A DNA stretch of 64,000 nt from Halobacillus hunanensis (lineage in GTDB: Bacteria; Bacillota; Bacilli; Bacillales; Halobacillaceae). Positions 1-64,000 of this stretch are shown piece by piece. The notes under the pieces were generated by a model. It did no database searches. It had not been told where the DNA came from and saw nothing but the letters and a program-made list of their open reading frames with translations. Position 1 is the stretch's first letter. Each line of letters begins with the position of its first letter. The DNA is taken from contig NZ_FVZB01000007.1 of assembly GCF_900166655.1 (NCBI RefSeq), positions 806,001 to 870,000 on the forward strand, given 5' to 3'. Both the position numbers and the translations under genes were made by a program.

Positions 1-252
1 CTGTTCTACCTGACGGACTTACTTGTCGTGTTAATTATGGGAGGGGGCGGTTTTACCTTGCGTTATGTCGTGCATCCCTCTTTCATTTGGTATTACGCGA
101 CCTTTTGGATCATCTTGATGATGACCTGGCTTGTCCGGCCAAAATCAAACCCGAAAATGCGTATGGTGAAAGCCTTGGGATTAGCTGTGTTTCGAGATCG
201 TATCACCTATTGTTCTATGGATACAGAAGAAAAAGAGAAAGGGGAGTCCTAA
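1..252 (+). CDS. Conjugation membrane protein, TcpE-like (5' end outside window)
   Basis: The reading frame is open from base 1, so only the C-terminal part is visible. It shows a hydrophobic stretch (around WYYATFWIILMMTWLV) followed by a basic region that ends ...KALGLAVFRDRITYCSMD. Such a short membrane protein directly before a VirB4 gene is typical of TcpE-like subunits in Tn916/pCW3-type conjugation modules. That family assignment rests on position and shape, not a clear signature. It is followed without a gap by the next gene, with GGGGAG just before that ATG, so the genes are cotranscribed. Confidence 0.5.
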   Translation: MFYLTDLLVVLIMGGGGFTLRYVVHPSFIWYYATFWIILMMTWLVRPKSNPKMRMVKALGLAVFRDRITYCSMDTEEKEKGES

Positions 253-888
253 ATGACATTCTCTGAAGATCATGAAGAACAGCAAGCTCTTTTCGATGAA
301 CAGCCTTTCAAGAAACGAAAAAAGAAATACAAAGGGTCAAAGCCTCAGAACAAGAAGCGATCGAAGGCCAAAGCGTCTATCGCTGAAATTATACCGATTC
401 GAGACATGACAGATGATGGGGCTTTTCAACTTCAAGAGGATGAACGTTATATGGATATGATGCAGCTGCAAAGCAAGGATATTTATTCTCCTTCTATGGA
501 TGAAACGGAATACGACATTATGATGATGGCCAAGTTTTTTCAATCCTACGCTGCCGACATCAAAATTGTGTCGATGAACTTCCCCGTTGATATGCAGCGA
601 CAATTAGACGCAGTGGATCGAAGGATAAAAAAGAATACTTCTCCCTTATATGAACGTTTTCTCTTTAGGAAACGCGAAGAATTAGGCTTCTTAGAACAAC
701 ACCGAACAAATCGGGAGTTCTATTTATTTATCTACGCTTCAAGCCTAAAGCAGTTAACAGAATACCGGAATAACTGTCAACGTTATCTGGGGCGGGTGGC
801 TCCATTACTTCCTTTAACCGAAGAGAAGAAAATTGATTTGCTTTATAAACTCTACAACCAAAATTCCAAACTTGAAAAAAGGGGGTAG
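253..888 (+). CDS. Conserved conjugation-module protein of unknown function
   Basis: I do not recognise a named domain. The first 45 or so residues are strongly basic (KKRKKKYKGSK...KKRSK), the middle is acidic, and there is no membrane segment. The C-terminal half (MNFPVDMQRQLDAVDRRIKK..., and LYIYASS-like strands) resembles the N-terminal accessory part that precedes the ATPase domain in some VirB4 proteins. It sits five bases before the VirB4 ATPase, whose own N-terminal region is short. One possibility is that the VirB4 N-terminal domain is split off as a separate protein here. Position supports a role in the transfer channel. Confidence 0.6.
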   Translation: MTFSEDHEEQQALFDEQPFKKRKKKYKGSKPQNKKRSKAKASIAEIIPIRDMTDDGAFQLQEDERYMDMMQLQSKDIYSPSMDETEYDIMMMAKFFQSYAADIKIVSMNFPVDMQRQLDAVDRRIKKNTSPLYERFLFRKREELGFLEQHRTNREFYLFIYASSLKQLTEYRNNCQRYLGRVAPLLPLTEEKKIDLLYKLYNQNSKLEKRG

Positions 889-893
889 AAGTC

Positions 894-2816
894 ATGTTTA
901 GATTTTTGCAATCTAAAACAGACCAAGAACAAACAATGTCTAAGGGTTACAATCCGTACCTACTAGCCCATATCCAACCTCAAGGAGGGATCAACTTCCA
1001 GGAGTCTTATATTCGAAAGGGGGATGGCTATGAGGCAGGTGTTCATGTATATGCCTTTCCCAAAAATGTATCGGACTTCTGGCTAGAGCCGATCTTCAAT
1101 ATGGAGAATGTGATTACAACGATGGATATTGTGTCGGACGATCGATACAAAATTCGTGATGGGTTAAACAAAGGGATGGCTGAACAGAACTCCAGAATGA
1201 TTAATGAAAAAGACAATGCTGGTATCATCGAAGCGCAAAACCATTACGACGATTTACGAGAACTCTACAATCAGGTGTCGGAACAAGGGGAAATTGTAAA
1301 GCGTGTGCATCTCCGCCATTACGTGAGTGCCCCAACAAAAGTTGAATTAGAAGATAAAGTGAAGGCCGTTCTATCAACCTTGCAAGATGAGAACTTTCGG
1401 GGGTCGATTTTCTTAAATGAACAAGAATATGAATGGAAAGCTCTTCTTTCGAGTTATGATGACCAGTCTAAGTATCGCAACAAACGGGAAGGTCAACCTA
1501 TCCCGGCGTTAGGATTAGCTGGTGGTTTTCCTTTTCACTTTACGAGTTTACATGATCCTTACGGAACGTTCTATGGAACAACTTTGACAGGGGGCAATGT
1601 GGTATTTGATTTGTTTCATCGTGATAACCAGCGCAAGAGCTATAACGGTGTCATGGTAGGGGCCATGGGTGCTGGAAAGTCAACTACACTCAAGAAGATC
1701 ATGTTGGACAATGCCATTAAAGGATATAAAGTAAGAACCTTCGACGTAACCGGCGAATTTGCGGAGTTAACGGAAGCTCTAGGTGGGAAACGAATTGCCT
1801 TAGACGGATCGGATGGAGTGATTAATCCATTACAGGTGTATAGAACGGCTGAAGATGAAACGACATCATTTACACAGCACTTATCCAAGCTGACGACGTT
1901 CTATAAGTTTTTGGCCCCGGAAGCCAATGATAGTGAACTAAAAGAGTATGAGAATCTTCTAAGGCAACTCTATGAAACTACTGGACTTTGGAACGAGGAT
2001 GGGAGCTCAAACATCACCCAGCAACCGGTCCACTATTATCCGATCTTTTCTGATTTCCTTACCTTTATTGAGGATCAATTATATGAGGACATTAGCGAAG
2101 GGAAGGAATGGGAACAGGTGAGTCCAGAACGAAAAAAACGTCTCGAAAGCATTGAGTTAAATATCCGTAATCTTGTCGAAACATACGCTCACTTGTTCAA
2201 TGGTACGTCTACCATTGAACATTTTAATGAACAACAAGTCGTTACCTTCACGCTCCGCGGTTTATCGCAAATGCGTGCGGAGGTCTTTCAGGCTCAATTG
2301 TTTAATGTGTTGAATCTCCTTTGGGATTCGATGCTTACGAATGGCGCCCCTCAGTTTGAGGCATACAACCGGGGCGAGTTGGCCTTTGAAGATGCAGTTC
2401 GTTATTTGATTTTAATGGACGAAGCCCATCACATCATTAATACAAAAAAGAAAAGTGAAAGTGCTCTTGAATTTCTCACGATATTTAGCCGTGAGGCGAG
2501 AAAATATTTTGGCAGTTTGTTGTACGCGAGTCACACGATTCGTGACTTTGTGCCGGAAGGATCCGATCAAAGCATGGTAGAAGATATTAAGAAGCTCTTC
2601 GAACTAACCCAATACAAAATTATTATGCAGCAGGATAGTAACAACCTGGATATGATGCAGCAAATCTTCGCCGGCCAATTAAGCCAGAGTGAGTTGCATG
2701 ATATTCCGTATTTGCAGACAGGAGATACGATGCTGAGCATCCGAGCCGTTGAAAATATTCGCTTTAACGTAGAGGTATCGGATGAAGAGCTCGCTTTATT
2801 CGGAGGAGGTGCTTAA
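894..2816 (+). CDS. VirB4-family conjugation ATPase
   Basis: This is the energising ATPase of a type IV secretion channel, acting at the inner face of the membrane. The 640-residue protein has a Walker A motif GAMGAGKST near residue 256 and a Walker B motif LILMDEAHH near residue 505. Between them lies the typical VirB4 sequence for filling in the bound nucleotide (TFDVTGEFAELTEALGG). Length fits Gram-positive VirB4/ConE proteins, which run from about 600 to 830 residues. GTG/ATG choice is clear: ATG at 894 with GGGGG upstream. It overlaps neither neighbour but is only 3-5 bases from both, so it belongs to one transfer operon. Confidence 0.9.
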   Translation: MFRFLQSKTDQEQTMSKGYNPYLLAHIQPQGGINFQESYIRKGDGYEAGVHVYAFPKNVSDFWLEPIFNMENVITTMDIVSDDRYKIRDGLNKGMAEQNSRMINEKDNAGIIEAQNHYDDLRELYNQVSEQGEIVKRVHLRHYVSAPTKVELEDKVKAVLSTLQDENFRGSIFLNEQEYEWKALLSSYDDQSKYRNKREGQPIPALGLAGGFPFHFTSLHDPYGTFYGTTLTGGNVVFDLFHRDNQRKSYNGVMVGAMGAGKSTTLKKIMLDNAIKGYKVRTFDVTGEFAELTEALGGKRIALDGSDGVINPLQVYRTAEDETTSFTQHLSKLTTFYKFLAPEANDSELKEYENLLRQLYETTGLWNEDGSSNITQQPVHYYPIFSDFLTFIEDQLYEDISEGKEWEQVSPERKKRLESIELNIRNLVETYAHLFNGTSTIEHFNEQQVVTFTLRGLSQMRAEVFQAQLFNVLNLLWDSMLTNGAPQFEAYNRGELAFEDAVRYLILMDEAHHIINTKKKSESALEFLTIFSREARKYFGSLLYASHTIRDFVPEGSDQSMVEDIKKLFELTQYKIIMQQDSNNLDMMQQIFAGQLSQSELHDIPYLQTGDTMLSIRAVENIRFNVEVSDEELALFGGGA

Positions 2817-2819
2817 CTA

Positions 2820-3920
2820 ATGCCTTGGCCTTTAGTACTGGGGCTTATACCTCGAAAAGTTTGGCTCTGGTTAATTGGTATTATAACAGCCCTGTTCCTC
2901 CTTCAAATGGTTTTATATGCTTCAGCCATCGCCACGTTAATCGGCTATCAAAAGAGTAGTGAAAGTGAAGATGTTCAATCGGTCGACGTGGTGAATGGAA
3001 CCGCACAGGTTTCAGCAGCTGTAGAGCGATACCGCCCTCTATTTGAAAAGTATGCAGCCAAATATGAGGTGTCCGATTACGTAGAGTTGTTGATGGCCAA
3101 GACCATGCAAGAATCTGGCGGGAAGCTCGATGATGTGATGCAGTCGAGTGAATCCCTAGGTTTGCCACCAAATACGATTGATGACCCCGAACGAAGCATT
3201 AAAGTCGGGGTTCAATATTTTGCAGATATGTTAAAGAAAGCTGGCGGTGATGTGAAGTTAGCCCTTCAAGCGTATAACTTTGGAGGAGGATTTATTGATT
3301 ATGTTAAAGAGCACAATCACGGGGAGTACAGCAAGGACATAGCGATTGAATATTCTCAGATGAAATACCAAGAGTTGAAGCATACAGGCATGTATTCCTG
3401 TATTACTCCGGAGGCAGCTGCTCTTCAAGCTTGTTACGGCGATATTGGGTATGTAGAAGCTGTTTTAAGCTACCTGAAAGGAGGAGTTGTTGAAGGAGAT
3501 GTCCGACCATCAGGAGATTGGGTTCTGCCGATTGCAGGAGCATTAAAACAGACATCAGATTACGGGATGCGGAAGGATCCTTTCAATGGAACATCGACGA
3601 TGCACCGGGGGATGGACTTTGCATGTACGAACGCAGTGACCCCAATCCAAAGCGTTGATAACGGTCAAGTAGTAAGAGTCAGTAATGGAGGAACGGGGTA
3701 CGGAAACAGCGTGATTATCAAACACGAAGATGACTTATTTAGTCACTATGCGCATCTTTATTCTGTGGATGTAGGTCAAGGGGAGGTGGTTCAAAAGAGT
3801 GAAGAAATAGGGACTTGTGGGACCACCGGAAACTCGACTGGACCTCACCTGCACTTTGAGGTATTAACGAAAAATCAGTATCGAACCGATGTGGATCCGG
3901 CTCCATACCTTGATCTGTAA
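2820..3920 (+). CDS. Bifunctional conjugal cell-wall hydrolase: lysozyme-like domain plus M23 endopeptidase
   Basis: The protein opens the peptidoglycan for assembly of the conjugation channel. A signal-anchor segment covers residues 13-40. A CwlT/Slt-like lysozyme domain follows at about 60-170, with the catalytic-region sequence KTMQESGGK and the helix signature LALQAYNFGGGFIDYV. A C-terminal M23 peptidase domain at about 235-360 carries HRGMDFAC and GPHLHFEV, the zinc-binding and catalytic motifs. Known conjugative hydrolases such as CwlT pair the lysozyme domain with NlpC/P60; here the second domain is M23, giving LytM-like chemistry. It follows virB4 by three bases. Confidence 0.88.
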   Translation: MPWPLVLGLIPRKVWLWLIGIITALFLLQMVLYASAIATLIGYQKSSESEDVQSVDVVNGTAQVSAAVERYRPLFEKYAAKYEVSDYVELLMAKTMQESGGKLDDVMQSSESLGLPPNTIDDPERSIKVGVQYFADMLKKAGGDVKLALQAYNFGGGFIDYVKEHNHGEYSKDIAIEYSQMKYQELKHTGMYSCITPEAAALQACYGDIGYVEAVLSYLKGGVVEGDVRPSGDWVLPIAGALKQTSDYGMRKDPFNGTSTMHRGMDFACTNAVTPIQSVDNGQVVRVSNGGTGYGNSVIIKHEDDLFSHYAHLYSVDVGQGEVVQKSEEIGTCGTTGNSTGPHLHFEVLTKNQYRTDVDPAPYLDL

Positions 3921-3947
3921 ACAAGTTGTATACAGGGAGGGATATGA

Positions 3948-4511
3948 ATGAATAAACGAGTCTTATTTGGTTTGTTTCTTGGCTTTTTAATCGCTGTTAC
4001 GGGGTATAACGTGTATGCCCAAATCAACGCATCAAACGATGAACTACAAGCCAAAGTTAAGCAATTGCAAGCTAATAAGCAACAGATCTTAAAAGAAAAT
4101 CAGGAGCTGAAACAGACTCTCCAACGACAACATCCAGCCAAAATTCAAGCCCGCCACCGTACATTAGTGGATCAGATATCTGCGTTTGTTGAAACAGCTT
4201 TTGTGCACAGCAAAGGGACCTATCAGGAACGAAAAAAGCAAGCTCAATCGATCATGAGTGATGAGCTGATCAACACATTTTTTCCTACAGAAACCTATAG
4301 GGGGAAAACGAATACGAGCATAGATCATGTTCAGCTATTTATTGAAACGGGCAACCTAACTAGCAACCATGCAACGGTCCTGGTTCGGTTCTATCACACT
4401 CTTCATTCTTTACAGAATGATCAAGAACAAGTGTCGGGCGTGTTTTTAGAAATAGATGTCCAAAAGCAAGATGGGCGATGGAGAGTGGTGGACTTTAAGC
4501 AAGCCACGTAG
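3948..4511 (+). CDS. VirB8/TcpC-like conjugation protein
   Basis: An N-terminal membrane segment (LFGLFLGFLIAVTGYNVYA, residues 6-25) is followed by a coiled coil (ELQAKVKQLQANKQQILKEN) and a C-terminal domain of roughly 110 residues with alternating strands that ends GRWRVVDFKQ. That ending is characteristic of NTF2-like domains, as found in VirB8 and TcpC, which bridge the membrane and wall in Gram-positive transfer systems. The gene has a strong GGGAGG site and sits between the wall hydrolase and another membrane protein. Function is inferred from architecture and position. Confidence 0.6.
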   Translation: MNKRVLFGLFLGFLIAVTGYNVYAQINASNDELQAKVKQLQANKQQILKENQELKQTLQRQHPAKIQARHRTLVDQISAFVETAFVHSKGTYQERKKQAQSIMSDELINTFFPTETYRGKTNTSIDHVQLFIETGNLTSNHATVLVRFYHTLHSLQNDQEQVSGVFLEIDVQKQDGRWRVVDFKQAT

Positions 4512-4523
4512 GAGGGGAAATAA

Positions 4524-5387
4524 ATGAAAAAACAGAGGAATGTGATCACGGAAAACACATCGAAAATGTATTTAATGGGGTTAAGTATCATGACGGCGAC
4601 ACTTCTCTTTTTCTTATGTTCTGGATTTATATGGGGAGACCAACACCATGGGGACATTCAACAAACTCCCCTGAATAAACAGATCAACTTGAAAGGATCT
4701 GGGGACATGATTGTTGAGGGTTGGGCCTATAATCCGAACCGTCAACTTATGATTGTTACTCTAAATATAGATAAATCTACGGATCTATTAGGGGATTCAT
4801 TGGCCTTTGTTGCACAAGAAAAGGCTAATCCTCAACGAAAGATTCCGACGACAGTTGAGTACCATGAAGAAGGTCAATATGTGATTAGTATTCAAGACGT
4901 AAGTCCCTCTTTCGAGGTGATGGCTTTAGACATTTACAAGCACAAAGAAAAGGATGAGATTCTTCTTGGTGATCCTCAACAGGAGCTGAAGGGAGGTGAA
5001 GAAGTCAAAGAATTAGCGCGCATCTATACCGATCAACGAAAAGTTGAAACTGATCTATCATTGACCATTCAAGCGGAACAAGAATATGAATTAGCTGCTT
5101 TAACAAGAAATATCAAACAGGCTAAACAAACCATTCAAGATAATGAAAAGCAAATTCAAAGAATCGAACAAAAACTAATTGATCTGAATCAAAAACTAGT
5201 GGAATTAGAATCAGACCGACTGTATGAAACGGGCGAAGAAAAGGAGCAAACCAATACAAGAATTCAACAAATAGAAAATGAAAAAAAGAGACTCAATAGA
5301 GAGGCCGCAGAGAACGAAGCGACTACTCAAACTATAAAGGAGAAGCTTAAGATGTTAAAAGAAAAACGAGACATGATTGATAGCTAA
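4524..5387 (+). CDS. Membrane-anchored coiled-coil protein of the transfer operon
   Basis: The protein has one N-terminal membrane segment (about residues 15-38), an extracytoplasmic beta-rich domain (about 45-160: MIVEGWAYNPNRQLMIVTLNID...) and a long C-terminal coiled coil from about residue 190 to the end (NEKQIQRIEQKLIDLNQKL and following heptads). No catalytic motif is visible and I do not recognise a named family. It is the last gene before the candidate oriT, with a GGAGGGG ribosome site after the previous gene. A structural role in the transfer channel or mating contact is likely. Confidence 0.6.
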   Translation: MKKQRNVITENTSKMYLMGLSIMTATLLFFLCSGFIWGDQHHGDIQQTPLNKQINLKGSGDMIVEGWAYNPNRQLMIVTLNIDKSTDLLGDSLAFVAQEKANPQRKIPTTVEYHEEGQYVISIQDVSPSFEVMALDIYKHKEKDEILLGDPQQELKGGEEVKELARIYTDQRKVETDLSLTIQAEQEYELAALTRNIKQAKQTIQDNEKQIQRIEQKLIDLNQKLVELESDRLYETGEEKEQTNTRIQQIENEKKRLNREAAENEATTQTIKEKLKMLKEKRDMIDS

Positions 5388-5403
5388 AATCGAAAAAAAT
5401 GAG

Positions 5404-5600
5404 AAAAAGCATCAACACAAGGACTACACATCCCCTGTGCAGGGACCACACACCAAAGCTGGAACACGAAGGTTTGTGCCTGTTTTGGCAACACAGTGAC
5501 CGCACATTTGGGGATTTTCTTGTGCCCTCGTTTTGCCCGGCTCTGCCGGGATTCACACGCCAAGTGGGAACAAAAACCCCTTATGCTCTTCTCTATATTC
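5404..5600 (+). other. Candidate origin of transfer (oriT)
   Basis: This non-coding stretch of about 200 bases lies directly before a small MobC-like gene and the relaxase, the usual place for oriT. It holds several short inverted repeats, including CCCGGC-TCT-GCCGGG at 5536-5550 and CCCTGTGCAGGG near 5432. A sequence CACACGCCAAGTGGGAAC follows the first repeat and could be the nick region. No nic site has been defined for this family that I can match base by base, so the exact site is inference. Confidence 0.5.
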
Positions 5601-5637
5601 ACTAGTATTAGTGTCTTTATCAAAAGGAGTGATTGTA

Positions 5638-5895
5638 ATGGAAGTAAGAATTCGTTATATGGATCCGAAAACTGTTCAACGAATTGACGAACTAGCGGAA
5701 GAAAAAGGATTAAGTCGGCAAGAGTTTTTACATGCTCAGTTGCATCAGTTAGCTGTATTTCGAGAAGAGAACCATCGTGAACAAAGACTGGAGCAATTAG
5801 TCGATCGAAACATCCAAACGATGGCTCATTGTTATACAGCGATTCGAGAAATGAATGATCTCTTGCAGATAGAAGAACCAGGTGAAGAAGCATGA
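5638..5895 (+). CDS. MobC-like ribbon-helix-helix relaxosome accessory protein
   Basis: The 85-residue protein starts with a short beta-strand and helix-turn-helix pattern (MEVRIRYMDPKTVQRIDELAEEKG...SRQEFLHAQL), which is the ribbon-helix-helix fold of plasmid accessory and partition proteins. The rest is helical. Start ATG at 5638 is preceded by AAAGGAG at good distance. It overlaps the relaxase start by four bases (ATGA), so the two are translationally coupled. The likely role is binding oriT repeats just upstream and recruiting the relaxase. Confidence 0.75.
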   Translation: MEVRIRYMDPKTVQRIDELAEEKGLSRQEFLHAQLHQLAVFREENHREQRLEQLVDRNIQTMAHCYTAIREMNDLLQIEEPGEEA

Positions 5896-7055
5896 GTGAA
5901 AACGTAACGCCTGGAGTGGTTTTAAAAACAAAATTCGTGACCGCAAATAAAAAAGGATTCCAAGATTATGTGCAATACGTAGACCGTGAAGAGGCCAAAG
6001 GAAAGGGGGATGTTCATCGGTCCATGTTTAGTTTATATAATCACTATATGGACGATCCAAATAAAACATCTGCTTTGTTTACTCAGCAGTCGGATCATTT
6101 ATCGGTGGAAGGAAAGCAGGGCATTAAATCTTTGTTTGAACAAGCTCAAAAGAAGAATAGTATCATGTGGCAGGACGTCATTACATTTGATAATGATTGG
6201 CTTAAAAACCGAGGCGTTTATGATTCAAAGACACATACCTTAGATGAAGATGCTTTAAAGCAAGTGACAAGAAAATCCATGCAGTCGATGATGAAAAAAG
6301 AGGGATTACAAGAGAGTGCTGTTTGGTCGGCGGCCATTCACTATAACACCGATAACATTCATATTCATGTGGCCACAGTCGAACCAAATCCAACTCGTGA
6401 TCGAGGGAAACGAAAACCAAAAACGTTAGACGCGATGAAAAGTGAAGTGGTCAATGGATTGTTAGATCGAACGCAAGAACGAAATCAAATTAACTCGTTG
6501 ATCCGTGAGCATATGGTGAATGCAAAGAAAGAGAATAGCAGCATGAAATGGAGCAATAGAGAAATGAAACCTTTGTTTCTCGACGTGTATAATCACTTAC
6601 CAAAGGATAAGCGACAGTGGCACTATAGCTATCAAACGCTGAATCCTCTTCGACCAAAGGTTGATGCATTAACGACAAGGTATTTAGATAAGTATCACGC
6701 CAAAGATCTGAAGCAGCTGCATGATAAATTGGACCAAGAAGTCAACGAATTAAAACGGGCCTATGGGGATGGCCCTAAAGATAAGAAGCGATACCAACAT
6801 TACAAACAAAACAAGATAGATGATCTCTATAAACGAATGGGCAATGCGTTCTTACAAGAAATGAAACGTTACGATCATCAGCGGTATCCTAGACAAAAGA
6901 TACAAACAAGTGCCTCTTATAAGTCCATGCCGTCAGGAATTCAATTGCAACGTTCTTTGAAAAGCATTCAACGATCATTTGGACAAACATATGATCAGTT
7001 TGTCAATGATTTGGATCATCAGAAGTTGGAAAGAGAAATCGACAGAGAAAGGTAG
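5892..7055 (+). CDS. MobP-type relaxase (MobP2-like)
   Basis: This enzyme nicks oriT and leads the transferred strand. The N-terminal region (GVVLKTKFVTANKKGFQDYVQYVDR) fits the MobP2 group of Firmicutes relaxases. The metal-binding histidine motif is visible as IHYNTDNIHIHVATVEP near residues 148-163, giving the usual H...HIH triad. A tyrosine-containing N-terminal segment (FQDYVQYVDREEA) offers the nucleophile candidates. The C-terminal third is basic and helical. At 387 residues it is a relaxase without a fused helicase or primase, consistent with the separate Toprim protein downstream. Confidence 0.85.
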   Translation: MSENVTPGVVLKTKFVTANKKGFQDYVQYVDREEAKGKGDVHRSMFSLYNHYMDDPNKTSALFTQQSDHLSVEGKQGIKSLFEQAQKKNSIMWQDVITFDNDWLKNRGVYDSKTHTLDEDALKQVTRKSMQSMMKKEGLQESAVWSAAIHYNTDNIHIHVATVEPNPTRDRGKRKPKTLDAMKSEVVNGLLDRTQERNQINSLIREHMVNAKKENSSMKWSNREMKPLFLDVYNHLPKDKRQWHYSYQTLNPLRPKVDALTTRYLDKYHAKDLKQLHDKLDQEVNELKRAYGDGPKDKKRYQHYKQNKIDDLYKRMGNAFLQEMKRYDHQRYPRQKIQTSASYKSMPSGIQLQRSLKSIQRSFGQTYDQFVNDLDHQKLEREIDRER

Positions 7056-7064
7056 GGAATATAA

Positions 7065-7493
7065 ATGGGAAGGCGTCAAAATGTTACGCTTCATGAAGAA
7101 ACGATTGGGTTAATCAAAGAGTATCAAGAACATCATCATATTCGTTATCCTGGTGAAGCTTTAGACCGTATGATTAAGGAATGGGAAGCACAGAATTCGA
7201 AGGATCATTCTCAAGAATATGTGCTGAGTTTGATGGCTCAACGTTTTCAAGACGTGTTTTCTGAAGAAATGAAGCGTTTGCGGTTAGCAGCTAATCGAAG
7301 CGATAAAAATACACAAGTCCTTCTGGAATTAATGAACGGTTTTGCGATGGACCAAAACTTAGAAAACTGCGTGACCACACCGATCTTTGAGAGCCAAGCA
7401 ATGAAAGATGCGAGACAAGCGGTGGAAGAAAGAATCAGTCATCAGCGTCAAAAGAGAATCAGTGACACAGAAACTCAACCAGCAACAAGCTAA
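7065..7493 (+). CDS. Ribbon-helix-helix-like DNA-binding protein
   Basis: The 142-residue protein begins MGRRQNVTLHEETIGLIKEY, a strand-helix pattern typical of ribbon-helix-helix proteins, followed by a helical C-terminal region rich in charged residues. It lies 10 bases after the relaxase and could be a second relaxosome or copy/transfer-control protein. No enzyme motif is present. The start ATG at 7065 has a weak GGGA site in the end of the relaxase gene. Its family is not recognised beyond the N-terminal fold. Confidence 0.55.
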   Translation: MGRRQNVTLHEETIGLIKEYQEHHHIRYPGEALDRMIKEWEAQNSKDHSQEYVLSLMAQRFQDVFSEEMKRLRLAANRSDKNTQVLLELMNGFAMDQNLENCVTTPIFESQAMKDARQAVEERISHQRQKRISDTETQPATS

Positions 7494-7533
7494 TGGTATT
7501 CATGAGGAATTATCCAACAAAGGAGTTGAAGGA

Positions 7534-7815
7534 ATGCTTTTGTTTAATAGCAATTATGAAGTAGGTGTATTTAAGCGTTTAAGTGAAAATAATGAGCTCG
7601 TGATGGACGTGGGACAGGAGGAATATACCTTAACGTTAAGTGATGAGGAAATGGATGATCTAGAGCAGCATTTAGTGAATCAAGAAAACCTACTCGTTCC
7701 TTTTCATAAGAAAACAAAGGAACTGATATTAAATACAGAACCAAATTACGATGAGGAAGAAATGGAAGAGCTCATGAACATCAGTGAGGGAGCTGGGGAT
7801 CATGGCGAAGACTAA
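7534..7815 (+). CDS. Small acidic element protein, unknown function
   Basis: The frame is open from 7408, but the ATG at 7534 has a strong AAAGGAG site at 7519-7525 and the upstream part merely overlaps the preceding gene, so I place the start at 7534 (93 residues). The protein is strongly acidic (DEEMDDLEQHL, YDEEEMEELMN) and has no membrane segment. It overlaps the ArdC-like gene by 14 bases. Small acidic proteins next to antirestriction genes sometimes act as DNA mimics, but nothing here proves that. Confidence 0.55.
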   Translation: MLLFNSNYEVGVFKRLSENNELVMDVGQEEYTLTLSDEEMDDLEQHLVNQENLLVPFHKKTKELILNTEPNYDEEEMEELMNISEGAGDHGED

Positions 7816-9283
7816 ACGTCCCTATAAACAGAAATCACCGGAAAAGGTCAAAGAGGAGATCCATCGACTGACAGAGGGGATGGAAAAAAGTATTACTAAT
7901 CATTTTCATTCACCTGAACAAATGAAAGAATATCTAGACTTTATGGGGAAGTTCCATCGGTATTCTCCACGTAATACGGCACTGATTGATACACAGTTTC
8001 CAGGAGCTGAAGCTGTAGGTTCCTACGCCTTCTGGAAAGACAAAGGGTTTTCCGTAAACAAAGGAGAGAAAAGTCTAAAGGTTCTCGTGCCTAATCGTTT
8101 AGGCCAGCAGTTTCAAGATGAAGAAGGCGAATGGAAACCTTTGAAATATGCGACAAAAACAGAAAAGCAGCAAGTCAAAGACGGTCAACTCGATCAACGA
8201 GATGGCCGTCTTGTTTATTCTACCGGGAGTGTGTTTGACGTTTCCCAGACAACGGCAACTCAAAAAGATCTTCCTCAAATCTTTCCTAATAAATGGATCG
8301 ATGGAGAGGTTGAAAACTACAGTCAGCTTCGACAAGGAATGGAAGCTATAGCCGATAAAAACAATATTCAAATTGTAGAGCCTTATGAAGAGTTAGGGGC
8401 AGCTAAAGGCGTAAGTTACACGGGAAGAGGGGAAGTCGCTCTTAATCCGCGTAACTCGGAGCGACAAGACACAAAGACTCTGTTACATGAATTAACTCAT
8501 GCCAAGCTTCATACAAAGGATAACTTGAATGACTACACGAAACCTGAGAAAGAATTTCAGGCGGAAATGACAGCTTATACCGTTGCCTCTTATTTCAATA
8601 TTGATACCAGTGACTACTCATTAGATTATCTGCATCACTGGACCAAAGATCATGAATTCAAAGGCCATGAAAAACTATTACAAGAAGTGCAGTCAACAGC
8701 TAAAGAATTTATTACAACCATTGAAGAATCTATGGGCCAAGAAAAAGAGGGGGAGAAAAATATGAGTGTTAAAGAACAGAAACTTGAAATGGAAGAGGAG
8801 AAACAGGAAAGAGAGATATTACCTTCAGAAAAGCTTCGGGAAATGTACAGAAGCCAAGTGAGTAAGGATGAGAAGGATAGCGGGCCTTTTGTTAAAGAAG
8901 AAAAGGGCGAAGAGGAATATTCCCATCAAGATTTCAAAGATGCTTATAAGAAGGAGCTTATGAACTTTATTGAACCAACAGTCGGAAAAGAATTGGATAA
9001 AGAAGAAAATACTGACCGACAAGAACGTTTAAATCAGATGCGTGCTTTTCAAGAGACTCATAGTAAAGAAGAGGTGTATCAACTAAAAAAGGAATCTCTT
9101 CAAGAATTGAAAGAACTTCCATTAACGGATCGTGGTGAGCAACGACTATCGCAAATTGAAAGTAAGTTGGACCGAGAATTCAATGAAGAAAAAGATAAAG
9201 AAAATACCACTTCGGAACTAAAGAATGGAAAGGGTAATAAGGAGACTTTACAGCAAAAAGAAAAAGTAGAGGTTGAACGATAG
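7802..9283 (+). CDS. ArdC-like antirestriction protein with zinc-metallopeptidase-like domain
   Basis: The N-terminal 130 residues match the ArdC single-strand-DNA-binding domain (FHRYSPRNTALIDTQFPGAEAVGSYAFWKDKGF... with the KGEKSLKVL signature), which coats or protects incoming DNA from host restriction. A zincin-like domain follows with HELTHAKLH near residue 228. The last 200 residues are charged and helical without a known domain. I chose ATG 7802 (MAKTKRPYK) over the open frame at 7784 because GAGGGAG lies at the right spacing. It makes biological sense in an element that must pass host restriction barriers, and a type I system lies close by. Confidence 0.8.
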   Translation: MAKTKRPYKQKSPEKVKEEIHRLTEGMEKSITNHFHSPEQMKEYLDFMGKFHRYSPRNTALIDTQFPGAEAVGSYAFWKDKGFSVNKGEKSLKVLVPNRLGQQFQDEEGEWKPLKYATKTEKQQVKDGQLDQRDGRLVYSTGSVFDVSQTTATQKDLPQIFPNKWIDGEVENYSQLRQGMEAIADKNNIQIVEPYEELGAAKGVSYTGRGEVALNPRNSERQDTKTLLHELTHAKLHTKDNLNDYTKPEKEFQAEMTAYTVASYFNIDTSDYSLDYLHHWTKDHEFKGHEKLLQEVQSTAKEFITTIEESMGQEKEGEKNMSVKEQKLEMEEEKQEREILPSEKLREMYRSQVSKDEKDSGPFVKEEKGEEEYSHQDFKDAYKKELMNFIEPTVGKELDKEENTDRQERLNQMRAFQETHSKEEVYQLKKESLQELKELPLTDRGEQRLSQIESKLDREFNEEKDKENTTSELKNGKGNKETLQQKEKVEVER

Positions 9284-9311
9284 GCAGGGAGTTTTCTCCC
9301 TGTCTTTTTTT
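9284..9311 (+). terminator. Rho-independent terminator after the ArdC-like gene
   Basis: CAGGGA at 9285-9290 pairs with TCCCTG at 9297-9302 across a six-base loop, followed by a run of Ts. It separates the ArdC-like gene from the Toprim gene. Confidence 0.8.
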
Positions 9312-9342
9312 ATATCCAATTTTAGAGAGGAGGAAGTGCTGC

Positions 9343-10248
9343 ATGGCCAAACATGTAAGCGCGGACCAAGTGGAGGTTGCTCGTAATGTGGATCTGGTAG
9401 ACTATCTTGAGCGTAAAGGAGAACCACTGAAGAGAGAAGGGAGGTACTATCGACACCAAGTACATGACAGTTTAGTAATTAAAGATCAAATGTATGCCTG
9501 GAACTCCAGAGACGAAAAAGGTGCTGGAGTCATTAACTTTGCCAAAATGTTTTATGGTATGAGTTTTCCGGAAGCTGTCCTTGATCTGAATGCCCAAGGT
9601 TATAAAGTTAAAGACAATTGCCAAGAGCAAAAGTTTAAGGAGCCTTATCAATATCCTTCTCATTATGAAGTGAACGATAGGACAAAGGCTAAGTATTACC
9701 TTACGAATGAACGGAAGATTCATCCTAAGATTGTGGATTGGCTTGAAAGTAAAGACTTAATCTCGCAGGACAAGCTCGGAAATGTGGTCTTTAAGTGGAA
9801 GCAACAGGGAGAGGTTGTTGGAGCAGACCGCCAAGGAACAACACCAATGAAAGATGGTCGCATGTTTAAAGGCATTGATAAGAATAGCCATGGCTCGGCT
9901 GGATTTTCGGTGGATATTGGCAAACCTAATTCCATTTACCTTTTTGAAAGCCCGATTGATGCGCTCTCTTACTGGAGTATTAAAAAAGGAAAGTTGCAAG
10001 ATACTCGTTTGGTGTCTATGTCAGGCCTTAAGCGACAGACAATGATTGATGAAATCAAGCGGATGGGGAAGGAAGGTTTTAAGGTGAATCACATCACTTT
10101 TTGTACCGATAATGATAAAGCAGGGAGGGAGTTTGCTAAAAAGTATCAACGACTAATGAGTAAAGAAGTAACTAAAATTGACTTACCTACAAATAAAGAC
10201 TGGAATAGAGAAATTAAGAAAGAAAATGAGTTGGTAATAGAACGGTAA
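9343..10248 (+). CDS. DUF3991 and Toprim domain protein (primase-like)
   Basis: The N-terminal half (VARNVDLVDYLERKGEPL, then WNSRDEKGAGVINFAKMF) is the zinc-finger-derived/DUF3991 arrangement found in mobile-element primases. The C-terminal half is a Toprim fold: the glutamate motif IYLFESPIDALSYWS near residue 199 and the FCTDNDKAGREFA motif near residue 255. Toprim proteins of this type are thought to act in plasmid or element DNA synthesis after transfer. The gene has its own strong GAGAGGAGG site after a terminator and is the last gene before the attachment-like tRNA fragment. Confidence 0.82.
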   Translation: MAKHVSADQVEVARNVDLVDYLERKGEPLKREGRYYRHQVHDSLVIKDQMYAWNSRDEKGAGVINFAKMFYGMSFPEAVLDLNAQGYKVKDNCQEQKFKEPYQYPSHYEVNDRTKAKYYLTNERKIHPKIVDWLESKDLISQDKLGNVVFKWKQQGEVVGADRQGTTPMKDGRMFKGIDKNSHGSAGFSVDIGKPNSIYLFESPIDALSYWSIKKGKLQDTRLVSMSGLKRQTMIDEIKRMGKEGFKVNHITFCTDNDKAGREFAKKYQRLMSKEVTKIDLPTNKDWNREIKKENELVIER

Positions 10249-10320
10249 AGTGAATAACCGAAAGAAAGATAATGGTTGAAATTTTATGTTTATTAGAATT
10301 ATAGTTTATATGTAAGTGAT

Positions 10321-10377
10321 ACGACTCAAAATCGTGTTCCTCACGGAGTGTCGGTTCGAACCCGACCACCGGTACTA
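10321..10377 (+). repeat. 3' fragment of tRNA-Leu(CAA), attachment-site copy A
   Basis: The 57 bases contain the anticodon stem-loop (CTCAAAA loop, anticodon CAA), the variable arm, the T arm (GTCGG-TTCGAAC-CCGAC) and the 3' acceptor strand of a tRNA-Leu. The 5' half of the tRNA is absent, so no functional tRNA is made here. ICEBs1 integrates in the 3' end of a tRNA-Leu gene, and such partial copies mark element boundaries. A second copy of identical length lies at 28708-28764 with seven differences. Confidence 0.85.
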
Positions 10378-10393
10378 AAGTTCTTGAATTAAA

Positions 10394-10425
10394 GGGCTTT
10401 CTCAATGCGTTGAGGGAGCTTTTTT
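10394..10425 (+). terminator. Terminator following tRNA-Leu fragment A
   Basis: GCTTTCTCAA pairs with TTGAGGGAGC around a TGCG loop (10396-10419) and is followed by six Ts. It probably travelled with the tRNA 3' end. Confidence 0.75.
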
Positions 10426-10499
10426 GCACCTACTTCACACGATTTACCCTCCCAAAGTCGTATGTTCCAACCCGTATGGATTCCAAAGAGGAATAAAAC

Positions 10500-11214
10500 A
10501 TGAGAAGGAACTTACAATTGTCCTCGAAAGAACTTGCTACACTCCACAATGATTTTCCACTTATTCAAAGTAGCTTTCAAGATTCACTTGAATTATTCAA
10601 TTGAAAAATTTAAGATATAACCTTGATCGTGAAAATGAATTTGAAAGGTTCTCAAAATTAATGAATGCTATTGAATAAATATTGGGAGTCAAGTGGTGAC
10701 TATCCTCTTTTTTTATGGAACAAAATTAGACATTAGGGTACAATTTACTAAAGGAAGATTTTGGAGGCTGTATATTGAATTTAAAAAAGAAATTGATTCC
10801 TTTATTGGAGCATTGAAGGAGTCAATATATCTATTCTATTACAAAGTGAACATAAATTGCTTCAGAACGACAAGAAGACTTTACTTTTTAGTCTGCTTGA
10901 AACAATGGCAAAAAGCGTTTTTGGAGAAATGTATCCTTCCAAAGCCACAGCGTTTTGAAATATTCATACTTAGATTTTGTGAATGGAATCATGCTGAAAG
11001 AGTTAGCTTACAACAATTAGCCTTACTATTGGAAATGGACGAATCCAAGATAATGGTTAGATTAAGAGAAGAAGTTTTCAAAGAACTTGATGCTCTTTCT
11101 GTTTCTTCTCCCTTACCATTTAGCCATGATTACAAAATCGAACAGGTAAGAGCATTAATGCCAAAAGTTCAGGCCTTGAAGAATACCCGTATTATATTCA
11201 TTTCACACGGTTGA
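10500..11214 (+). pseudogene. Decayed gene remnants
   Basis: Short pieces of plausible protein sequence appear in changing frames. One reads MRRNLQLSSKELATLHNDF from 10500 and stops at 10604; a different frame then reads QLKNLRYNLDRENEFERF to about 10678. Near 10830-10950 the frame LLQNDKKTLLFSLLETMAK looks more protein-like than the long open frame over it (10693-11214), whose C-terminal part (VSLQQLALLLEMDESKIM) may itself be a fragment. I could not assign a family. The stretch between 10426 and 10499 holds nothing I can name. Confidence 0.5.
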
Positions 11215-11576
11215 ATCAGTATTTGGAAGTTGTTTATGAAGTCTTCAAGCGTAAAATAACCCATCTAGTCATAGTTGGGGGTTATTTTACGCTTGCTTTA
11301 AATACAAAGAATAGTTTTATCGTAGTTCAACGTTGTCATGTTGATTCGTTTAAGGCCTCACTCGTTCATCCAAGCGAAGTATCAAAACCAGCAATACTTA
11401 ATAACGTAGCAAGTGTCATTGTTGCAAACCAACATCCAAGTGGTGATATAACACCATCCCTGGAAGATATTAACGTTTTAAAGATATTAGTCGAAGCTGG
11501 AAAGCTATTAGGTATCGAAGTGCTAGTTCACTTAGTAGTAAGTAATAATAACAATTTTTACTAGCCTGAAAGAAAG
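11211..11576 (+). pseudogene. radC: RadC/JAB-domain protein remnant
   Basis: The sequence from about 11310 reads KNSFIVVQRCHVDSFKASLV..., then VANQHPSGDITPSLED, the RadC/MPN signature, with the first metal-binding histidine of HxHPSG replaced by asparagine. After NNNNF the frame breaks in a run of five Ts near 11555-11560; removing one T restores the family ending TSLKERGHI before a stop. The N-terminal part is also abnormal and contains a perfect inverted repeat. The gene is therefore not expected to be functional. Confidence 0.75.
11246..11295. repeat. Perfect 17-bp inverted repeat inside the radC remnant
   Basis: CAAGCGTAAAATAACCC at 11246-11262 is exactly complementary to 11279-11295, with a 16-base spacer. 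It is not followed by a T run, so a simple terminator reading is unlikely. It may be a scar or a small mobile repeat. Confidence 0.75.
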
Positions 11577-11779
11577 AGGTCATATTTAAAGGGAGAAACC
11601 ACTCCCTTTTTTCTTTAAGCTACTACATGTAATCGCTATTAAGTGAAAATGATGAGGTGTTCCATGATAGAATATTAATATAGGGAGAAAGTATGGAGTT
11701 AAGAATATTAAATATAAGAAAGTTAAAGAATAATTAGAATGTTAGAATATTAGAATGAAATTTGTAGGGAGAGTTTTCG

Positions 11780-13468
11780 TTGAATCAGAAACTAAATGAC
11801 TTAAAGAAAAACTTATGGGAAGTAGCCGATGAATTACGTGCAAATTCTGGTTTAAAAGCATCAGCATACTCGATTCCTGTATTAGGATTAATATTTTTAA
11901 AGTTTGCAGATGATAAATACGGACAATTCGAAGATGAAATTGTCAAAGAATATGAAGCATTAAAAGGTGGAAGACGTGAAAAGAAAATAGAAGAAATTGC
12001 AATTGAAAAATGTGGGTTTTATTTACCAGAACAGTCACGATACTCCTATTTACTTAATCTAAGTGAAGAAGAGAATGTTGCTAATAAAATAAAAGAAGCG
12101 ATGGAAGGTATAGAGAAGTTTTCGCCCGAATTTGTTGGCGTATTACCAAAAGATAATTATCATGATTTAAATACCGATGATAATAATAAAATTTTAAATA
12201 GGTTATTAAGAAACTTTAATGATATCCCGACAGATTTTGAAAATGATATTTTTGGAGAAGTGTATGAATACTTTTTAGGAAATTTTGCATTAGCTGAAGG
12301 ACAAGGTGGCGGAGAGTTCTATACTCCAAGAACGGTTGTACGTTATATGGTTGAAGTATTGCAACCATCAGAAGGTAAAGTTTTAGATCCAGCTTGTGGC
12401 TCAGGAGGAATGTTTGTTCAAACAGCACATTACGCACAAGCTCACAAAGTTAGAAATGGCGGACAACCTTTAAATTTAAGAGCTTACGGTGTCGAAAGAA
12501 CTGGTGAGACAGTTAAATTAGCTAAAATGAACTTATTTCTAAATAATATACGTGGTGAAATAACAGAGGCAAACTCCTATTATGCTGACCCGTATAATTC
12601 TTTTGGGAATTTTGATTATGTATTGGCAAATCCACCTTTTAATGTAGATAATGTGGAATTAGACTTGGTGAAGAATCAGAATAGGTTCAATACTTATGGT
12701 GTACCACAAACAAAAGGAAAAAAGCCTAAAGTACCAAATGCAAACTATTTATGGATTAACCAATTTGCGACTGCTTTAAATGAAAAGGGAAAAGCAGCAC
12801 TCGTTATGGCAAACTCGGCTTCAGACGCAGGGCATAGCGAAAAAGAAATCCGTAAAGCATTAATAGAAGATGGTAGTGTTTCGCAAATGGTTGCACTTCC
12901 ATCCAATATGTTCAGTACAGTTACATTACCAGCAACACTATGGTTCTTTGATAGGCAAAAGAAAAAGAAAGATGAAATTCTATTTATAGATGCTCGAAAT
13001 ATTTTTACTCAAATCGATCGTGCTTTAAGAGAATTTTCGGATGAACAAATAAAAAACTTAGCAATAATTAATCGCTTATATGAAGAAGATAGCGAAAGTT
13101 TTTACGCTCTTATTAAAGAGTATGAGGAAAGTAGAGATAGTGCAACATCAGATGAAGAGAAAAAGTACTTCCAAAAACAGATTGATTGGTTATTAGAACG
13201 ATTTCCAGATGGTAAATACCAAGATGTAATTGGCTTATGTAAGGTAGCGACACTTGATGGTGAAGATGGCATTATCGATCAAGATTATTCATTAAACCCT
13301 GGAAGATATGTAGGTGTTGTTATAGAAGATGACGGTATGACGGCAGAGCAATTTAAAGATAATTTAGCCGATTTAAATGATGAGTTGAAAAAATTAAATG
13401 AAGAAGCAAGAGGATTAGAAGTACAAATTGAAAAGAACTTAGATAGTTTGGTGATTGAATATGAGTAA
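11780..13468 (+). CDS. hsdM: Type I restriction-modification system, DNA methyltransferase subunit
   Basis: HsdM methylates adenine in the recognition sequence and forms the core of both the methylase and the restriction complex. The N-terminal helical domain (LWEVADELRANSGLKASAYS...GLIFLKFADDKY) is typical. The S-adenosylmethionine motif LDPACGSGGMFV is near residue 202 and the catalytic motif LANPPFN near 283. At 562 residues it is full length. The start is TTG at 11780 with an AGGGAGAG site. It overlaps hsdS by eight bases, giving coupled translation. Confidence 0.95.
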   Translation: MNQKLNDLKKNLWEVADELRANSGLKASAYSIPVLGLIFLKFADDKYGQFEDEIVKEYEALKGGRREKKIEEIAIEKCGFYLPEQSRYSYLLNLSEEENVANKIKEAMEGIEKFSPEFVGVLPKDNYHDLNTDDNNKILNRLLRNFNDIPTDFENDIFGEVYEYFLGNFALAEGQGGGEFYTPRTVVRYMVEVLQPSEGKVLDPACGSGGMFVQTAHYAQAHKVRNGGQPLNLRAYGVERTGETVKLAKMNLFLNNIRGEITEANSYYADPYNSFGNFDYVLANPPFNVDNVELDLVKNQNRFNTYGVPQTKGKKPKVPNANYLWINQFATALNEKGKAALVMANSASDAGHSEKEIRKALIEDGSVSQMVALPSNMFSTVTLPATLWFFDRQKKKKDEILFIDARNIFTQIDRALREFSDEQIKNLAIINRLYEEDSESFYALIKEYEESRDSATSDEEKKYFQKQIDWLLERFPDGKYQDVIGLCKVATLDGEDGIIDQDYSLNPGRYVGVVIEDDGMTAEQFKDNLADLNDELKKLNEEARGLEVQIEKNLDSLVIEYE

Positions 13469-14684
13469 GTGGAAAGTGGTTAAGTTAGGAGATGTATGTG
13501 AGTTAATAGCAAGAGGAATTACTCCTAAATATGTAGACTCTGGGATAAAAGTGATAAACCAAAAATGTATAAGAAATTTTAACATAGAATATACAGTTGC
13601 ACGTAACACTGATAAAAATAATAAATATAACAAAGAAAAATTTTTAAAAGAAAACGATATATTAATTAATTCAACCGGGACCGGTACTTTAGGAAGAGTT
13701 GCTTTTTTTAAAGGGAATAAAAAAGAGGTATTAGTAGATAGCCATGTCACTATCGTTAGACCCAATAAGGAAATAATCCCCTCTTTTCTGGCATACTATC
13801 TCCATTTAAATGAAAATGTTTTAGTTGGATTAGGTAGAGGTGCAACTAATCAACAAGAATTAAATAAATCAGATTTAGTTAGGTTGAAAATTCAATTACC
13901 TGATTTGAAAACCCAAGAAAAAATAGGGAATCTACTTTTAAAATATTATGAATCAATAAAAAACAATAATCGTAGGATTGAAATCTTAGAACAAACAGCA
14001 GAAGAAATTTATAAAGAATGGTTTGTGCGAATGAGATTTCCAGGATATAAAAATACGAAATCTGATCAAGGAATACCTGGGGGATGGGAAGTTAAGAAAC
14101 TAGGAAGTTTAATTAATATATCATCTAGTAAAAGAGTCTACTCTTCTGATTATGTAGAATCTGGAGTACCATTCTATCGTTCAAAAGAAGTAATACAATT
14201 ATCGAATGGAGAAACCATTTCAGATATGCTTTACATTTCAAATGAGAAATATAGAAAATTTAAAGAGAAATTTGGTGCACCACAAAAAAATGATATTTTA
14301 TTAACGTCTGTTGGAACGATTGGTGTCCCAATGTTAGTTAGAAATAATAATCCGTTTTATTTTAAAGATGGAAATCTAACATGGATTCAAAGCAGTTCTA
14401 ATGCTAAGTTAGCTAATTATTTATACTATTGGCTAAAGTCAGGCGCAGGTCAGCAACAAATACTATCATCTACGATCGGTACATCTCAAAGTGCTTTAAC
14501 AATTGAAAATTTAAAGAGAGTTAAGGTTATTATTCCTGAGGATACTGTTCTATCAAGGTTTAACCATCTTTTAAGTGATATTATCGAAAGTATAAATAAT
14601 TTTACAACTCAAAATCAAAATTTAATAAGACAAAGAGACTTACTATTACCAAGGCTTATGAACGGTACGATTGAGGTGAAGTAA
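13461..14684 (+). CDS. hsdS: Type I restriction-modification system, specificity subunit
   Basis: HsdS reads the two half-sites of the target. Two target-recognition domains are visible, each opening with a similar phrase: KWKVVKLGDVCEL at the N-terminus and GWEVKKLGSLINIS near residue 213, each ending in the conserved helix (EKIGNLLLKYYESIKNNNRRIEILEQ and a matching C-terminal helix ending LIRQRDLLLPRLMNG). ATG 13461 (MSKWKVV) lies within the end of hsdM. Length (407 residues) is normal. The bound sequence cannot be read from the protein alone. Confidence 0.93.
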   Translation: MSKWKVVKLGDVCELIARGITPKYVDSGIKVINQKCIRNFNIEYTVARNTDKNNKYNKEKFLKENDILINSTGTGTLGRVAFFKGNKKEVLVDSHVTIVRPNKEIIPSFLAYYLHLNENVLVGLGRGATNQQELNKSDLVRLKIQLPDLKTQEKIGNLLLKYYESIKNNNRRIEILEQTAEEIYKEWFVRMRFPGYKNTKSDQGIPGGWEVKKLGSLINISSSKRVYSSDYVESGVPFYRSKEVIQLSNGETISDMLYISNEKYRKFKEKFGAPQKNDILLTSVGTIGVPMLVRNNNPFYFKDGNLTWIQSSSNAKLANYLYYWLKSGAGQQQILSSTIGTSQSALTIENLKRVKVIIPEDTVLSRFNHLLSDIIESINNFTTQNQNLIRQRDLLLPRLMNGTIEVK

Positions 14685-14698
14685 AGGAGGGGAATAGT

Positions 14699-17600
14699 GT
14701 GAGGAAGATAATCACTGAAGATATGATAGAACAAGCTTGTATAAAAGTACTGTCTAAAAATGATTATTACAAATTTATTAATGCAAATATTAGTGCGGAT
14801 AAAGTGTTTGCTTCATTAAATGTTTTAGAACATGAAGATGATGGAACAGGCCGTTCCAACATACAAGAAGTAGTATTACCACAAGTATTCTATGAAAGTT
14901 TGCAAAGATTAAATCCACAAATACCTGACCGCTATTTTAAACAAATTGTAGAGAATTTTAGACTTCCTTTTACAGATAAGGAACTAGAAGTTGTTAACTA
15001 TGAAAGATATAAACAATTAAAAAATGGTATTAATGTAGAGTTCGAAAAAGACGGAAAGAAACAATATGAAACTGTTCGTATTATTGACTTTAACTGTGCA
15101 TCAAAAAATACGTTTACAATTGTTTCTCAAATGTGGATTAAAGGAGAAACCCAACATCGTAGACCAGATTTACTTTTATTCATAAATGGATTACCACTTG
15201 TTTTTATTGAGCTGAAAAATTCAGATGTAAAATTAATAACAGCATACAACAAAAATTTAAAAGATTATTTTCGTGATATCCCTCAATTATTTCACTTTAA
15301 CCAATTATGTGTGCTGTCAAACGCATCTGAAACAAGAGTAGGGAGCTTTACTGCGAACTACAGTCACTTCTTTGAATGGCTACGTTTAACAGAGGACGAT
15401 AAAGTAAATCGACAACAAATTCGTTCAGAAGGCACAAGTATTAAGTATTTGTTAGATGATCTCTTTAAGCATGAAACTTTACTGGATTATGTTGAAAATT
15501 TTATTCTTTTTGAAAATAAACGAACGAAAATTTTAGCTAAAAACCATCAATTCCTTGGTGTTAATAATGGTATTGAATCATTTGAAAATCGTAAAAAGTT
15601 AAATGGTAAACTTGGTGTGTTTTGGCATACACAAGGTAGTGGTAAGTCTTATTCAATGGCAATGTTCATTAATAAAATTAATAGAAAAATGACAGGTAAC
15701 TTCACATTTTTAATGGTTACAGACAGGCAAGACTTGGACGATCAGCTTTACAAAAACTTTTTAAGAACAGAAACTGTAACCGAAGAAGAATCGGCAAACC
15801 CTAAAAATGGTGCAGCCTTGAGAAACGATTTACAAACGAATAAACCTTTTTTATTTACACTGATACAAAAGTTTCGCTATGACAAGGGAAAGAAGTATCC
15901 GATACTATCTGAACGTGATGACATTGTTGTTATTGTAGATGAAGCACACCGTACTCAATACAAATCATTAGCGGAAAATATGAGAACAGCTCTACCAAAT
16001 GCACAATATATAGCTTTTACAGGAACACCCCTGTTAGGAGCGAAAAGACTTACAAATCAATGGTTTGGTGATTATGTAAGTGAATATAACTTTGCACAAT
16101 CAATTGAAGATGGTTCAACTGTTCCTTTATATTACTCAAGAAGAGTTCCTGAAGTATGGTTAACAAATGATTTTCTCGAAGATGATTATCTAGAAATAAT
16201 CGAAAACGAAAACCTGGCCCCTGAAGAAGAAGAAAAATTATCTAACTACTATTCTAAAACCAATGAAGTATTAAAACGTGACGACCGTTTAAATATTGTT
16301 GCAAAAGATATTGTTGAACATTTCCCTAACAGAGGATTTTTAGGGAAAGCGATGGTTATATCAGTAGATAAATTCACTACTGTACGAATGTATGACAAAG
16401 TAAAATATTACTGGAATGAAAAGTTGAAAAAGTTATATCAAGAACGTTCCAGTTCTCCTTCAAAAGAAAAACGGGGACGACTTAATAATCAAATTAAATA
16501 TATGCAACAAGTAGAGATGGCTGTTGTGGTTAGTGAAGATGGCGACGAGGAAGAAAAGTTTAAAAACGAAGGACTAGATTTTAAAAAGCATCGTGAACGG
16601 ATGAATCACATAGATGAAAATGGTCATGACATAGAAGACAATTTTAAAGATCCAAACAATCCTTTATCACTTGTATTTGTTTGTGCCATGTGGTTAACCG
16701 GCTTTGACGCACCAAGTACCTCAACTGTTTATTTAGATAAACCGATGAAGAGTCATACGTTAATGCAAACAATTGCACGGATAAATAGGGTGTTTCCAGG
16801 AAAAAAATCTGGTATAATCGTTGACTACTTAAACTTATTTAAATATATGAAACAAGCTCTTGGTGATTATGCAAATCCTGTTAATGATGACGATATGCCT
16901 GTGAAAAATATTGAGGAACAAATAAAGTTATTAGAAAATGTCATTCAAGAAACGATAGGGTTTTGTAATCAGCTAAATATAAATATAGATGCAATCCTTC
17001 AAAGAAATGAAACGTTTGATCAGATTCACCTCTTTCAAAAATATATAGATATATTGCTTGATAAAGATGAATATCTTGAAGAGTTTAAGATTTATGTGAA
17101 TTTATGTAAGAACATTCATGAAGCTTGTAAACCGGAAATCTTTGAATTTGATTGGAATAATAATTATCTCCCTGTTATTTTTTACTTAGGTGATATGATT
17201 AAAGCTTCTGTGAGAGAAGAAAATATAGAGAGTGCAAAAATAGCACTTGGTAGGACACTTGATTTAAGTGTGCAATCAAGCTATGTTCTAGAAGATATTG
17301 GAGAAAATAAATACGAAATTACAACAATGAAAACATTAAATTTATCAGAAATTAATACCGATGATATTCGCCAAACAATCAAAAGATCGCCATATAAGAA
17401 TATAGAAATTCAAGAATTAAAATTATTCATTGAAGAAAAATTAGAAAAACTTTTAGCAGATAATAAAACTCGTACTAATTTTGTAGAACGATATAAAGAA
17501 TTAATCAATCGTTATAATGCTGGTAACTCGACAAACGAAGATTATTATGAAGATTTAGTCGATTTTGTAGATAATTTAAAACAAGAAGATGAACGCCATG

Positions 17601-17917
17601 TCAAAGAAGGTTTGACTGAAGAAGAGCTAGAAATATATGACTTGTTAAAGAAGGATAAATTATCGAAAAAAGAAGTAGAAAAAGTCAAACTATCTGCAAA
17701 AAAACTGTACGAATCTATTAGAAATGAACAAAGCAACACTAACGTTATTGATTGGTATAAAGACGAGCAACCGAGACAAGCTGTTAAATTTGAAATAGAA
17801 AAAATCTTAGATGAAACATTACCAGAAAGTTATAATAAAGATATGTTTAATTTAAAAACAGAAGTTATTATGACTCATTTAAAGGAAGAAGCTATGATGG
17901 AAAGTGCTGTCTCTTAG
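14699..17917 (+). CDS. hsdR: Type I restriction-modification system, endonuclease/translocase subunit
   Basis: HsdR translocates DNA and cuts it away from the site. The N-terminal nuclease region contains the PD-(D/E)xK-like core (RRPDLLLFINGLPLVFIELK). The motor domain has Walker A HTQGSGKSYS near residue 311 and the DEAH box IVDEAHRTQY near 413, then helicase motifs such as FTGTPLLG and QTIARINRVF. At 1072 residues it is complete. The GTG start at 14699 has a strong AAAGGAGGGG site. It lies 14 bases after hsdS; hsdM, hsdS and hsdR form one intact operon. Confidence 0.95.
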   Translation: MRKIITEDMIEQACIKVLSKNDYYKFINANISADKVFASLNVLEHEDDGTGRSNIQEVVLPQVFYESLQRLNPQIPDRYFKQIVENFRLPFTDKELEVVNYERYKQLKNGINVEFEKDGKKQYETVRIIDFNCASKNTFTIVSQMWIKGETQHRRPDLLLFINGLPLVFIELKNSDVKLITAYNKNLKDYFRDIPQLFHFNQLCVLSNASETRVGSFTANYSHFFEWLRLTEDDKVNRQQIRSEGTSIKYLLDDLFKHETLLDYVENFILFENKRTKILAKNHQFLGVNNGIESFENRKKLNGKLGVFWHTQGSGKSYSMAMFINKINRKMTGNFTFLMVTDRQDLDDQLYKNFLRTETVTEEESANPKNGAALRNDLQTNKPFLFTLIQKFRYDKGKKYPILSERDDIVVIVDEAHRTQYKSLAENMRTALPNAQYIAFTGTPLLGAKRLTNQWFGDYVSEYNFAQSIEDGSTVPLYYSRRVPEVWLTNDFLEDDYLEIIENENLAPEEEEKLSNYYSKTNEVLKRDDRLNIVAKDIVEHFPNRGFLGKAMVISVDKFTTVRMYDKVKYYWNEKLKKLYQERSSSPSKEKRGRLNNQIKYMQQVEMAVVVSEDGDEEEKFKNEGLDFKKHRERMNHIDENGHDIEDNFKDPNNPLSLVFVCAMWLTGFDAPSTSTVYLDKPMKSHTLMQTIARINRVFPGKKSGIIVDYLNLFKYMKQALGDYANPVNDDDMPVKNIEEQIKLLENVIQETIGFCNQLNINIDAILQRNETFDQIHLFQKYIDILLDKDEYLEEFKIYVNLCKNIHEACKPEIFEFDWNNNYLPVIFYLGDMIKASVREENIESAKIALGRTLDLSVQSSYVLEDIGENKYEITTMKTLNLSEINTDDIRQTIKRSPYKNIEIQELKLFIEEKLEKLLADNKTRTNFVERYKELINRYNAGNSTNEDYYEDLVDFVDNLKQEDERHVKEGLTEEELEIYDLLKKDKLSKKEVEKVKLSAKKLYESIRNEQSNTNVIDWYKDEQPRQAVKFEIEKILDETLPESYNKDMFNLKTEVIMTHLKEEAMMESAVS

Positions 17918-17932
17918 TGAGTAATTAAAGTT

Positions 17933-17964
17933 GGGCATCGGCAGAAATGTTGGTGCCTTTTTTA
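17933..17964 (+). terminator. Terminator after hsdR
   Basis: GGCATC at 17934-17939 pairs imperfectly with GGTGCC at 17952-17957, followed by six Ts. The stem is short, but the position just after the hsd operon fits. Confidence 0.5.
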
Positions 17965-18710
17965 TAGAGTCGATCCGGGACATTACAAAATCTAAAAAAC
18001 AATTCTAAGTATAGTTCAAAAATTGAGATGGGAGTATGAAGATGAGTGAAGAGCTAATAAAACAATTGTTAAAACTAGCAATCACTAAACAACTTAATTT
18101 TCTATAGGGTCTGGGACATCAGTACCTGCTATTCCATTAATGGGAGCATTTAGATGGCAAGTCAACAAATGAGCAGTTATTTAGGTTTATATGTTAGGGT
18201 TTAACCTAACATATTATTATCCATCTTAAGTCCCCCAACACCCTTCCAAGCTATTGATTTAAACACATTTAGTGGACCAATTCTGGTCCAAACTCATCAA
18301 ATTTTATATAAAATGCTCCGATTCAGTCCTAATGAGCTTTTATAAATGTAGAAATAATAGTATTCATTACAAGGTTCTCGGCAACGATCACTAGGACATT
18401 CACTTTGACAAAATGGAGGTCGTTTAGGGTCACGAATTAATGTAAGCATGATCGCACTTCTGACTGGATATTGACTGGAATCTTTATATTACTACATATG
18501 TCTTATTTGACTTCGTATTAATGAAGTAAAGTTGTAACACCGATTATATAAGGGTTTTTAAGTCTTATCTTCTACTATTTGTTAATACAGTGAATGGGCG
18601 GCATTATCTACATTGCCTTAAATCCATTACGATAGAGTTTTACTAAATTCGTTTTCTAAAATGAGGGCCTTGCTGAAAGTAGCAAGGCCTATTTTATTTG
18701 CAGCAGTTGG
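17965..18710. other. Gene-poor junction with fragments and repeats
   Basis: No intact gene is supported. A 21-codon frame at 18042-18107 (MSEELIKQLLKLAITKQ...) looks like a truncated N-terminus. ATGTTAGG at 18191-18198 is inverted at 18205-18212. A pair of TGACTGG repeats occurs at 18461-18467 and 18472-18478; a near-identical pair is at 29301-29318. The hairpin GGCCTTGCT/AGCAAGGCC near 18667-18689 with a following T-rich run could be a terminator. Confidence 0.5.
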
Positions 18711-18783
18711 TAAGTTGTGTTTTGCAATAGAAAAGTACATAATAATGCAATGAAAAATACATAAGCTTGCCAGCCGATTTTGT

Positions 18784-19506
18784 TCAGTTGTTTTGCCTTG
18801 ATAAAGCATGGCTGACTCTGTAACTATCTCCCGCAAATGTAAGTACATGGGCATGATGTATAACCCGGTCAACCAAAGCTGCCGTAAGTCTCGAGTCCAC
18901 AAAAATACGATTCCATTGACTAAATTCCAGGTTTGAAGTGATTATGATGCTCTTCTGTTCATACCAATCCGTGATGAGTTGAAAAAGCAGCTCGGCTCCT
19001 TCTTTACTAAATGGAATGTATCCCATCTCATCTAAAATGATTAGATCCACTTTTTTAAAGCGATTCCTAAACAGTTGGAGCTTTCCTTCTCTCCACATTC
19101 TTTCTAACATATCAACTAGATCAGACACTCGGTAGAACCGGACCTCATAGCCTTTCTTACACGCCTCCCGGCCTAACCCTGTCGCTAAATGAGTCTTCCC
19201 TGTACCTGGAGAACCTGTTAGAACTACATTCTCTTTCTGAGAAATAAAGTGTAGATCTATCAATTCAGTACGATCTAGCTGAGGAGGAAACCTTATTTGA
19301 TCTCCCCATTGAAAATCCGCAAGGTTTTTATAATTAACGAACTTTGCTTTTTTAATCAGACGTTCAGCTTTTGCTTCTTCTCTTAATTCAAATTCCTTAC
19401 GGAAGAGTGCTTCTAAGTATTGCGTTTCATTTTCAAATGGAATTTTTTCGTAAATGTCAGCTACATAAGCCAATCGTAAGCTTTTACACATATCCCTAAT
19501 GTTCAT
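18784..19506 (-). CDS. istB: IS21-family helper ATPase IstB
   Basis: IstB is the AAA+ partner that remodels target DNA for the IstA transposase. The 240-residue protein has Walker A GSPGTGKTHLA and Walker B LIILDEMGYIP, and the C-terminal DNA-binding region SRLTAALVDRVIHHAHVL typical of IstB/DnaC relatives. The start overlaps the istA stop by four bases, so translation is coupled. Confidence 0.93.
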   Translation of the reverse strand: MNIRDMCKSLRLAYVADIYEKIPFENETQYLEALFRKEFELREEAKAERLIKKAKFVNYKNLADFQWGDQIRFPPQLDRTELIDLHFISQKENVVLTGSPGTGKTHLATGLGREACKKGYEVRFYRVSDLVDMLERMWREGKLQLFRNRFKKVDLIILDEMGYIPFSKEGAELLFQLITDWYEQKSIIITSNLEFSQWNRIFVDSRLTAALVDRVIHHAHVLTFAGDSYRVSHALSRQNN

Positions 19507-20948
19507 ATTCGCTGCTCACCATCCTCTTTCGCGTTTGGTTGTAATAGGTCGTATTTGGACCAATCAACGTCGTAAGGATGGGAAGTAGAATCAGAGATTC
19601 TTTCAGATTGGTGTTGGAGGAGATCATAAAACCTTTCATTAATTTCCTCCATATCATGATTGATTAATAGGCTGATCAACCAATGCAATCGTTCTTTTCG
19701 TAAAGTAAGTGATTCAATATTTAAATAAGCTGCTATGCGCCCTGGCAAATATGGGTTATATCTTGAATAAGGAACTGATCTTGGTTTGGACGCCCAGGCT
19801 CTCATAATGGAAAGCCAAGGAATATTTCGGCTTTTGTTCATATATGGACGAAAGTCCGAGTGAAGAATTTCTCCGTAAGGAGAGGCCACTTTATAACGGT
19901 CCCAATAAAGTACTAGATGAAGATAACTAAAATTATATCCTTTAGGAATATGCTCTTTCTTGCTGTCTATAGTGATTTCTCCATACTTGTTAGCCGTCAC
20001 CTTCATTTCTTTAAATATCGGATAATCTTCCTCCGGCAGAGCTAGGGCATGGTTCATTTCTTCATCAAGCAATTCTTGAATACGGACTTCCTTTGAGTAG
20101 TGAATTCGCTGACGATCTTGTACTAGTTTTTCATTTAAGATATTGGTTAGATCCTCATAGCTTTCTATGATTGGAGAAGGAGTAACGAAGTTATATCTTA
20201 CATATCCTACTTTATTTTCAACGTGCCCTTTCTCATTCCCCTTACGCACATTACACGCTTGGATTTCAAATCTATAGAAATTAGCGAACTGAAGAAATTC
20301 ATCTGTAAAGATGGCTTCGCCATCCTTATCCCTTGCTTTAATAACGGCGGCTTTCAAATTATCGATTCTAAGCTTTCGCGGTACTCCACCCAGTCGCTCG
20401 AAGATCTTCTTTAACCCGTATAAAAAGCATTCCTGATTTTCCCCCGGGAGAGGAACAGTTAAAGCTGCATTACTATAAGGTAGGCTCATCACTAAACAAT
20501 GAACATCGATAAATTTCCCGTCTTTAACAGCTTCAGTTATTCCAAAGTCCACTTGGGCTTCAGCCGGGGGGTGATTTAACCTTTCACTATTTTTATCTTT
20601 AATTTCCTCTGAATTATTCTTTCCTTCTTTCCACTCAGCAATGAAATAACAGACGGTCCGGTAGGACCCTTCAAACCCATGACCTTGAAGTTGTTGAAAT
20701 ATGGTCTTATTTTTCCTTCTCAGTTTTGGCTTTAGTTTTCGATCTTCTATAAGCCAGTCCGTTACGATTTCTCCCCAATGTTCCTCATACATCATTCCTT
20801 TTCGAGCCATCTGTTTTTCTTTTGGGACTTGCTCTTCATCCGCATATTTCTTGGCGGTACGCCAATTCACTTGAGCCCGATTAGCGATTTCATTAATAGA
20901 AACGTCTTCATGATTTCGTAAAGTTTTGATATGATTGATTTTAGTCAT
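19503..20948 (-). CDS. istA: IS21-family transposase IstA
   Basis: IstA is the DDE transposase. It starts with a helix-turn-helix (SINEIANRAQVNWRTAKKYAD), continues with the RNase H-like catalytic core (AEAQVDFGITEA with the first Asp, RKLRIDNLKAA with the second, and KGHVENKVGYVRYNF with the Glu) and ends in a C-terminal beta-rich domain. I start it at ATG 20948 (MTKINHIKTL), preceded by GAGAGG, although the frame is open to 20993. All three catalytic positions are present, so the element may be active. Confidence 0.92.
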   Translation of the reverse strand: MTKINHIKTLRNHEDVSINEIANRAQVNWRTAKKYADEEQVPKEKQMARKGMMYEEHWGEIVTDWLIEDRKLKPKLRRKNKTIFQQLQGHGFEGSYRTVCYFIAEWKEGKNNSEEIKDKNSERLNHPPAEAQVDFGITEAVKDGKFIDVHCLVMSLPYSNAALTVPLPGENQECFLYGLKKIFERLGGVPRKLRIDNLKAAVIKARDKDGEAIFTDEFLQFANFYRFEIQACNVRKGNEKGHVENKVGYVRYNFVTPSPIIESYEDLTNILNEKLVQDRQRIHYSKEVRIQELLDEEMNHALALPEEDYPIFKEMKVTANKYGEITIDSKKEHIPKGYNFSYLHLVLYWDRYKVASPYGEILHSDFRPYMNKSRNIPWLSIMRAWASKPRSVPYSRYNPYLPGRIAAYLNIESLTLRKERLHWLISLLINHDMEEINERFYDLLQHQSERISDSTSHPYDVDWSKYDLLQPNAKEDGEQRI

Positions 20949-21111
20949 TGCTAGCAATCCTCTCGACCTCCACTGTGTTTGATTCGACACCAATTACAGT
21001 AGAGTTATATTGGATGGCTGGCAAGGCTTTTTTTTTATCTAAAAAAGAAGTGCAGAGTTATGTACGTTTTCATTGCACATCTCTGTACTTCTATATTGCA
21101 CTACACATAAG

Positions 21112-21291
21112 TTAATGAGTTATATTCTTTTCCTCGAATAATTCCACTTCCAATCGTTCAATTCTGCTTTGTAGAACACCCGCATAACCACACATATCTA
21201 AAAATACCTCCAATAACTCTTCATCCATGTTACCTTGATGTTTTTGGATTATTTCAGCCCATTCTTCTAATTTCTTTATTACATCCTCCAT
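21112..21291 (-). CDS. Small hypothetical protein
   Basis: The 59-residue protein MEDVIKKLEEWAEIIQKHQG... is acidic and helical. I use ATG 21291 because AAAAGGAG stands at good distance before it; the open frame extends to 21315. The stop codon lies at 21112-21114, touching the target duplication of IS21 copy 1, so the element inserted right behind or at the very end of this gene. No family is recognised. Confidence 0.55.
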   Translation of the reverse strand: MEDVIKKLEEWAEIIQKHQGNMDEELLEVFLDMCGYAGVLQSRIERLEVELFEEKNITH

Positions 21292-21480
21292 ATTCAACAC
21301 TCCTTTTATTATCATTCAATTACTATACGACATTTAGGGAAAATCATGTTTATTAAGAGGGTTTTACGTACGAACAATGGTGTGATTTATACGGCAAAAT
21401 CTATTTGTCCCTCCAAAAAGTTATTAATTTACTGTATAATTACAAAAAATGCATAATTTAGGGAGGATTTAGGTTGAGTT

Positions 21481-22707
21481 ATGGAACTAATTAATAGGGA
21501 TGCAAGTGATAAGTATGAGGGATTCAGATACCAAAAGTTTAGACTTGCGAAAAAAATGCTTGAACTCATAAGAGAAAACCCTAGAACTAATATAGTAGCT
21601 ATTCCAGAATATAGAGATGATGGGTATTTAGTTGGGGAAGACGGTAAACAAATATTAGAACAAAATAAAAAGTATAGTAAAAATTTCACTTTTATCAGTG
21701 AAGAAGTCAGAAAGTCAATAGTGAACTTTCTAGATAACTATTACGAGTTAAATTGTGACCCTTTTTTGCACTTTGTATTCTTTACAAATGTTGATTATGC
21801 AGGAGAAAGGAAAAGTGAATTTCTAGGTAAATTAAGTTTGACTCCTTTAACAAAACCAGTTTTAGAATATCTAATTACTCAGCAATATGGAGATGATGTT
21901 ACAGAGTTTATATCAAAGGTTGTATTACATACATATGAAAATGAATACCGCATTAATAGTAAGAAACCTAATACTTATAAGGGTTATTACCGAAAAATAC
22001 TTCAAATGAAAAGTAAAGATTGGATACAGTTTCTGAAGCAAGTTACTTTTCAATTTGGGGAAGGAGACTTAGAACAATTAGTTGTTGAATTGGATGCTGA
22101 AATTAAAGAATGTAAATCCTACAAAATAGATCATGTTAATAGAGAGGAACAAGTTAGGAGCTACCTTCTAGAAAAAATAGATATGAGAATGGCAGAAAAA
22201 CACGTTACCCAAAAAATGTTGACTTATGAAACAGTGAGAAATGTTTTCCTTGAGGTTAGTAGCAGGATAAGTAGTCTTGAGTTCGATGAGTTACATGTGT
22301 ATTGGAGAGAAATAAATGATGAATTAGATGAGGGTAATAAATATAGAAATCTAAGAGACAAGATAAACGCAGTTTGTAGTAGCTTCAAAGAAAAGACAAT
22401 GAAAAGATATAATAGAGAAGCTACAACAGTGAGGGATGAAATAAAAAAGTATGATAAAAGGCAAATAAACGCTTTGAGGTATCGTGTATATGAAAGTATG
22501 GAAAGGTATTTTGATGACTTTTATTTCAAAGATAAATATACTCATGAAGAATTAAAGTCGATAGTGAAAGATATAAAAGATGTTGTGGTTAATGATATAG
22601 AATCTTTAAAAAAGGACTTTGATTATGGAGTGAAAAATAATATAACAGTACAAAAAATTGTTTTGTTATTAATAGATGAATGTTTTTATTCTTTTGATGA
22701 GGAGTAA
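21481..22707 (+). CDS. ABC-three-component-type effector: predicted DUF4297/Cap4-like nuclease fused to C-terminal ABC-3C region
   Basis: The N-terminal region reads NRDASDKYEGFRYQKFRLAK then IVAIPEYRDDGYLV. This order (Gly-Phe-x-Tyr-Gln helix, then E..DD strand) resembles the PD-(D/E)xK-type DUF4297/Cap4 nuclease domain used in several phage-defence systems. The remaining 250 residues are helical and match the pattern expected for the effector subunit of ABC-3C conflict systems. The gene is first in a tight three-gene operon, which is the main support. GGGAGG at 21461 is 14 bases from ATG 21481, longer than usual, so the start may be slightly off. Family membership is by eye. Confidence 0.6.
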   Translation: MELINRDASDKYEGFRYQKFRLAKKMLELIRENPRTNIVAIPEYRDDGYLVGEDGKQILEQNKKYSKNFTFISEEVRKSIVNFLDNYYELNCDPFLHFVFFTNVDYAGERKSEFLGKLSLTPLTKPVLEYLITQQYGDDVTEFISKVVLHTYENEYRINSKKPNTYKGYYRKILQMKSKDWIQFLKQVTFQFGEGDLEQLVVELDAEIKECKSYKIDHVNREEQVRSYLLEKIDMRMAEKHVTQKMLTYETVRNVFLEVSSRISSLEFDELHVYWREINDELDEGNKYRNLRDKINAVCSSFKEKTMKRYNREATTVRDEIKKYDKRQINALRYRVYESMERYFDDFYFKDKYTHEELKSIVKDIKDVVVNDIESLKKDFDYGVKNNITVQKIVLLLIDECFYSFDEE

Positions 22708-22710
22708 ATT

Positions 22711-23241
22711 ATGAGGAATTTATTCGATATAAAACGGCTTATGTATAATAACAGTGAGGATCTATACTTTATCACTTATAATATTATACTACTTTTATAC
22801 CATTTACATTGTAAAAGTGAAAAAAAACAGTTTAAAGATTATAGAAAATTAGCGTTCTTAATACCAATAATTTCAGATGAAAAGAAGACAAGAATACTTA
22901 TTGATTATTATAAAGGAAAAGTAACACCAAACAACAATATACATAAAGAGTTAAACAGGATTTATTACGACTCTATAGAAAATATTATATTAATTAGGTA
23001 TGTTTTAGTGATTATGGAAAGAAAAGGAATAATTAATTTAGTAGCAGATACCAATAAAACAAACCTTTTTATAAATGATATTGAAGAATTTGAATTATTT
23101 GCGGAAGATAAAAGGTTTAATACTGAAAAACAGAGAATATTAGCAATAAAGAAAAATATTAATAGTTTAAGTCGCTTAAATTATATGACTTTTGTAAATG
23201 AGTTTTTTAAAAGAAATGGAGTAGCTATATGGGAAAATTAG
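22711..23241 (+). CDS. ABC-three-component system middle component (predicted)
   Basis: A 176-residue helical protein (MRNLFDIKRLMYNNSEDLYFITYNIILLLYHLH...) with a winged-helix-like C-terminal half (IRYVLVIMERKGIINLVAD...). It sits three bases after the effector gene and overlaps the ATPase gene by 13 bases. Small middle components with this length and position link the effector to the ATPase in ABC-3C systems. On its own the sequence would not be assignable; the call depends on the neighbours. Confidence 0.6.
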   Translation: MRNLFDIKRLMYNNSEDLYFITYNIILLLYHLHCKSEKKQFKDYRKLAFLIPIISDEKKTRILIDYYKGKVTPNNNIHKELNRIYYDSIENIILIRYVLVIMERKGIINLVADTNKTNLFINDIEEFELFAEDKRFNTEKQRILAIKKNINSLSRLNYMTFVNEFFKRNGVAIWEN

Positions 23242-25160
23242 TAATAAACTCAGTCTTATATAAAGGAAAAGAATATTTTTATAAAAATGACAGTTTTCAT
23301 ACAGGTGTAAATATATTGGTTGGTGATAATGAAAACGGAAAATCTACCTTTACCTACCTTATAGTTTATGGATTAGGATTAAATGTTGATTATTTTAAAC
23401 ATACTAGTGATGAGCCTATAAATGAAATTGTAGGTGATTCCGATAATTCTATAGAAATTGAAATAACTATTAATAATTCTAAATACGGATTAAAGAGAAA
23501 TATAGGGCATAACTTAATCACTGTTTATGATTGCAAGGAAGATTCTCATGTTACATATAGTTTAATTAGAAATGGATATGTATATAAGAAGGAAGGTAAG
23601 ACCTTTTCAGATTGGATTCTTGAAAAGTTAGAAATAGACATAAGCGAAATAACTCAAAATTCTAGTACGCATAAAGTTAATTACGAAGATATTATGAGAT
23701 ATGTGTACCATGATCAAGTTACTGATAATAGGAAAATCATAAATGAATTTGGAATAAGACCTTCAGACTTTTACAAAAACAGCAACATTATGAAAAGAAG
23801 TATTTTTGAAATATTAATGTCTGGATATAATGAACAATATTATTCGGTTTACTATAAACTAAAGGAGTTAAATAAAGACCTTCAAGAGGAGAGAGAGAAA
23901 AAAAAATCGATAGAGCTCATAAAAGGAAACTTACATGATCAAACACAGCTATTGAGAGAAGAAGATTTAACAGAAAATCTTCTTGATATTAGAAAAGAGA
24001 TAAATAGACTTGAAAGCGCCAGGAAAAAAATAAAAGAAGCGGGGCATCATTTTGGGGAAGAAGTGATTGAAAGGCTAAGTGAATTGCAAAAGGAAGTCGT
24101 TGCTTTGACCCATAAGTCAAAAAATATTGAGTTTAAGTTAACTGAAGTGGAAGAAGACTTGGTTAAATCGATAAGGGTTGGTGAAGATACTAAAAGTGAA
24201 ATTGAACACATTGACAAAATATTATTTACTTCTCAGTATATAGATATAATTAATGAAGATAAATGTCCATTTTGCTTGGAAAAAATTGATTTGGAAGATG
24301 GTCACTGCATATGTGGTTCAGATAAGTATCTAGATTTTTCAAGATTTATATATTCCGATAAAGAGTACATAGAAATGATGAAGTCTAAAGTTAAAACATT
24401 AGAAACTATAAATTCAACTATTAAGGACTTTCAAGATGAATATAATTCTTTAGAAAAAGATCTTTTAAAAACTAAGAAAGATATATCATTAAGCATAGAG
24501 GAAATTAAGAGTATTACAAAGGATTTAGAATATAACTCTAATGCTCAAACTATTGATGAAGTAACTGATAAGATCATTAAACTAAAGGAAAAAGAACCAG
24601 AGCTTAAACTACTAATAGAAAAAGGAAAAGAGATAAATACCTCTATTAGAAAAATGAATAGGTTAGAGAAAGAAATATCTAAATACAAGAATGAGTTACA
24701 AAGGTTAGAGGAACAAAAAGAGAATGATTTACAAGGGAATATTGATAGTTTTGAGGATATATACAGTAATTATCTAAATGACTTCTATGGTAATGAAAGT
24801 TCACCTTTTGAGGTTAAGCTCGATAGAAATTATATGCCGTTACTAGGCGAGTATAAGCATCAAAGTTTTAATGTTCCAAAGAGGCTTTTCTATTATCTTA
24901 CTATGTTGAAAATGTCGCTTGATAAAGATTATCAAATTAGTCATCCTAAGCTTTTGATAATCGATACCATGAAAGATGAAGGGATAGAAATTAATAAATT
25001 AAAAAAGCTATTTACTTATTTTGATGAATTTAAGGATAAAGATTGTCAAATTATTGTCACTTGTGGATATGATGAATATACAAAGGAATTAGAACCATAT
25101 TTAATTGATCGTTTAAATGATAATGATAAGTTATTAAAAAAACGTAATATTAAAAACTAA
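23229..25160 (+). CDS. SMC/Rad50-like ABC ATPase of ABC-three-component system (predicted)
   Basis: The protein has an ABC ATPase split by a coiled coil, as in Rad50. The Walker A motif VGDNENGKST is near residues 30-39. Coiled coil runs from about 200 to 520, with a zinc-hook-like hairpin at about 345-363 (CPFC...CICG). The C-terminal half-site carries the Walker B LLIIDTMKDEG near residue 575. The usual Glu after the Walker B Asp is not obvious (IIDT), which is seen in some sensing-type ABC ATPases. As a sensor or DNA-bound switch it would control the nuclease-like first gene. Confidence 0.75.
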   Translation: MGKLVINSVLYKGKEYFYKNDSFHTGVNILVGDNENGKSTFTYLIVYGLGLNVDYFKHTSDEPINEIVGDSDNSIEIEITINNSKYGLKRNIGHNLITVYDCKEDSHVTYSLIRNGYVYKKEGKTFSDWILEKLEIDISEITQNSSTHKVNYEDIMRYVYHDQVTDNRKIINEFGIRPSDFYKNSNIMKRSIFEILMSGYNEQYYSVYYKLKELNKDLQEEREKKKSIELIKGNLHDQTQLLREEDLTENLLDIRKEINRLESARKKIKEAGHHFGEEVIERLSELQKEVVALTHKSKNIEFKLTEVEEDLVKSIRVGEDTKSEIEHIDKILFTSQYIDIINEDKCPFCLEKIDLEDGHCICGSDKYLDFSRFIYSDKEYIEMMKSKVKTLETINSTIKDFQDEYNSLEKDLLKTKKDISLSIEEIKSITKDLEYNSNAQTIDEVTDKIIKLKEKEPELKLLIEKGKEINTSIRKMNRLEKEISKYKNELQRLEEQKENDLQGNIDSFEDIYSNYLNDFYGNESSPFEVKLDRNYMPLLGEYKHQSFNVPKRLFYYLTMLKMSLDKDYQISHPKLLIIDTMKDEGIEINKLKKLFTYFDEFKDKDCQIIVTCGYDEYTKELEPYLIDRLNDNDKLLKKRNIKN

Positions 25161-25330
25161 ATTAATTGGGGGTGCATTTAACCAAAAGTTTAAGTTTTCA
25201 CGTCTTAATTTAATGGAGCTATACTACCCTCCTAATATGAGGAAGATTTCGAGCTGAGTCATAAGATTAAAGAATAATATCATTAAAAAAATCCTTGATA
25301 GAGTAACTTTCTTAAAATAAGGTGAAAAAA

Positions 25331-25362
25331 TAAAAGAGGTGCTATATTATTGCACCTCTTTT
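25331..25362 (+). terminator. Terminator after the ABC-three-component operon
   Basis: AAAAGAGGTGC at 25332-25342 is perfectly complementary to GCACCTCTTTT at 25352-25362 with a nine-base loop. It ends the operon. The stretch from 25161 to 25330 shows nothing else I can name. Confidence 0.85.
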
Positions 25363-25399
25363 AAAGTAGGAAACCTATCGTGCTTAAGAGTAATTTTTT

Positions 25400-25427
25400 G
25401 GTCACAACATGGTCACTGTTTGTGACC
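25400..25427. repeat. Clustered GGTCAC repeats before the tRNA-Val fragment
   Basis: GGTCAC occurs at 25400-25405 and 25411-25416, and its reverse complement GTGACC at 25422-25427. Short clustered repeats of this kind near a tRNA end are common at attachment sites bound by tyrosine recombinases. That role is inference. Confidence 0.4.
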
Positions 25428-25468
25428 ATATATTAGTACTTGTCCAATTCAAAACAACTTCATCCAAT

Positions 25469-25531
25469 GATTCCGTAGCTCAGCTGGGAGAGCGCCACAT
25501 TGACAGGGTGGAGGTCTTTGGTTCGAGCCCA
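25469..25531 (+). pseudogene. Truncated tRNA-Val(GAC)
   Basis: The sequence follows tRNA-Val from the acceptor 5' strand (GATTCCG) through the D arm (GCTCAGCTGGGAGAGC), the anticodon loop (TTGACAG, anticodon GAC) and the T loop (GGTTCGAGCCC). It then departs from the tRNA, so the 3' acceptor strand CGGAATC is missing. The anticodon stem also has one mismatch (CCACA/GGTGG). A functional tRNA is not expected. Confidence 0.75.
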
Positions 25532-25558
25532 TCCATATTAAGTGCCGGAATGGCGTGA

Positions 25559-26011
25559 TTTTTCATCCATGGAGAGGCCGTGTGGGAGGAGTTCTCTAAA
25601 GATAAAGGGAAATTAAGTAAAGTCGCTGAAAATATTATAAACGGTGTACATCATTTACCTGAAGTGGAAAGCAGTAACGATGATGAGGAAGAGGAATTTC
25701 CGGAAGGAAAAGTCTTATACAGAATACACAAAGGGCGTGAAAGGAAGAGTAGTGCTGTTAGAAAGAAAAAAGACAAGGCAATTGAAAGTGGGAATTTAAA
25801 ATGCGAGATATGTAAATTTGACTTTCATGAAACTTATGGGGAGTTAGGATAGGGTTTTATTGAGTGCCATCATTCTATCCCGTCTCAAAGTTTAAGACAG
25901 GGGATAAAAAAACTTAAAGATTTAGTTTTAGTTTGTTCTAACTGTCACCGGATGCTTCATAGGAAAACGCCTTGGTTAACAAAGAAACAATTAAAAAGTC
26001 TAATAAAATGA
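25559..26011 (+). pseudogene. HNH endonuclease gene with internal amber stop and lost 5' end
   Basis: The open frame gives WEEFSKDKGKLSKVAENII..., then LKCEICKFDFHETYGELG, where TAG interrupts at 25850-25852. The same frame continues after the stop with GFIECHHSIP and LVLVCSNCHRMLH, completing the HNH zinc finger (two CxxC pairs, with the catalytic His of the HH pair). One codon change therefore splits the active site. The start is also missing, because a TGA lies at 25556-25558 with the tRNA-Val fragment just before it. It is a disabled restriction-type HNH nuclease gene. Confidence 0.8.
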
Positions 26012-26030
26012 TAGGGGAGGAATTAAGATA

Positions 26031-26873
26031 ATGTCTGATATAGTAAAAAACCAACATTACGTGCCCCAGTTTTATTTAAATTACTTTGCAAACAAAAATG
26101 GTCGAATATTTGTCTACGATAAAATAAATGAAAAGAAATTTCCATCGAACTCAAGAGGTATTGCTAGTGAAGGTTACTTTTATGACATTATAAAAGGGAA
26201 AATGCAAAGTATTGAGAAGTATTTAAACAGAGATTATGAAAGTGCATTTAGTAAATATCTGCCCTCGTTAATTCAGAGACTTGAAAATGATGAGGATTTC
26301 TATTTAACAAGTGATGATAAAAAAGAGATAGCCTCCTTTCTTTCCTTACAATACGTAAGAACAAAAAGATTTCGTGAAGAATCGGTAAGATTATTTACTA
26401 GCCAGGATATATATCATTCAGAGGCTTTCTTACCCCCGAAAATGGGACACATAATTTTATTTTCTGACCCGGATCTATTAGACAATATTTCAGCTAACTT
26501 ACTCCAAAATTATTACTGGGTAATTGGAAAGAATGAAACGAGTGAATTCTTTTATACTTCAGATAACCCTTTTGCCCAAAGGGAATCCATGAGAGAAGTT
26601 CACAAAAAACATCAGAAAGAATTTGCTGATTTTTCGTTGTTAAGTTATGAAATTGCTCTCCCTTTAACACCCAAGTATTTAATTACATTCTATATTAAAG
26701 ATAAACAATTCGAAGAACTAAAAGATATAGACGGCACAGTGTACAGTTTCAATAAAGACAATGTTCAATGGTTTAATAACTTACAGTTTATGAAGTGTTA
26801 TCGTCAACTATACTCATGTACTGACGACTTCACTTTTGTTGAAAATATATGGGGAATGATGGGGGGAGAGTAA
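26031..26873 (+). CDS. DUF4238 domain protein
   Basis: The N-terminal phrase KNQHYVPQFYLNYFANKNGRI is the hallmark of DUF4238, a family with no proven function, often found near defence genes and mobile elements. The central part (EIASFLSLQYVRTKRFRE, then FFYTSDNPF) also fits the family, and the 280-residue length is normal. ATG 26031 has a GGGGAGG site. It lies 20 bases after the broken HNH gene. The DUF call is firm; a defence role is only suggested by context. Confidence 0.82.
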   Translation: MSDIVKNQHYVPQFYLNYFANKNGRIFVYDKINEKKFPSNSRGIASEGYFYDIIKGKMQSIEKYLNRDYESAFSKYLPSLIQRLENDEDFYLTSDDKKEIASFLSLQYVRTKRFREESVRLFTSQDIYHSEAFLPPKMGHIILFSDPDLLDNISANLLQNYYWVIGKNETSEFFYTSDNPFAQRESMREVHKKHQKEFADFSLLSYEIALPLTPKYLITFYIKDKQFEELKDIDGTVYSFNKDNVQWFNNLQFMKCYRQLYSCTDDFTFVENIWGMMGGE

Positions 26874-26877
26874 TGTT

Positions 26878-27153
26878 TTCACATATGAGCATTTAGAGGA
26901 AGTACCGATTCATTTGAAAACTAAAAATCAATTATTAGATTTAGGTTTAGAACCTGACGACCAAAATGATGGATGTACCGATCTTATGGTCTATTCAATA
27001 GATTATACCGAAGCAAATAATATGACTCCTATGACCCATCGTTTATATGGTATTGCTGACATTAAGCCTCTTCAGGTGAATGACAATACGTTAACAATCG
27101 GTAATATATGTAAATCTTTATATGACTTATCTCTGATGGAAAATGTATCGTAA
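26878..27153 (+). pseudogene. Fragment of an unidentified gene
   Basis: The frame reads TYEHLEEVPIHLKTKNQLLDLGLEPDDQNDG then a stretch ending IADIKPL. It has no good start codon or ribosome site; the upstream in-frame stop is at 26857-26859. The K-T-K-x-QL-x3-GL-x-P phrase resembles one seen in plasmid and phage proteins. The 3' end overlaps the gene on the other strand. I regard it as a leftover fragment. Confidence 0.4.
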
Positions 27154-27555
27154 ACTTCCCCTGATTGTAGAAAATCATCTATCGCCCAGTATTCAGGATT
27201 GCAGATGAATGTCCAATAACCTGTTGAAAGAAGTTTATTACTATTTCTTGTTTTGACTATTTCATAAGGCTTGTACCTTTTGATATTGTCATCTGTAGTA
27301 AATCTAAAAGTTCTTTCCTTATCGTAATACCATGGTTCATCAAAAAAATCCAGAATGGACAGCATTAAAAGACTTTGTATCTTTTCCTATATACTTTTTC
27401 AACCAGTCGGCTGCTTTTTGGATGGAAGGTAATTCTATTAACTCAACACCGTTTTCAAAAATAATTACCGGTTTGTCTCTTTTATTAACTGCAATCGGCT
27501 TCCTTAATTCCATAAAACCACTCCAATTTCCATAATATTTGTTATAATATACCAC
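27072..27555 (-). pseudogene. Frameshifted gene of unknown function
   Basis: Two minus-strand frames join naturally: the first (27555 down to about 27348) ends ...SFNAVHSGFF and the second continues DEPWYYDKERTFRFTTDDN to 27072. The join lies in a run of seven As on the plus strand (27342-27348). With six, the frame is continuous, giving about 160 residues. The N-terminal part PVIIFENGVELIELPSIQKAADWLKKY resembles phage-type NUMOD1-like segments. This is either a true frameshift mutation or a base-calling error in the homopolymer. Confidence 0.6.
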
Positions 27556-27580
27556 ACATAGATTGTTAGGGAGGCACTGA

Positions 27581-28567
27581 ATGAAATACGTTTATGTTAT
27601 AAGCTTACATAATTTAAAAACTGAAAAACTCTACAATAAGGGAAAGTTAGCAATAGAGGGGTTAAGAATATCTAATAGCAGTAAGAGGTTGGAAGATATG
27701 ATAGGTAGTGATAATGGTTTTTTCAAAAAAGCAGTTGGCGAATTGGAATTTAACAGTTTGTTTGAGAATCCATACATGTACACTACGGGTAAAATCCCTG
27801 AGGGCTATTACGTTGAAGATCATATTTCAAAAGTAGAATTTTTAGATGAACATATGAGGTTAACTCAATCATATTGCAATTATCTATGGATGGAAAAAGA
27901 CAATGGTGTTTCTATGGACACAGGGTTTATATATATTAAAAGTGATGACAATACTCCCGTTACTGTTACCTCTAATGTAAGATCACCTATGTTTTCTAAC
28001 GCTAACTGTAATAATGAACATGTAAAGTTTACGGATGAAGAATTGACGAATGTTAGAGAATTTGTTGAAATCCTGTTCAATAACCAGCATATTGACAAGA
28101 ATAGCGAAGAGACATTAGAAATATTGAACGATAAAAAACAAACAACTAGGATAGAACGTTTTCTATATTTATTGCAAGCTTGTAGGAACCAATATGATTT
28201 GTCCAGTAGAATTGCAATGTACTGTACTCTTTTTGAAACACTCCTCTCCACAAGTAAAAGCGAATTAACTCATAAGTTAGCAGAAAGGACGGCTAGGTTG
28301 TTAGGGGAAGATGTCGAGGAAAGGTTGGATATATATAATACAATTTCTGACGCTTATAAAGTAAGGTCATCCTTTGTACATGGTGATAGAATTGACAAAA
28401 ATAAACTTAAGAAGATAGACGTCCTAAAAAATATCTCGACTCAATTGGATGAGTATTTAAGAAACTTGATATTGTACATATTTAGCAACGAAGAACTTAG
28501 GAACCTTTATAGTGAAGACAACACTCAGGATATAGAGAGTCGGTTTAAAGAGTTAATTCTATCCTAA
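27581..28567 (+). CDS. ApeA-like HEPN domain protein
   Basis: The C-terminal third is a HEPN domain: LLQACRNQYDLSSRIAMYC..., then the Rx4H motif in YKVRSSFVHGDRID near residues 260-273, which forms the active site of many HEPN ribonucleases. The N-terminal 200 residues have no recognised domain. ApeA proteins abort phage infection, probably by cutting RNA, but those are about twice as long, so this is a shorter relative. ATG 27581 follows GGGAGG. It stands alone next to a frameshifted gene on the opposite strand. Confidence 0.7.
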   Translation: MKYVYVISLHNLKTEKLYNKGKLAIEGLRISNSSKRLEDMIGSDNGFFKKAVGELEFNSLFENPYMYTTGKIPEGYYVEDHISKVEFLDEHMRLTQSYCNYLWMEKDNGVSMDTGFIYIKSDDNTPVTVTSNVRSPMFSNANCNNEHVKFTDEELTNVREFVEILFNNQHIDKNSEETLEILNDKKQTTRIERFLYLLQACRNQYDLSSRIAMYCTLFETLLSTSKSELTHKLAERTARLLGEDVEERLDIYNTISDAYKVRSSFVHGDRIDKNKLKKIDVLKNISTQLDEYLRNLILYIFSNEELRNLYSEDNTQDIESRFKELILS

Positions 28568-28707
28568 AAACTGTCGAACCATAAGGAAATCACTTGTATG
28601 ATTGTTATAAATCGTGTGAACAGATTTTTTTATACAAAACCAATTAATTGCGAATTACGTTTAATATCAGTCCTTGAAGATACATAAAGGTAAATGAAAA
28701 TTTAAGC

Positions 28708-28764
28708 ACGACTCAAAATCATGTTCCTCATGGAGTGCCGGTTCGACCCTGCCTACCGGTACTA
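28708..28764 (+). repeat. 3' fragment of tRNA-Leu(CAA), attachment-site copy B
   Basis: The 57 bases align without gaps to copy A (10321-10377), with seven differences. The copy has GCAC directly before it, which is closer to a true anticodon stem than copy A, but its T stem is damaged (GCCGG against CCTGC). The 5' half of the tRNA is absent. Together the copies bound an 18.4-kb island as direct repeats. Confidence 0.8.
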
Positions 28765-28793
28765 TTTCTAACAACTCAAACCATTGGTATGAA

Positions 28794-28822
28794 GGGCTTT
28801 CCATAATCGGAAGCCTTTTTAT
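28794..28822 (+). terminator. Terminator following tRNA-Leu fragment B
   Basis: GGCTTTCC pairs with GGAAGCC (28795-28815, one base unpaired), followed by five Ts. Position matches the terminator behind copy A. Confidence 0.7.
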
Positions 28823-28824
28823 TT

Positions 28825-29512
28825 GCCTTTTTATTTGCCTTTTTATATAACACTTTATTGAGAGGACAAGAAGCAAGGTTGAGGAGCTAACTAAGAATTA
28901 ACTTACTGATCTCTCTTTAAGAGGTGGGAAATATCTAATCACTTGAGTTCCTGGCTAAATTGTACACTTAATTGCAGAGGAATATTTTAAGAACTACCTA
29001 GCATTAATGAAAATATGAGTGAAATCTGGCTATAAAAGAGTTTCATGATGGAGTTAGAAGTGGGGCTATTACTCCTAATAAAGATACATGCCAGCTCGCG
29101 ATTAACTGACATACTTTTTGACATACTATTACTCATATTTGTTTAGAATTCAATGGTAAATGTATTTTAATTGAATTCTTTGAAAGCTTTAATCTACGAT
29201 TTTTTGGAGTTTTAATATACTCTATTTACTTAGAAGAAACCATGGGCGGCATGATGTGATAGCCCCCAAAACCCTTTCATCATAGGGTTTGATAACAATT
29301 TGACTGGATTTTGGCTGGTTTAAAAATTGTTAACTAGATCTACAGGCCTCTCAAGAGTTCATAAACTTTTGAGAGATTCTTTTATCCTTAAATATGAGCC
29401 GGGGGAGGTATCTTCTACAAGTCAGTTACTATCTGTCGGAGAGGTAGCGTTAACATTCCAAGTGTATGGGCATATGATGGTTTATAATCATTTGCCCATG
29501 GAGGAATGTTGT
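28825..29512. other. Non-coding stretch with att-like repeats and hairpins
   Basis: No gene is supported from 28825 to 29512. AAACCCT...AGGGTTT forms a hairpin at about 29269-29290. TGACTGG at 29301 and TGGCTGG at 29312 repeat the pair found at 18461-18478 with the same spacing. CTCTCAAGAG at about 29348 pairs with CTTTTGAGAG and is followed by a T-rich run, a possible terminator. These features fit an old element boundary. Confidence 0.45.
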
Positions 29513-30094
29513 GTGAATAACTTTTCTTATATGTATCCTTACCCGAACGCCTATGCTGATGTACCAATGTGTAATTGTAGAAGTATGATGGGTCCTGATG
29601 ATTGGTACATGGCAAATAGACCAGGTTATGAAAATCAATGTTGGCGATATCCAAACACGCAGGTTTATACCGGTGCTAAATTTACAGATTATGGGAAAGA
29701 GCCCTTTGTAGTGAATATTAACCAAGTTACTCAGCAAAACAATACATTTCGAACTACTATATGGACGGGAAACCATTTGCAAGTAACATTAATGAGTATT
29801 AACGTTGGAGAAGATATAGGCTTGGAGGTTCACCCTGACGTGGATCAATTTTTACGTATTGAAAAAGGCCAAGGATTTGTTCAAATGGGCAATAGCGAAG
29901 ATAATTTGAACTTCATAAGGCATGTCGGTGAGGACGCTGCTATTATGGTGCCTGCTGGTACATGGCATAATCTAACCAATACAGGCAATACGCCGTTAAA
30001 GCTTTACACAATCTATGCACCGCCTGAACATCCATTTGGTACCGTCCATCAAACAAAAGCAGATGCAATAGCTGCCGAAGATAGTTATGGTTAA
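29513..30094 (+). CDS. Cupin domain protein
   Basis: The first 50 residues are rich in Tyr, Pro, Met and Cys (YMYPYPNAYADVPMCNCR), as in some Bacillus spore-surface proteins. A cupin domain follows: the metal-binding block GLEVHPDVDQFLRIEKGQG (one His of the usual pair is present, H-x-D-x-D-x-F) and the second block MVPAGTWHNLTNTGN with its His. The start is GTG 29513, eight bases after GGAGG; ATG 29498 is in frame but overlaps that site. Substrate unknown; a spore-coat or sugar-isomerase-like role is possible. Confidence 0.75.
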   Translation: MNNFSYMYPYPNAYADVPMCNCRSMMGPDDWYMANRPGYENQCWRYPNTQVYTGAKFTDYGKEPFVVNINQVTQQNNTFRTTIWTGNHLQVTLMSINVGEDIGLEVHPDVDQFLRIEKGQGFVQMGNSEDNLNFIRHVGEDAAIMVPAGTWHNLTNTGNTPLKLYTIYAPPEHPFGTVHQTKADAIAAEDSYG

Positions 30095-30118
30095 TTATCA
30101 AAAAATAGATTTATACTA

Positions 30119-30157
30119 CAAAAGAGCACAATTCCTGAGTGGGTTTGTGCTCTTTAG
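30119..30157 (+). terminator. Terminator after the cupin gene
   Basis: AAAGAGCACA at 30121-30130 pairs with TGTGCTCTTT at 30146-30155. The stem is perfect over ten bases. The remaining bases to the IS21 copy 2 border at 30397 show nothing I can name. Confidence 0.75.
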
Positions 30158-30432
30158 GGTACGAAAAGCGCCATAATTAAACCGAAACTTGATATCAATA
30201 GAACTTCGCAGAGCAATACTTACAAATGTAGAGTCTCAATTTGCATATAAAATCATGATAAGTTTCTTTAAAGCTGTTTATGGTTCTAAACGAGCAATAT
30301 AACCAAAAATCGGCTGCTTCTTTAGATAGGTTCGCTTTGAGTAGAAAGTAGGAGAGCCATCATTTATTTGCCTCACCTACATGAATCATCTCCTTCTGTG
30401 ACCGTCAAGTAAAATGACACAATTTCTGCTTG

Positions 30433-31197
30433 TTAATTTGAAACACTTTGCTGCCCAAATATGGTTTTTCGGTGCTTCATTCGCCAACTGTCTTCATTTA
30501 AATGAATGATTTCCACTCGATGTAATATACGATCTAGAATCGCGGTTGTAATTGCCTGATCTCCTAATAATTCACCCCATTCTTTAGGGCCTTTATTGGA
30601 CGTTAATATAATCGATGTTTGATTGTACAGATCATTGATCAAATGAAAAAACATATTGGATTCCTGTTTGTCCATTGCCATAAACATTAAATCGTCAATG
30701 ATAACTAGATCTGCTTCTCGTATTCTCTTCATTCTCGTTTTCGATTTCCTTGTGATTTCTTCTGTCTTTAATACATGAATGAGGTCACCCATCGTAGTAA
30801 AAATCACTTTATATCCTTGATTGAGAGCCTCAATGCCTAGCCCAATCGATAGGTGGGTTTTGCCGACACCTGGCGGTCCAAGGAAAATAATATTATATAG
30901 CTGCTCCATCCACGTTAAGTCCTTTAACTGATTTAGTTTCTTTGAACTTAATGCTTTCTGTTCTTTTAAATCGTATTCTTCCAGAGTGCTGAAAAACGGG
31001 AACGTTGCCCATTTAAACCGTTTCTCTAATAGCTTTTCTTCTCTGCGCTTTTGTTCATAGGTTGCCACATCCAGGAGAAACTGAGTAAAGGATGCGTCCT
31101 TTTGCTCAGCTTCTCTTATGAGTGTAGGAAGATGGTTAGCTGTTTCGGTCAGGCGGAGGGTTTTCATCAAATCTTGTAATTGATTCAGCTGACTCAA
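30433..31197 (-). CDS. istB: IS21-family helper ATPase IstB (copy 2)
   Basis: The 254-residue AAA+ protein has Walker A GPPGVGKTHLSIGLG and Walker B LVIIDDLMFMAMDKQ. The C-terminal region TTAILDRILHRVEIIHL is the conserved end of IstB. Four-base overlap with istA, as in copy 1. Compared with copy 1, the Walker B region differs (DDLM in place of DEMG), in line with a separate subgroup. Confidence 0.93.
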   Translation of the reverse strand: MSQLNQLQDLMKTLRLTETANHLPTLIREAEQKDASFTQFLLDVATYEQKRREEKLLEKRFKWATFPFFSTLEEYDLKEQKALSSKKLNQLKDLTWMEQLYNIIFLGPPGVGKTHLSIGLGIEALNQGYKVIFTTMGDLIHVLKTEEITRKSKTRMKRIREADLVIIDDLMFMAMDKQESNMFFHLINDLYNQTSIILTSNKGPKEWGELLGDQAITTAILDRILHRVEIIHLNEDSWRMKHRKTIFGQQSVSN

Positions 31198-32762
31198 TTA
31201 GACTCACCCTCCAATATTTCAGTATAGGCATTTACTGTTCTCTTTTGGGCTTCCGTATCCATGAGCCAGCCTGAAATCTTATTTATTGATGATACAGCCC
31301 GGGCGTTATCGTTTACTGTATCATCAGCTTGGCGTTGTCGTTTGATGTATGAAACGATATCGCTAAAATCTGTCGCACTATAAAGATTTCTTTTCACACA
31401 TTCTTTCAGTGCTGCTGATAAGATTGCCCCATTGTTCTCCTTTGTCTGCTTTAAAATAATTTGCAGCTGATCTCTAATATACCGAGGGTAGTTTTGCCGG
31501 ATGATATTGAGATAGTCGTATGCGGAATCTACCTCTTCAAACCGTTTCGCAACCGTATCCATAAATGCATTGATGCCTTTTGTCCGATCGCGCGAATGGC
31601 TTCTATCCTTCACTAATTGGCCTTTTCCTTCAGGGATAGTGTGTTTTGCAATCAATTCTCCTGTATCGGTAATATAGATAAATAGTTGTTTATCTTCCGT
31701 TTCCTTGATACCGACGGTATCATATTTATGGAATGTTCCAAGTGGAAGAGAATACCGATTCGACAAATAACGAATTGTATTGTCCTTATGGACGCTTCTT
31801 GTTATACTATTTTCATAATTGCTTTTGATAGTTAATTTTTCTGTGACTGGTCTCAAGTGTTGCTTTTCCAAGGAGAACACTTCGACCGGTCTTTTTTTTG
31901 TTGTGTTATGGATTTTATAGTTCCCTGTTCGGTTTAGCCACTGCCAACCCTGCTCATTCCAGGAATCAATGTTGTGAAACACTCTATGTCTCGCAAAGTT
32001 ATGCTTGATAAAGCCAACCACATTTTCAATTTTCCCTTTACTTTCTGGGTCAGCTTTTCTACAAACCCGAAGGTTTAAACGCCTGGTTTCCTTATAATGT
32101 TGAAACTCTTTCGTTAAGATAAGATCCCCGCCATTTTCACTGACCACGATTAAATTATCCTGATCATAAACGATTTCTCTTGGGATTCCGCCATACCACC
32201 GAAATGCATCTTCATGTGCTTCCATCACATCCTGGGTAGTGAAAGGTCGGTCTAACCATTTTTTATATTTGTATCTCGAGTTAGACAAAACAAATGCGAT
32301 AAAGCTTAGCTTCACCCCTTGATTGTCAGGTGTTCTTTGTTTTGTATGACCAAAATCAACCTGCATTTGTTCTCCCATTGGCTGGTCAGGAATAGCTTCA
32401 TAATTCCGTGGTAGAGTCTCTTTCTCTATTCTATATTCAGTACGTAATTCTCTAACGTAAGCACGAACAGTGCTCTCGCCAATCTCCAGTGATTCATACC
32501 TTTCCTGTAACCAATCTTGCACTTGTGCTGCCGACATATCAGGATGTTCTCTCAGCCAGGATAAAATTAACGCTTTGTAAGGATCTAACTTTTTCTCTCT
32601 CGTTTTTATACTTTCTACCCATTCGGCCATCTCCGAAGGAGACTTCTGAAGGTTGCGGTACACCGTTGATCTTGATACCCCCAACTTTTCCGCCACCTTC
32701 GATTTACTAAACCCTTGCTTAATTAACTGTTGAATCTCCATATACATTTCCCACTTATCCAC
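31194..32762 (-). CDS. istA: IS21-family transposase IstA (copy 2)
   Basis: The helix-turn-helix QGFSKSKVAEKLGVSRSTVYR opens the protein, followed by the DDE core: MQVDFGHTKQ with the first Asp, EIVYDQDNLIVV with the second, and KGKIENVVGFIKHNF with the Glu. All catalytic residues are in place. The open frame extends to 32810, but GTG 32762 (MDKWEMYMEIQQ) has GGAGGG nine bases before it and is the better start. Confidence 0.9.
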   Translation of the reverse strand: MDKWEMYMEIQQLIKQGFSKSKVAEKLGVSRSTVYRNLQKSPSEMAEWVESIKTREKKLDPYKALILSWLREHPDMSAAQVQDWLQERYESLEIGESTVRAYVRELRTEYRIEKETLPRNYEAIPDQPMGEQMQVDFGHTKQRTPDNQGVKLSFIAFVLSNSRYKYKKWLDRPFTTQDVMEAHEDAFRWYGGIPREIVYDQDNLIVVSENGGDLILTKEFQHYKETRRLNLRVCRKADPESKGKIENVVGFIKHNFARHRVFHNIDSWNEQGWQWLNRTGNYKIHNTTKKRPVEVFSLEKQHLRPVTEKLTIKSNYENSITRSVHKDNTIRYLSNRYSLPLGTFHKYDTVGIKETEDKQLFIYITDTGELIAKHTIPEGKGQLVKDRSHSRDRTKGINAFMDTVAKRFEEVDSAYDYLNIIRQNYPRYIRDQLQIILKQTKENNGAILSAALKECVKRNLYSATDFSDIVSYIKRQRQADDTVNDNARAVSSINKISGWLMDTEAQKRTVNAYTEILEGESN

Positions 32763-32946
32763 CTTTTCTGCGCCCTCCATTGATGTCTGTATAATAATCT
32801 TACATATCATACAATGGGAGAACTATATATTTTACTGGTATATTTGGGTAAATAAGTGTTTCTTCTAATCTAGCGGAAACTGTCTACTTTAGTTTAGCAG
32901 TCACACCTTCCTTCTGTAAATCAAGATTTAACAAGGAATTTAGGAG

Positions 32947-33282
32947 TTACATGGTATATATGTTTTGTAATAATGTTCTAACGGAGGCTAAAGAAACACG
33001 TGTCTGCGTTTTATCCTTTTCTTTGATAGCGGCGGAAAGTTGATTTATACTCTCATACAACCCTTCATACTCTTCCTCATCTCCCAATAATTGCAATGTC
33101 CATTTTTTCCCTTCATATAAACTTTTTAATTCTGTAGTCCCATTTGTTAATTGTTCCCACTCGGAATGATTTAAAGAATTTTGAAGCTCATCGATTTGAT
33201 TAAAAAATATATCCCCTCCTATCCGATTTGTACATCCTGTTACGATTACCAGTAAGAATAGAAGGATTCCTTTTTTTAACAT
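32947..33282 (-). CDS. DUF4363 family lipoprotein
   Basis: The N-terminus MLKKGILLFLLVIVTGC is a lipoprotein signal with lipobox VTGC. The rest (about 95 residues) is helical and matches the DUF4363 pattern (NQIDELQNSLNHSEWEQLTNG...WTLQLLGDEEE). I use ATG 33282 because GGGGGAA lies before it; the frame is open to 33324. DUF4363 genes commonly lie beside DUF421 genes, as here in divergent orientation, and may modulate that protein at the outer face of the membrane. Confidence 0.75.
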   Translation of the reverse strand: MLKKGILLFLLVIVTGCTNRIGGDIFFNQIDELQNSLNHSEWEQLTNGTTELKSLYEGKKWTLQLLGDEEEYEGLYESINQLSAAIKEKDKTQTRVSLASVRTLLQNIYTM

Positions 33283-33377
33283 AGTTAATTCCCCCTTTTG
33301 AATGTATAGTCCTATGTTGTCCAATAATAAAGAATAGTTTCAGATCAATGTTCATTTGTTAATTGGAGGGATTTTGA

Positions 33378-34223
33378 ATGCCAGAATTTTTATTAACCTT
33401 AATTCGTTCTATTGTTGCTTTTATCTTGCTTTTGTTCATGGCCAGAATTATGGGGAAGAAACAATTGTCTCAAGTCACTTTTTTTGATTACTGTGTAGGG
33501 ATTACAATAGGGTCTATTGCTGCCAGTATGTCCGTTGATCAAAATATAAAAATCTCGAACGGGCTCATGGCATTGATTATATGGGGGCTTTTTCCCTTAA
33601 TATTGGCTTTTGCAGGTCTAAAATCCAAAACAATTCTGCAGCTGACGGATGGAAAACCTTCTATTATAATCGAAAATGGGGAAGTGAACGAGAAAAATCT
33701 TAAAAAGAATCAAATGGCGATAGATGAGCTTATGCTTTTATTGAGAGAGAAAAACATTTTCAAATTGTCGGATGTTGAAATGGCTGTATTGGAAACAAAC
33801 GGCCAACTAAGTGTTATGCAGAAAGCAGATCAACAGTCTGTGACGCCAAGCACCTTAGGTATGAAAGTAGAAGAGGAGCATGGTCCAACCGTTGTCATTA
33901 TGGATGGAAAACTGTTGGAGAAGGGGTTATTGGCATTAGGTTATTCAAAAGGGTGGCTTCAAGATGAGATAAAAAAGCAAGGTGTTCAGGACATTGAAGA
34001 TGTTTTCCTGGCACAGCTGGACTCAAAAGGAAATGTTTACGTAGACCTTTATGATGGAAAAGCTAAGTCGCCTTTGATTCCAAAAAGTTCTTTATTGGTC
34101 GATACACTTGAAAAGGTGCAGGCAGACCTTGAAAGTTATTCAAAACAGACAGACTCTGAAGCTAGGGTGCAAGTTATATACCTTCAGAAAGCGATTCGGA
34201 ACGTGATACCTTATATAAAATGA
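33378..34223 (+). CDS. DUF421 family membrane protein (YetF-like)
   Basis: Three membrane segments fill residues 1-80 (FLLTLIRSIVAFILLLFMARIMGKKQLSQVTFFDYCVGITIGSIAA is the family hallmark). The cytoplasmic part forms the two DUF421 domains, including DGKPSIIIENGEVNEKNLKK and ELMLLLREKNIFKLSDVEMAVLE. YetF-type proteins affect spore membrane and stress properties; their molecular function is not settled. The gene has a strong GGAGGG site and its own promoter region shared with the divergent lipoprotein gene. Confidence 0.88.
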   Translation: MPEFLLTLIRSIVAFILLLFMARIMGKKQLSQVTFFDYCVGITIGSIAASMSVDQNIKISNGLMALIIWGLFPLILAFAGLKSKTILQLTDGKPSIIIENGEVNEKNLKKNQMAIDELMLLLREKNIFKLSDVEMAVLETNGQLSVMQKADQQSVTPSTLGMKVEEEHGPTVVIMDGKLLEKGLLALGYSKGWLQDEIKKQGVQDIEDVFLAQLDSKGNVYVDLYDGKAKSPLIPKSSLLVDTLEKVQADLESYSKQTDSEARVQVIYLQKAIRNVIPYIK

Positions 34224-34388
34224 TAGCGTGATCTGCAACATTTGTGAGAAGAAGGAAGATAATTCATATTTGACTGAACTATTTTAAGAATAGTATCTAC
34301 TCAAAGGAAAAGGGGTAAAACGAAGAGGCTTTACTCTCTTTTTCTTGATTATTGGAAGCATAAATCTAGACAATTTGTAAATGATATA

Positions 34389-34404
34389 ATACACTACGGA
34401 GTAT
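34389..34404. promoter_or_regulatory. Candidate CstR operator 1 at the cstR promoter
   Basis: ATACACTACGGAGTAT is the first of three ATAC-N8-GTAT palindromes in this block. It directly overlaps the end of a TATAAT -10 element (34385-34390), so a bound repressor would block RNA polymerase. Confidence 0.6.
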
Positions 34405-34438
34405 AGTATATAAAGCAATGTAAAGGGGGATATATAAT

Positions 34439-34699
34439 ATGGAGTTTTCACAGGATTTAAAATTACGATTAAAGCGGGCAGAAGGACAGGTCCGTGGCGT
34501 GCACAAAATGATGGAGGAAGAAAAAGAATGCAAAGATGTCATCAGTCAGCTGTCTGCAGTAAGATCGGCCGTTGACCGCACGATCGCCACAATCGTTGCT
34601 GAAAATTTGCAACGATGCATTCAAGAACAGGCGGACAAGGGAGAGGATACCACGAAAGTAGTTCAGGAAGCCATCGAATTATTAGTCAAAAGCAGATAA
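34439..34699 (+). CDS. cstR: CstR-type persulfide-sensing repressor (CsoR family)
   Basis: The 86-residue protein has the CsoR fold of three helices. The sensing cysteines stand at residues 31 and 60, the positions that form the persulfide-derived cross-link in Staphylococcus aureus CstR. The position just before Cys60 that is His in copper-sensing CsoR is Asn here (ENLQRC), so copper sensing is unlikely. It precedes sulfurtransferase and persulfide-dioxygenase genes, exactly the cst-operon context. It probably represses its own promoter and the genes downstream until persulfides accumulate. Confidence 0.9.
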   Translation: MEFSQDLKLRLKRAEGQVRGVHKMMEEEKECKDVISQLSAVRSAVDRTIATIVAENLQRCIQEQADKGEDTTKVVQEAIELLVKSR

Positions 34700-34708
34700 G
34701 AAAAGTTA

Positions 34709-34735
34709 AGAAGCAATTAGATTTGCTTTTTAATT
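34709..34735 (+). terminator. Weak terminator after cstR
   Basis: AAGCAA pairs with TTTGCTT around a short loop, followed by five Ts. A candidate operator and new start region follow at once, so cstR may be a separate transcript. Confidence 0.5.
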
Positions 34736-34748
34736 TTCATCTGTTACC

Positions 34749-34764
34749 ATACCCATAGATGTAT
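34749..34764. promoter_or_regulatory. Candidate CstR operator 2
   Basis: ATACCCATAGATGTAT has the same ATAC-N8-GTAT form and is followed by AAGTAT, as in operator 3. It lies 22 bases before the first DsrE start codon. Confidence 0.6.
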
Positions 34765-34786
34765 AAGTATGAAAGGGGAGCTAAAC

Positions 34787-35266
34787 ATGTCAGATCAAAA
34801 GAAAACGACCATCGTTTTGTTTAGTGGTGATTATGATAAGGCGATGGCGGCGTATATTATTGCAAATGGAGCTGCAGCCTATGACCACGAAGTAACAATT
34901 TTCCACACGTTCTGGGGGTTAAATGCCCTGCGCAAAGATAATAAAGTGTCAATGAAGAAAGGGTTTATGAAGAAGATGTTTGGGAAGATGATGCCTAGAG
35001 GTGCCGATAAAATGGGGCTTTCTAAAATGAATTATTTAGGCATGGGGCAAAAGATGATCAAAAATGTCATCAAGAAACACAATGCCATGCCTCTACCTCA
35101 ATTAGTAGAAATGGCACAAGAGCAAGATGTGAAATTGATTGGTTGTACGATGACCATGGATTTACTTGGCCTTCAAAAAGAGGAGCTCCTTGACGGAATT
35201 GAATACGCGGGGGTTGCTGCGTATATTGGAGATGCAGAAGAGGGCAATGTTAATTTATTTATATAA
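34787..35266 (+). CDS. DsrE/DsrF-like sulfur relay protein
   Basis: The protein has the DsrE fold: TTIVLFSGDYDKAMAAYIIANGAAAYDHEVTIFHTFWGLNALRK, then a basic insert of about 50 residues, then KLIGCTMTMDLLGLQKEEL, in which the Cys is the likely persulfide carrier. DsrE-like proteins pass sulfur between TusA and rhodanese partners, both encoded here. I start it at ATG 34787 with AAAGGGGAG before it (159 residues). It has an extra loop compared with the second DsrE at 36259. Confidence 0.82.
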   Translation: MSDQKKTTIVLFSGDYDKAMAAYIIANGAAAYDHEVTIFHTFWGLNALRKDNKVSMKKGFMKKMFGKMMPRGADKMGLSKMNYLGMGQKMIKNVIKKHNAMPLPQLVEMAQEQDVKLIGCTMTMDLLGLQKEELLDGIEYAGVAAYIGDAEEGNVNLFI

Positions 35267-35282
35267 TTTTTTTGGAGTTATT

Positions 35283-35298
35283 ATACCTGAACACGTAT
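35283..35298. promoter_or_regulatory. Candidate CstR operator 3
   Basis: ATACCTGAACACGTAT repeats the ATAC-N8-GTAT form just ahead of a TATAAT element at 35302-35307. It would control the rhodanese gene and the genes behind it. Confidence 0.6.
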
Positions 35299-35346
35299 AA
35301 GTATAATGGTAGGTTATAGAATTAATTGTAACTAGGAGGGAAAGTT

Positions 35347-35646
35347 ATGAAGGAAATTACAGCAAAAGAGCTAGAGAAGAAAATAAGAGATGGAGAAAAG
35401 GTAAACATTATTGATGTGCGAGAAAATAAAGAGGTAGCACAAGGGAAAATTCCTGATGCCCAGCATATACCGCTAGGGCAAGTGCAGGATCGAATGGATG
35501 AAATCGATAAAGAACAGCATCATTATATCGTTTGCCGTTCCGGTGGTCGCAGTGGCAAAGCATGCGGTTTTTTAAGTAAGCAAGGCTATGATGTAACCAA
35601 TATGGCTGGCGGTATGCTTGATTGGTCGGGAGAAATAGAGAAATAA
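35347..35646 (+). CDS. Single-domain rhodanese sulfurtransferase
   Basis: The 99-residue protein is one rhodanese domain: NIIDVRENKEVAQGKIPDAQHIPLG, then the active-site loop IVCRSGGRSGKAC with the catalytic Cys. It would accept persulfide sulfur and pass it to a thiol acceptor such as TusA. ATG 35347 follows GGAGGG. It is the first gene of the run under candidate operator 3. Confidence 0.9.
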   Translation: MKEITAKELEKKIRDGEKVNIIDVRENKEVAQGKIPDAQHIPLGQVQDRMDEIDKEQHHYIVCRSGGRSGKACGFLSKQGYDVTNMAGGMLDWSGEIEK

Positions 35647-35658
35647 GGAGGTATTCAC

Positions 35659-36231
35659 ATGAATATTGAAGCAAATGAACGATTAGATGCTAAAGGATTA
35701 GCGTGCCCTATGCCGATTGTCAAAACGAAAAAGGCATTAACAAACTTAGAACCAGGGCAAGTCATTGAAGTTCAAGCAACAGACAAAGGGTCTACTGCCG
35801 ATATAAAAGCCTGGGCGGAAAGCACAGGACATCAATACCTTGGTACGGTTGAAGAAAGGGAGGTATTGACACACTATGTGCGTAAGGCAAGTGAATCCGA
35901 AACAAATGGAGAAACAAAACACGAGGATGTTACAGAACTAGAAGATCTTCGAAGTAAAGTAGATGGAGATGAAGATCTATCGATTTTAGATGTACGTGAA
36001 CCAGCAGAATTTGCTTTTGGTCATATTCCGGGAGCTATCAATATACCCTTGGGTGAACTTGAGGAACGTTTTGAGGAATTAAATGAAGATGATGAGCTGC
36101 ACGTCATTTGCCGTACAGGTAGCCGCAGTGATCTAGCTGCCCAAAAGCTAAGTGGTAAAGGATATAAACATGTAAGAAATGTTGTTCCGGGTATGGCTGA
36201 ATGGGAAGGTCCAACTGATAAAACTAATTAA
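35659..36231 (+). CDS. TusA-rhodanese fusion (CstA-like)
   Basis: Residues 1-78 form a TusA domain with the sulfur-carrying Cys in LDAKGLACPMPIVKTKKAL. Residues 95-190 form a rhodanese domain (LSILDVREPAEFAFGHIPGAINIPLG, active loop VICRTGSRSDLAAQ). S. aureus CstA carries TusA, rhodanese and DsrE domains in one chain; here the DsrE part is a separate gene just downstream. The fusion should hand sulfur from one site to the other within one protein. Confidence 0.87.
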   Translation: MNIEANERLDAKGLACPMPIVKTKKALTNLEPGQVIEVQATDKGSTADIKAWAESTGHQYLGTVEEREVLTHYVRKASESETNGETKHEDVTELEDLRSKVDGDEDLSILDVREPAEFAFGHIPGAINIPLGELEERFEELNEDDELHVICRTGSRSDLAAQKLSGKGYKHVRNVVPGMAEWEGPTDKTN

Positions 36232-36258
36232 AAAATATATTTTTGGAGGGATAAAAAC

Positions 36259-36657
36259 ATGGCAAATACGAAAGTCGCAATTATAGCAGCTAATGGAAGT
36301 CTCTTTGATGCGTATAAGGTATTTAATGTAGCTACAGCTGCTGCAGCATCCGATGCAGAAGTAGGAATATTCTTTACGTTTGAAGGGTTAAACCTCATTC
36401 ATAAAGAAGGGCACAAAAATTTGCCCTTGCCAGAAGGGAAGGAACACTTTCAAGAAGGGTTTGAAAAAGCAAACGTTCCCTCTATAGAAGAGTTAGTCGG
36501 GATCGCTCAAGAAATGAATATTAAATTAATTGCTTGTCAAATGACCATGGATGTTATGAGTTTAGAAAAAGGTGATTTTGTTGAAGGAATTGAAGTAGGC
36601 GGAGCTGCTTCATTCATTGATTATGCGAAAGACGCTAATATGTCATTAACATTTTAG
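36259..36657 (+). CDS. DsrE/DsrF-like sulfur relay protein, short form
   Basis: The 132-residue protein repeats the pattern of the first DsrE gene (KVAIIAANGSLFDAYKVFNVATAAAASDAEVGIFFTFEGLNLI, then KLIACQMTMDVMSLEKGDF) without the basic insert. The Cys in LIACQMTMD lines up with the one in the other copy. Two paralogues in one operon suggest different partners. GGAGGG at good spacing. Confidence 0.83.
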   Translation: MANTKVAIIAANGSLFDAYKVFNVATAAAASDAEVGIFFTFEGLNLIHKEGHKNLPLPEGKEHFQEGFEKANVPSIEELVGIAQEMNIKLIACQMTMDVMSLEKGDFVEGIEVGGAASFIDYAKDANMSLTF

Positions 36658-36675
36658 GTAAGGGAGGAGAAACAA

Positions 36676-37809
36676 ATGACTGTAAAAACGATCACAACTG
36701 GTGAGCTAGCAAAGAAAGTTGTCAATCATGAAGAGACCTTGATATTAGATGTTCGGAATACGGATGAATTTGATGATTGGAAAATTGAAGGCGGTCAAGT
36801 CAAGGTTATTAACGAACCCTACTTTAATTTGCTCGATGGGATTGAATCTGTAGAAGGGGACTTGCAAAAAGACCAAGAAGTGATCGTCGTATGTGCGAAA
36901 GGCGGGTCTTCCCAAATGGTTGGCGAATTACTTGAGGAAGCTGGCTATTCTGATGTTTATTCCCTAGAAGGTGGTATGAAAGCCTGGAGTGAACACTTAG
37001 AGCCAACAAAAGTCGCTGATTTAAACGGCGGGGGAAGCCTTTATCAATTTGTCCGTCTTGGAAAAGGTTGTCTCTCCTATTTCATTGAATCTGATGGAGA
37101 AGCTGCGGTTATAGATGCCAATCGAATGACGGATATCTATGAAACCTTTGCAAAGGAAAAAGGTGTGAACATTAAGCATCTGATCGATACCCATTTACAT
37201 GCGGATCATATTTCTGGTGGACGTCAATTAGCGGAAAACGTTAAAGGTACCTATTATTTACCTCCTAAAGATGCAACAGATGTTACGTTTGACCATACAG
37301 CTCTTCAAGAAGGCAGAGATATCGTTGTAGGAAATACGACGGTAAAAGTACAACCGGTTTATTCACCGGGTCACACCCTGGGAAGTACGTCCCTCATCAT
37401 TGATGACCAATACCTTCTTACAGGAGATATCCTGTTCATTGAGTCCATTGGTCGTCCTGATCTAGCAGGAAAGGCAGAAGATTGGGTTGGAGATCTGCGT
37501 GAAACATTATATAAACGATACAAAGAACTCTCTAATGATTTGGTAGTGCTCCCTGCTCACTATTCCTTTGCCAAAGAACTTGGCAAAGGTGGTAAAGTGT
37601 CTGCCCGTTTGGGAGATCTTTATCAGAAAAATTCGGGTCTTCAAGTCGATGATGAAGGTGAGTTCAGGAAAATGGTGACGGATAACCTTCCGCCACAGCC
37701 AAATGCGTATGAAAAGATTCGCCATACCAACATGGGGAAAGTAAATCCGGATGAAGAAGAACGTAGGGAAATGGAAATTGGACCCAACCGTTGTGCGGTT
37801 CACGGGTAA
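36676..37809 (+). CDS. Rhodanese-metallo-beta-lactamase fusion, persulfide dioxygenase-like (CstB/ETHE1 type)
   Basis: An N-terminal rhodanese domain ([19 protein letters not shown], active Cys in [17 protein letters not shown] near residue 72) is joined to a metallo-beta-lactamase fold from about 120 on, with the iron-binding motif [11 protein letters not shown] near residue 171, then SPGHTLGS and the later His (LPAHYS). ETHE1/CstB enzymes oxidise persulfides to sulfite and thiosulfate. CstB has the domains in the opposite order (MBL first), so the arrangement differs while the combination is the same. Fits CstR control. Confidence 0.87.
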
Positions 37810-37828
37810 TTAAAAGGAGGAGAAAATC

Positions 37829-38056
37829 ATGGAAGCAGTAAAAACATTAGATGCAACAGGCTTGGCTTGCCCAATGCCAATCGTCAAAACAAAAAAAGCT
37901 ATTCAGGAATTAAACTCAGGGGACGTATTAGAAATTCATGCAACGGATCAAGGAGCTAAAAGTGATCTAGCGGCATGGGCAAAATCAGGTGGCCATGAAT
38001 TATTAAAAGATACAGAGGAAGATGGCGTACTGAAATTTTGGATTCAAAAAGGCTAA
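37829..38056 (+). CDS. tusA: TusA-family sulfur carrier
   Basis: A 75-residue single TusA domain: LDATGLACPMPIVKTKKAI, the Cys-Pro-Met-Pro active loop, then DVLEIHATDQGAKSDLAAW. It is very close to the TusA half of the fusion at 35659. It lies 17 bases after the persulfide dioxygenase-like gene in the same operon. Confidence 0.9.
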   Translation: MEAVKTLDATGLACPMPIVKTKKAIQELNSGDVLEIHATDQGAKSDLAAWAKSGGHELLKDTEEDGVLKFWIQKG

Positions 38057-38065
38057 GAGTGAAAC

Positions 38066-38096
38066 AAAAAGGGGAGGACCGTGTTCTCCCTTTTTA
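38066..38096 (+). terminator. Terminator or attenuator between tusA and tauE
   Basis: AAAAAGGGGAG at 38066-38076 pairs with CTCCCTTTTT at 38086-38095, leaving a T run. It lies right before the tauE ribosome site and could lower expression of tauE. Confidence 0.6.
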
Positions 38097-38111
38097 CTAA
38101 GGGGGAAGAGG

Positions 38112-38891
38112 ATGGAACTAACGTTTATTTTAACGATATTTCTCATTGGCTTTACAGGATCCTTATTGTCCGGCATGCTGGGCATCGGTGGTGCCATTAT
38201 CAATTACCCCATGTTACTCTATATTCCGATCTTGTTTGGATTTGAGGGATTAAGCGCTTACGAAGTATCCGGTGTTGTGGCTGTGCAAGTGTTTTTTGCG
38301 ACATTATCTGGTGTTTGGGTCTACCGAAAAGGCGGATATTTAAACAGGAGTTTAATTGTAACCATGGGGATCAGCATATTAGTTGGAAGTTTGATCGGGG
38401 GATTTGGATCACGACTCTTAACAGAGGAAGGTATCAACCTTGTATATGGGCTATTGGCGATCCTCGCTAGTGTGATGATGTTCGTCCCCAAAAAAGGCAT
38501 AGATAAAGCCAATCATGAAGAGCTTCATTATAACAAGTTCGTCGCGGCTGTTTTAACCTTTGCTGTTGGAATTGGGGCAGGCATTGTCGGTGCAGGAGGG
38601 GCTTTTCTCCTTGTTCCTATCATGTTAGTCCTATTAAAAATCCCAACCAGAATAACCATTGCGACTTCATTAGCTGTAACGTTTATTTCATCTATCGGTG
38701 CCACAACAGGGAAAATAGCGACAGGGCAAGTTCCGTTCCTTCCAGCCCTTGTTATGGTGGCAGCTAGTTTAATTGCCTCACCGTTAGGAGCAACTTTAGG
38801 TAAAAAAATCAATAGCAAGTATTTGCAAGGTATATTGGCATTATTAATTTTTGCTACAACCATTAAAATTTGGTTTGATATCCTATATTAA
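38112..38891 (+). CDS. TauE/SafE family sulfite exporter
   Basis: A 259-residue membrane protein with about eight membrane segments. The family signatures are LLSGMLGIGGAIINYPML near the start and GIGAGIVGAGGAFLLVPIMLVLLKIP in the middle. TauE/SafE members export sulfite or related anions, which the persulfide dioxygenase reaction would make. S. aureus cst operons include a tauE gene too, supporting the same pathway. Confidence 0.88.
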   Translation: MELTFILTIFLIGFTGSLLSGMLGIGGAIINYPMLLYIPILFGFEGLSAYEVSGVVAVQVFFATLSGVWVYRKGGYLNRSLIVTMGISILVGSLIGGFGSRLLTEEGINLVYGLLAILASVMMFVPKKGIDKANHEELHYNKFVAAVLTFAVGIGAGIVGAGGAFLLVPIMLVLLKIPTRITIATSLAVTFISSIGATTGKIATGQVPFLPALVMVAASLIASPLGATLGKKINSKYLQGILALLIFATTIKIWFDILY

Positions 38892-39058
38892 TCTTGAACG
38901 GTCTCAATATAGGATTCAAGGGCAGGGTGATATTCTTTTTTGTAATGCCCCTTAGGACAGGATTTAACCACCTGGCTAGAGAGTAAACTTGTTCGATTTA
39001 CTGTTAAATGTTCTTTGCATTGAGGGCATTTGTCTTTAAATAGATTCTTTATCGTCAT
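38888..39058 (-). CDS. Small zinc-ribbon-like protein
   Basis: The 56-residue protein opens MTIKNLFKDKCPQCKEHLTV and later has SCPKGHYKKEYH, giving a CxxC pair and a C...H pair that could bind zinc. It has a GGGGGGG site before ATG at 39058. Its stop overlaps the end of tauE by four bases on the opposite strand, so the two genes converge. It resembles small zinc-ribbon proteins of other Bacillaceae; function unknown. Confidence 0.6.
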   Translation of the reverse strand: MTIKNLFKDKCPQCKEHLTVNRTSLLSSQVVKSCPKGHYKKEYHPALESYIETVQD

Positions 39059-39167
39059 ATATTTTTACCCCCCCTTCAAAAGGAATTTTATAAAACTCAT
39101 CTGTTTACTTGGTATTATAACAGGAAATTAAACATGATAAAAACGTTAGATTGGAGAAGTGAGTAGA

Positions 39168-39731
39168 GTGGGAGGACACCGATTTAATCCTGAAAAGGCT
39201 GATAAATTGTTAAGCGAGGACAGACAACAGCAATTACCTTATAAACAGATCATGGATATGCTGGAGTTAAATAAACATGATACTTTAGCCGATTTAGGTG
39301 CTGGAAATGGTTATTTCACTATACCTATGGCCGAGCATACGAAAGAACCTGTCTATGCCGTGGATATTGAGCCTAAAATGATTGAGATGTTAAAGAATAG
39401 GGCATCAGAAGCCCAGGTTAACAATATTGAGTATCTCGTTAGTGATTTAGAACATATCCCAATTGACTCACAATCGGTTGATAAAGTGATGGTCTCCTTG
39501 GTTATTCATGAAGTTCCGAGTATTGAGAATGCTTTAACTGAAATTAGGCGAATTTTAAAACCGGGGGGACTCGTTTTGTTTATCGAGTGGGAAGCAATTG
39601 AAGCAGACGATGGTCCACCAATCCATGAAAAAATTCCTTCAGAGGAATTGTCTGAGGCCTTACAAACTCAGGGTTTCGACACAACAATCTTTCAACTTTA
39701 TTCAAGTCATTATGCCATTAAGGCAAAATGA
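39168..39731 (+). CDS. Class I SAM-dependent methyltransferase
   Basis: The SAM-binding motif is LADLGAGNGYFTIPMAEH, followed by YAVDIEPKMIEMLK (motif II) and the DKVMVSLVIHEVP region. About 187 residues, typical for UbiE/Methyltransf_11-type enzymes. I use GTG 39168 (GGHRFNPEKADKLL, the family start); another GTG at 39159 is possible. Substrate unknown. It follows the sulfur block and may act on a small thiol or metalloid compound, but that is a guess. Confidence 0.8.
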   Translation: MGGHRFNPEKADKLLSEDRQQQLPYKQIMDMLELNKHDTLADLGAGNGYFTIPMAEHTKEPVYAVDIEPKMIEMLKNRASEAQVNNIEYLVSDLEHIPIDSQSVDKVMVSLVIHEVPSIENALTEIRRILKPGGLVLFIEWEAIEADDGPPIHEKIPSEELSEALQTQGFDTTIFQLYSSHYAIKAK

Positions 39732-39789
39732 GTTTAAGAGGTTAGGGTAAAGGGGACCTTATACAAAGTATTAGAAAGGGGACAGTACA

Positions 39790-40179
39790 ATGTTTCATTA
39801 TACAGTTGAAGCCAATCAAACAGTTGATGAATCAGTAAAGGTATTGGAAGAGGTGCTTAGAGAGGAAAAGTTTGGCGTTCTTTGGGATTTTGATATCAAA
39901 GATACTTTGAAGAGAAAGGGATTCGATTACAATCAGAACTATAGAGTTCTTGAAGTTTGTAATCCAGAGGCGGCAAAAGAAGTTTTAACACAAAACTTTA
40001 TGGTCGGTTACTTTCTTCCTTGTAAGATTGTTGTGTATGAAGAGCAAGGAAAAACAAAAATTGGGATGCCTAAGCCAACAACACTCATTGAGCTAACGGG
40101 GGATGAATCATTAAAAGCATTTGCAGAAGATATTGAGTCTAAGCTTGTTGTATGTATGGACAAAGCCGCCAATAATTAA
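39790..40179 (+). CDS. DUF302 domain protein
   Basis: The sequence (FGVLWDFDIKDTLKRKGFDYNQNYRVLEVCNPEAAKEVL) is the DUF302 hallmark and the length (129 residues) is normal. These small cytoplasmic proteins occur often beside sulfur and redox genes; their function is not known. A strong AGAAAGGGG site precedes the ATG. Terminator follows. Confidence 0.85.
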   Translation: MFHYTVEANQTVDESVKVLEEVLREEKFGVLWDFDIKDTLKRKGFDYNQNYRVLEVCNPEAAKEVLTQNFMVGYFLPCKIVVYEEQGKTKIGMPKPTTLIELTGDESLKAFAEDIESKLVVCMDKAANN

Positions 40180-40230
40180 TATCACTGCGGGTAAAATGTA
40201 CTAGAAGATAAATGGATAATGTTTGAATTA

Positions 40231-40275
40231 GAGCCCCATTTCACGGTTTATAATCGCGAAAAGGGGGCTTTTTTT
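40231..40275 (+). terminator. Terminator after the DUF302 gene
   Basis: GCCCC at 40233-40237 pairs with GGGGGC at 40263-40268, extended by TTC/GAA, and followed by seven Ts. Confidence 0.75.
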
Positions 40276-40393
40276 GCGCGCGGATTATACCTCAATCATT
40301 ATTCCTTTTTTTGAATTCACTTATTTTCATGAAACTTTCACATTCCAGTTTTATGATATACATAATTTGATTTATAAAGGAGGGGGTTCAACT

Positions 40394-41050
40394 GTGCCAG
40401 CAGCTTGGGTAATAGGTCCTCTGATTATTAAAAGCTCCTTCATAGTACTGTTGGGGAGCTTTATACTAGGCTTTTTCTTTTTTCGAATCATTGGTCCCTT
40501 TTCAAAGTTAGAAACAAAGCAACGATTAAATGAATTAATTTCCCTGCTTATTGTATTTGTCATTTCACTTTGGATTGGAAAGATCATAATCAACTTTTCT
40601 ACATTCTTAAGTGATCCACGTGCGATACTAGCCTATCCAAGTAATTCAGAGGCCTTTTATATTGCGCTATTATTCACTTTAATATATACCGAGTACAAAT
40701 TAACTGATCACTATCAGGAGTTTCTAGTTCTACTCCTATCATTTATGTACGTTTTCCTATCTGCTTCCTTTGTTAATAAATTTATTCACATTACTTGGGG
40801 GTATGGTGTAGAGGATTGGGGCTACCTAATGTTATTGGTTACCCTCTTGATTGTCCTGATCCTGCTTCAGGGCAAGATAACAATTGCGCAACTGACGTCT
40901 GTCAGTATTTGGGGATGGAGTCTAGGGCAGTGGTTCCTATCCGTTTTTTATCAGACAAGTGTTTTTCAATTTGACTTAGACCAGAAGTTTTATAGCGTTA
41001 TTTTTATTAGTAGTATAATATTATTTTTTTATAGAAAGAGGGTTACATAA
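40394..41050 (+). CDS. Membrane protein preceding CcdA
   Basis: The 218-residue protein has six or so membrane segments and no recognised catalytic motif. It starts at GTG 40394, with GGAGGGGG before it, although the frame is open to 40274. It ends one base before the ccdA start codon. No cysteines stand out in a CxxC arrangement. Position suggests a partner of CcdA in moving reducing power across the membrane; alternatives such as a lipoprotein transferase-like fold cannot be excluded. Confidence 0.6.
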   Translation: MPAAWVIGPLIIKSSFIVLLGSFILGFFFFRIIGPFSKLETKQRLNELISLLIVFVISLWIGKIIINFSTFLSDPRAILAYPSNSEAFYIALLFTLIYTEYKLTDHYQEFLVLLLSFMYVFLSASFVNKFIHITWGYGVEDWGYLMLLVTLLIVLILLQGKITIAQLTSVSIWGWSLGQWFLSVFYQTSVFQFDLDQKFYSVIFISSIILFFYRKRVT

Positions 41051-41794
41051 ATGGATGCTGCAGCTGATATTACGATATGGCTTGCCTTAGGTGCGGGTAT
41101 TCTGTCTTTCCTCTCCCCGTGTACCTTGCCTATTTTCCCAGCGTACCTATCTTACATTACGGGGATGAGTGTGAAGGAAATTCAGGATCAAAATGAATGG
41201 AAGATACGTAGCAAATTGTTGTTGCATGCTGTTTTCTTCTTGCTTGGTGTTTCGATGATTTTTATTAGCCTGGGTGTAGGTGTCTCCTTTTTGGGACAAT
41301 GGATCCAAGGACTGTTATCAGGTGAATCTGGATTATTCCTCCAACGGATTGCTGGTCTTTTTATTATCATTATGGGACTTTTCGTTGCAGGGTGTCTCCA
41401 AGTGACATCGTTTATGAAGGAAAAACGTTACCACTTTTCTAAAAAGCCAGTTGGGTATTTAGGGACTATCTTCGTTGGAATGGGTTTTGCAGCAGGGTGG
41501 ACACCTTGTATTGGTCCGATCTTTGCATCCATTCTAGTTGTAGCAGCTAGTAATCCAACGCAAGGAGCCTTATATACGATCATGTATGTCATCGGGTTTG
41601 CGATCCCGTTTTTGGTACTTACCTTTTTCCTTGGATCCACAAAATGGATTGTACGATATAGCCGAAAAATTATGAAAGTAGGGGGAGCCGTTATGATTGT
41701 TATGGGTGTATTTCTATTTACAGGGCAAATGGCTCGCTTATCTAACCTTTTATTGCGGCTGGTACAAGATAGTTGGTTCTCTAACTTAGGATAA
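41051..41794 (+). CDS. ccdA: CcdA-type thiol-disulfide transporter
   Basis: CcdA carries reducing equivalents from cytoplasmic thioredoxin to extracytoplasmic thiol proteins. The two active cysteines are visible in FLSPCTLPIFPAYLSY (helix 1) and GWTPCIGPIFASIL (helix 4). About six membrane segments; 247 residues, normal for the family. It is followed 16 bases later by a ResA-like thioredoxin, the usual partner. Confidence 0.92.
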   Translation: MDAAADITIWLALGAGILSFLSPCTLPIFPAYLSYITGMSVKEIQDQNEWKIRSKLLLHAVFFLLGVSMIFISLGVGVSFLGQWIQGLLSGESGLFLQRIAGLFIIIMGLFVAGCLQVTSFMKEKRYHFSKKPVGYLGTIFVGMGFAAGWTPCIGPIFASILVVAASNPTQGALYTIMYVIGFAIPFLVLTFFLGSTKWIVRYSRKIMKVGGAVMIVMGVFLFTGQMARLSNLLLRLVQDSWFSNLG

Positions 41795-41810
41795 AAGGAG
41801 GGATTTACAC

Positions 41811-42407
41811 ATGAAAAAGACGTTAATTATCATTGTTATGATTGGAATGTTTGGATGGGCAGTGTATGATCTTGCTTTTCAAGCGGATTCTAAATCAAAT
41901 CCAAATACAAGTGAAGAAATGGAACAAGAGGTACCTGACTCTTCTAATGATAAGGTGAACAACACTTCCGGTACAGAAGCTTCCGTTGGACTAAACATAG
42001 GTGATATCGCTCCCGACTTCAAGCTTCAGACGTTAAAAGGTGAGAACGTAAAATTATCAGATTACCGCGGAAAACGAGTAATGGTGAATTTTTGGGCTAC
42101 TTGGTGCCCTCCATGTCGAGCTGAAATGCCGGATATGGAGAAATTCTATCAAAATAAGGACGTGGTAATTTTAGCTGTTAATTTGACTCAGACAGAGGGC
42201 AATTTGCAGGAGGTGAAAGACTTTGTGAATGAGTATAGGTTATCGTTTCCTGTATTATTAGATAATGAAAGCAAAGTGGCTATGAATTATGAAATACGCC
42301 CGATCCCAACTTCTTTTATGATTGATTCAAATGGAATCATTCAACACAAAGTCCTGGGTGCGTTAAATTACGAACGTATGGTTCAAGAGTTCAAAAAGAT
42401 GAAATGA
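41811..42407 (+). CDS. ResA/TlpA-like extracytoplasmic thioredoxin
   Basis: A membrane anchor (LIIIVMIGMFGWAVYDLAF) is followed by a low-complexity linker and a redoxin domain from about residue 60 (GDIAPDFKLQTLKGENVKLSDY, active site WATWCPPCRAEMP, cis-Pro RPIPTSFMID). It reduces disulfides outside the membrane using electrons from CcdA. In Bacillus this pair serves cytochrome c maturation, but the location beside sulfur genes suggests a wider thiol role. Confidence 0.9.
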   Translation: MKKTLIIIVMIGMFGWAVYDLAFQADSKSNPNTSEEMEQEVPDSSNDKVNNTSGTEASVGLNIGDIAPDFKLQTLKGENVKLSDYRGKRVMVNFWATWCPPCRAEMPDMEKFYQNKDVVILAVNLTQTEGNLQEVKDFVNEYRLSFPVLLDNESKVAMNYEIRPIPTSFMIDSNGIIQHKVLGALNYERMVQEFKKMK

Positions 42408-42445
42408 TCCTCTCTTGTTAAGTACAATAAGGTGGAGGTGATCCC

Positions 42446-43126
42446 ATGAAACAAACCATATTAGTTGTAGAAGATGATCCATTAATCCGTGAACTTGTTA
42501 GTATTTACTTAAAAAAAGCCGATTATGAGGTAATAGAAGCTTCTGATGGGGAAGAAGCAAAGAAAGTCTTTTTAGCTTACCATCCATGTTTAATAATTCT
42601 CGATTTAATGCTGCCTAAACTGAGTGGGGAAGCATTGTGTAAATGGGTTCGGGAACAGGAACAAACTGAAGTGTCGATTATCATGGTCTCTGCTAAAGCA
42701 CGTACTAATGATAAGATTAGTGGATTAAAATTAGGTGCGGATGATTATTTAACAAAGCCGTTTGATCCTGAAGAACTTGTCGCACACGTTGAAGCAGTTC
42801 TGCGGAGAACGGGACAGTTTTGTCAAAAGATTGTCTATGAAGGCCTGTGCATAAAGCCGCGAAAAGGAGAAGCTCTACTTTACGATGAGCCACTTAGTTT
42901 GACCAAACATGAATTCAATCTTCTTTATCATTTTATGGAAAATCCAAATGTGGTTCTTTCGAGAGAAGCTTTAATTCATCAACTATACCCCTTAGCTGAT
43001 AAAACGATTTTGGATCGTACCATTGATGCACACATTAAAAAGCTTCGGGTGAAAATCGAGGATAATCCTGCATTACCAAAACGTATCTGTACTGTTCGAG
43101 GAATGGGGTATAAGTTTGTTCAATAA
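42446..43126 (+). CDS. OmpR-family response regulator
   Basis: The receiver domain (residues 1-120) has the acidic pair EDD near the start, the phosphorylation Asp in LIILDLMLP and Lys in YLTKPFDP. A winged-helix DNA-binding domain follows (SLTKHEFNLLYHFMENPNVVLSREALI, ending TVRGMGYKFV). ATG 42446 follows GGAGGTG. The sensor kinase gene begins one base after its stop. Targets are not visible; the thiol-redox genes upstream are candidates. Confidence 0.93.
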   Translation: MKQTILVVEDDPLIRELVSIYLKKADYEVIEASDGEEAKKVFLAYHPCLIILDLMLPKLSGEALCKWVREQEQTEVSIIMVSAKARTNDKISGLKLGADDYLTKPFDPEELVAHVEAVLRRTGQFCQKIVYEGLCIKPRKGEALLYDEPLSLTKHEFNLLYHFMENPNVVLSREALIHQLYPLADKTILDRTIDAHIKKLRVKIEDNPALPKRICTVRGMGYKFVQ

Positions 43127-43127
43127 A

Positions 43128-44191
43128 ATGTCATGGCTTCCAAAACGATTTTTATGGCGTCTAACCCTTTTAAATATAGCTGTTGTTTCTGCTTTTATCG
43201 TTCTTAGTAGTTGGGCTATTTATAACACGGCTTGTTTTTAGTCGATGGAATGGCATTTATGAATGTCGATAAACAGGCCCAATTTAATTCAACTCTTTTT
43301 CATTATTTATGGATTTTCAGCCTTACGGCGATTGTTGTTGGTAGTATGATCCATTTTTACTTAACAAAAAAACTGATACAACCGTTAAGAGAGTTGATTG
43401 AGTCTACTAAAAGTATGAAACGAGGCCATTACCCAAATCCTATTGAAAGTAACTCCAAGGATGAAACAGGGGAATTAATAGGACACTTTAATGGGTTAGT
43501 AAGGCAATTACAGAACAATCACCAACATCGACAAAAGCTAGTATCTGACTTATCGCATGAATTCCGCACGCCCTTATCTAATTTAAAAGGATACCTTGGT
43601 GCTTTAAAAAATGGTGTGATTGAAGGTGATCAACACCTGTACCAATCGCTTTATGAAGAATCTAAGCGTCTTACCAACATGCTTGAACAGCTGGAGCAAT
43701 TAAAGGAATGGGATTATGTCTCACACCAATCTTTTTCCGAAAAAGAGTCTGTAGATATGGCTTTATTAATTGATCAGTCCGTAGAGATGTTTCGATGGTC
43801 CCTAGAGAAAATAGGGGTTTCAGTAGACGTTCAAGCAGATCATGGGAAGGTGAATGTCTATAATGAAGGGATCCAGCAGGTTATCAGTAATTTGCTCGAC
43901 AATGCCATTCGTTACTACCAAGGTTCTGGCCCAATTGTGATCAAGGGTAAATTACAGGAGTCCGAATACAAGGTTTCCGTTGCAGGTCCGGGTCAACCTA
44001 TACCGACAGAAAAACAGAACAAAATATTTGAGCGATTTTATCGAGTGGATTCCTCTCGTAACCGCGAAACAGGAGGGACAGGGTTAGGGTTAGCGATAAC
44101 AAAAGAAATTGTAGAACATCATAATGGAAGGGTTGGCGTCAGTTCAAGATGTAATCATCATACCTTCTGGTTTATTTTACCTCTTTGTTAA
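43128..44191 (+). pseudogene. Sensor histidine kinase with frameshift
   Basis: Translation from ATG 43128 gives the first membrane segment (FLWRLTLLNIAVVSAFIVLSSWAIYNTACF) and then stops at TAG 43239-43241. The rest of the kinase is in another frame from 43232: second membrane segment, HAMP, phospho-acceptor LSHEFRTPLSNLKGY, N box ISNLLDNAIRYY and G2 box GGTGLGLAI. Adding one T to the T5 run at 43235-43239 restores an unbroken protein. Either the kinase is broken or one base was missed in sequencing. Confidence 0.75.
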
Positions 44192-44269
44192 TATTGATTA
44201 CCAAGGACTTCTCAGCAAAGGACTTTCTTATATAAAACACCAATAGGTAGATCCAATAATTTAGCAAAG

Positions 44270-44503
44270 TTAAGTCATACCTGTCCCTAAAAAGTATTTA
44301 CAATCTGATATTTTAATTTTTAGGAGCTGACAATTCTTAAACAGAGCATAAACAATTAGAAATAAAGTTGCGGATAGACCACGCATTGTAACAACTTGTG
44401 TTGGTGTAAAGCCTATTTCATAGAGATACGTTACAAATACACTGATTATTCCTCATAACGATGCCCCGGCACTAATTAATAACAATGTGGATTTGTTTTC
44501 CAT
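44270..44503 (-). pseudogene. EamA transporter N-terminal remnant
   Basis: The minus strand from ATG 44503 reads MENKSTLLLISAGASL, a TGA stop where a Trp would be expected, then GIISVFVTYLYEIGFTPTQVV, the N-terminal EamA pattern. The frame then runs out at about 44270 without the remaining membrane segments. It is a truncated copy of a DMT transporter gene, next to an intact one. Confidence 0.7.
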
Positions 44504-44572
44504 CGGTCTATTCCTCCACTGTAATTTTTTATGTCTTTTTATTACTTATACAAATGAAGAGACAGACGCCCC

Positions 44573-45502
44573 TCAGGATACTTTCTGTGTCGCTGCATAA
44601 AGTTCATCCTCTTTCTTCGGTATGGTTAAGAAAATGACAGCAACAATTATGCAAATACCTCCTAACAGTTGGTAGGCTCCGAATGATTCGTTTAACCAGG
44701 TCACTGAAATGATTGCGGCCACCAGAGGTTCAATGCTAGCTAAAATGCTGGTTTCTGTGGGAGATAGGTATTTTAAGCTTCCGATATAAGATAGAAATGA
44801 AAGAGTTCCGGTTATAATAATTAAGATCATCATAGAGAAAGTGTTCATGGTTAATGTTTCGGTTAGGGAGTAAACACTAAATGTTTGGTGAGATAAAAAT
44901 AATACTACTCCTCCAATGAACATGCCCCAGCCGACAATGACTACGGTCCCCCACTGGTTGATAAGAGACGCAGGATGGAGTGTATAGAAAGTAAAACCAA
45001 GCATCGTCAGAACACCAAAGACGATGGCTTTTTTTGATAACATAACATTCTCCACTGATCCATTGGTAATCAAAAAGTAGAGTCCCGTTAATGCTGTAAT
45101 GATAGCTAGGAATTGCGTAAGAGACGGCAGTCTTTTAATCTGAATGGCGACGTAAATGGTGATCAAAACGGGTCCAAAGAATTGAAACAGCATCGCAGTG
45201 ACGGCATTGCTTACGTGGATGGCTTCAATGAAGGCATATTGAGCTCCCAGCATGCCAAAAACAGCAAAAATAATAAGTTGGATCCAATGACGGGGGTGCT
45301 TCCAAATCCCGAAAACATTCTTCTTACGGAAGAATAGGTAACTCAAGATAAAAAAACCTGCTAACAACAATCGAACGACCAAAAAGTTTATGGATGATAA
45401 TTCAGTATGATGAAAGAGCCATTGAATCATAGGACCGGACAGTCCCCATAACGCTGCGCCACTAATAATCATTATAAGACCTATACGGCGGGATTTCTTC
45501 AT
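44573..45502 (-). CDS. EamA/DMT superfamily transporter
   Basis: A membrane protein of about 309 residues with ten segments in two EamA repeats (ISGAALWGLSGPMIQWLF at the start; a repeat with TMLGFTFYTLHPASLINQWG; ending SILASIEPLVAAIISVTWLNE). I use ATG 45502 with AGGGGGA before it; the frame is open to 45541. Such carriers often export amino acids or drugs. It is transcribed away from a MocR-type regulator, separated by a perfect inverted repeat, so that regulator probably controls it. Confidence 0.85.
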   Translation of the reverse strand: MKKSRRIGLIMIISGAALWGLSGPMIQWLFHHTELSSINFLVVRLLLAGFFILSYLFFRKKNVFGIWKHPRHWIQLIIFAVFGMLGAQYAFIEAIHVSNAVTAMLFQFFGPVLITIYVAIQIKRLPSLTQFLAIITALTGLYFLITNGSVENVMLSKKAIVFGVLTMLGFTFYTLHPASLINQWGTVVIVGWGMFIGGVVLFLSHQTFSVYSLTETLTMNTFSMMILIIITGTLSFLSYIGSLKYLSPTETSILASIEPLVAAIISVTWLNESFGAYQLLGGICIIVAVIFLTIPKKEDELYAATQKVS

Positions 45503-45574
45503 GATGGAGTCCCCCTTGTAATTTTTTCTTGATTTTAGCAAAAAGAACTGGTTAATATGGATGTATTATAATTA

Positions 45575-45604
45575 AAAACTGATACTATTGTAAGTATCAG
45601 TTTT
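45575..45604. promoter_or_regulatory. Perfect 12-bp inverted repeat between EamA and MocR genes
   Basis: AAAACTGATACT at 45575-45586 is exactly complementary to AGTATCAGTTTT at 45593-45604, with a 6-base spacer. It lies in the divergent promoter region, the expected site for a MocR-type operator. Confidence 0.65.
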
Positions 45605-45630
45605 ATCAAAAATAATGGGGTCAGTAATAT

Positions 45631-47019
45631 ATGTTGGAATTAACACCGAAGCTTAATCCACATGGTGGAGAACCGTTATATGAACAGTTATATCACCATA
45701 TTAAACAAGAAATGGAATTGGGAAATTTAACATCTGGGACAAAGCTTCCTTCTAAGCGAAAGCTATCCCATCATCTGCAAATCAGTCAGAATACAATTGA
45801 AACTGCTTACGGACAGCTTGTTGCGGAAGGTTACATAGAAGCACGCCCCCGCAAAGGGTTCTTTGTATGTGAAATGGAACAAAACCTATACGAGATACAG
45901 AGAAGCGTCCAGTACGTAGAAGAAAGATTATACGGTGACCATGATTTTACCTATAATTTTGCTTATACAGGGGTGGATACCGATTCATTTCCATTTGGAC
46001 TATACCGTAAGTTAGCAAGTGAAGTAATACAAAACGATAATAAAGCTGTGTTAATGATGGGGCACCCGCAAGGTGAATGGGAGCTGCGACAAACCATTGC
46101 GGAATATATATACGAATCCCGTGGTGTGCGATGTTCTCCAAGTCAAATTATTGTCGGAGCCGGGACGCAATATTTAATGAAAATTTTATTTCAGCTGCTG
46201 CAAGGTAGTATTTTTGCTGTGGAAGATCCTAGTTATCACCGTAAAATGGTTACGTTCGAAAAGGAAACAAAGCATGTAGAGATGGTCCCGCTCGATGAAG
46301 ACGGGGTGCTTATCTCACATTTAGAGGAAAGCGAGGCGGATGTGGCAATTGTTACACCCTCCCATCAATTTCCATGCGGGATGATTATGCCTATTTCAAG
46401 GCGAATGCAGCTGCTAAATTGGGCGGAAGAGAAGGAAGAACGTTATATAATTGAAGATGATTATGACAGTGAGTTTCGCTATAGAGGGAAGCCAATTCCG
46501 GCATTGCAAGGGTTGGACTCAAATGACAATGTGATATATATGAGCACATTTTCTAAAGCGTTACTGCCATCGTTGCGTATAAGTTATATGGTTCTGCCTA
46601 AACCGCTTGCTCAAGTGTACCAAAAAGACTATTTCTTTTATGCGCAGACTGTTTCACGAATTGATCAGGAAATTTTACAGAGGTTTTTACAGGAGGGGTA
46701 CTGGGAAAGGCATATCCAGAAAATGAGGGGTGTCTATCGTAAGAAAAGAGATGCACTTGTTTCAGCGATTTCAACATATTTTCCGGAATGCGCCGAAATC
46801 ATTGGTCAAGACTCGGGCTTGCATATATTGGTACGTGCCAACAATGGTATGACAGAGCATGGACTCATTGCACAGGCGGCAATATACAGTGTAAAAGTAT
46901 ACCCTGTTTCGGATTATGGGATGAATGATAACAAAACAGTACTACTTGGCTTTGCGGCTTTGTCTGAGAAAAAAATACAGAAAGCCGTTCAGCTGTTGTC
47001 GGAAGCATGGTTTGGGTAG
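45631..47019 (+). CDS. MocR/GabR-family regulator (GntR HTH plus aminotransferase domain)
   Basis: Residues 1-75 form a GntR winged helix (LYEQLYHHIKQEMELGNLTSGTKLPSKRKLSHHLQISQNTIETAY). The rest is a fold-type I aminotransferase domain that binds pyridoxal phosphate: IIEDDYDSEFRY and the lysine region YMSTFSKALLPSLRISYM. Such regulators sense amino acids or vitamin B6 and act on an adjacent gene. The divergent EamA gene and the EamA gene downstream are likely targets. The ribosome site is poor. Confidence 0.9.
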   Translation: MLELTPKLNPHGGEPLYEQLYHHIKQEMELGNLTSGTKLPSKRKLSHHLQISQNTIETAYGQLVAEGYIEARPRKGFFVCEMEQNLYEIQRSVQYVEERLYGDHDFTYNFAYTGVDTDSFPFGLYRKLASEVIQNDNKAVLMMGHPQGEWELRQTIAEYIYESRGVRCSPSQIIVGAGTQYLMKILFQLLQGSIFAVEDPSYHRKMVTFEKETKHVEMVPLDEDGVLISHLEESEADVAIVTPSHQFPCGMIMPISRRMQLLNWAEEKEERYIIEDDYDSEFRYRGKPIPALQGLDSNDNVIYMSTFSKALLPSLRISYMVLPKPLAQVYQKDYFFYAQTVSRIDQEILQRFLQEGYWERHIQKMRGVYRKKRDALVSAISTYFPECAEIIGQDSGLHILVRANNGMTEHGLIAQAAIYSVKVYPVSDYGMNDNKTVLLGFAALSEKKIQKAVQLLSEAWFG

Positions 47020-47085
47020 ATGTTAAATAAATAGTAGGCTAAGCTCATCTTCTAGATAAGAAAATAGGATTGGGGGGGAAAACCA

Positions 47086-47985
47086 ATGAACTCAAAGGCT
47101 TTCTTTATGGCATTCATCACAATTATGATATGGGGATCGACTTTTGCTGCTATTCGTGCCAGCTTACATGGCGGCTACACTCCAGGACATTTAGTCCTTA
47201 TACGTTATCTTATAGCGTCAGGAGCTTTTCTCCTTTATGCTCTGTGGCCAAGCGTCCACTTTCGGTTACCGAAAAAGGAAGACCTAATCAATATCTTCAT
47301 CCTTGGATGGATTGGTATTAGTATCTATCATCTAGGGGTAACGTTTGGTGAACAAACCATTTCAGCCGGAACAGCAGGAATGCTGATTGGTTCAGCTCCA
47401 GTCTTTACTGCATTAATTGCTGTCATGGTATTAAAAGAACGTCTGGGCTTTTTTGGGTGGATAGGTCTAGGGATTGGTTTAACGGGGATTATATTAATTA
47501 CCCTTGGATCCGCAGGTCCAGCCTTAGACATCTCCGGAGGAGCATTTCTAGTATTAATGGCCGCTGTCGCCACATCGATATTTTTTGTATTTCAAAAACC
47601 TTTCTTAAAACGTTATCGTCCGATTGAATTGACGGCTTATTTTACATGGGCGGGGACGTTACCATTTTTTTGTTTCTTTCCTGGACTCTTTCAATCCGTT
47701 CAAACCGCAACGATGGAAGCCAATCTATCAGCCCTTTATGTCGGCATTTTCCCCGCGGCGATTGCTTATGTCACATGGGCAACTGCTCTTTCGTTAGGTA
47801 ACGCTAGTTCCGTTACTAGTATGATGTATTTGGAACCAGCGATAGCGATCCTCATTGCATGGATTTGGCTTCATGAGTGGCCCAGTACCCTTTCCCTTGT
47901 TGGGGGAATTATTGCAATTTCCGGCGTAATTATCGTTAATGGGTTAGGAAGAAAGTCTCGAACGCCAATAAAGAACACAGTATAA
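47086..47985 (+). CDS. EamA/DMT superfamily transporter
   Basis: A 299-residue protein with ten membrane segments. Signatures: ITIMIWGSTFAAIRASLHGGYTPGHLVLIRYLIAS at the start and YLEPAIAILIAWIWLHEWPS near the end. It is preceded by GGGGGGG and follows the MocR-type gene by 66 bases in the same direction, so the regulator and this transporter may be cotranscribed. Substrate unknown. Confidence 0.87.
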   Translation: MNSKAFFMAFITIMIWGSTFAAIRASLHGGYTPGHLVLIRYLIASGAFLLYALWPSVHFRLPKKEDLINIFILGWIGISIYHLGVTFGEQTISAGTAGMLIGSAPVFTALIAVMVLKERLGFFGWIGLGIGLTGIILITLGSAGPALDISGGAFLVLMAAVATSIFFVFQKPFLKRYRPIELTAYFTWAGTLPFFCFFPGLFQSVQTATMEANLSALYVGIFPAAIAYVTWATALSLGNASSVTSMMYLEPAIAILIAWIWLHEWPSTLSLVGGIIAISGVIIVNGLGRKSRTPIKNTV

Positions 47986-48203
47986 GAATTGAATAGTTAT
48001 GATCAGATTGAATTGTTTTCGCCTTAGGAAGCATACGTAATTAATCTATCAAGCGAGTGAATCCAATCATTAGTCTAGGAAAGCATATGAAAATTGTCGT
48101 GTGCAACTCGGTCTATTTTCCGTGTCGCGCAAAAAGGTGTTATATTTTAGGACTTATATTAATGTACTATTCCAGATAGGAAACATACCTGTAAAGGAAT
48201 GAG

Positions 48204-48662
48204 TTAATGGGTTTGATTTATAAGCTTTTTAAATAGTAGCCCGATTCCTATCCCCGGCGCCACGCACAATATGGGTAACCACATGGGGCCCAATAATACA
48301 CCCATGACCCTCAAATCCGGAGAATAGATTAGTCCAACAGTTACGAAGTAGGCAGAAATTACAAATGGCAAAAATGAAAAAGGTTTTTTTCCACCCCCGG
48401 CATCTTTATAAGCATCCCATGCCGAAAACATATAAAGACATGGATAAAACATTAACCATTGATAATTCGTTTGTTCAATCGCTTTGTCAATTTGCCCATG
48501 AAAACTTAAAAGGATTACTTTGTTAAAGTTGGATTGAACATTCACCAGAAATTCCAGTGCAATTAAAAGGAAGCCTTTAAGGAACTTACCATTTAAAATT
48601 TGTCCAAAACCTGGAAATGCAATACTCCAAAAAAGTCTTTCATATTTATTATATTTATTCAT
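48204..48662 (-). CDS. Membrane protein of unknown function
   Basis: The protein has about four membrane segments. The start YNKYERLFWSIAFPGFGQILNGKFLKGFLLIALEFLV is typical of a small family of Bacillaceae membrane proteins related to TM2-type proteins (FPGFGQ...NGKFLKG turn). I chose ATG 48662 (MNKYNKY); ATG 48671 is also in frame. No function is known. The region 47986-48203 before it shows no gene. Confidence 0.6.
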   Translation of the reverse strand: MNKYNKYERLFWSIAFPGFGQILNGKFLKGFLLIALEFLVNVQSNFNKVILLSFHGQIDKAIEQTNYQWLMFYPCLYMFSAWDAYKDAGGGKKPFSFLPFVISAYFVTVGLIYSPDLRVMGVLLGPMWLPILCVAPGIGIGLLFKKLINQTH

Positions 48663-48784
48663 ACTACCCATCCAAATAATAGAAGTTATGTTTATTCACT
48701 TATAATTCCCTAGGGGTATCTTCCTAATGCTACAGAAAGAGAAAGACAATGCGTATATGCATTGCCTATATACCTTTAACTAAT

Positions 48785-49792
48785 CTATTCTTTTGATAGT
48801 TTTCTCCTGTCTGCTGCTTGAGGGGGTTCTTCCATCCACCCATGTTCAATCATGATCTTGCCTCCATCTTCAGCAAAGTCAAATGTATCTTTCATTATTT
48901 TATTCAATTTTAATGTTAAGTCATTCCGCATACTGAATGCAGATCCGAAAGTATTCCCACTGAGACTAAAGACAGATAACATATTGGTAATATACATCAT
49001 TAACTTATCAGAAAAAGGTGAGAGGGTTGATTCTGTTATTTCACCAGCCCAAATGGAGGGCGGGTGAATATCACTTTCCAATAAGATATCTTGCATGGTG
49101 GTGGTGACCTGCTTGGCAAGTTCTTTTCCTCTAGCAAAGTATTTCTTCGATTGATCATTCTCGGCAACTTGTGCAAAGCTTGTCATCAACTGTGTTCCAA
49201 TTGCATTAATTTCTAGAGATTGATACAGTAAACCAATTTCTACCGTATTAAGAACCCGTTTCGGCTTTAAAATGTTCATACCGCTCATATAGCTTGTCTT
49301 ATCAACATACTCAACTTCTTTTGGTAAAGGAACAATTGGCGGGTGGATCAAAATTCCCTGTTCCAAAAGGTATTCCGTGACCTGATTAGAGGTATCTTGT
49401 AAATCATCAATAAACCTATTATATAACTGGCGAATATCCTTTCGGTAAGACATCCCCAGGTGCAAAGTATACAAGCCCATCAAAACCTCAGTCATCGTAC
49501 GTATAAAAAACAAATCAAAACCACCGTCATATAATCGGGGAGCTTCTTTGTTTACGTCCTTTCCAGTATATCCTTCAGGAACCACGGCACCTTCCCTTTC
49601 AAAAACGGTTTTGATTGCCTCAACATTTAGGGTTTCCTTATTATAATGGTTTTGAAATATTGATTTTACTACTTCATCATTACTTAGTTCAAGAAAATAC
49701 TCTAAGACTCTTAGCAGCATTGTTTTTTCCATATAAGCCTGCCACAAATTCCCTAATTCGGAAGCTGATATTTTAGCTTGTTCACTGTTCAA
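48785..49792 (-). CDS. DUF3231 family protein
   Basis: The sequence forms two similar halves of about 165 residues. Each has a helical bundle with the family phrases SASELGNLWQAYMEKTMLLR and TVEIGLLYQSLEINAIGTQL. DUF3231 proteins resemble ferritin/spore-coat-like CotJC-type bundles, and are common in spore formers. I start it at TTG 49792, nine bases after GGGAGG; ATG 49828 lies before that site. Function not known. Confidence 0.8.
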   Translation of the reverse strand: MNSEQAKISASELGNLWQAYMEKTMLLRVLEYFLELSNDEVVKSIFQNHYNKETLNVEAIKTVFEREGAVVPEGYTGKDVNKEAPRLYDGGFDLFFIRTMTEVLMGLYTLHLGMSYRKDIRQLYNRFIDDLQDTSNQVTEYLLEQGILIHPPIVPLPKEVEYVDKTSYMSGMNILKPKRVLNTVEIGLLYQSLEINAIGTQLMTSFAQVAENDQSKKYFARGKELAKQVTTTMQDILLESDIHPPSIWAGEITESTLSPFSDKLMMYITNMLSVFSLSGNTFGSAFSMRNDLTLKLNKIMKDTFDFAEDGGKIMIEHGWMEEPPQAADRRKLSKE

Positions 49793-50627
49793 GTCTAATA
49801 CCTCCCTAAAATTCAAATTGTATATCAATTATAACTTTCCCCATTTTATGGTTTTTAATAATGGGATGCTGTTCATACAAATTCAAAATCATAGGAGTGT
49901 TAAAAAAGCTGAGGGCGATCAGTTAAATAAGCTTAAGGTGTTTTATTGGCTATATTTTTACATGTTGGTGAAAGATGGCTAAACAAAAAGAGTAGACAAG
50001 CCATGATGTAATCTTTCTAAGATCCTTTGATCTACATGAGGAGTGGAACACTGCAAAGAATGTGGATTAGAATTTCGCTAGTTTTAGTCCATATTAGTTG
50101 GTTTTCCGTCTAACTGCATCCTTGAAAACGTTTTTTTAGGGCTTTATCCTAATAAATTACTGTTAGTCTTACTATGTGAAGAGACGCCTAAATGGGAGGT
50201 CAAATCGATCTGACCACCAAAAAGACGGTGACCACATAATTGACCACGTATTACCTAAAAGGGTATGAAAATGGACGAAATTGCTTTAGGTATTGGAAGG
50301 GGATTTATTGGTATTTGTCAGTTATGAATGGGAACGTATGTTTGTGAAGTCGTGTGATTAAACGAGTGATGTAAAAGTATGAAAAACCCTTAAACTGGAA
50401 ATTCCAGGTTTAAGGGTTTTTGTGTTTACTAATGGAGCTGTTACTTCTCATGGAAAATATCAGAAATAAAACTGGTCAACGTCTGGGCTTAGCTAGCAAC
50501 AATTTATGTGAAAGCAGCCATAGTTTAAAAACCTTGTGGCTAAGGTGAAAAGTTCTAGAAGTTATTTCTCTCCTTTTCACACTTATAGGCGATCGTACAT
50601 ATTATTTGTCTAAAGAGGTGGTGAACG
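49793..50627. other. Gene-poor stretch with TGACCAC repeats
   Basis: I see no gene here. TGACCAC occurs three times at 50211, 50229 and 50241. The pattern is like the GGTCAC cluster near 25400 and may be another old attachment site. A strong hairpin follows at 50382-50421. Confidence 0.4.
50382..50421 (+). terminator. Strong hairpin terminator
   Basis: ACCCTTAAACTGGAA pairs with TTCCAGGTTTAAGGGT (one base bulged), flanked by A and T runs, so it may work in both directions. Confidence 0.7.
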
Positions 50628-51449
50628 ATGGAGGGAAAAAACGTGAATGTGGAACATGATCCTTTTGCGATAGAGCATGAAGAATGGAAAAAAAGACAAA
50701 TAAGATCTAGGTTCAAACAATTACTTACAATTTCTTCGCCAATATTTATCTTAATTTTATGGGAGTTCTTATCTAGAACAGGGCTAGTTGATGCAAGGTT
50801 TTTCCCGCCGCCGACAGAAATAGTAGGAACGTTTGTGGCGATGGGAACTAGCGGGGAGTTATATAACCACATAGGTATCTCGTTATATAGAATATTTGCT
50901 GGGTTTCTGCTTGGGGTCATCCCTGGAGTAATCCTTGGCCTTTTAATGGGATTGTATTCTCCGCTGCGTCATTTCTTTTCGCCGCTTGTCATGGCGCTTA
51001 TGCCGATCCCGACATTGGCCTTATTGCCCATAATTTTAATTATTTTCGGAGTTGGTGAAGTATCCAAAATTGTAACGATCGCAGGAAGTGTGTTTTTTCC
51101 GGTGGTCATCAATACAGTGGCAGGTGTCGTGAATATTGACCGGATTTATTTAGATGTAGCGAAAAACTATGGAGCTAATTCTAAAGATTTCTTCTTTAAA
51201 ATTGCATTGCCAGGATCTCTTCCGGTCATGATCGAGGGAATTCAAATGGGGCAGGCTATCGCGTTGCTAACCATTGTAGCTGCTGAAATGATGGGCGCCA
51301 ATTCTGGGATTGGATATTTGATTTGGACCTCATACAATGCTTTCTTATTGAAAGAAATGTATGTCGGCCTTGTACTCATTTCGTTCTTCGGATATCTATT
51401 CTCGCTTATATTAAGAGGGTTTCAAAGAAAGTTATTGCCATGGAGGTAA
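50628..51449 (+). CDS. ABC importer permease, TauT/NitT-type
   Basis: The 273-residue protein has six membrane segments and the permease loop EAA-like motif (DVAKNYGANSKDFFFKIALPGSLPVMIEGIQMGQAIALL). The family imports taurine, sulfonates, nitrate or pyrimidine precursors. It opens a three-gene operon with the ATPase and binding protein. No thiamine riboswitch is visible upstream, so a thiamine-precursor role has no direct support. Confidence 0.9.
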   Translation: MEGKNVNVEHDPFAIEHEEWKKRQIRSRFKQLLTISSPIFILILWEFLSRTGLVDARFFPPPTEIVGTFVAMGTSGELYNHIGISLYRIFAGFLLGVIPGVILGLLMGLYSPLRHFFSPLVMALMPIPTLALLPIILIIFGVGEVSKIVTIAGSVFFPVVINTVAGVVNIDRIYLDVAKNYGANSKDFFFKIALPGSLPVMIEGIQMGQAIALLTIVAAEMMGANSGIGYLIWTSYNAFLLKEMYVGLVLISFFGYLFSLILRGFQRKLLPWR

Positions 51450-51469
51450 CAGAGCGGAGAGGTGATGAC

Positions 51470-52249
51470 ATGGATCATAAACCGAAAATTGCGATTCAGG
51501 ATCTGACGAAAGTGTTTTACAAGAAAGCCAGTAGTGTTACAGCTTTAGAAGAGATCACGATGGACATTGAAGATGGAGAGTTTGTTTGTTTAATTGGACC
51601 GAGCGGGTGTGGGAAAACGACATTGCTGCGAATTCTTGCTGGCCTGGAAAACCCAAGTACTGGTACATTTACCATTGACCAAGGGAAGGAAGACCGTCCG
51701 CTGCAATCTATGGTCTTTCAAGAACGAGGTGTAATTCCTTGGTTAACGGTGGAAGAGAATGTGGCTTTCGGTCTTAAAATGAGACATTTACCGAAACAGA
51801 CAGTCAAAGAAAGGACCGCCTATTATTTAGCCAAAGTTGGACTTGGTAAGTTTGCGAAGCTGTATCCAAAAGAGTTATCTGGCGGGATGAAGCAGCGGGT
51901 CAGTATAGCACGAGCTTTTGCTAATGATCCGGAAATATTATTAATGGATGAACCTTTCGGCGCTCTCGATGAACAAAATAAATTTATTCTTCAAGAAGAA
52001 TTATTAACGATATGGTCAGAAACGAAAAAGACAGTCCTTTTTATTACACATAGCATCGATGAGGCTTTATTGCTCAGTGACAGGATTCTATTAATGAGTT
52101 CTCAACCTGGGAGAATTATCGCTGAAAAGATTATTGATTTACCTCGTCCGAGAACGATGGAACAAGTTCGAGCCAATCAGACGATGGCAGATAACTTCGT
52201 TGAAATTTGGAATCACTTGCAAGACGAAGTGCAAGGTTCAAGAGTTTAA
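51470..52249 (+). CDS. ABC importer ATP-binding protein, TauT/NitT-type
   Basis: Motifs: Walker A LIGPSGCGKTT, the Q loop MVFQERGVIPW, ABC signature ELSGGMKQRVSIARAFANDP, Walker B ILLMDEPFGALDE and the H loop FITHSIDEA. I use ATG 51470 (MDHKPKIAIQD), with AGAGGTGAT before it; the frame is open far upstream and over the permease gene. About 260 residues, normal for the family. Confidence 0.92.
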   Translation: MDHKPKIAIQDLTKVFYKKASSVTALEEITMDIEDGEFVCLIGPSGCGKTTLLRILAGLENPSTGTFTIDQGKEDRPLQSMVFQERGVIPWLTVEENVAFGLKMRHLPKQTVKERTAYYLAKVGLGKFAKLYPKELSGGMKQRVSIARAFANDPEILLMDEPFGALDEQNKFILQEELLTIWSETKKTVLFITHSIDEALLLSDRILLMSSQPGRIIAEKIIDLPRPRTMEQVRANQTMADNFVEIWNHLQDEVQGSRV

Positions 52250-52272
52250 GTAGATAAGAGGAGAGATGGAAC

Positions 52273-53388
52273 ATGAAAAAGTTAACAATCCTTTATGTGC
52301 TTCCGTTGTTATTGTTTATTTTAGTTTTTAGTGGATGTTCTTCTGGACAGTCCGATCCATCTTCGGACCAAGGACACTCAGGGGATAAAGTTACGAATGA
52401 AGTAAATGAAAGCAATCCATCCGGTGACTTAGCTCCGCTTAAAGAGAAAGCAACTGTTGTCATCGCGGAAGATGGCTCAGCTTCTGGAGCGGGATTTTAT
52501 ATCGCCAACGAGAAAGGGTACTTTGAAGACTACAATATTGAAGTGGAATTTGTGCAATTCGCAAATAGTGATGATATGCTTCCTGCCCTGGCTGCCGGGG
52601 AAATTGATATTGCAGGGGGAGTTTCAACAGCATCATTTTTTAATGCGATTGCTCAAGGAATTGATGTAAAAATTATTGCTGATAAAGGGCACAATATTAA
52701 AGGAGATTCTTACTTTTCTTTTGTTATTCGCAACGACTTAAAGGATGAAATAGAGGAGTATTCCGATTTTAAGGGTAAGCGTATTGCCGTCTCTTCCCAA
52801 AATGCTGTAGATGATTATATATTTCATAGAATGTTAGAACATGCCGGTTTAACAGAAGAAGATGTCGAGTTTGTATTGATGTCAGACTTTGGTAATATGC
52901 TCGCTTCAATTGGCAGCGGCTCTGTTGATGCAGCGCTTCAAATTGAACCTCTTATTACTCAGGGGATTCAAGAGGGGATTCATACACGATTTGGTGATAC
53001 AACTGACTATGCGCCAGAAGCACAAATCGCTATGGTACTAGGGGCACCTGATTTCATTAAAGAAGAAACAAATGTGTCACTGCGTTTTATGGCAGCGTAT
53101 TTAAAAGGAGTTCGTGATTACAATGATGCCTTTATTAAAGGGGAAGGAACCGATGAAATCATTGAGATCATGACGGAATATACGGCGCTGAAAGATCCAA
53201 ATCTATGGGGGGAAGTTGCGGTAACAGGATTAAATCCAAATGGTGAAATGTTTATAGAAGACATTAAGAAACAATATAAGATGTATAAAAATAATGGAGC
53301 GATTCGAGGAGAGATAGATTTCGAGAAAGCGATCGATACCTCTATAACTGAAAGGGCGGTTGAAAAGATCGGAAAGTATGAAAAATAA
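52273..53388 (+). CDS. ABC importer substrate-binding lipoprotein, NMT1/THI5-like
   Basis: A lipoprotein signal (LLLFILVFSGC) leads into a NMT1-type periplasmic-binding fold (TVVIAEDGSASGAGFYIANEKGYFEDYNIEVEFV, and IDIAGGVSTASFFNAIAQGIDVKIIADKG). Such proteins bind small anions or pyrimidine precursors. A linker after the lipobox is rich in Ser and Asp. Substrate cannot be told from the sequence. Confidence 0.88.
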   Translation: MKKLTILYVLPLLLFILVFSGCSSGQSDPSSDQGHSGDKVTNEVNESNPSGDLAPLKEKATVVIAEDGSASGAGFYIANEKGYFEDYNIEVEFVQFANSDDMLPALAAGEIDIAGGVSTASFFNAIAQGIDVKIIADKGHNIKGDSYFSFVIRNDLKDEIEEYSDFKGKRIAVSSQNAVDDYIFHRMLEHAGLTEEDVEFVLMSDFGNMLASIGSGSVDAALQIEPLITQGIQEGIHTRFGDTTDYAPEAQIAMVLGAPDFIKEETNVSLRFMAAYLKGVRDYNDAFIKGEGTDEIIEIMTEYTALKDPNLWGEVAVTGLNPNGEMFIEDIKKQYKMYKNNGAIRGEIDFEKAIDTSITERAVEKIGKYEK

Positions 53389-53395
53389 AAAAGGA

Positions 53396-53436
53396 AAAAA
53401 GCAGCTGGAATAGAAAACAATCCCAGCTGCTTTTTA
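53396..53436 (+). terminator. Terminator after the ABC importer operon
   Basis: AGCAGCTGG pairs with CCAGCTGCT (53400-53431) and is followed by Ts. It may also end the converging XRE gene. Confidence 0.8.
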
Positions 53437-53466
53437 TATATGTTTACATAATGTTTTTCACGGAAA

Positions 53467-53826
53467 TTAAGATGGATGTTTTTGTTGCAGCAGAAATCGG
53501 AAGTAATTTTCAATTTGATTAATTTCTTCAGTTTGAACAGTAAGCCATGCTTCTTTATCGAAAATGACAGGTTTATCATAGCCTTTGTCTTTTAAGAAGA
53601 GTTTGATCTCTCTCATTTCATCCTCTTTTTCGTCGCTTAACCCCAGAAGGTAGTCGGCGGTCGTCCTTAAGGCATAAGCAATTTTTGAGAGATCCTCAAG
53701 ATCTGGCGAAGTATATTGACGTTCCCAGTTCGATACAACTTGTGCGGAAACGCCTACCTTTTCAGCAAGCATCGTTTGAGTCAGATGTCTCTCTTTTCTT
53801 AATGACCGAATGCGTTGATAAATCAA
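53467..53826 (-). CDS. XRE-family transcriptional regulator
   Basis: The N-terminal helix-turn-helix reads RIRSLRKERHLTQTMLAEKVGVSAQVVSNWERQYTSPDLEDLSKIA. The rest (about 50 residues) is helical. I start it at TTG 53826 (LIYQRIRSL) because AAAGGAGG lies at the right place; an ATG at 53859 is in frame but lies before that site. It is divergent from miaA, with an 18-bp inverted repeat between them. Regulated genes unknown. Confidence 0.85.
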   Translation of the reverse strand: MIYQRIRSLRKERHLTQTMLAEKVGVSAQVVSNWERQYTSPDLEDLSKIAYALRTTADYLLGLSDEKEDEMREIKLFLKDKGYDKPVIFDKEAWLTVQTEEINQIENYFRFLLQQKHPS

Positions 53827-53902
53827 GTCAAACGCCTCCTTTCTGCTATTATAGCACATTAGTAACGAAAGTCGATACCTTAACTAACGAGATATTTTAC
53901 AA

Positions 53903-53947
53903 CAACTAACGGTTTACGTTACTATGATTAACGCAAACCGTTAGTTG
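53903..53947. promoter_or_regulatory. 18-bp inverted repeat between XRE gene and miaA
   Basis: CAACTAACGGTTTACGTT at 53903-53920 is complementary to AACGCAAACCGTTAGTTG at 53930-53947 except at one position. A further TAACTAACG lies close to the left. No T run follows. An operator for the XRE protein is the most likely reading. Confidence 0.6.
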
Positions 53948-54012
53948 TAATTTGGAAGACGCGTATAACGTGATTGTAGTATAATGGAAGCGGCAGGAAG
54001 GGGGGGTTGAAT

Positions 54013-54948
54013 ATGAAGGACAAGGTAGTAAGTATCGTTGGACCTACTGCGGTTGGCAAATCAAAATTGGGTATTGAAGTGGCTAAACGTTTTAATGGAG
54101 AAGTCATTAGCGGAGATTCGATGCAGATATACCGTGATATGAACATTGGGACAGCTAAGGTAACAGAGAAGGAAATGGAAGGTATTGTTCATCACATGAT
54201 CGACATAAAGGATCCTGAGCAATCATTTTCTGTTGCAGAGTTTCAAAATCGAGTTCAATCACTTATCAAAGATATTGCTTCTCGGGGGAAATGCCCTGTA
54301 CTAGTGGGCGGCACGGGGTTGTACATAGAAGCAACCTTACATAATTTTAACTTTTCTACTCAAGAGAAAGATGCACGTGTGCAAGAACGTCTTGAAAACC
54401 AACTTAAAGAGTGTGGGAAAGAACAAATGTACCAGCGTCTAGTAGGAATCGACCCTATCCAAGCAGAGAAAATTCACCCTAACAATGAGCGGCGGGTTTT
54501 AAGGGCACTTGAAGTTTATGAAACGACTGGAAAAACGATGAGTGAATATCAAGAACAGCAACAGGCGGCATCGCCTTTTCACCCTGTTGTTATCGGCCTT
54601 GAAATGGAGCGGGAGTTGTTATACGAACGTATTAACGACCGTGTCGACCAAATGATGGAGGAAGGCTTGCTTGAGGAGGTTCGAATGCTCTATGATCGTG
54701 GTTTGGAAAAGCATCAATCGATGAGTGCCATTGGTTATAAGGAGTTTATCCCGTACTTTAAGGGTGAGTGTACGCTGGAACGTGCTATAGAGCTTTTAAA
54801 ACGCAATTCCAGGCGCTATGCTAAGCGGCAGTATACCTATTTCAAAAATAAACTGAGTGTTACCTGGTATGAGATACATCCGAATGGTTATAAGGATAAA
54901 TTTGAAAAAATATTAAACGATTTAGCAGGAATGCTGAAGAAAAGCTAG
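54013..54948 (+). CDS. miaA: tRNA dimethylallyltransferase
   Basis: MiaA adds a dimethylallyl group to A37 of tRNAs reading U-starting codons. The P-loop VGPTAVGKSKLGIEV, the substrate motif SGDSMQIYRDMNIGTAK, and ALEVYETTGKTMSE with the RRYAKRQYTYF C-terminal signature are all present. Length 311 residues is normal. ATG 54013 follows a run of Gs. It sits before hfq as in B. subtilis. Confidence 0.97.
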   Translation: MKDKVVSIVGPTAVGKSKLGIEVAKRFNGEVISGDSMQIYRDMNIGTAKVTEKEMEGIVHHMIDIKDPEQSFSVAEFQNRVQSLIKDIASRGKCPVLVGGTGLYIEATLHNFNFSTQEKDARVQERLENQLKECGKEQMYQRLVGIDPIQAEKIHPNNERRVLRALEVYETTGKTMSEYQEQQQAASPFHPVVIGLEMERELLYERINDRVDQMMEEGLLEEVRMLYDRGLEKHQSMSAIGYKEFIPYFKGECTLERAIELLKRNSRRYAKRQYTYFKNKLSVTWYEIHPNGYKDKFEKILNDLAGMLKKS

Positions 54949-54986
54949 AATGATACTAATATAGATAGAAAAGAGGAGGAAGATTC

Positions 54987-55211
54987 ATGGCTCAATCCGT
55001 AAACATTCAGGATAATTATTTAAATCAATTAAGAAAAGAACGTATGCAAGTGACGGTTTTCTTACTTAACGGCTTCCAATTGCGAGGAATAGTGAAAGCT
55101 TTTGATAACTTTACGGTATTACTTGAAACGGATGGTAAACAACAATTAATTTTCAAGCATGCCATTTCCACTTTCGCACCAGTGAAAAATGTTGCGCTTG
55201 ATAAGGAATAG
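54987..55211 (+). CDS. hfq: RNA chaperone Hfq
   Basis: The 74-residue protein shows the Sm motifs: [43 protein letters not shown] (Sm1) and [14 protein letters not shown] (Sm2, KHAIST as in other Gram-positives). A ring of six binds small RNAs. It follows miaA by 38 bases with an excellent GAGGAGG site. Confidence 0.97.
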
Positions 55212-55219
55212 AGGTCGAT

Positions 55220-55246
55220 AACGAGCACAGTGTTGTGCTCGTTTTT
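55220..55246 (+). terminator. Terminator after hfq
   Basis: AACGAGCAC at 55220-55228 pairs perfectly with GTGCTCGTT at 55235-55243, followed by Ts. Confidence 0.9.
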
Positions 55247-55360
55247 CTGTGTAAAACCTTCTAGGCTTGCTTGCATTATAGTACTGGTCGTGTTTTTACT
55301 GGGCGAATGCACAGATTCTTCATACCTAGCGTATGATACAGGGAATGAGGAGGGATCGAT

Positions 55361-56302
55361 GTGTATCCACAAGCTAAAGCGGCACGCCCAGGCGCGATTA
55401 ACATCGTACTGAATGAAGCGAAAGGGAAGGCGGATGCCGTGCAAAGTCCTTCTGTGAAGGGAAAGCATATGGCTCCTTTTCGAAAAATTGATCACTACTT
55501 TAAGTCGATTATCGGCTTGCAAGAATTAAAGCACAGTGTAAAAGAAATCTACGCACAGGTACTGATTGCTCAGAAAAGAAAAGATATGGGCTTGAAATCG
55601 AATGGTCAGGTGCTGCACATGGTTTTTAAGGGGAATCCGGGAACAGGTAAAACCACGATTGCGCGAATGGTTGCAGCGCTGTTTCAGGAGATGGAGGTTT
55701 TGGAAAAAGGGCATTTTATAGAAGCTGACCGCAGTGATCTCGTGGGAGAATATATTGGTCATACAGCTCAAAAAACAAAAGATTTAATCAAAAAGTCTCT
55801 CGGAGGGGTGCTCTTTATAGATGAAGCCTACTCGCTCGCGCGTGGCGGGGATAAAGATTTTGGCAAAGAAGCGATTGATACGATTGTGAAGTGCATGGAA
55901 GATCATCATGATGAATTGGTGATTATTCTGGCAGGCTATCCGTATGAAATGGATAATTTCATGAGGATGAACCCGGGTCTTGCTTCGCGTTTTCCTATCC
56001 AGCTCGATTTCGATGATTATTCAGCAATGGAACTATCAGCCATTGCAGATCATATGGTTCAAGATAGAGATTACGTGCTTTCCCATCAAGCCAGCAAAAA
56101 ACTGTATGAACATTTGGTGTCTGTTTGTTATCACTCAAAGCATAATTTTTCAAATGCGAGATATGTTAGAAATATCATAGAAGAGGCAATTCGTAAACAC
56201 GCTTTCAGGGTAGCGAGTTATTCTACTCACGAAAGAGCGATCTTAACTACGCTTGAAGCGGAAGACTTTCAACTATTATCTGAGAAATCGAGCTATCACT
56301 AA
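55361..56302 (+). CDS. spoVK: Stage V sporulation protein K (AAA+ ATPase)
   Basis: The AAA+ protein has a CbxX/CfxQ-type fold: Walker A FKGNPGTGKTTIARMVA, Walker B GGVLFIDEAYSLARGG, and the sensor region IILAGYPYEMDNF with NPGLASRF. It is expressed in the mother cell during spore formation in B. subtilis. The start is GTG 55361 with GAGGAGGG before it. The order hfq-spoVK-hflX matches B. subtilis. Confidence 0.93.
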   Translation: MYPQAKAARPGAINIVLNEAKGKADAVQSPSVKGKHMAPFRKIDHYFKSIIGLQELKHSVKEIYAQVLIAQKRKDMGLKSNGQVLHMVFKGNPGTGKTTIARMVAALFQEMEVLEKGHFIEADRSDLVGEYIGHTAQKTKDLIKKSLGGVLFIDEAYSLARGGDKDFGKEAIDTIVKCMEDHHDELVIILAGYPYEMDNFMRMNPGLASRFPIQLDFDDYSAMELSAIADHMVQDRDYVLSHQASKKLYEHLVSVCYHSKHNFSNARYVRNIIEEAIRKHAFRVASYSTHERAILTTLEAEDFQLLSEKSSYH

Positions 56303-56381
56303 GAGAATTGTGTATGCATCCACCTTCTCTGATATGATAGAACAAACATGCTTCATAAAGAAAAGGGTGAATCCAATAGGA

Positions 56382-57623
56382 ATGAAAGAACAAATTATAC
56401 TCGTAGCAAGAAAAGACCCTGCCCAACAAGAGGAACGGTTTACTTCTTCTCTGGAGGAATTGCGATCGTTAACAGAAACCGCCGGAGGAGAAGTTAAAAA
56501 AATCATGGTTCAGAAGCGAGAGCGAATTCACCCGGCTACTTACATTGGTGAAGGAAAGCTAGCTGAGATAAAAGAAGAAATCGACCGGAGTGAAGCGGAT
56601 ATTGATATCGTTGTTTTTAATGACGAGTTATCGCCTGGTCAACTCCGGAATATCTCTGATCGTTTGGAGAAGAGGGTCATTGACCGCAGTCAGCTAATTT
56701 TAGATATATTTGCACGCCGCGCACGAACCAAGGAAGGTAAGCTCCAAGTTGAACTTGCTCAGCTGCAATATTTACTGCCGAGACTTGCTGGGCAAGGTAC
56801 GGAGCTTTCTAGACTTGGCGGCGGAATCGGGACGAGAGGGCCGGGTGAAACGAAGCTTGAGACAGATCGGCGTCACATTCAGCGTCGTATTGATGATATC
56901 AAACGCCGCCTTCAAACCGTTGTCAAACAACGGAACCAATATCGAAAAAGGCGCGAAGATAACTATGCCTTTCAAATAGCAATCGTTGGGTACACGAATG
57001 CCGGTAAATCTACATTTTTTAATAAAGTGACAGATAGTGACTCGTTTGAAGAGGACCTCTTGTTTGCTACACTCGATCCATTAACTCGGCAAGTCAGCCT
57101 GCCTTCGGGTTTTAAGGCGCTTATTTCTGATACAGTTGGTTTCATTCAAGACCTGCCAACGACATTAATTGCTGCTTTCCGTTCAACATTAGAAGAAGTG
57201 ACGGAAGCGGATTTTATTATTCATATGGTGGACTCCTCTCATCCAGACCATTTAGAACAGGAAAAGACTGTCCATAGACTTTTAAAGGATTTGCAAGCAG
57301 ACCACCTGCCATCCCTAACTGTTTATAATAAAAGAGATCTCCTGCAAGATGACTTCATCCCTGGTGCATTCCCGTCCTTGACGGTAAGTGTGCAAGACTC
57401 GATTGATATCAAACGAACCCTTGATAAAGTAGAGAGTGTTTTAAAAGAAGAATGGTATGAATATAACGTATTTATCCCTGCTTCAAAGGGAAAACAGCTT
57501 CAGCAATTTAAACAAGACAGTATTGTTGCCTCGGTTAAGTTTCATGAAGGTCAGGAAGGATATGCCTTGCACGGTTTTATCCGTCCGGATCATCCGCTGA
57601 AAAATAAGATTATAAATAGTTAG
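56382..57623 (+). CDS. hflX: GTPase HflX
   Basis: HflX is a ribosome-splitting GTPase. The N-terminal domain (LVARKDPAQQEERFTSSLEELRSLTETAGG, then the family hallmark IHPATYIGEGKLAEIKEE) leads to the G domain with GYTNAGKSTFFN (G1), DTVGFIQDLP (G3) and NKRD (G4); the linker GGGIGTRGPGETKLETDRR is also diagnostic. I choose ATG 56382; GTG 56367 is in frame and the open frame extends further up into spoVK. Confidence 0.95.
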   Translation: MKEQIILVARKDPAQQEERFTSSLEELRSLTETAGGEVKKIMVQKRERIHPATYIGEGKLAEIKEEIDRSEADIDIVVFNDELSPGQLRNISDRLEKRVIDRSQLILDIFARRARTKEGKLQVELAQLQYLLPRLAGQGTELSRLGGGIGTRGPGETKLETDRRHIQRRIDDIKRRLQTVVKQRNQYRKRREDNYAFQIAIVGYTNAGKSTFFNKVTDSDSFEEDLLFATLDPLTRQVSLPSGFKALISDTVGFIQDLPTTLIAAFRSTLEEVTEADFIIHMVDSSHPDHLEQEKTVHRLLKDLQADHLPSLTVYNKRDLLQDDFIPGAFPSLTVSVQDSIDIKRTLDKVESVLKEEWYEYNVFIPASKGKQLQQFKQDSIVASVKFHEGQEGYALHGFIRPDHPLKNKIINS

Positions 57624-57630
57624 GAAGAGA

Positions 57631-58893
57631 ATGATGAATGAACTTATGGAATTAGCAGAGCGTCAGGTTCGCTCGCAACACGAAGATGTACAAGCATTAG
57701 TAGAAAAAAATCAACGAAAAGTACTGGATGCTTTTCAAAAATTGAAAGTGTCGGATTCTCACTTCAACCCCACCACAGGTTATGGGTATGACGATTTCGG
57801 AAGAGATACTCTGGAGGAGCTATATGCTGAGATTTTTTCAGCGGAAGATGCTCTCGTCCGATCGCAAATAATCTCAGGGACACATGCGATTACCACGGCT
57901 CTTTTCGGTGTTTTGAGACCAGGAGATGAGCTCGTGTACATGACCGGAGAACCGTATGATACGTTAGAGGAAGTTATCGGAAGTAAAGAGGGGCGGGATA
58001 AAGGGTCATTGTCTGATTTCGGGATCGCTTATCAAGCGGTTCCTTTAAAGGATAACCGGGAAGTGGATCTGGACTTAGTTAAAGAAGCGGTTTCTGAACG
58101 TACTAAGGTTGTCGCCATTCAGCGCTCTAAAGGTTATGCGGATCGACCATCCTTCACAATAAGTGACATAAAAGAGATGATCCGTTATGTTCGATCGCTA
58201 AAAGACGAAGTTATTATATTTGTGGATAACTGCTATGGTGAATTTGTCGAGGAACAGGAACCTGTGGAAGTGGGGGCTGATCTTATAGCGGGCTCACTCA
58301 TTAAAAATCCGGGCGGAGGTCTTGCGCGGATTGGTGGTTATATTGCTGGGAGAAAACAGCTAATTGAGTTGTGCAGTTATCGATTAACCGCCCCGGGTTT
58401 AGGTAAGGAAACAGGAGCCAGTTTAAATACATTACAAGAAATGTATCAGGGAATATTTTTAGCCCCTCACGTCGTTGGAGAGGCATTGAAGGGGGCTATT
58501 TTCACCTCTAAGTTCCTTGATTCGCTTGGATTTTCTACTTCACCACGATTTGATGAGCCGCGTACGGACCTTATCCAATCGGTTAATTTTGATAATGCTG
58601 AACAGATGGTTCAATTTTGCCAGGCTATTCAGGAAGCCTCGCCGATCAATTCTCATGTAACACCTCATCCAAGCCCGATGCCTGGATATGATAGTGATGT
58701 CATTATGGCGGCGGGGACATTCGTACAAGGAGCTAGTTTAGAACTAACTGCTGACGGTCCTCTCAGAGCTCCTTATACAGCCTTTGTTCAGGGCGGATTA
58801 ACATATGCTCACGTTAAAATTGCTGTAAGCCGAGCTGCGGAAAAATTAATCCAATCAGGTTTTGCCGCACCCAAAACACCTTTAAAAAACTGA
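57631..58893 (+). CDS. ynbB: Methionine gamma-lyase-like PLP enzyme (YnbB family)
   Basis: The 420-residue protein is of the Cys/Met-metabolism PLP type once called aluminium resistance protein. Visible features: FNPTTGYGYDDFGRDTLEELYAEIF, VVAIQRSKGYADRPSF, FVDNCYGEFVEEQEP, and the PLP-lysine region DLIAGSLIKNPGGGLARIGGY. Substrate uncertain. It follows hflX by seven bases, as in B. subtilis. Confidence 0.9.
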   Translation: MMNELMELAERQVRSQHEDVQALVEKNQRKVLDAFQKLKVSDSHFNPTTGYGYDDFGRDTLEELYAEIFSAEDALVRSQIISGTHAITTALFGVLRPGDELVYMTGEPYDTLEEVIGSKEGRDKGSLSDFGIAYQAVPLKDNREVDLDLVKEAVSERTKVVAIQRSKGYADRPSFTISDIKEMIRYVRSLKDEVIIFVDNCYGEFVEEQEPVEVGADLIAGSLIKNPGGGLARIGGYIAGRKQLIELCSYRLTAPGLGKETGASLNTLQEMYQGIFLAPHVVGEALKGAIFTSKFLDSLGFSTSPRFDEPRTDLIQSVNFDNAEQMVQFCQAIQEASPINSHVTPHPSPMPGYDSDVIMAAGTFVQGASLELTADGPLRAPYTAFVQGGLTYAHVKIAVSRAAEKLIQSGFAAPKTPLKN

Positions 58894-58917
58894 AGGCTAT
58901 CGTCTTCAGTTTCTTTA
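58884..58917 (+). terminator. Terminator after ynbB
   Basis: AAACTGAAG at 58887-58895 pairs with CTTCAGTTT at 58904-58912. The stem overlaps the ynbB stop codon. Confidence 0.8.
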
Positions 58918-58927
58918 TACAACTTCA

Positions 58928-58978
58928 TGTTAGCTTACCTAACATAACTTGACATGTTAATTGCGATAGTTATATAAT
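58928..58978 (+). promoter_or_regulatory. glnRA promoter with two GlnR boxes
   Basis: TGTTAGCTTACCTAACA at 58928-58944 is a perfect TGTTA-N7-TAACA GlnR/TnrA box. A second, imperfect one (TGTTA-N7-TAGTT) lies at 58955-58971. The -35 TTGACA is at 58949-58954 and the -10 TATAAT at 58973-58978 (18-base spacer), so the second box lies in the spacer and the first just upstream. This means feedback repression by GlnR when glutamine is plentiful. Confidence 0.92.
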
Positions 58979-59011
58979 ATATGTAGAATTTCTTTTGGGG
59001 GTGGCAAATCG

Positions 59012-59413
59012 ATGAGTGATCAAATTCGTCGTTCCATGCCGTTGTTCCCGATGGGGATTGTACAATCCTTAACTGATCTTTCTGCCCGGCAAGTCAGGTA
59101 TTATGAACAGCATCAGTTAGTAAATCCAGTAAGATCAAACGGCAATCAGCGGCTTTTTTCATTTAATGATGTCGATCGTTTGCTTGAGATTAAGGACCTT
59201 ATAGAAAAAGGTGTGAACATGGCTGGGATTAAACAGGTGCTTACACTTACCCATCAGCCGGAGAAGGAAACGTACAGTGGAGAAGAAGTGGAAGTTCGTA
59301 ATGAACTCACTGATAAAGAACTTCGCCGTATGTTACAACAAGAACTTTTCACCGCGGGAAGGCAAGGCAAGGCTAGTATAAGGCAGGGAGAGTTATCTAG
59401 ATTCTTCCACTAA
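59012..59413 (+). CDS. glnR: Glutamine synthetase repressor GlnR
   Basis: MerR-type helix-turn-helix at the N-terminus ([49 protein letters not shown]) with a short C-terminal tail (ends GELSRFFH) that in B. subtilis receives the signal from feedback-inhibited glutamine synthetase. Length 133 residues, as expected. It is cotranscribed with glnA 18 bases later. Confidence 0.96.
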
Positions 59414-59431
59414 AGACATAGGAGGAGACAC

Positions 59432-60763
59432 ATGGGATTAACAAGAGATGAAATTTTCAAGAAGATTGATGAGGAAAATGTAAAGTTTATCCGCTTACAA
59501 TTTACGGATATGCTAGGTACGATTAAGAACGTGGAAATACCAGTAAGTCAAGTGGATAAAGCCCTTGAAGGTATGATGATGTTTGACGGGTCTTCCATTG
59601 AAGGTTTTGTTCGTATTGAAGAGTCAGATATGTACTTAGTTCCAGATCTTGATACATTCGTTGTATTCCCTTGGTCATCCGAAAAGGGAAAAGTTGCACG
59701 CTTCATTTGTGATATTTATAACCCTGATATGACACCATTTGAAGGTTGCCCGCGTTACAATTTAAAACGTAACCTGAAGAAGATGGAAGAGCTAGGATTC
59801 AACGCTTTTAACATTGGAACAGAGCCTGAATTTTTCCTATTTAAACTTGATGTTAACGGTGATCCTACCATGGAGCTGAACGATAAAGGCGGTTACTTTG
59901 ATTTGGCGCCAACTGACTTAGGAGAAAATTGCCGCCGTGATATCGTGCTTGAGCTAGAGGAGATGGGCTTTGAAATCGAAGCTTCTCACCACGAAGTGGC
60001 TCCAGGTCAGCATGAGATCGATTTCAAATATTCTGATGCAATAAAGCATTGTGATGACATCCAGACCTTTAAATTAGCCGTTAAAACCATTGCCCGCCAG
60101 CACGGGTTGCACGCAACATTTATGCCTAAACCATTGTTCGGAGTGAACGGATCAGGGATGCACGCTAATATGTCATTATTTAATGAAAATGGCAATGCTT
60201 TCTTTGATGAGAACGGTAAGGAGCAGCTATCTGATGTAGCTTATCAATTTACAGCTGGTATTGTGAAGCATGCGACTAACTTCACAGCCGTAACCAATCC
60301 AACGATTAATTCTTATAAGCGTCTGGTTCCTGGTTATGAAGCTCCTTGTTATGTGGCATGGTCCGGTCAAAACCGTAGTCCTCTCGTTCGTGTTCCGACT
60401 TCACGCGGTTTGAGTACACGTATTGAAGTGCGCAGTGTTGACCCTGCAGCTAACCCGTATATGGCGATGGCCGTATTGCTTGCTGCTGGACTCGATGGAG
60501 TTGAGAACAAGCTGGAAGCTCCTGCTCCCGTTGATCGCAATATTTATGTGATGGACAAAAAAGAGCGTGAAGCACACGGCGTTAAAGATTTACCTGCTAC
60601 CCTTTCTGACGCGCTTCTTGAGCTGCAGTCTGATGAGGTCATGGTAAAAGCTCTTGGTGAACATTTGTTTGAACATTTTATTGAAGCTAAAGAAATCGAA
60701 TGGGATATGTTCCGTACGCAAGTTCACCCTTGGGAACGCGAACAATATTTGCAAACCTATTAA
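59432..60763 (+). CDS. glnA: Glutamine synthetase, type I
   Basis: GlnA makes glutamine from glutamate, ammonia and ATP. Signatures: [22 protein letters not shown], the ATP-binding [20 protein letters not shown], and NRSPLVRVP with [15 protein letters not shown]. Length 443 residues is that of the Gram-positive GSI-alpha type, without the adenylylation site. This enzyme also signals nitrogen status to GlnR. Confidence 0.98.
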
Positions 60764-60769
60764 TACTGA

Positions 60770-60803
60770 TCCCCATGAAGCCGTGTGGCTCATGGGGCTT
60801 TTT
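60770..60803 (+). terminator. Terminator after glnA
   Basis: CCCCATGA at 60771-60778 pairs with TCATGGGG at 60790-60797, followed by Ts. Confidence 0.88.
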
Positions 60804-60814
60804 ATGTAGTTATT

Positions 60815-60853
60815 AAAAAATCCGGAAGCCATTGAGTGGCTCCCGGATTTTTT
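60815..60853. terminator. Two-way terminator between glnA and lexA
   Basis: AAAAAATCCGG-AGCCA at 60815-60831 pairs with TGGCT-CCGGATTTTTT at 60837-60853, with flanking A and T runs on each side. It should stop transcripts from both directions. Confidence 0.88.
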
Positions 60854-61475
60854 AATGGACTGTGCGATAAAGTCCGACTACTTTGCCTAGTATCGAAACA
60901 TCATTTAGTATAATCGGTTCCATCGTTGCGTTCTCAGGCTGCAAGCGAATATGCGTTTTCTCTTTGAAAAATCGCTTAACGGTAGCTTCTTCCTCTTCTG
61001 TCATAGCTACAACGATGTCGCCATTTTCTGCTGTTTGCTGTTGACGAACAATGACCATATCTCCATTTAAAATACCCGCCTCAATCATACTATCTCCCTG
61101 AACAACAAGGACGAAAGTATTTTCATCAGCTCCTGCCAATGAGTCCGGAAGAGGCACATACTCTTCAATGTTTTCTATAGCAGTGATCGGTGAACCAGCT
61201 GTTACTGTACCAATAACCGGGGCATAAGAAGCTTCACCCCTTGGGATGTTCTGATCTTCTTCTAAGTCAATGACCTCTATGGCTCTCGGTTTCGTAGGGT
61301 CTCTCCTTAAATAACCTTTTTTCTCTAATCGCGAAAGGTGGCCATGCACGGTTGAGCTTGAAGCAAGGCCGACAGATTGTCCAATTTCTCTTACGGAAGG
61401 GGGATAGCCCTTCAATAAGACCTGTTCTTTAATAAAATCTAGTATAGCTTGCTGACGTTTTGAAAGTTTATTCAT
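60852..61475 (-). CDS. lexA: LexA repressor
   Basis: LexA represses the SOS genes and cleaves itself when RecA is activated. The helix-turn-helix region is [39 protein letters not shown]. The cleavage site Ala-Gly is in [14 protein letters not shown], the Ser of the protease pair in [11 protein letters not shown] and the Lys in [11 protein letters not shown]. 207 residues. The start is ATG 61475 (MNKLSK) rather than the upstream in-frame ATG at 61598. It is divergent from the small SOS gene. Confidence 0.97.
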
Positions 61476-61537
61476 AGACTGCCACCTCGTACATAGGATT
61501 ATAGTAACCACATTGTACCATGTGGTTGTGAAAAACA

Positions 61538-61631
61538 CAAACAAGCGTTCGAAAATTCTTGACAGGAACGACTGTTCGTATATAATAAAAAGTAACAAAC
61601 GCGAACAAACGTTTCTGGGAACGGTTGTTCT
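61538..61631. promoter_or_regulatory. SOS control region with four LexA-box-like sites
   Basis: Sites of the form CGAAC-N4-GTTCG: CAAACAAGCGTTCG (61538-61551), GGAACGACTGTTCG (61565-61578), CGAACAAACGTTTC (61602-61615) and GGAACGGTTGTTCT (61618-61631). The -35 TTGACA is at 61559-61564 and the -10 TATAAT at 61581-61586. The second site sits between them, so LexA would block the promoter. Each site has one or two departures from the consensus. Confidence 0.88.
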
Positions 61632-61650
61632 AATCGGGAGGATGAATCAT

Positions 61651-61746
61651 ATGTTTAACAAACTTTCAAAGCTCGATATTACGTATATTCTATTGTTTGC
61701 GGCAAGTTTAGCTTTTTTATATTTCTCTATGGTCACAAGTATATAA
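61651..61746 (+). CDS. 31-residue SOS-controlled membrane peptide at the yneA position
   Basis: The peptide MFNKLSKLDITYILLFAASL... ends FLYFSMVTSI and has one membrane segment covering most of its length. GGGAGG stands nine bases before ATG 61651. B. subtilis yneA at this place makes a division inhibitor of about 100 residues, with a membrane segment and a LysM domain. Here the gene ends after the membrane segment. No LysM sequence follows in any frame before yneB. It may be a minimal inhibitor, or a truncated yneA. Confidence 0.7.
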   Translation: MFNKLSKLDITYILLFAASLAFLYFSMVTSI

Positions 61747-61782
61747 GTAAGTTATCCTTGATTTGATTCAACTAAGAGGTGA

Positions 61783-62448
<666 letters not shown>

Positions 62449-62523
62449 TATATGAATTAGAACAAGGGTCATTTGGCGCTTGTATTTTTCATGGCGAATA
62501 CCAGGTAAGGGGGTATGGGCAAA

Positions 62524-62757
62524 ATGTTATCTAATGAAAAGCTTAACAGAATTAATGAACTAGCCAATAAATCAAAACAGGAAGGCCTAAATAAGGCTGA
62601 AAAAGAGGAGCAGAAAAAGCTGCGTCAGGAATATTTAAAAAATGTTCGGAGCTCCTTTAAAAACCAGCTTAAGGGTATGACAGTTGTTGATCCAGAAGGC
62701 AATGATGTTACACCGGAAAAGGTTAAAAAGATGCAGCAAAACGAGAAAAAGCATTAA
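62524..62757 (+). CDS. ynzC: YnzC, DUF896 family
   Basis: The 77-residue protein (LSNEKLNRINELANKSKQEGLNKAEKEEQKKLRQEYLKNVRSSFKNQL) is a helical hairpin that fits DUF896. In B. subtilis YnzC is the third gene of the SOS yneA operon. I use ATG 62524; ATG 62515 is in frame but too close to the AAGGGGG site. Confidence 0.9.
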   Translation: MLSNEKLNRINELANKSKQEGLNKAEKEEQKKLRQEYLKNVRSSFKNQLKGMTVVDPEGNDVTPEKVKKMQQNEKKH

Positions 62758-62764
62758 CAAGGAA

Positions 62765-62797
62765 TGCCGTACCGATTGAAGGGTGCGGTATTTTTGT
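62765..62797 (+). terminator. Possible terminator after ynzC
   Basis: TGCCGTACC pairs imperfectly with GGGTGCGGTA (62765-62790), followed by five Ts. The stem has mismatches. Confidence 0.5.
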
Positions 62798-62938
62798 TTA
62801 TCTTAGAGAAACTGGGGGAAAATACTTGAGAAGTTTAAGATAATTTGTAGAAAAACGATAACAATGCTTGTCACTTGTTCATTTTCATTATAGGATTATA
62901 CATGGTACATATACGGAATTTGAAAGGAGAATGTTTAC

Positions 62939-64000
62939 ATGGCAGCAAGCCTTGAACAGACATCTATTAATACAATACGTACACTTACGATTGACGCAGT
63001 TGAAAAAGCACAATCGGGGCATCCGGGAATGCCGATGGGTGCCGCTCCAATGGCATATACACTTTGGACTCAATATATGAACCATAATCCGAAGAATTCG
63101 GACTGGTTCAACCGGGATCGTTTCGTTTTATCAGCGGGACATGGATCTATGCTTCTTTACAGTCTGCTGCATCTATCTGGCTATAATGTCACGATTGAGG
63201 ACATTAAATCGTTCCGTCAGTGGGATTCAAAAACCCCTGGTCATCCAGAAGTAGGCCATACTGATGGGGTAGAAGCCACCACTGGACCATTAGGTCAAGG
63301 AATTTCCATGGCCACGGGTATGGCGATGGCAGAAGCTCATCTGGCAGCTAAATATAATCGCGACAACTATAATGTTGTAGATCATTATACATTCTCCATT
63401 TGTGGCGATGGTGACTTGATGGAAGGCGTGTCTCAAGAGTCTGCTTCTTTAGCCGGGCATCTAGGGCTAGGGAAGTTAATCGTCCTTTATGATTCAAACG
63501 ATATTTCCTTAGACGGCGACTTAGATCGTTCCTTTAGTGAAAGTGTTGAAAAACGTTATGAAGCATACGGCTGGCAAGTCATTCGTGTTGAAGATGGTAC
63601 AGATACTGAAACCATTGCTCAAGCAATTGAGCAGGCCAAACAAAATACAGAGCAGCCCACCATGATTGAGGTTAAAACAGTGATCGGGTACGGCTCCCCT
63701 AATAAATCGGGTAAATCTGCTGCTCACGGTGCACCACTGGGAGAAGAAGAAATTACAGCCGCGAAACAGCATTACAACTGGGAGCACGAATCATTTCATG
63801 TACCGGATGAAGTTTATAATGACTTCAAATCAAAAGTACAGGAAAATGGTGAAGAAAAAGAAGCGCAGTGGAATGACCTTATGAAACAATACAAGGAAGC
63901 ATACCCTGAGCTTGGCAGGGAACTTGAGCAAGCCATCAATGGCGACCTTCCGGATAATTGGCAGGATAGTCTCCCATCGTTTACGGCTGGCGAAGATAGC
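62939..64000 (+). CDS. tkt: Transketolase (3' end outside window)
   Basis: Transketolase moves two-carbon units in the pentose phosphate pathway. The visible 354 residues include [75 protein letters not shown], and the thiamine diphosphate motif [28 protein letters not shown] precedes ATG 62939. The frame is open to the window end. Confidence 0.97.

Follow-up and report, generated by a model that had tools for sequence, protein, structure and literature searches.

A 31-residue membrane peptide behind LexA-like boxes in the yneA slot of Halobacillus hunanensis and related bacteria: a candidate minimal division inhibitor

The YneA protein of Bacillus subtilis inhibits cell division during the SOS response and carries a LysM domain. 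It reaches the septum via TM7 of FtsW, residues K5, E6, F10, V11 and F14 being required, and its membrane segment alone is found at midcell without blocking division, wall binding by the LysM domain being essential (PMC13396833). With a helix that is inert by itself and an indispensable LysM domain, how FtsW is inhibited in B. subtilis is an open question (PMC13396833). The activity of SosA depends on its extracellular part (PMC6851548), while Caulobacter SidA, of 29 residues, is the minimal precedent (PMC4211646), and DinQ (27 aa) and TisB are precedents for SOS membrane peptides (PMC3567139).

In this work, we analyzed a window of 64,000 nucleotides of Halobacillus hunanensis (contig NZ_FVZB01000007.1, positions 806,001 to 870,000), in which the slot between lexA and yneB holds the gene of a 31-residue peptide. 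A sequence-only reading of this DNA had described four LexA-box-like sites, a -35/-10 pair, a strong ribosome site, a peptide that is almost only one membrane helix, and then yneB and ynzC; each of these elements was recovered:

60852..61475, minus strand: lexA, divergent from the peptide gene (TIGR00498, E=2.5e-77)
61538..61551, plus strand: LexA-like box 1, CAAACAAGCGTTCG, 1 mismatch to CGAACNNNNGTTCG; its reverse complement fits CGAACNNNNGTTYG
61559..61586, plus strand: sigma-70/sigma-A promoter sequence, TTGACA-16-TATAAT, 12/12 consensus match
61565..61578, plus strand: LexA-like box 2, GGAACGACTGTTCG, 1 mismatch to CGAACNNNNGTTCG; fills the promoter spacer
61602..61615, plus strand: LexA-like box 3, CGAACAAACGTTTC, 2 mismatches to CGAACNNNNGTTCG
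61618..61631, plus strand: LexA-like box 4, GGAACGGTTGTTCT, 2 mismatches to CGAACNNNNGTTCG
61636..61641, plus strand: Shine-Dalgarno motif GGGAGG, read from the sequence, 9 nt before the ATG at 61651
61651..61746, plus strand: ORF of the 31-residue single-transmembrane peptide, MFNKLSKLDITYILLFAASLAFLYFSMVTSI
61789..62448, plus strand: yneB, resolvase-like (NF049883, E=6e-105)
62515..62757, plus strand: ynzC, DUF896 (PF05979, E=6e-31)

The peptide gene is single-copy in this genome and has a short leader of ~60 nt, and a purine-rich motif resembling a Shine-Dalgarno sequence is found at the equivalent place in related loci. An in-frame upstream ATG at 61642 would make 34 aa, an unlikely start because it abuts the ribosome site and because relatives begin (MF) at the position of 61651. 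Downstream, yneB follows in the same direction after 42 nt and is probably in the same operon, and a transketolase-like gene comes after ynzC. LexA-like sites are expected by chance at ~14 per 64 kb, or ~0.02 in the 94-bp stretch that holds the four boxes. Over the 90 loci compared, the mean number of boxes upstream of the peptide was 3.2 per locus vs 0.05 in shuffles, with similar distances from the start codon across loci and in about the same number as at slots holding a LysM yneA. From this arrangement we infer that LexA binds the boxes and that the gene is induced when it is released. Separately, at position 1500 of loci L095 and L096 we observed transposase/TnpB-like genes (MATKTILVKLKHVTKKKHKQF...), each with a perfect CGAACNNNNGTTTG LexA-box-like site at its start, which could be coincidental or could place an insertion element under SOS control.

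We compared this peptide with its counterparts in 10 genomes of the same genus and in 80 named loci found via yneB, some genomes being in both collections; the genera covered include Halobacillus, Thalassobacillus, Pontibacillus, Terribacillus, Virgibacillus, Oceanobacillus, Sediminibacillus, Lentibacillus, Ornithinibacillus and Paraliobacillus. These loci belong to the family of the window (f1) and to another family of the same order (f8). A peptide of 30-31 residues, rarely up to 35, was found between lexA and yneB in all 90 loci with both flanking genes, with the consensus form MFxKLSKxDxFYxxxFxxxLxFLYxSMVTS (the slot peptide of L003, read from the sequence, is MFNKLSKLDITYILLFAASLAFLYFSMVTSL). 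In the 62 distinct peptide sequences D9, F16 and Y24 never vary and M1, F2, K7 and Y12 hardly do, conservation being concentrated on one face of the helix (p=0.006). The pN/pS ratio of the Halobacillus-type copies is 0.17 in the peptide frame vs 0.95 and 1.99 when the other two frames are read. AlphaFold2 predicts a single helix spanning residues 7-29 (mean pLDDT 89.8), a single transmembrane helix is also obtained from hydropathy, and the ORF stops two residues beyond the helix, with no extracellular LysM domain. By these sequence measures, the peptide gene is real, conserved and under purifying selection. Searches of Pfam and NCBIfam, the YneA model included, gave no family match for the peptide, the solved structures searched held no relevant match, and the literature searched contained no paper on yneA in Halobacillus or Oceanobacillus. 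The gene is shorter than the usual annotation length and has no family model in the libraries searched, and this family of micropeptides under the control of SOS boxes appears to be undescribed.

The proximity of the ORF to yneB, in the same direction, could also suggest that it is a leader, translated in order to regulate yneB and ynzC, the peptide product itself being irrelevant. We rejected this reading on the pN/pS value, and it is very improbable as well in view of the invariant residues and the conserved helix face, of the diverged prophage copies described below, which have no yneB, and of some f8 genomes that retain yneB without the peptide.

The fate of yneA itself was followed across families. 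The short peptide is present in the f1 genomes read and in the f8 genomes G194, G215 and G317, and a search with the peptide profile found it in 142 of 159 f8 genomes. The slot is filled by a YneA of ~90-110 residues in families f2, f3, f4, f5, f6, f9 and f11 of the same order (with an exception in f3, locus G183, whose stretch yielded no lexA) and also, within the same class, in f13, f22, f23 and one f18 genome, while in the Staphylococcaceae-like f26 it holds a SosA-like protein of 78-96 residues. Among the aligned YneAs of the sister families, the NCBIfam YneA model NF010723 matches 21 of 21 and LysM 18 of 21. A YneA profile search of f1 and f8 retrieved only generic LysM proteins and no YneA, these matches reaching at most 35 bits, mostly in frames >150 aa, vs 88 bits with NF010723 for a real YneA. 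In the f8 genomes without a strong peptide match the slot holds YneA in none; many of these slots are empty, with lexA to yneB distances of 135-200 nt in several. At L197 (G411), the peptide gene looks like a frameshifted remnant, with LexA-like boxes and a promoter-like stretch still in place.

The sequence-only reading had left room for a truncated yneA produced by a recent nonsense mutation, and had proposed comparing the length of the slot in related genera. That comparison gave the 30-31 residues, rarely up to 35, already described, and recent truncation is excluded because a LysM YneA is absent from the f1 and f8 relatives examined and purifying selection conserves the short form. A random ORF, or a recently truncated but otherwise normal yneA, has nothing but the short length in its favor, against conservation in 90 loci, and its probability is close to nil. 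By gene order, the peptide has taken over the position of yneA in two bacterial families, and the simplest account would be that the LysM YneA was lost in the f1/f8 ancestor and that the helix-only peptide has persisted from then on, apart from some later losses.

Descent from the membrane segment of YneA is not demonstrable, because the profile comparison of the peptide with the N-terminal region of YneA (hhalign score 13.2) does not exceed column-permuted controls (median 12.3, maximum 20.6). Where the helix begins on the cytoplasmic side, a motif [FY]xxxF is present in 62 of 62 peptides and in 12 of 21 YneAs, where 5.5 would be expected (p=0.001). It is at this part of B. subtilis YneA that the residues required for septal localization (K5, E6, F10, V11 and F14) are located (PMC13396833).

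Taken together, these results point towards an SOS-induced division inhibitor that replaces YneA in Halobacillus and its relatives by docking its helix on FtsW, a reading to which we give a probability of roughly 0.55. A minimal division inhibitor without the wall-binding domain, as the sequence-only reading had suggested, is the best-supported interpretation of the peptide. In the proposed mechanism, LexA would repress the gene through three to four boxes; upon DNA damage LexA would be cleaved and the strong promoter would fire; the peptide would enter the membrane as one helix with its N terminus inside; and the conserved face (D9, Y12, F16, L20, Y24) would dock on the septal wall polymerase FtsW, holding it inactive until repair. 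The peptide would thereby act entirely from inside the membrane, like Caulobacter SidA, with no LysM wall binding. We infer the division inhibition, the FtsW target, the membrane orientation and the transient action from the comparative evidence.

Part of this evidence concerns FtsW. SEDS proteins were gathered from 50 genomes and a subset was classified by means of a maximum-likelihood tree. Canonical FtsW was intact in all 16 peptide-bearing f1/f8 genomes examined vs 2 of 12 peptide-lacking f8 genomes (G453 and G456); nine of the latter are without it, and in G401 the ftsW gene, beside pyc, is broken by an internal deletion of ~130 codons. Fisher's test gives p = 5e-6 if genomes are taken as independent, which is not a probability in this case as the genomes share phylogeny. 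The co-loss stems from few independent events, one set comprising genera g126-g129, g138, g145 and g158 (perhaps one clade) and another G492/G401, and probably no fewer than two lineages took part, given that G493 and G494, the genus siblings of G492, carry the peptide. In the f8 group in which canonical FtsW is lost (G345, G346, G347, G348, G350, G380, G402, G467 and G492) or broken (G401), at L336-L345 and L357, we also observed a tandem pair of other SEDS genes. In the FtsWs of L298-L335, the stretch directly after TM7 is ~7 residues shorter in f1/f8 than in hosts of a LysM YneA, and the FtsWs of two Staphylococcaceae, which are SosA hosts with no LysM, are likewise short. The difference in this loop is a trait of whole clades and, since several other SEDS paralogues are also short after TM7, it may be the long form that is derived. 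The shortening agrees with a change in whatever lies above FtsW, with few events behind it.

Indirect evidence in favor of the FtsW inhibitor thus comprises (i) the occupancy of the slot in 90 of 90 loci, (ii) the LexA-like boxes, (iii) the purifying selection, (iv) the conserved helix face, (v) the co-loss with FtsW, (vi) the TM7 loop, (vii) the [FY]xxxF motif and (viii) the SidA precedent. Against it, the helix of B. subtilis YneA alone is inactive, SosA needs its extracellular part, there is no homology to YneA above controls, and FtsW is retained in G453 and G456, which have no peptide. This leaves two options: the short peptide acquired an inhibitory contact, aided by the altered FtsW, or it does no more than modulate. 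As a modulator, it would be a remnant of YneA that still reaches the divisome via FtsW and, instead of blocking it, competes with or tunes septal synthesis or slightly delays division. The septal localization and lack of toxicity of B. subtilis YneA without LysM agree with such a role, and the strong purifying selection requires some function, but three to four LexA-like boxes and a near-consensus promoter kept over two families suggest a strong, tightly controlled effect, and we consider a mere modulator improbable.

The peptide could also be an SOS-induced membrane toxin like TisB or DinQ that, without a partner in the divisome, depolarizes the membrane and slows growth when DNA is damaged. 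Its size, single helix and LexA control are those of these precedents (PMC3567139). However, TisB and DinQ have antisense RNAs and processed leaders, whereas here the leader is short and we found no Rfam match and no promoter-like site on the minus strand in or near the peptide gene, a search that an unknown small RNA may escape. Furthermore, the peptide sits in the conserved slot of yneA, has specific residues and one face of its helix conserved, and tends to vanish along with FtsW, all of which make a toxin of this type rather unlikely.

A second, diverged copy of the peptide is present in several f8 genomes, with E values of 7e-9 to 9e-5 per genome among those followed. The copy at L178 (2998-3115), MNKLDYVDWFYLVAFGLTLAFIYYGLVTA, adjoins an integrase (phrog_1, E=4e-73) and phage families. 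Copies lie in prophage early regions, near integrase, repressor/anti-repressor and recombination genes, at L178, L179, L181, L182, L183, L184, L185, L187 and L189; diverged copies at L177, L180 and L188 are found in mobile-looking regions, perhaps plasmids or plasmid-prophages, beside ORFs for a serine recombinase/resolvase and ParB-like and helicase-like ORFs. Two more are in IMG/VR viral contigs (L210 and L212). With the pattern used, no LexA box was found upstream of those among the prophage copies that were read for it, and tblastn of these copies against phage records gave no match, queries of ~30 residues being weak. Within 80 viral contigs collected via an SbcC-like neighbour, strong scores were obtained only for the L210 and L212 type, with weak ones for L219 (E=0.013) and L236 (E=0.001), and other phages carry unrelated small membrane peptides in the equivalent position. 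The prophage copies may likewise serve phages as division inhibitors, but convergence is easy for short hydrophobic peptides. A wider proposal, which we regard as doubtful, is that a 30-residue family common to the SOS checkpoint of halophilic Bacillaceae and to their prophages inhibits FtsW wholly in the membrane, having replaced the LysM-dependent YneA while FtsW changed beside the contact helix, and being turned by phages as well against host division; the peptide would then represent a minimal protein that inhibits septal wall synthesis.

The present clade amounts to a natural deletion experiment, as a whole group of bacteria was left with the helix only, conserved and behind LexA-like boxes. 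If the peptide still stops division, a helix of 31 residues would suffice to inactivate a SEDS polymerase in Gram-positives. Were this true, the contact on FtsW would be directly mappable and could serve as a template for FtsW inhibitors.

Each of the described systems shares some traits with the peptide. YneA of B. subtilis (NF010723 / PRK14125) occupies the same slot between lexA and yneB, with ~3 LexA boxes and a single N-terminal membrane helix, and many YneA members have the motif at the helix entry; in contrast, the peptide is without LysM and extracellular part, has 30-31 instead of ~100 residues, and shows no detectable sequence homology. In E. coli, TisB and DinQ are likewise LexA-controlled, of 27-29 residues and with one membrane helix, but they are type I toxins with antisense RNAs, DinQ depolarizing the membrane. 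Staphylococcus SosA is SOS-induced, adjoins lexA and has a single helix without LysM, and the FtsW of its host is also short after TM7; however, SosA has 77 residues, needs its extracellular C-terminal part of ~40 residues for activity and is turned over by CtpA, whereas the peptide described here ends with the helix and leaves almost nothing outside the membrane. Finally, Caulobacter SidA has ~30 residues, one membrane helix and LexA control, in a different phylum and at a different locus, and no homology is claimed; as a 29-residue inner-membrane peptide that inhibits division through FtsW, it offers the analogy by which the logic of the present peptide is probably alike.
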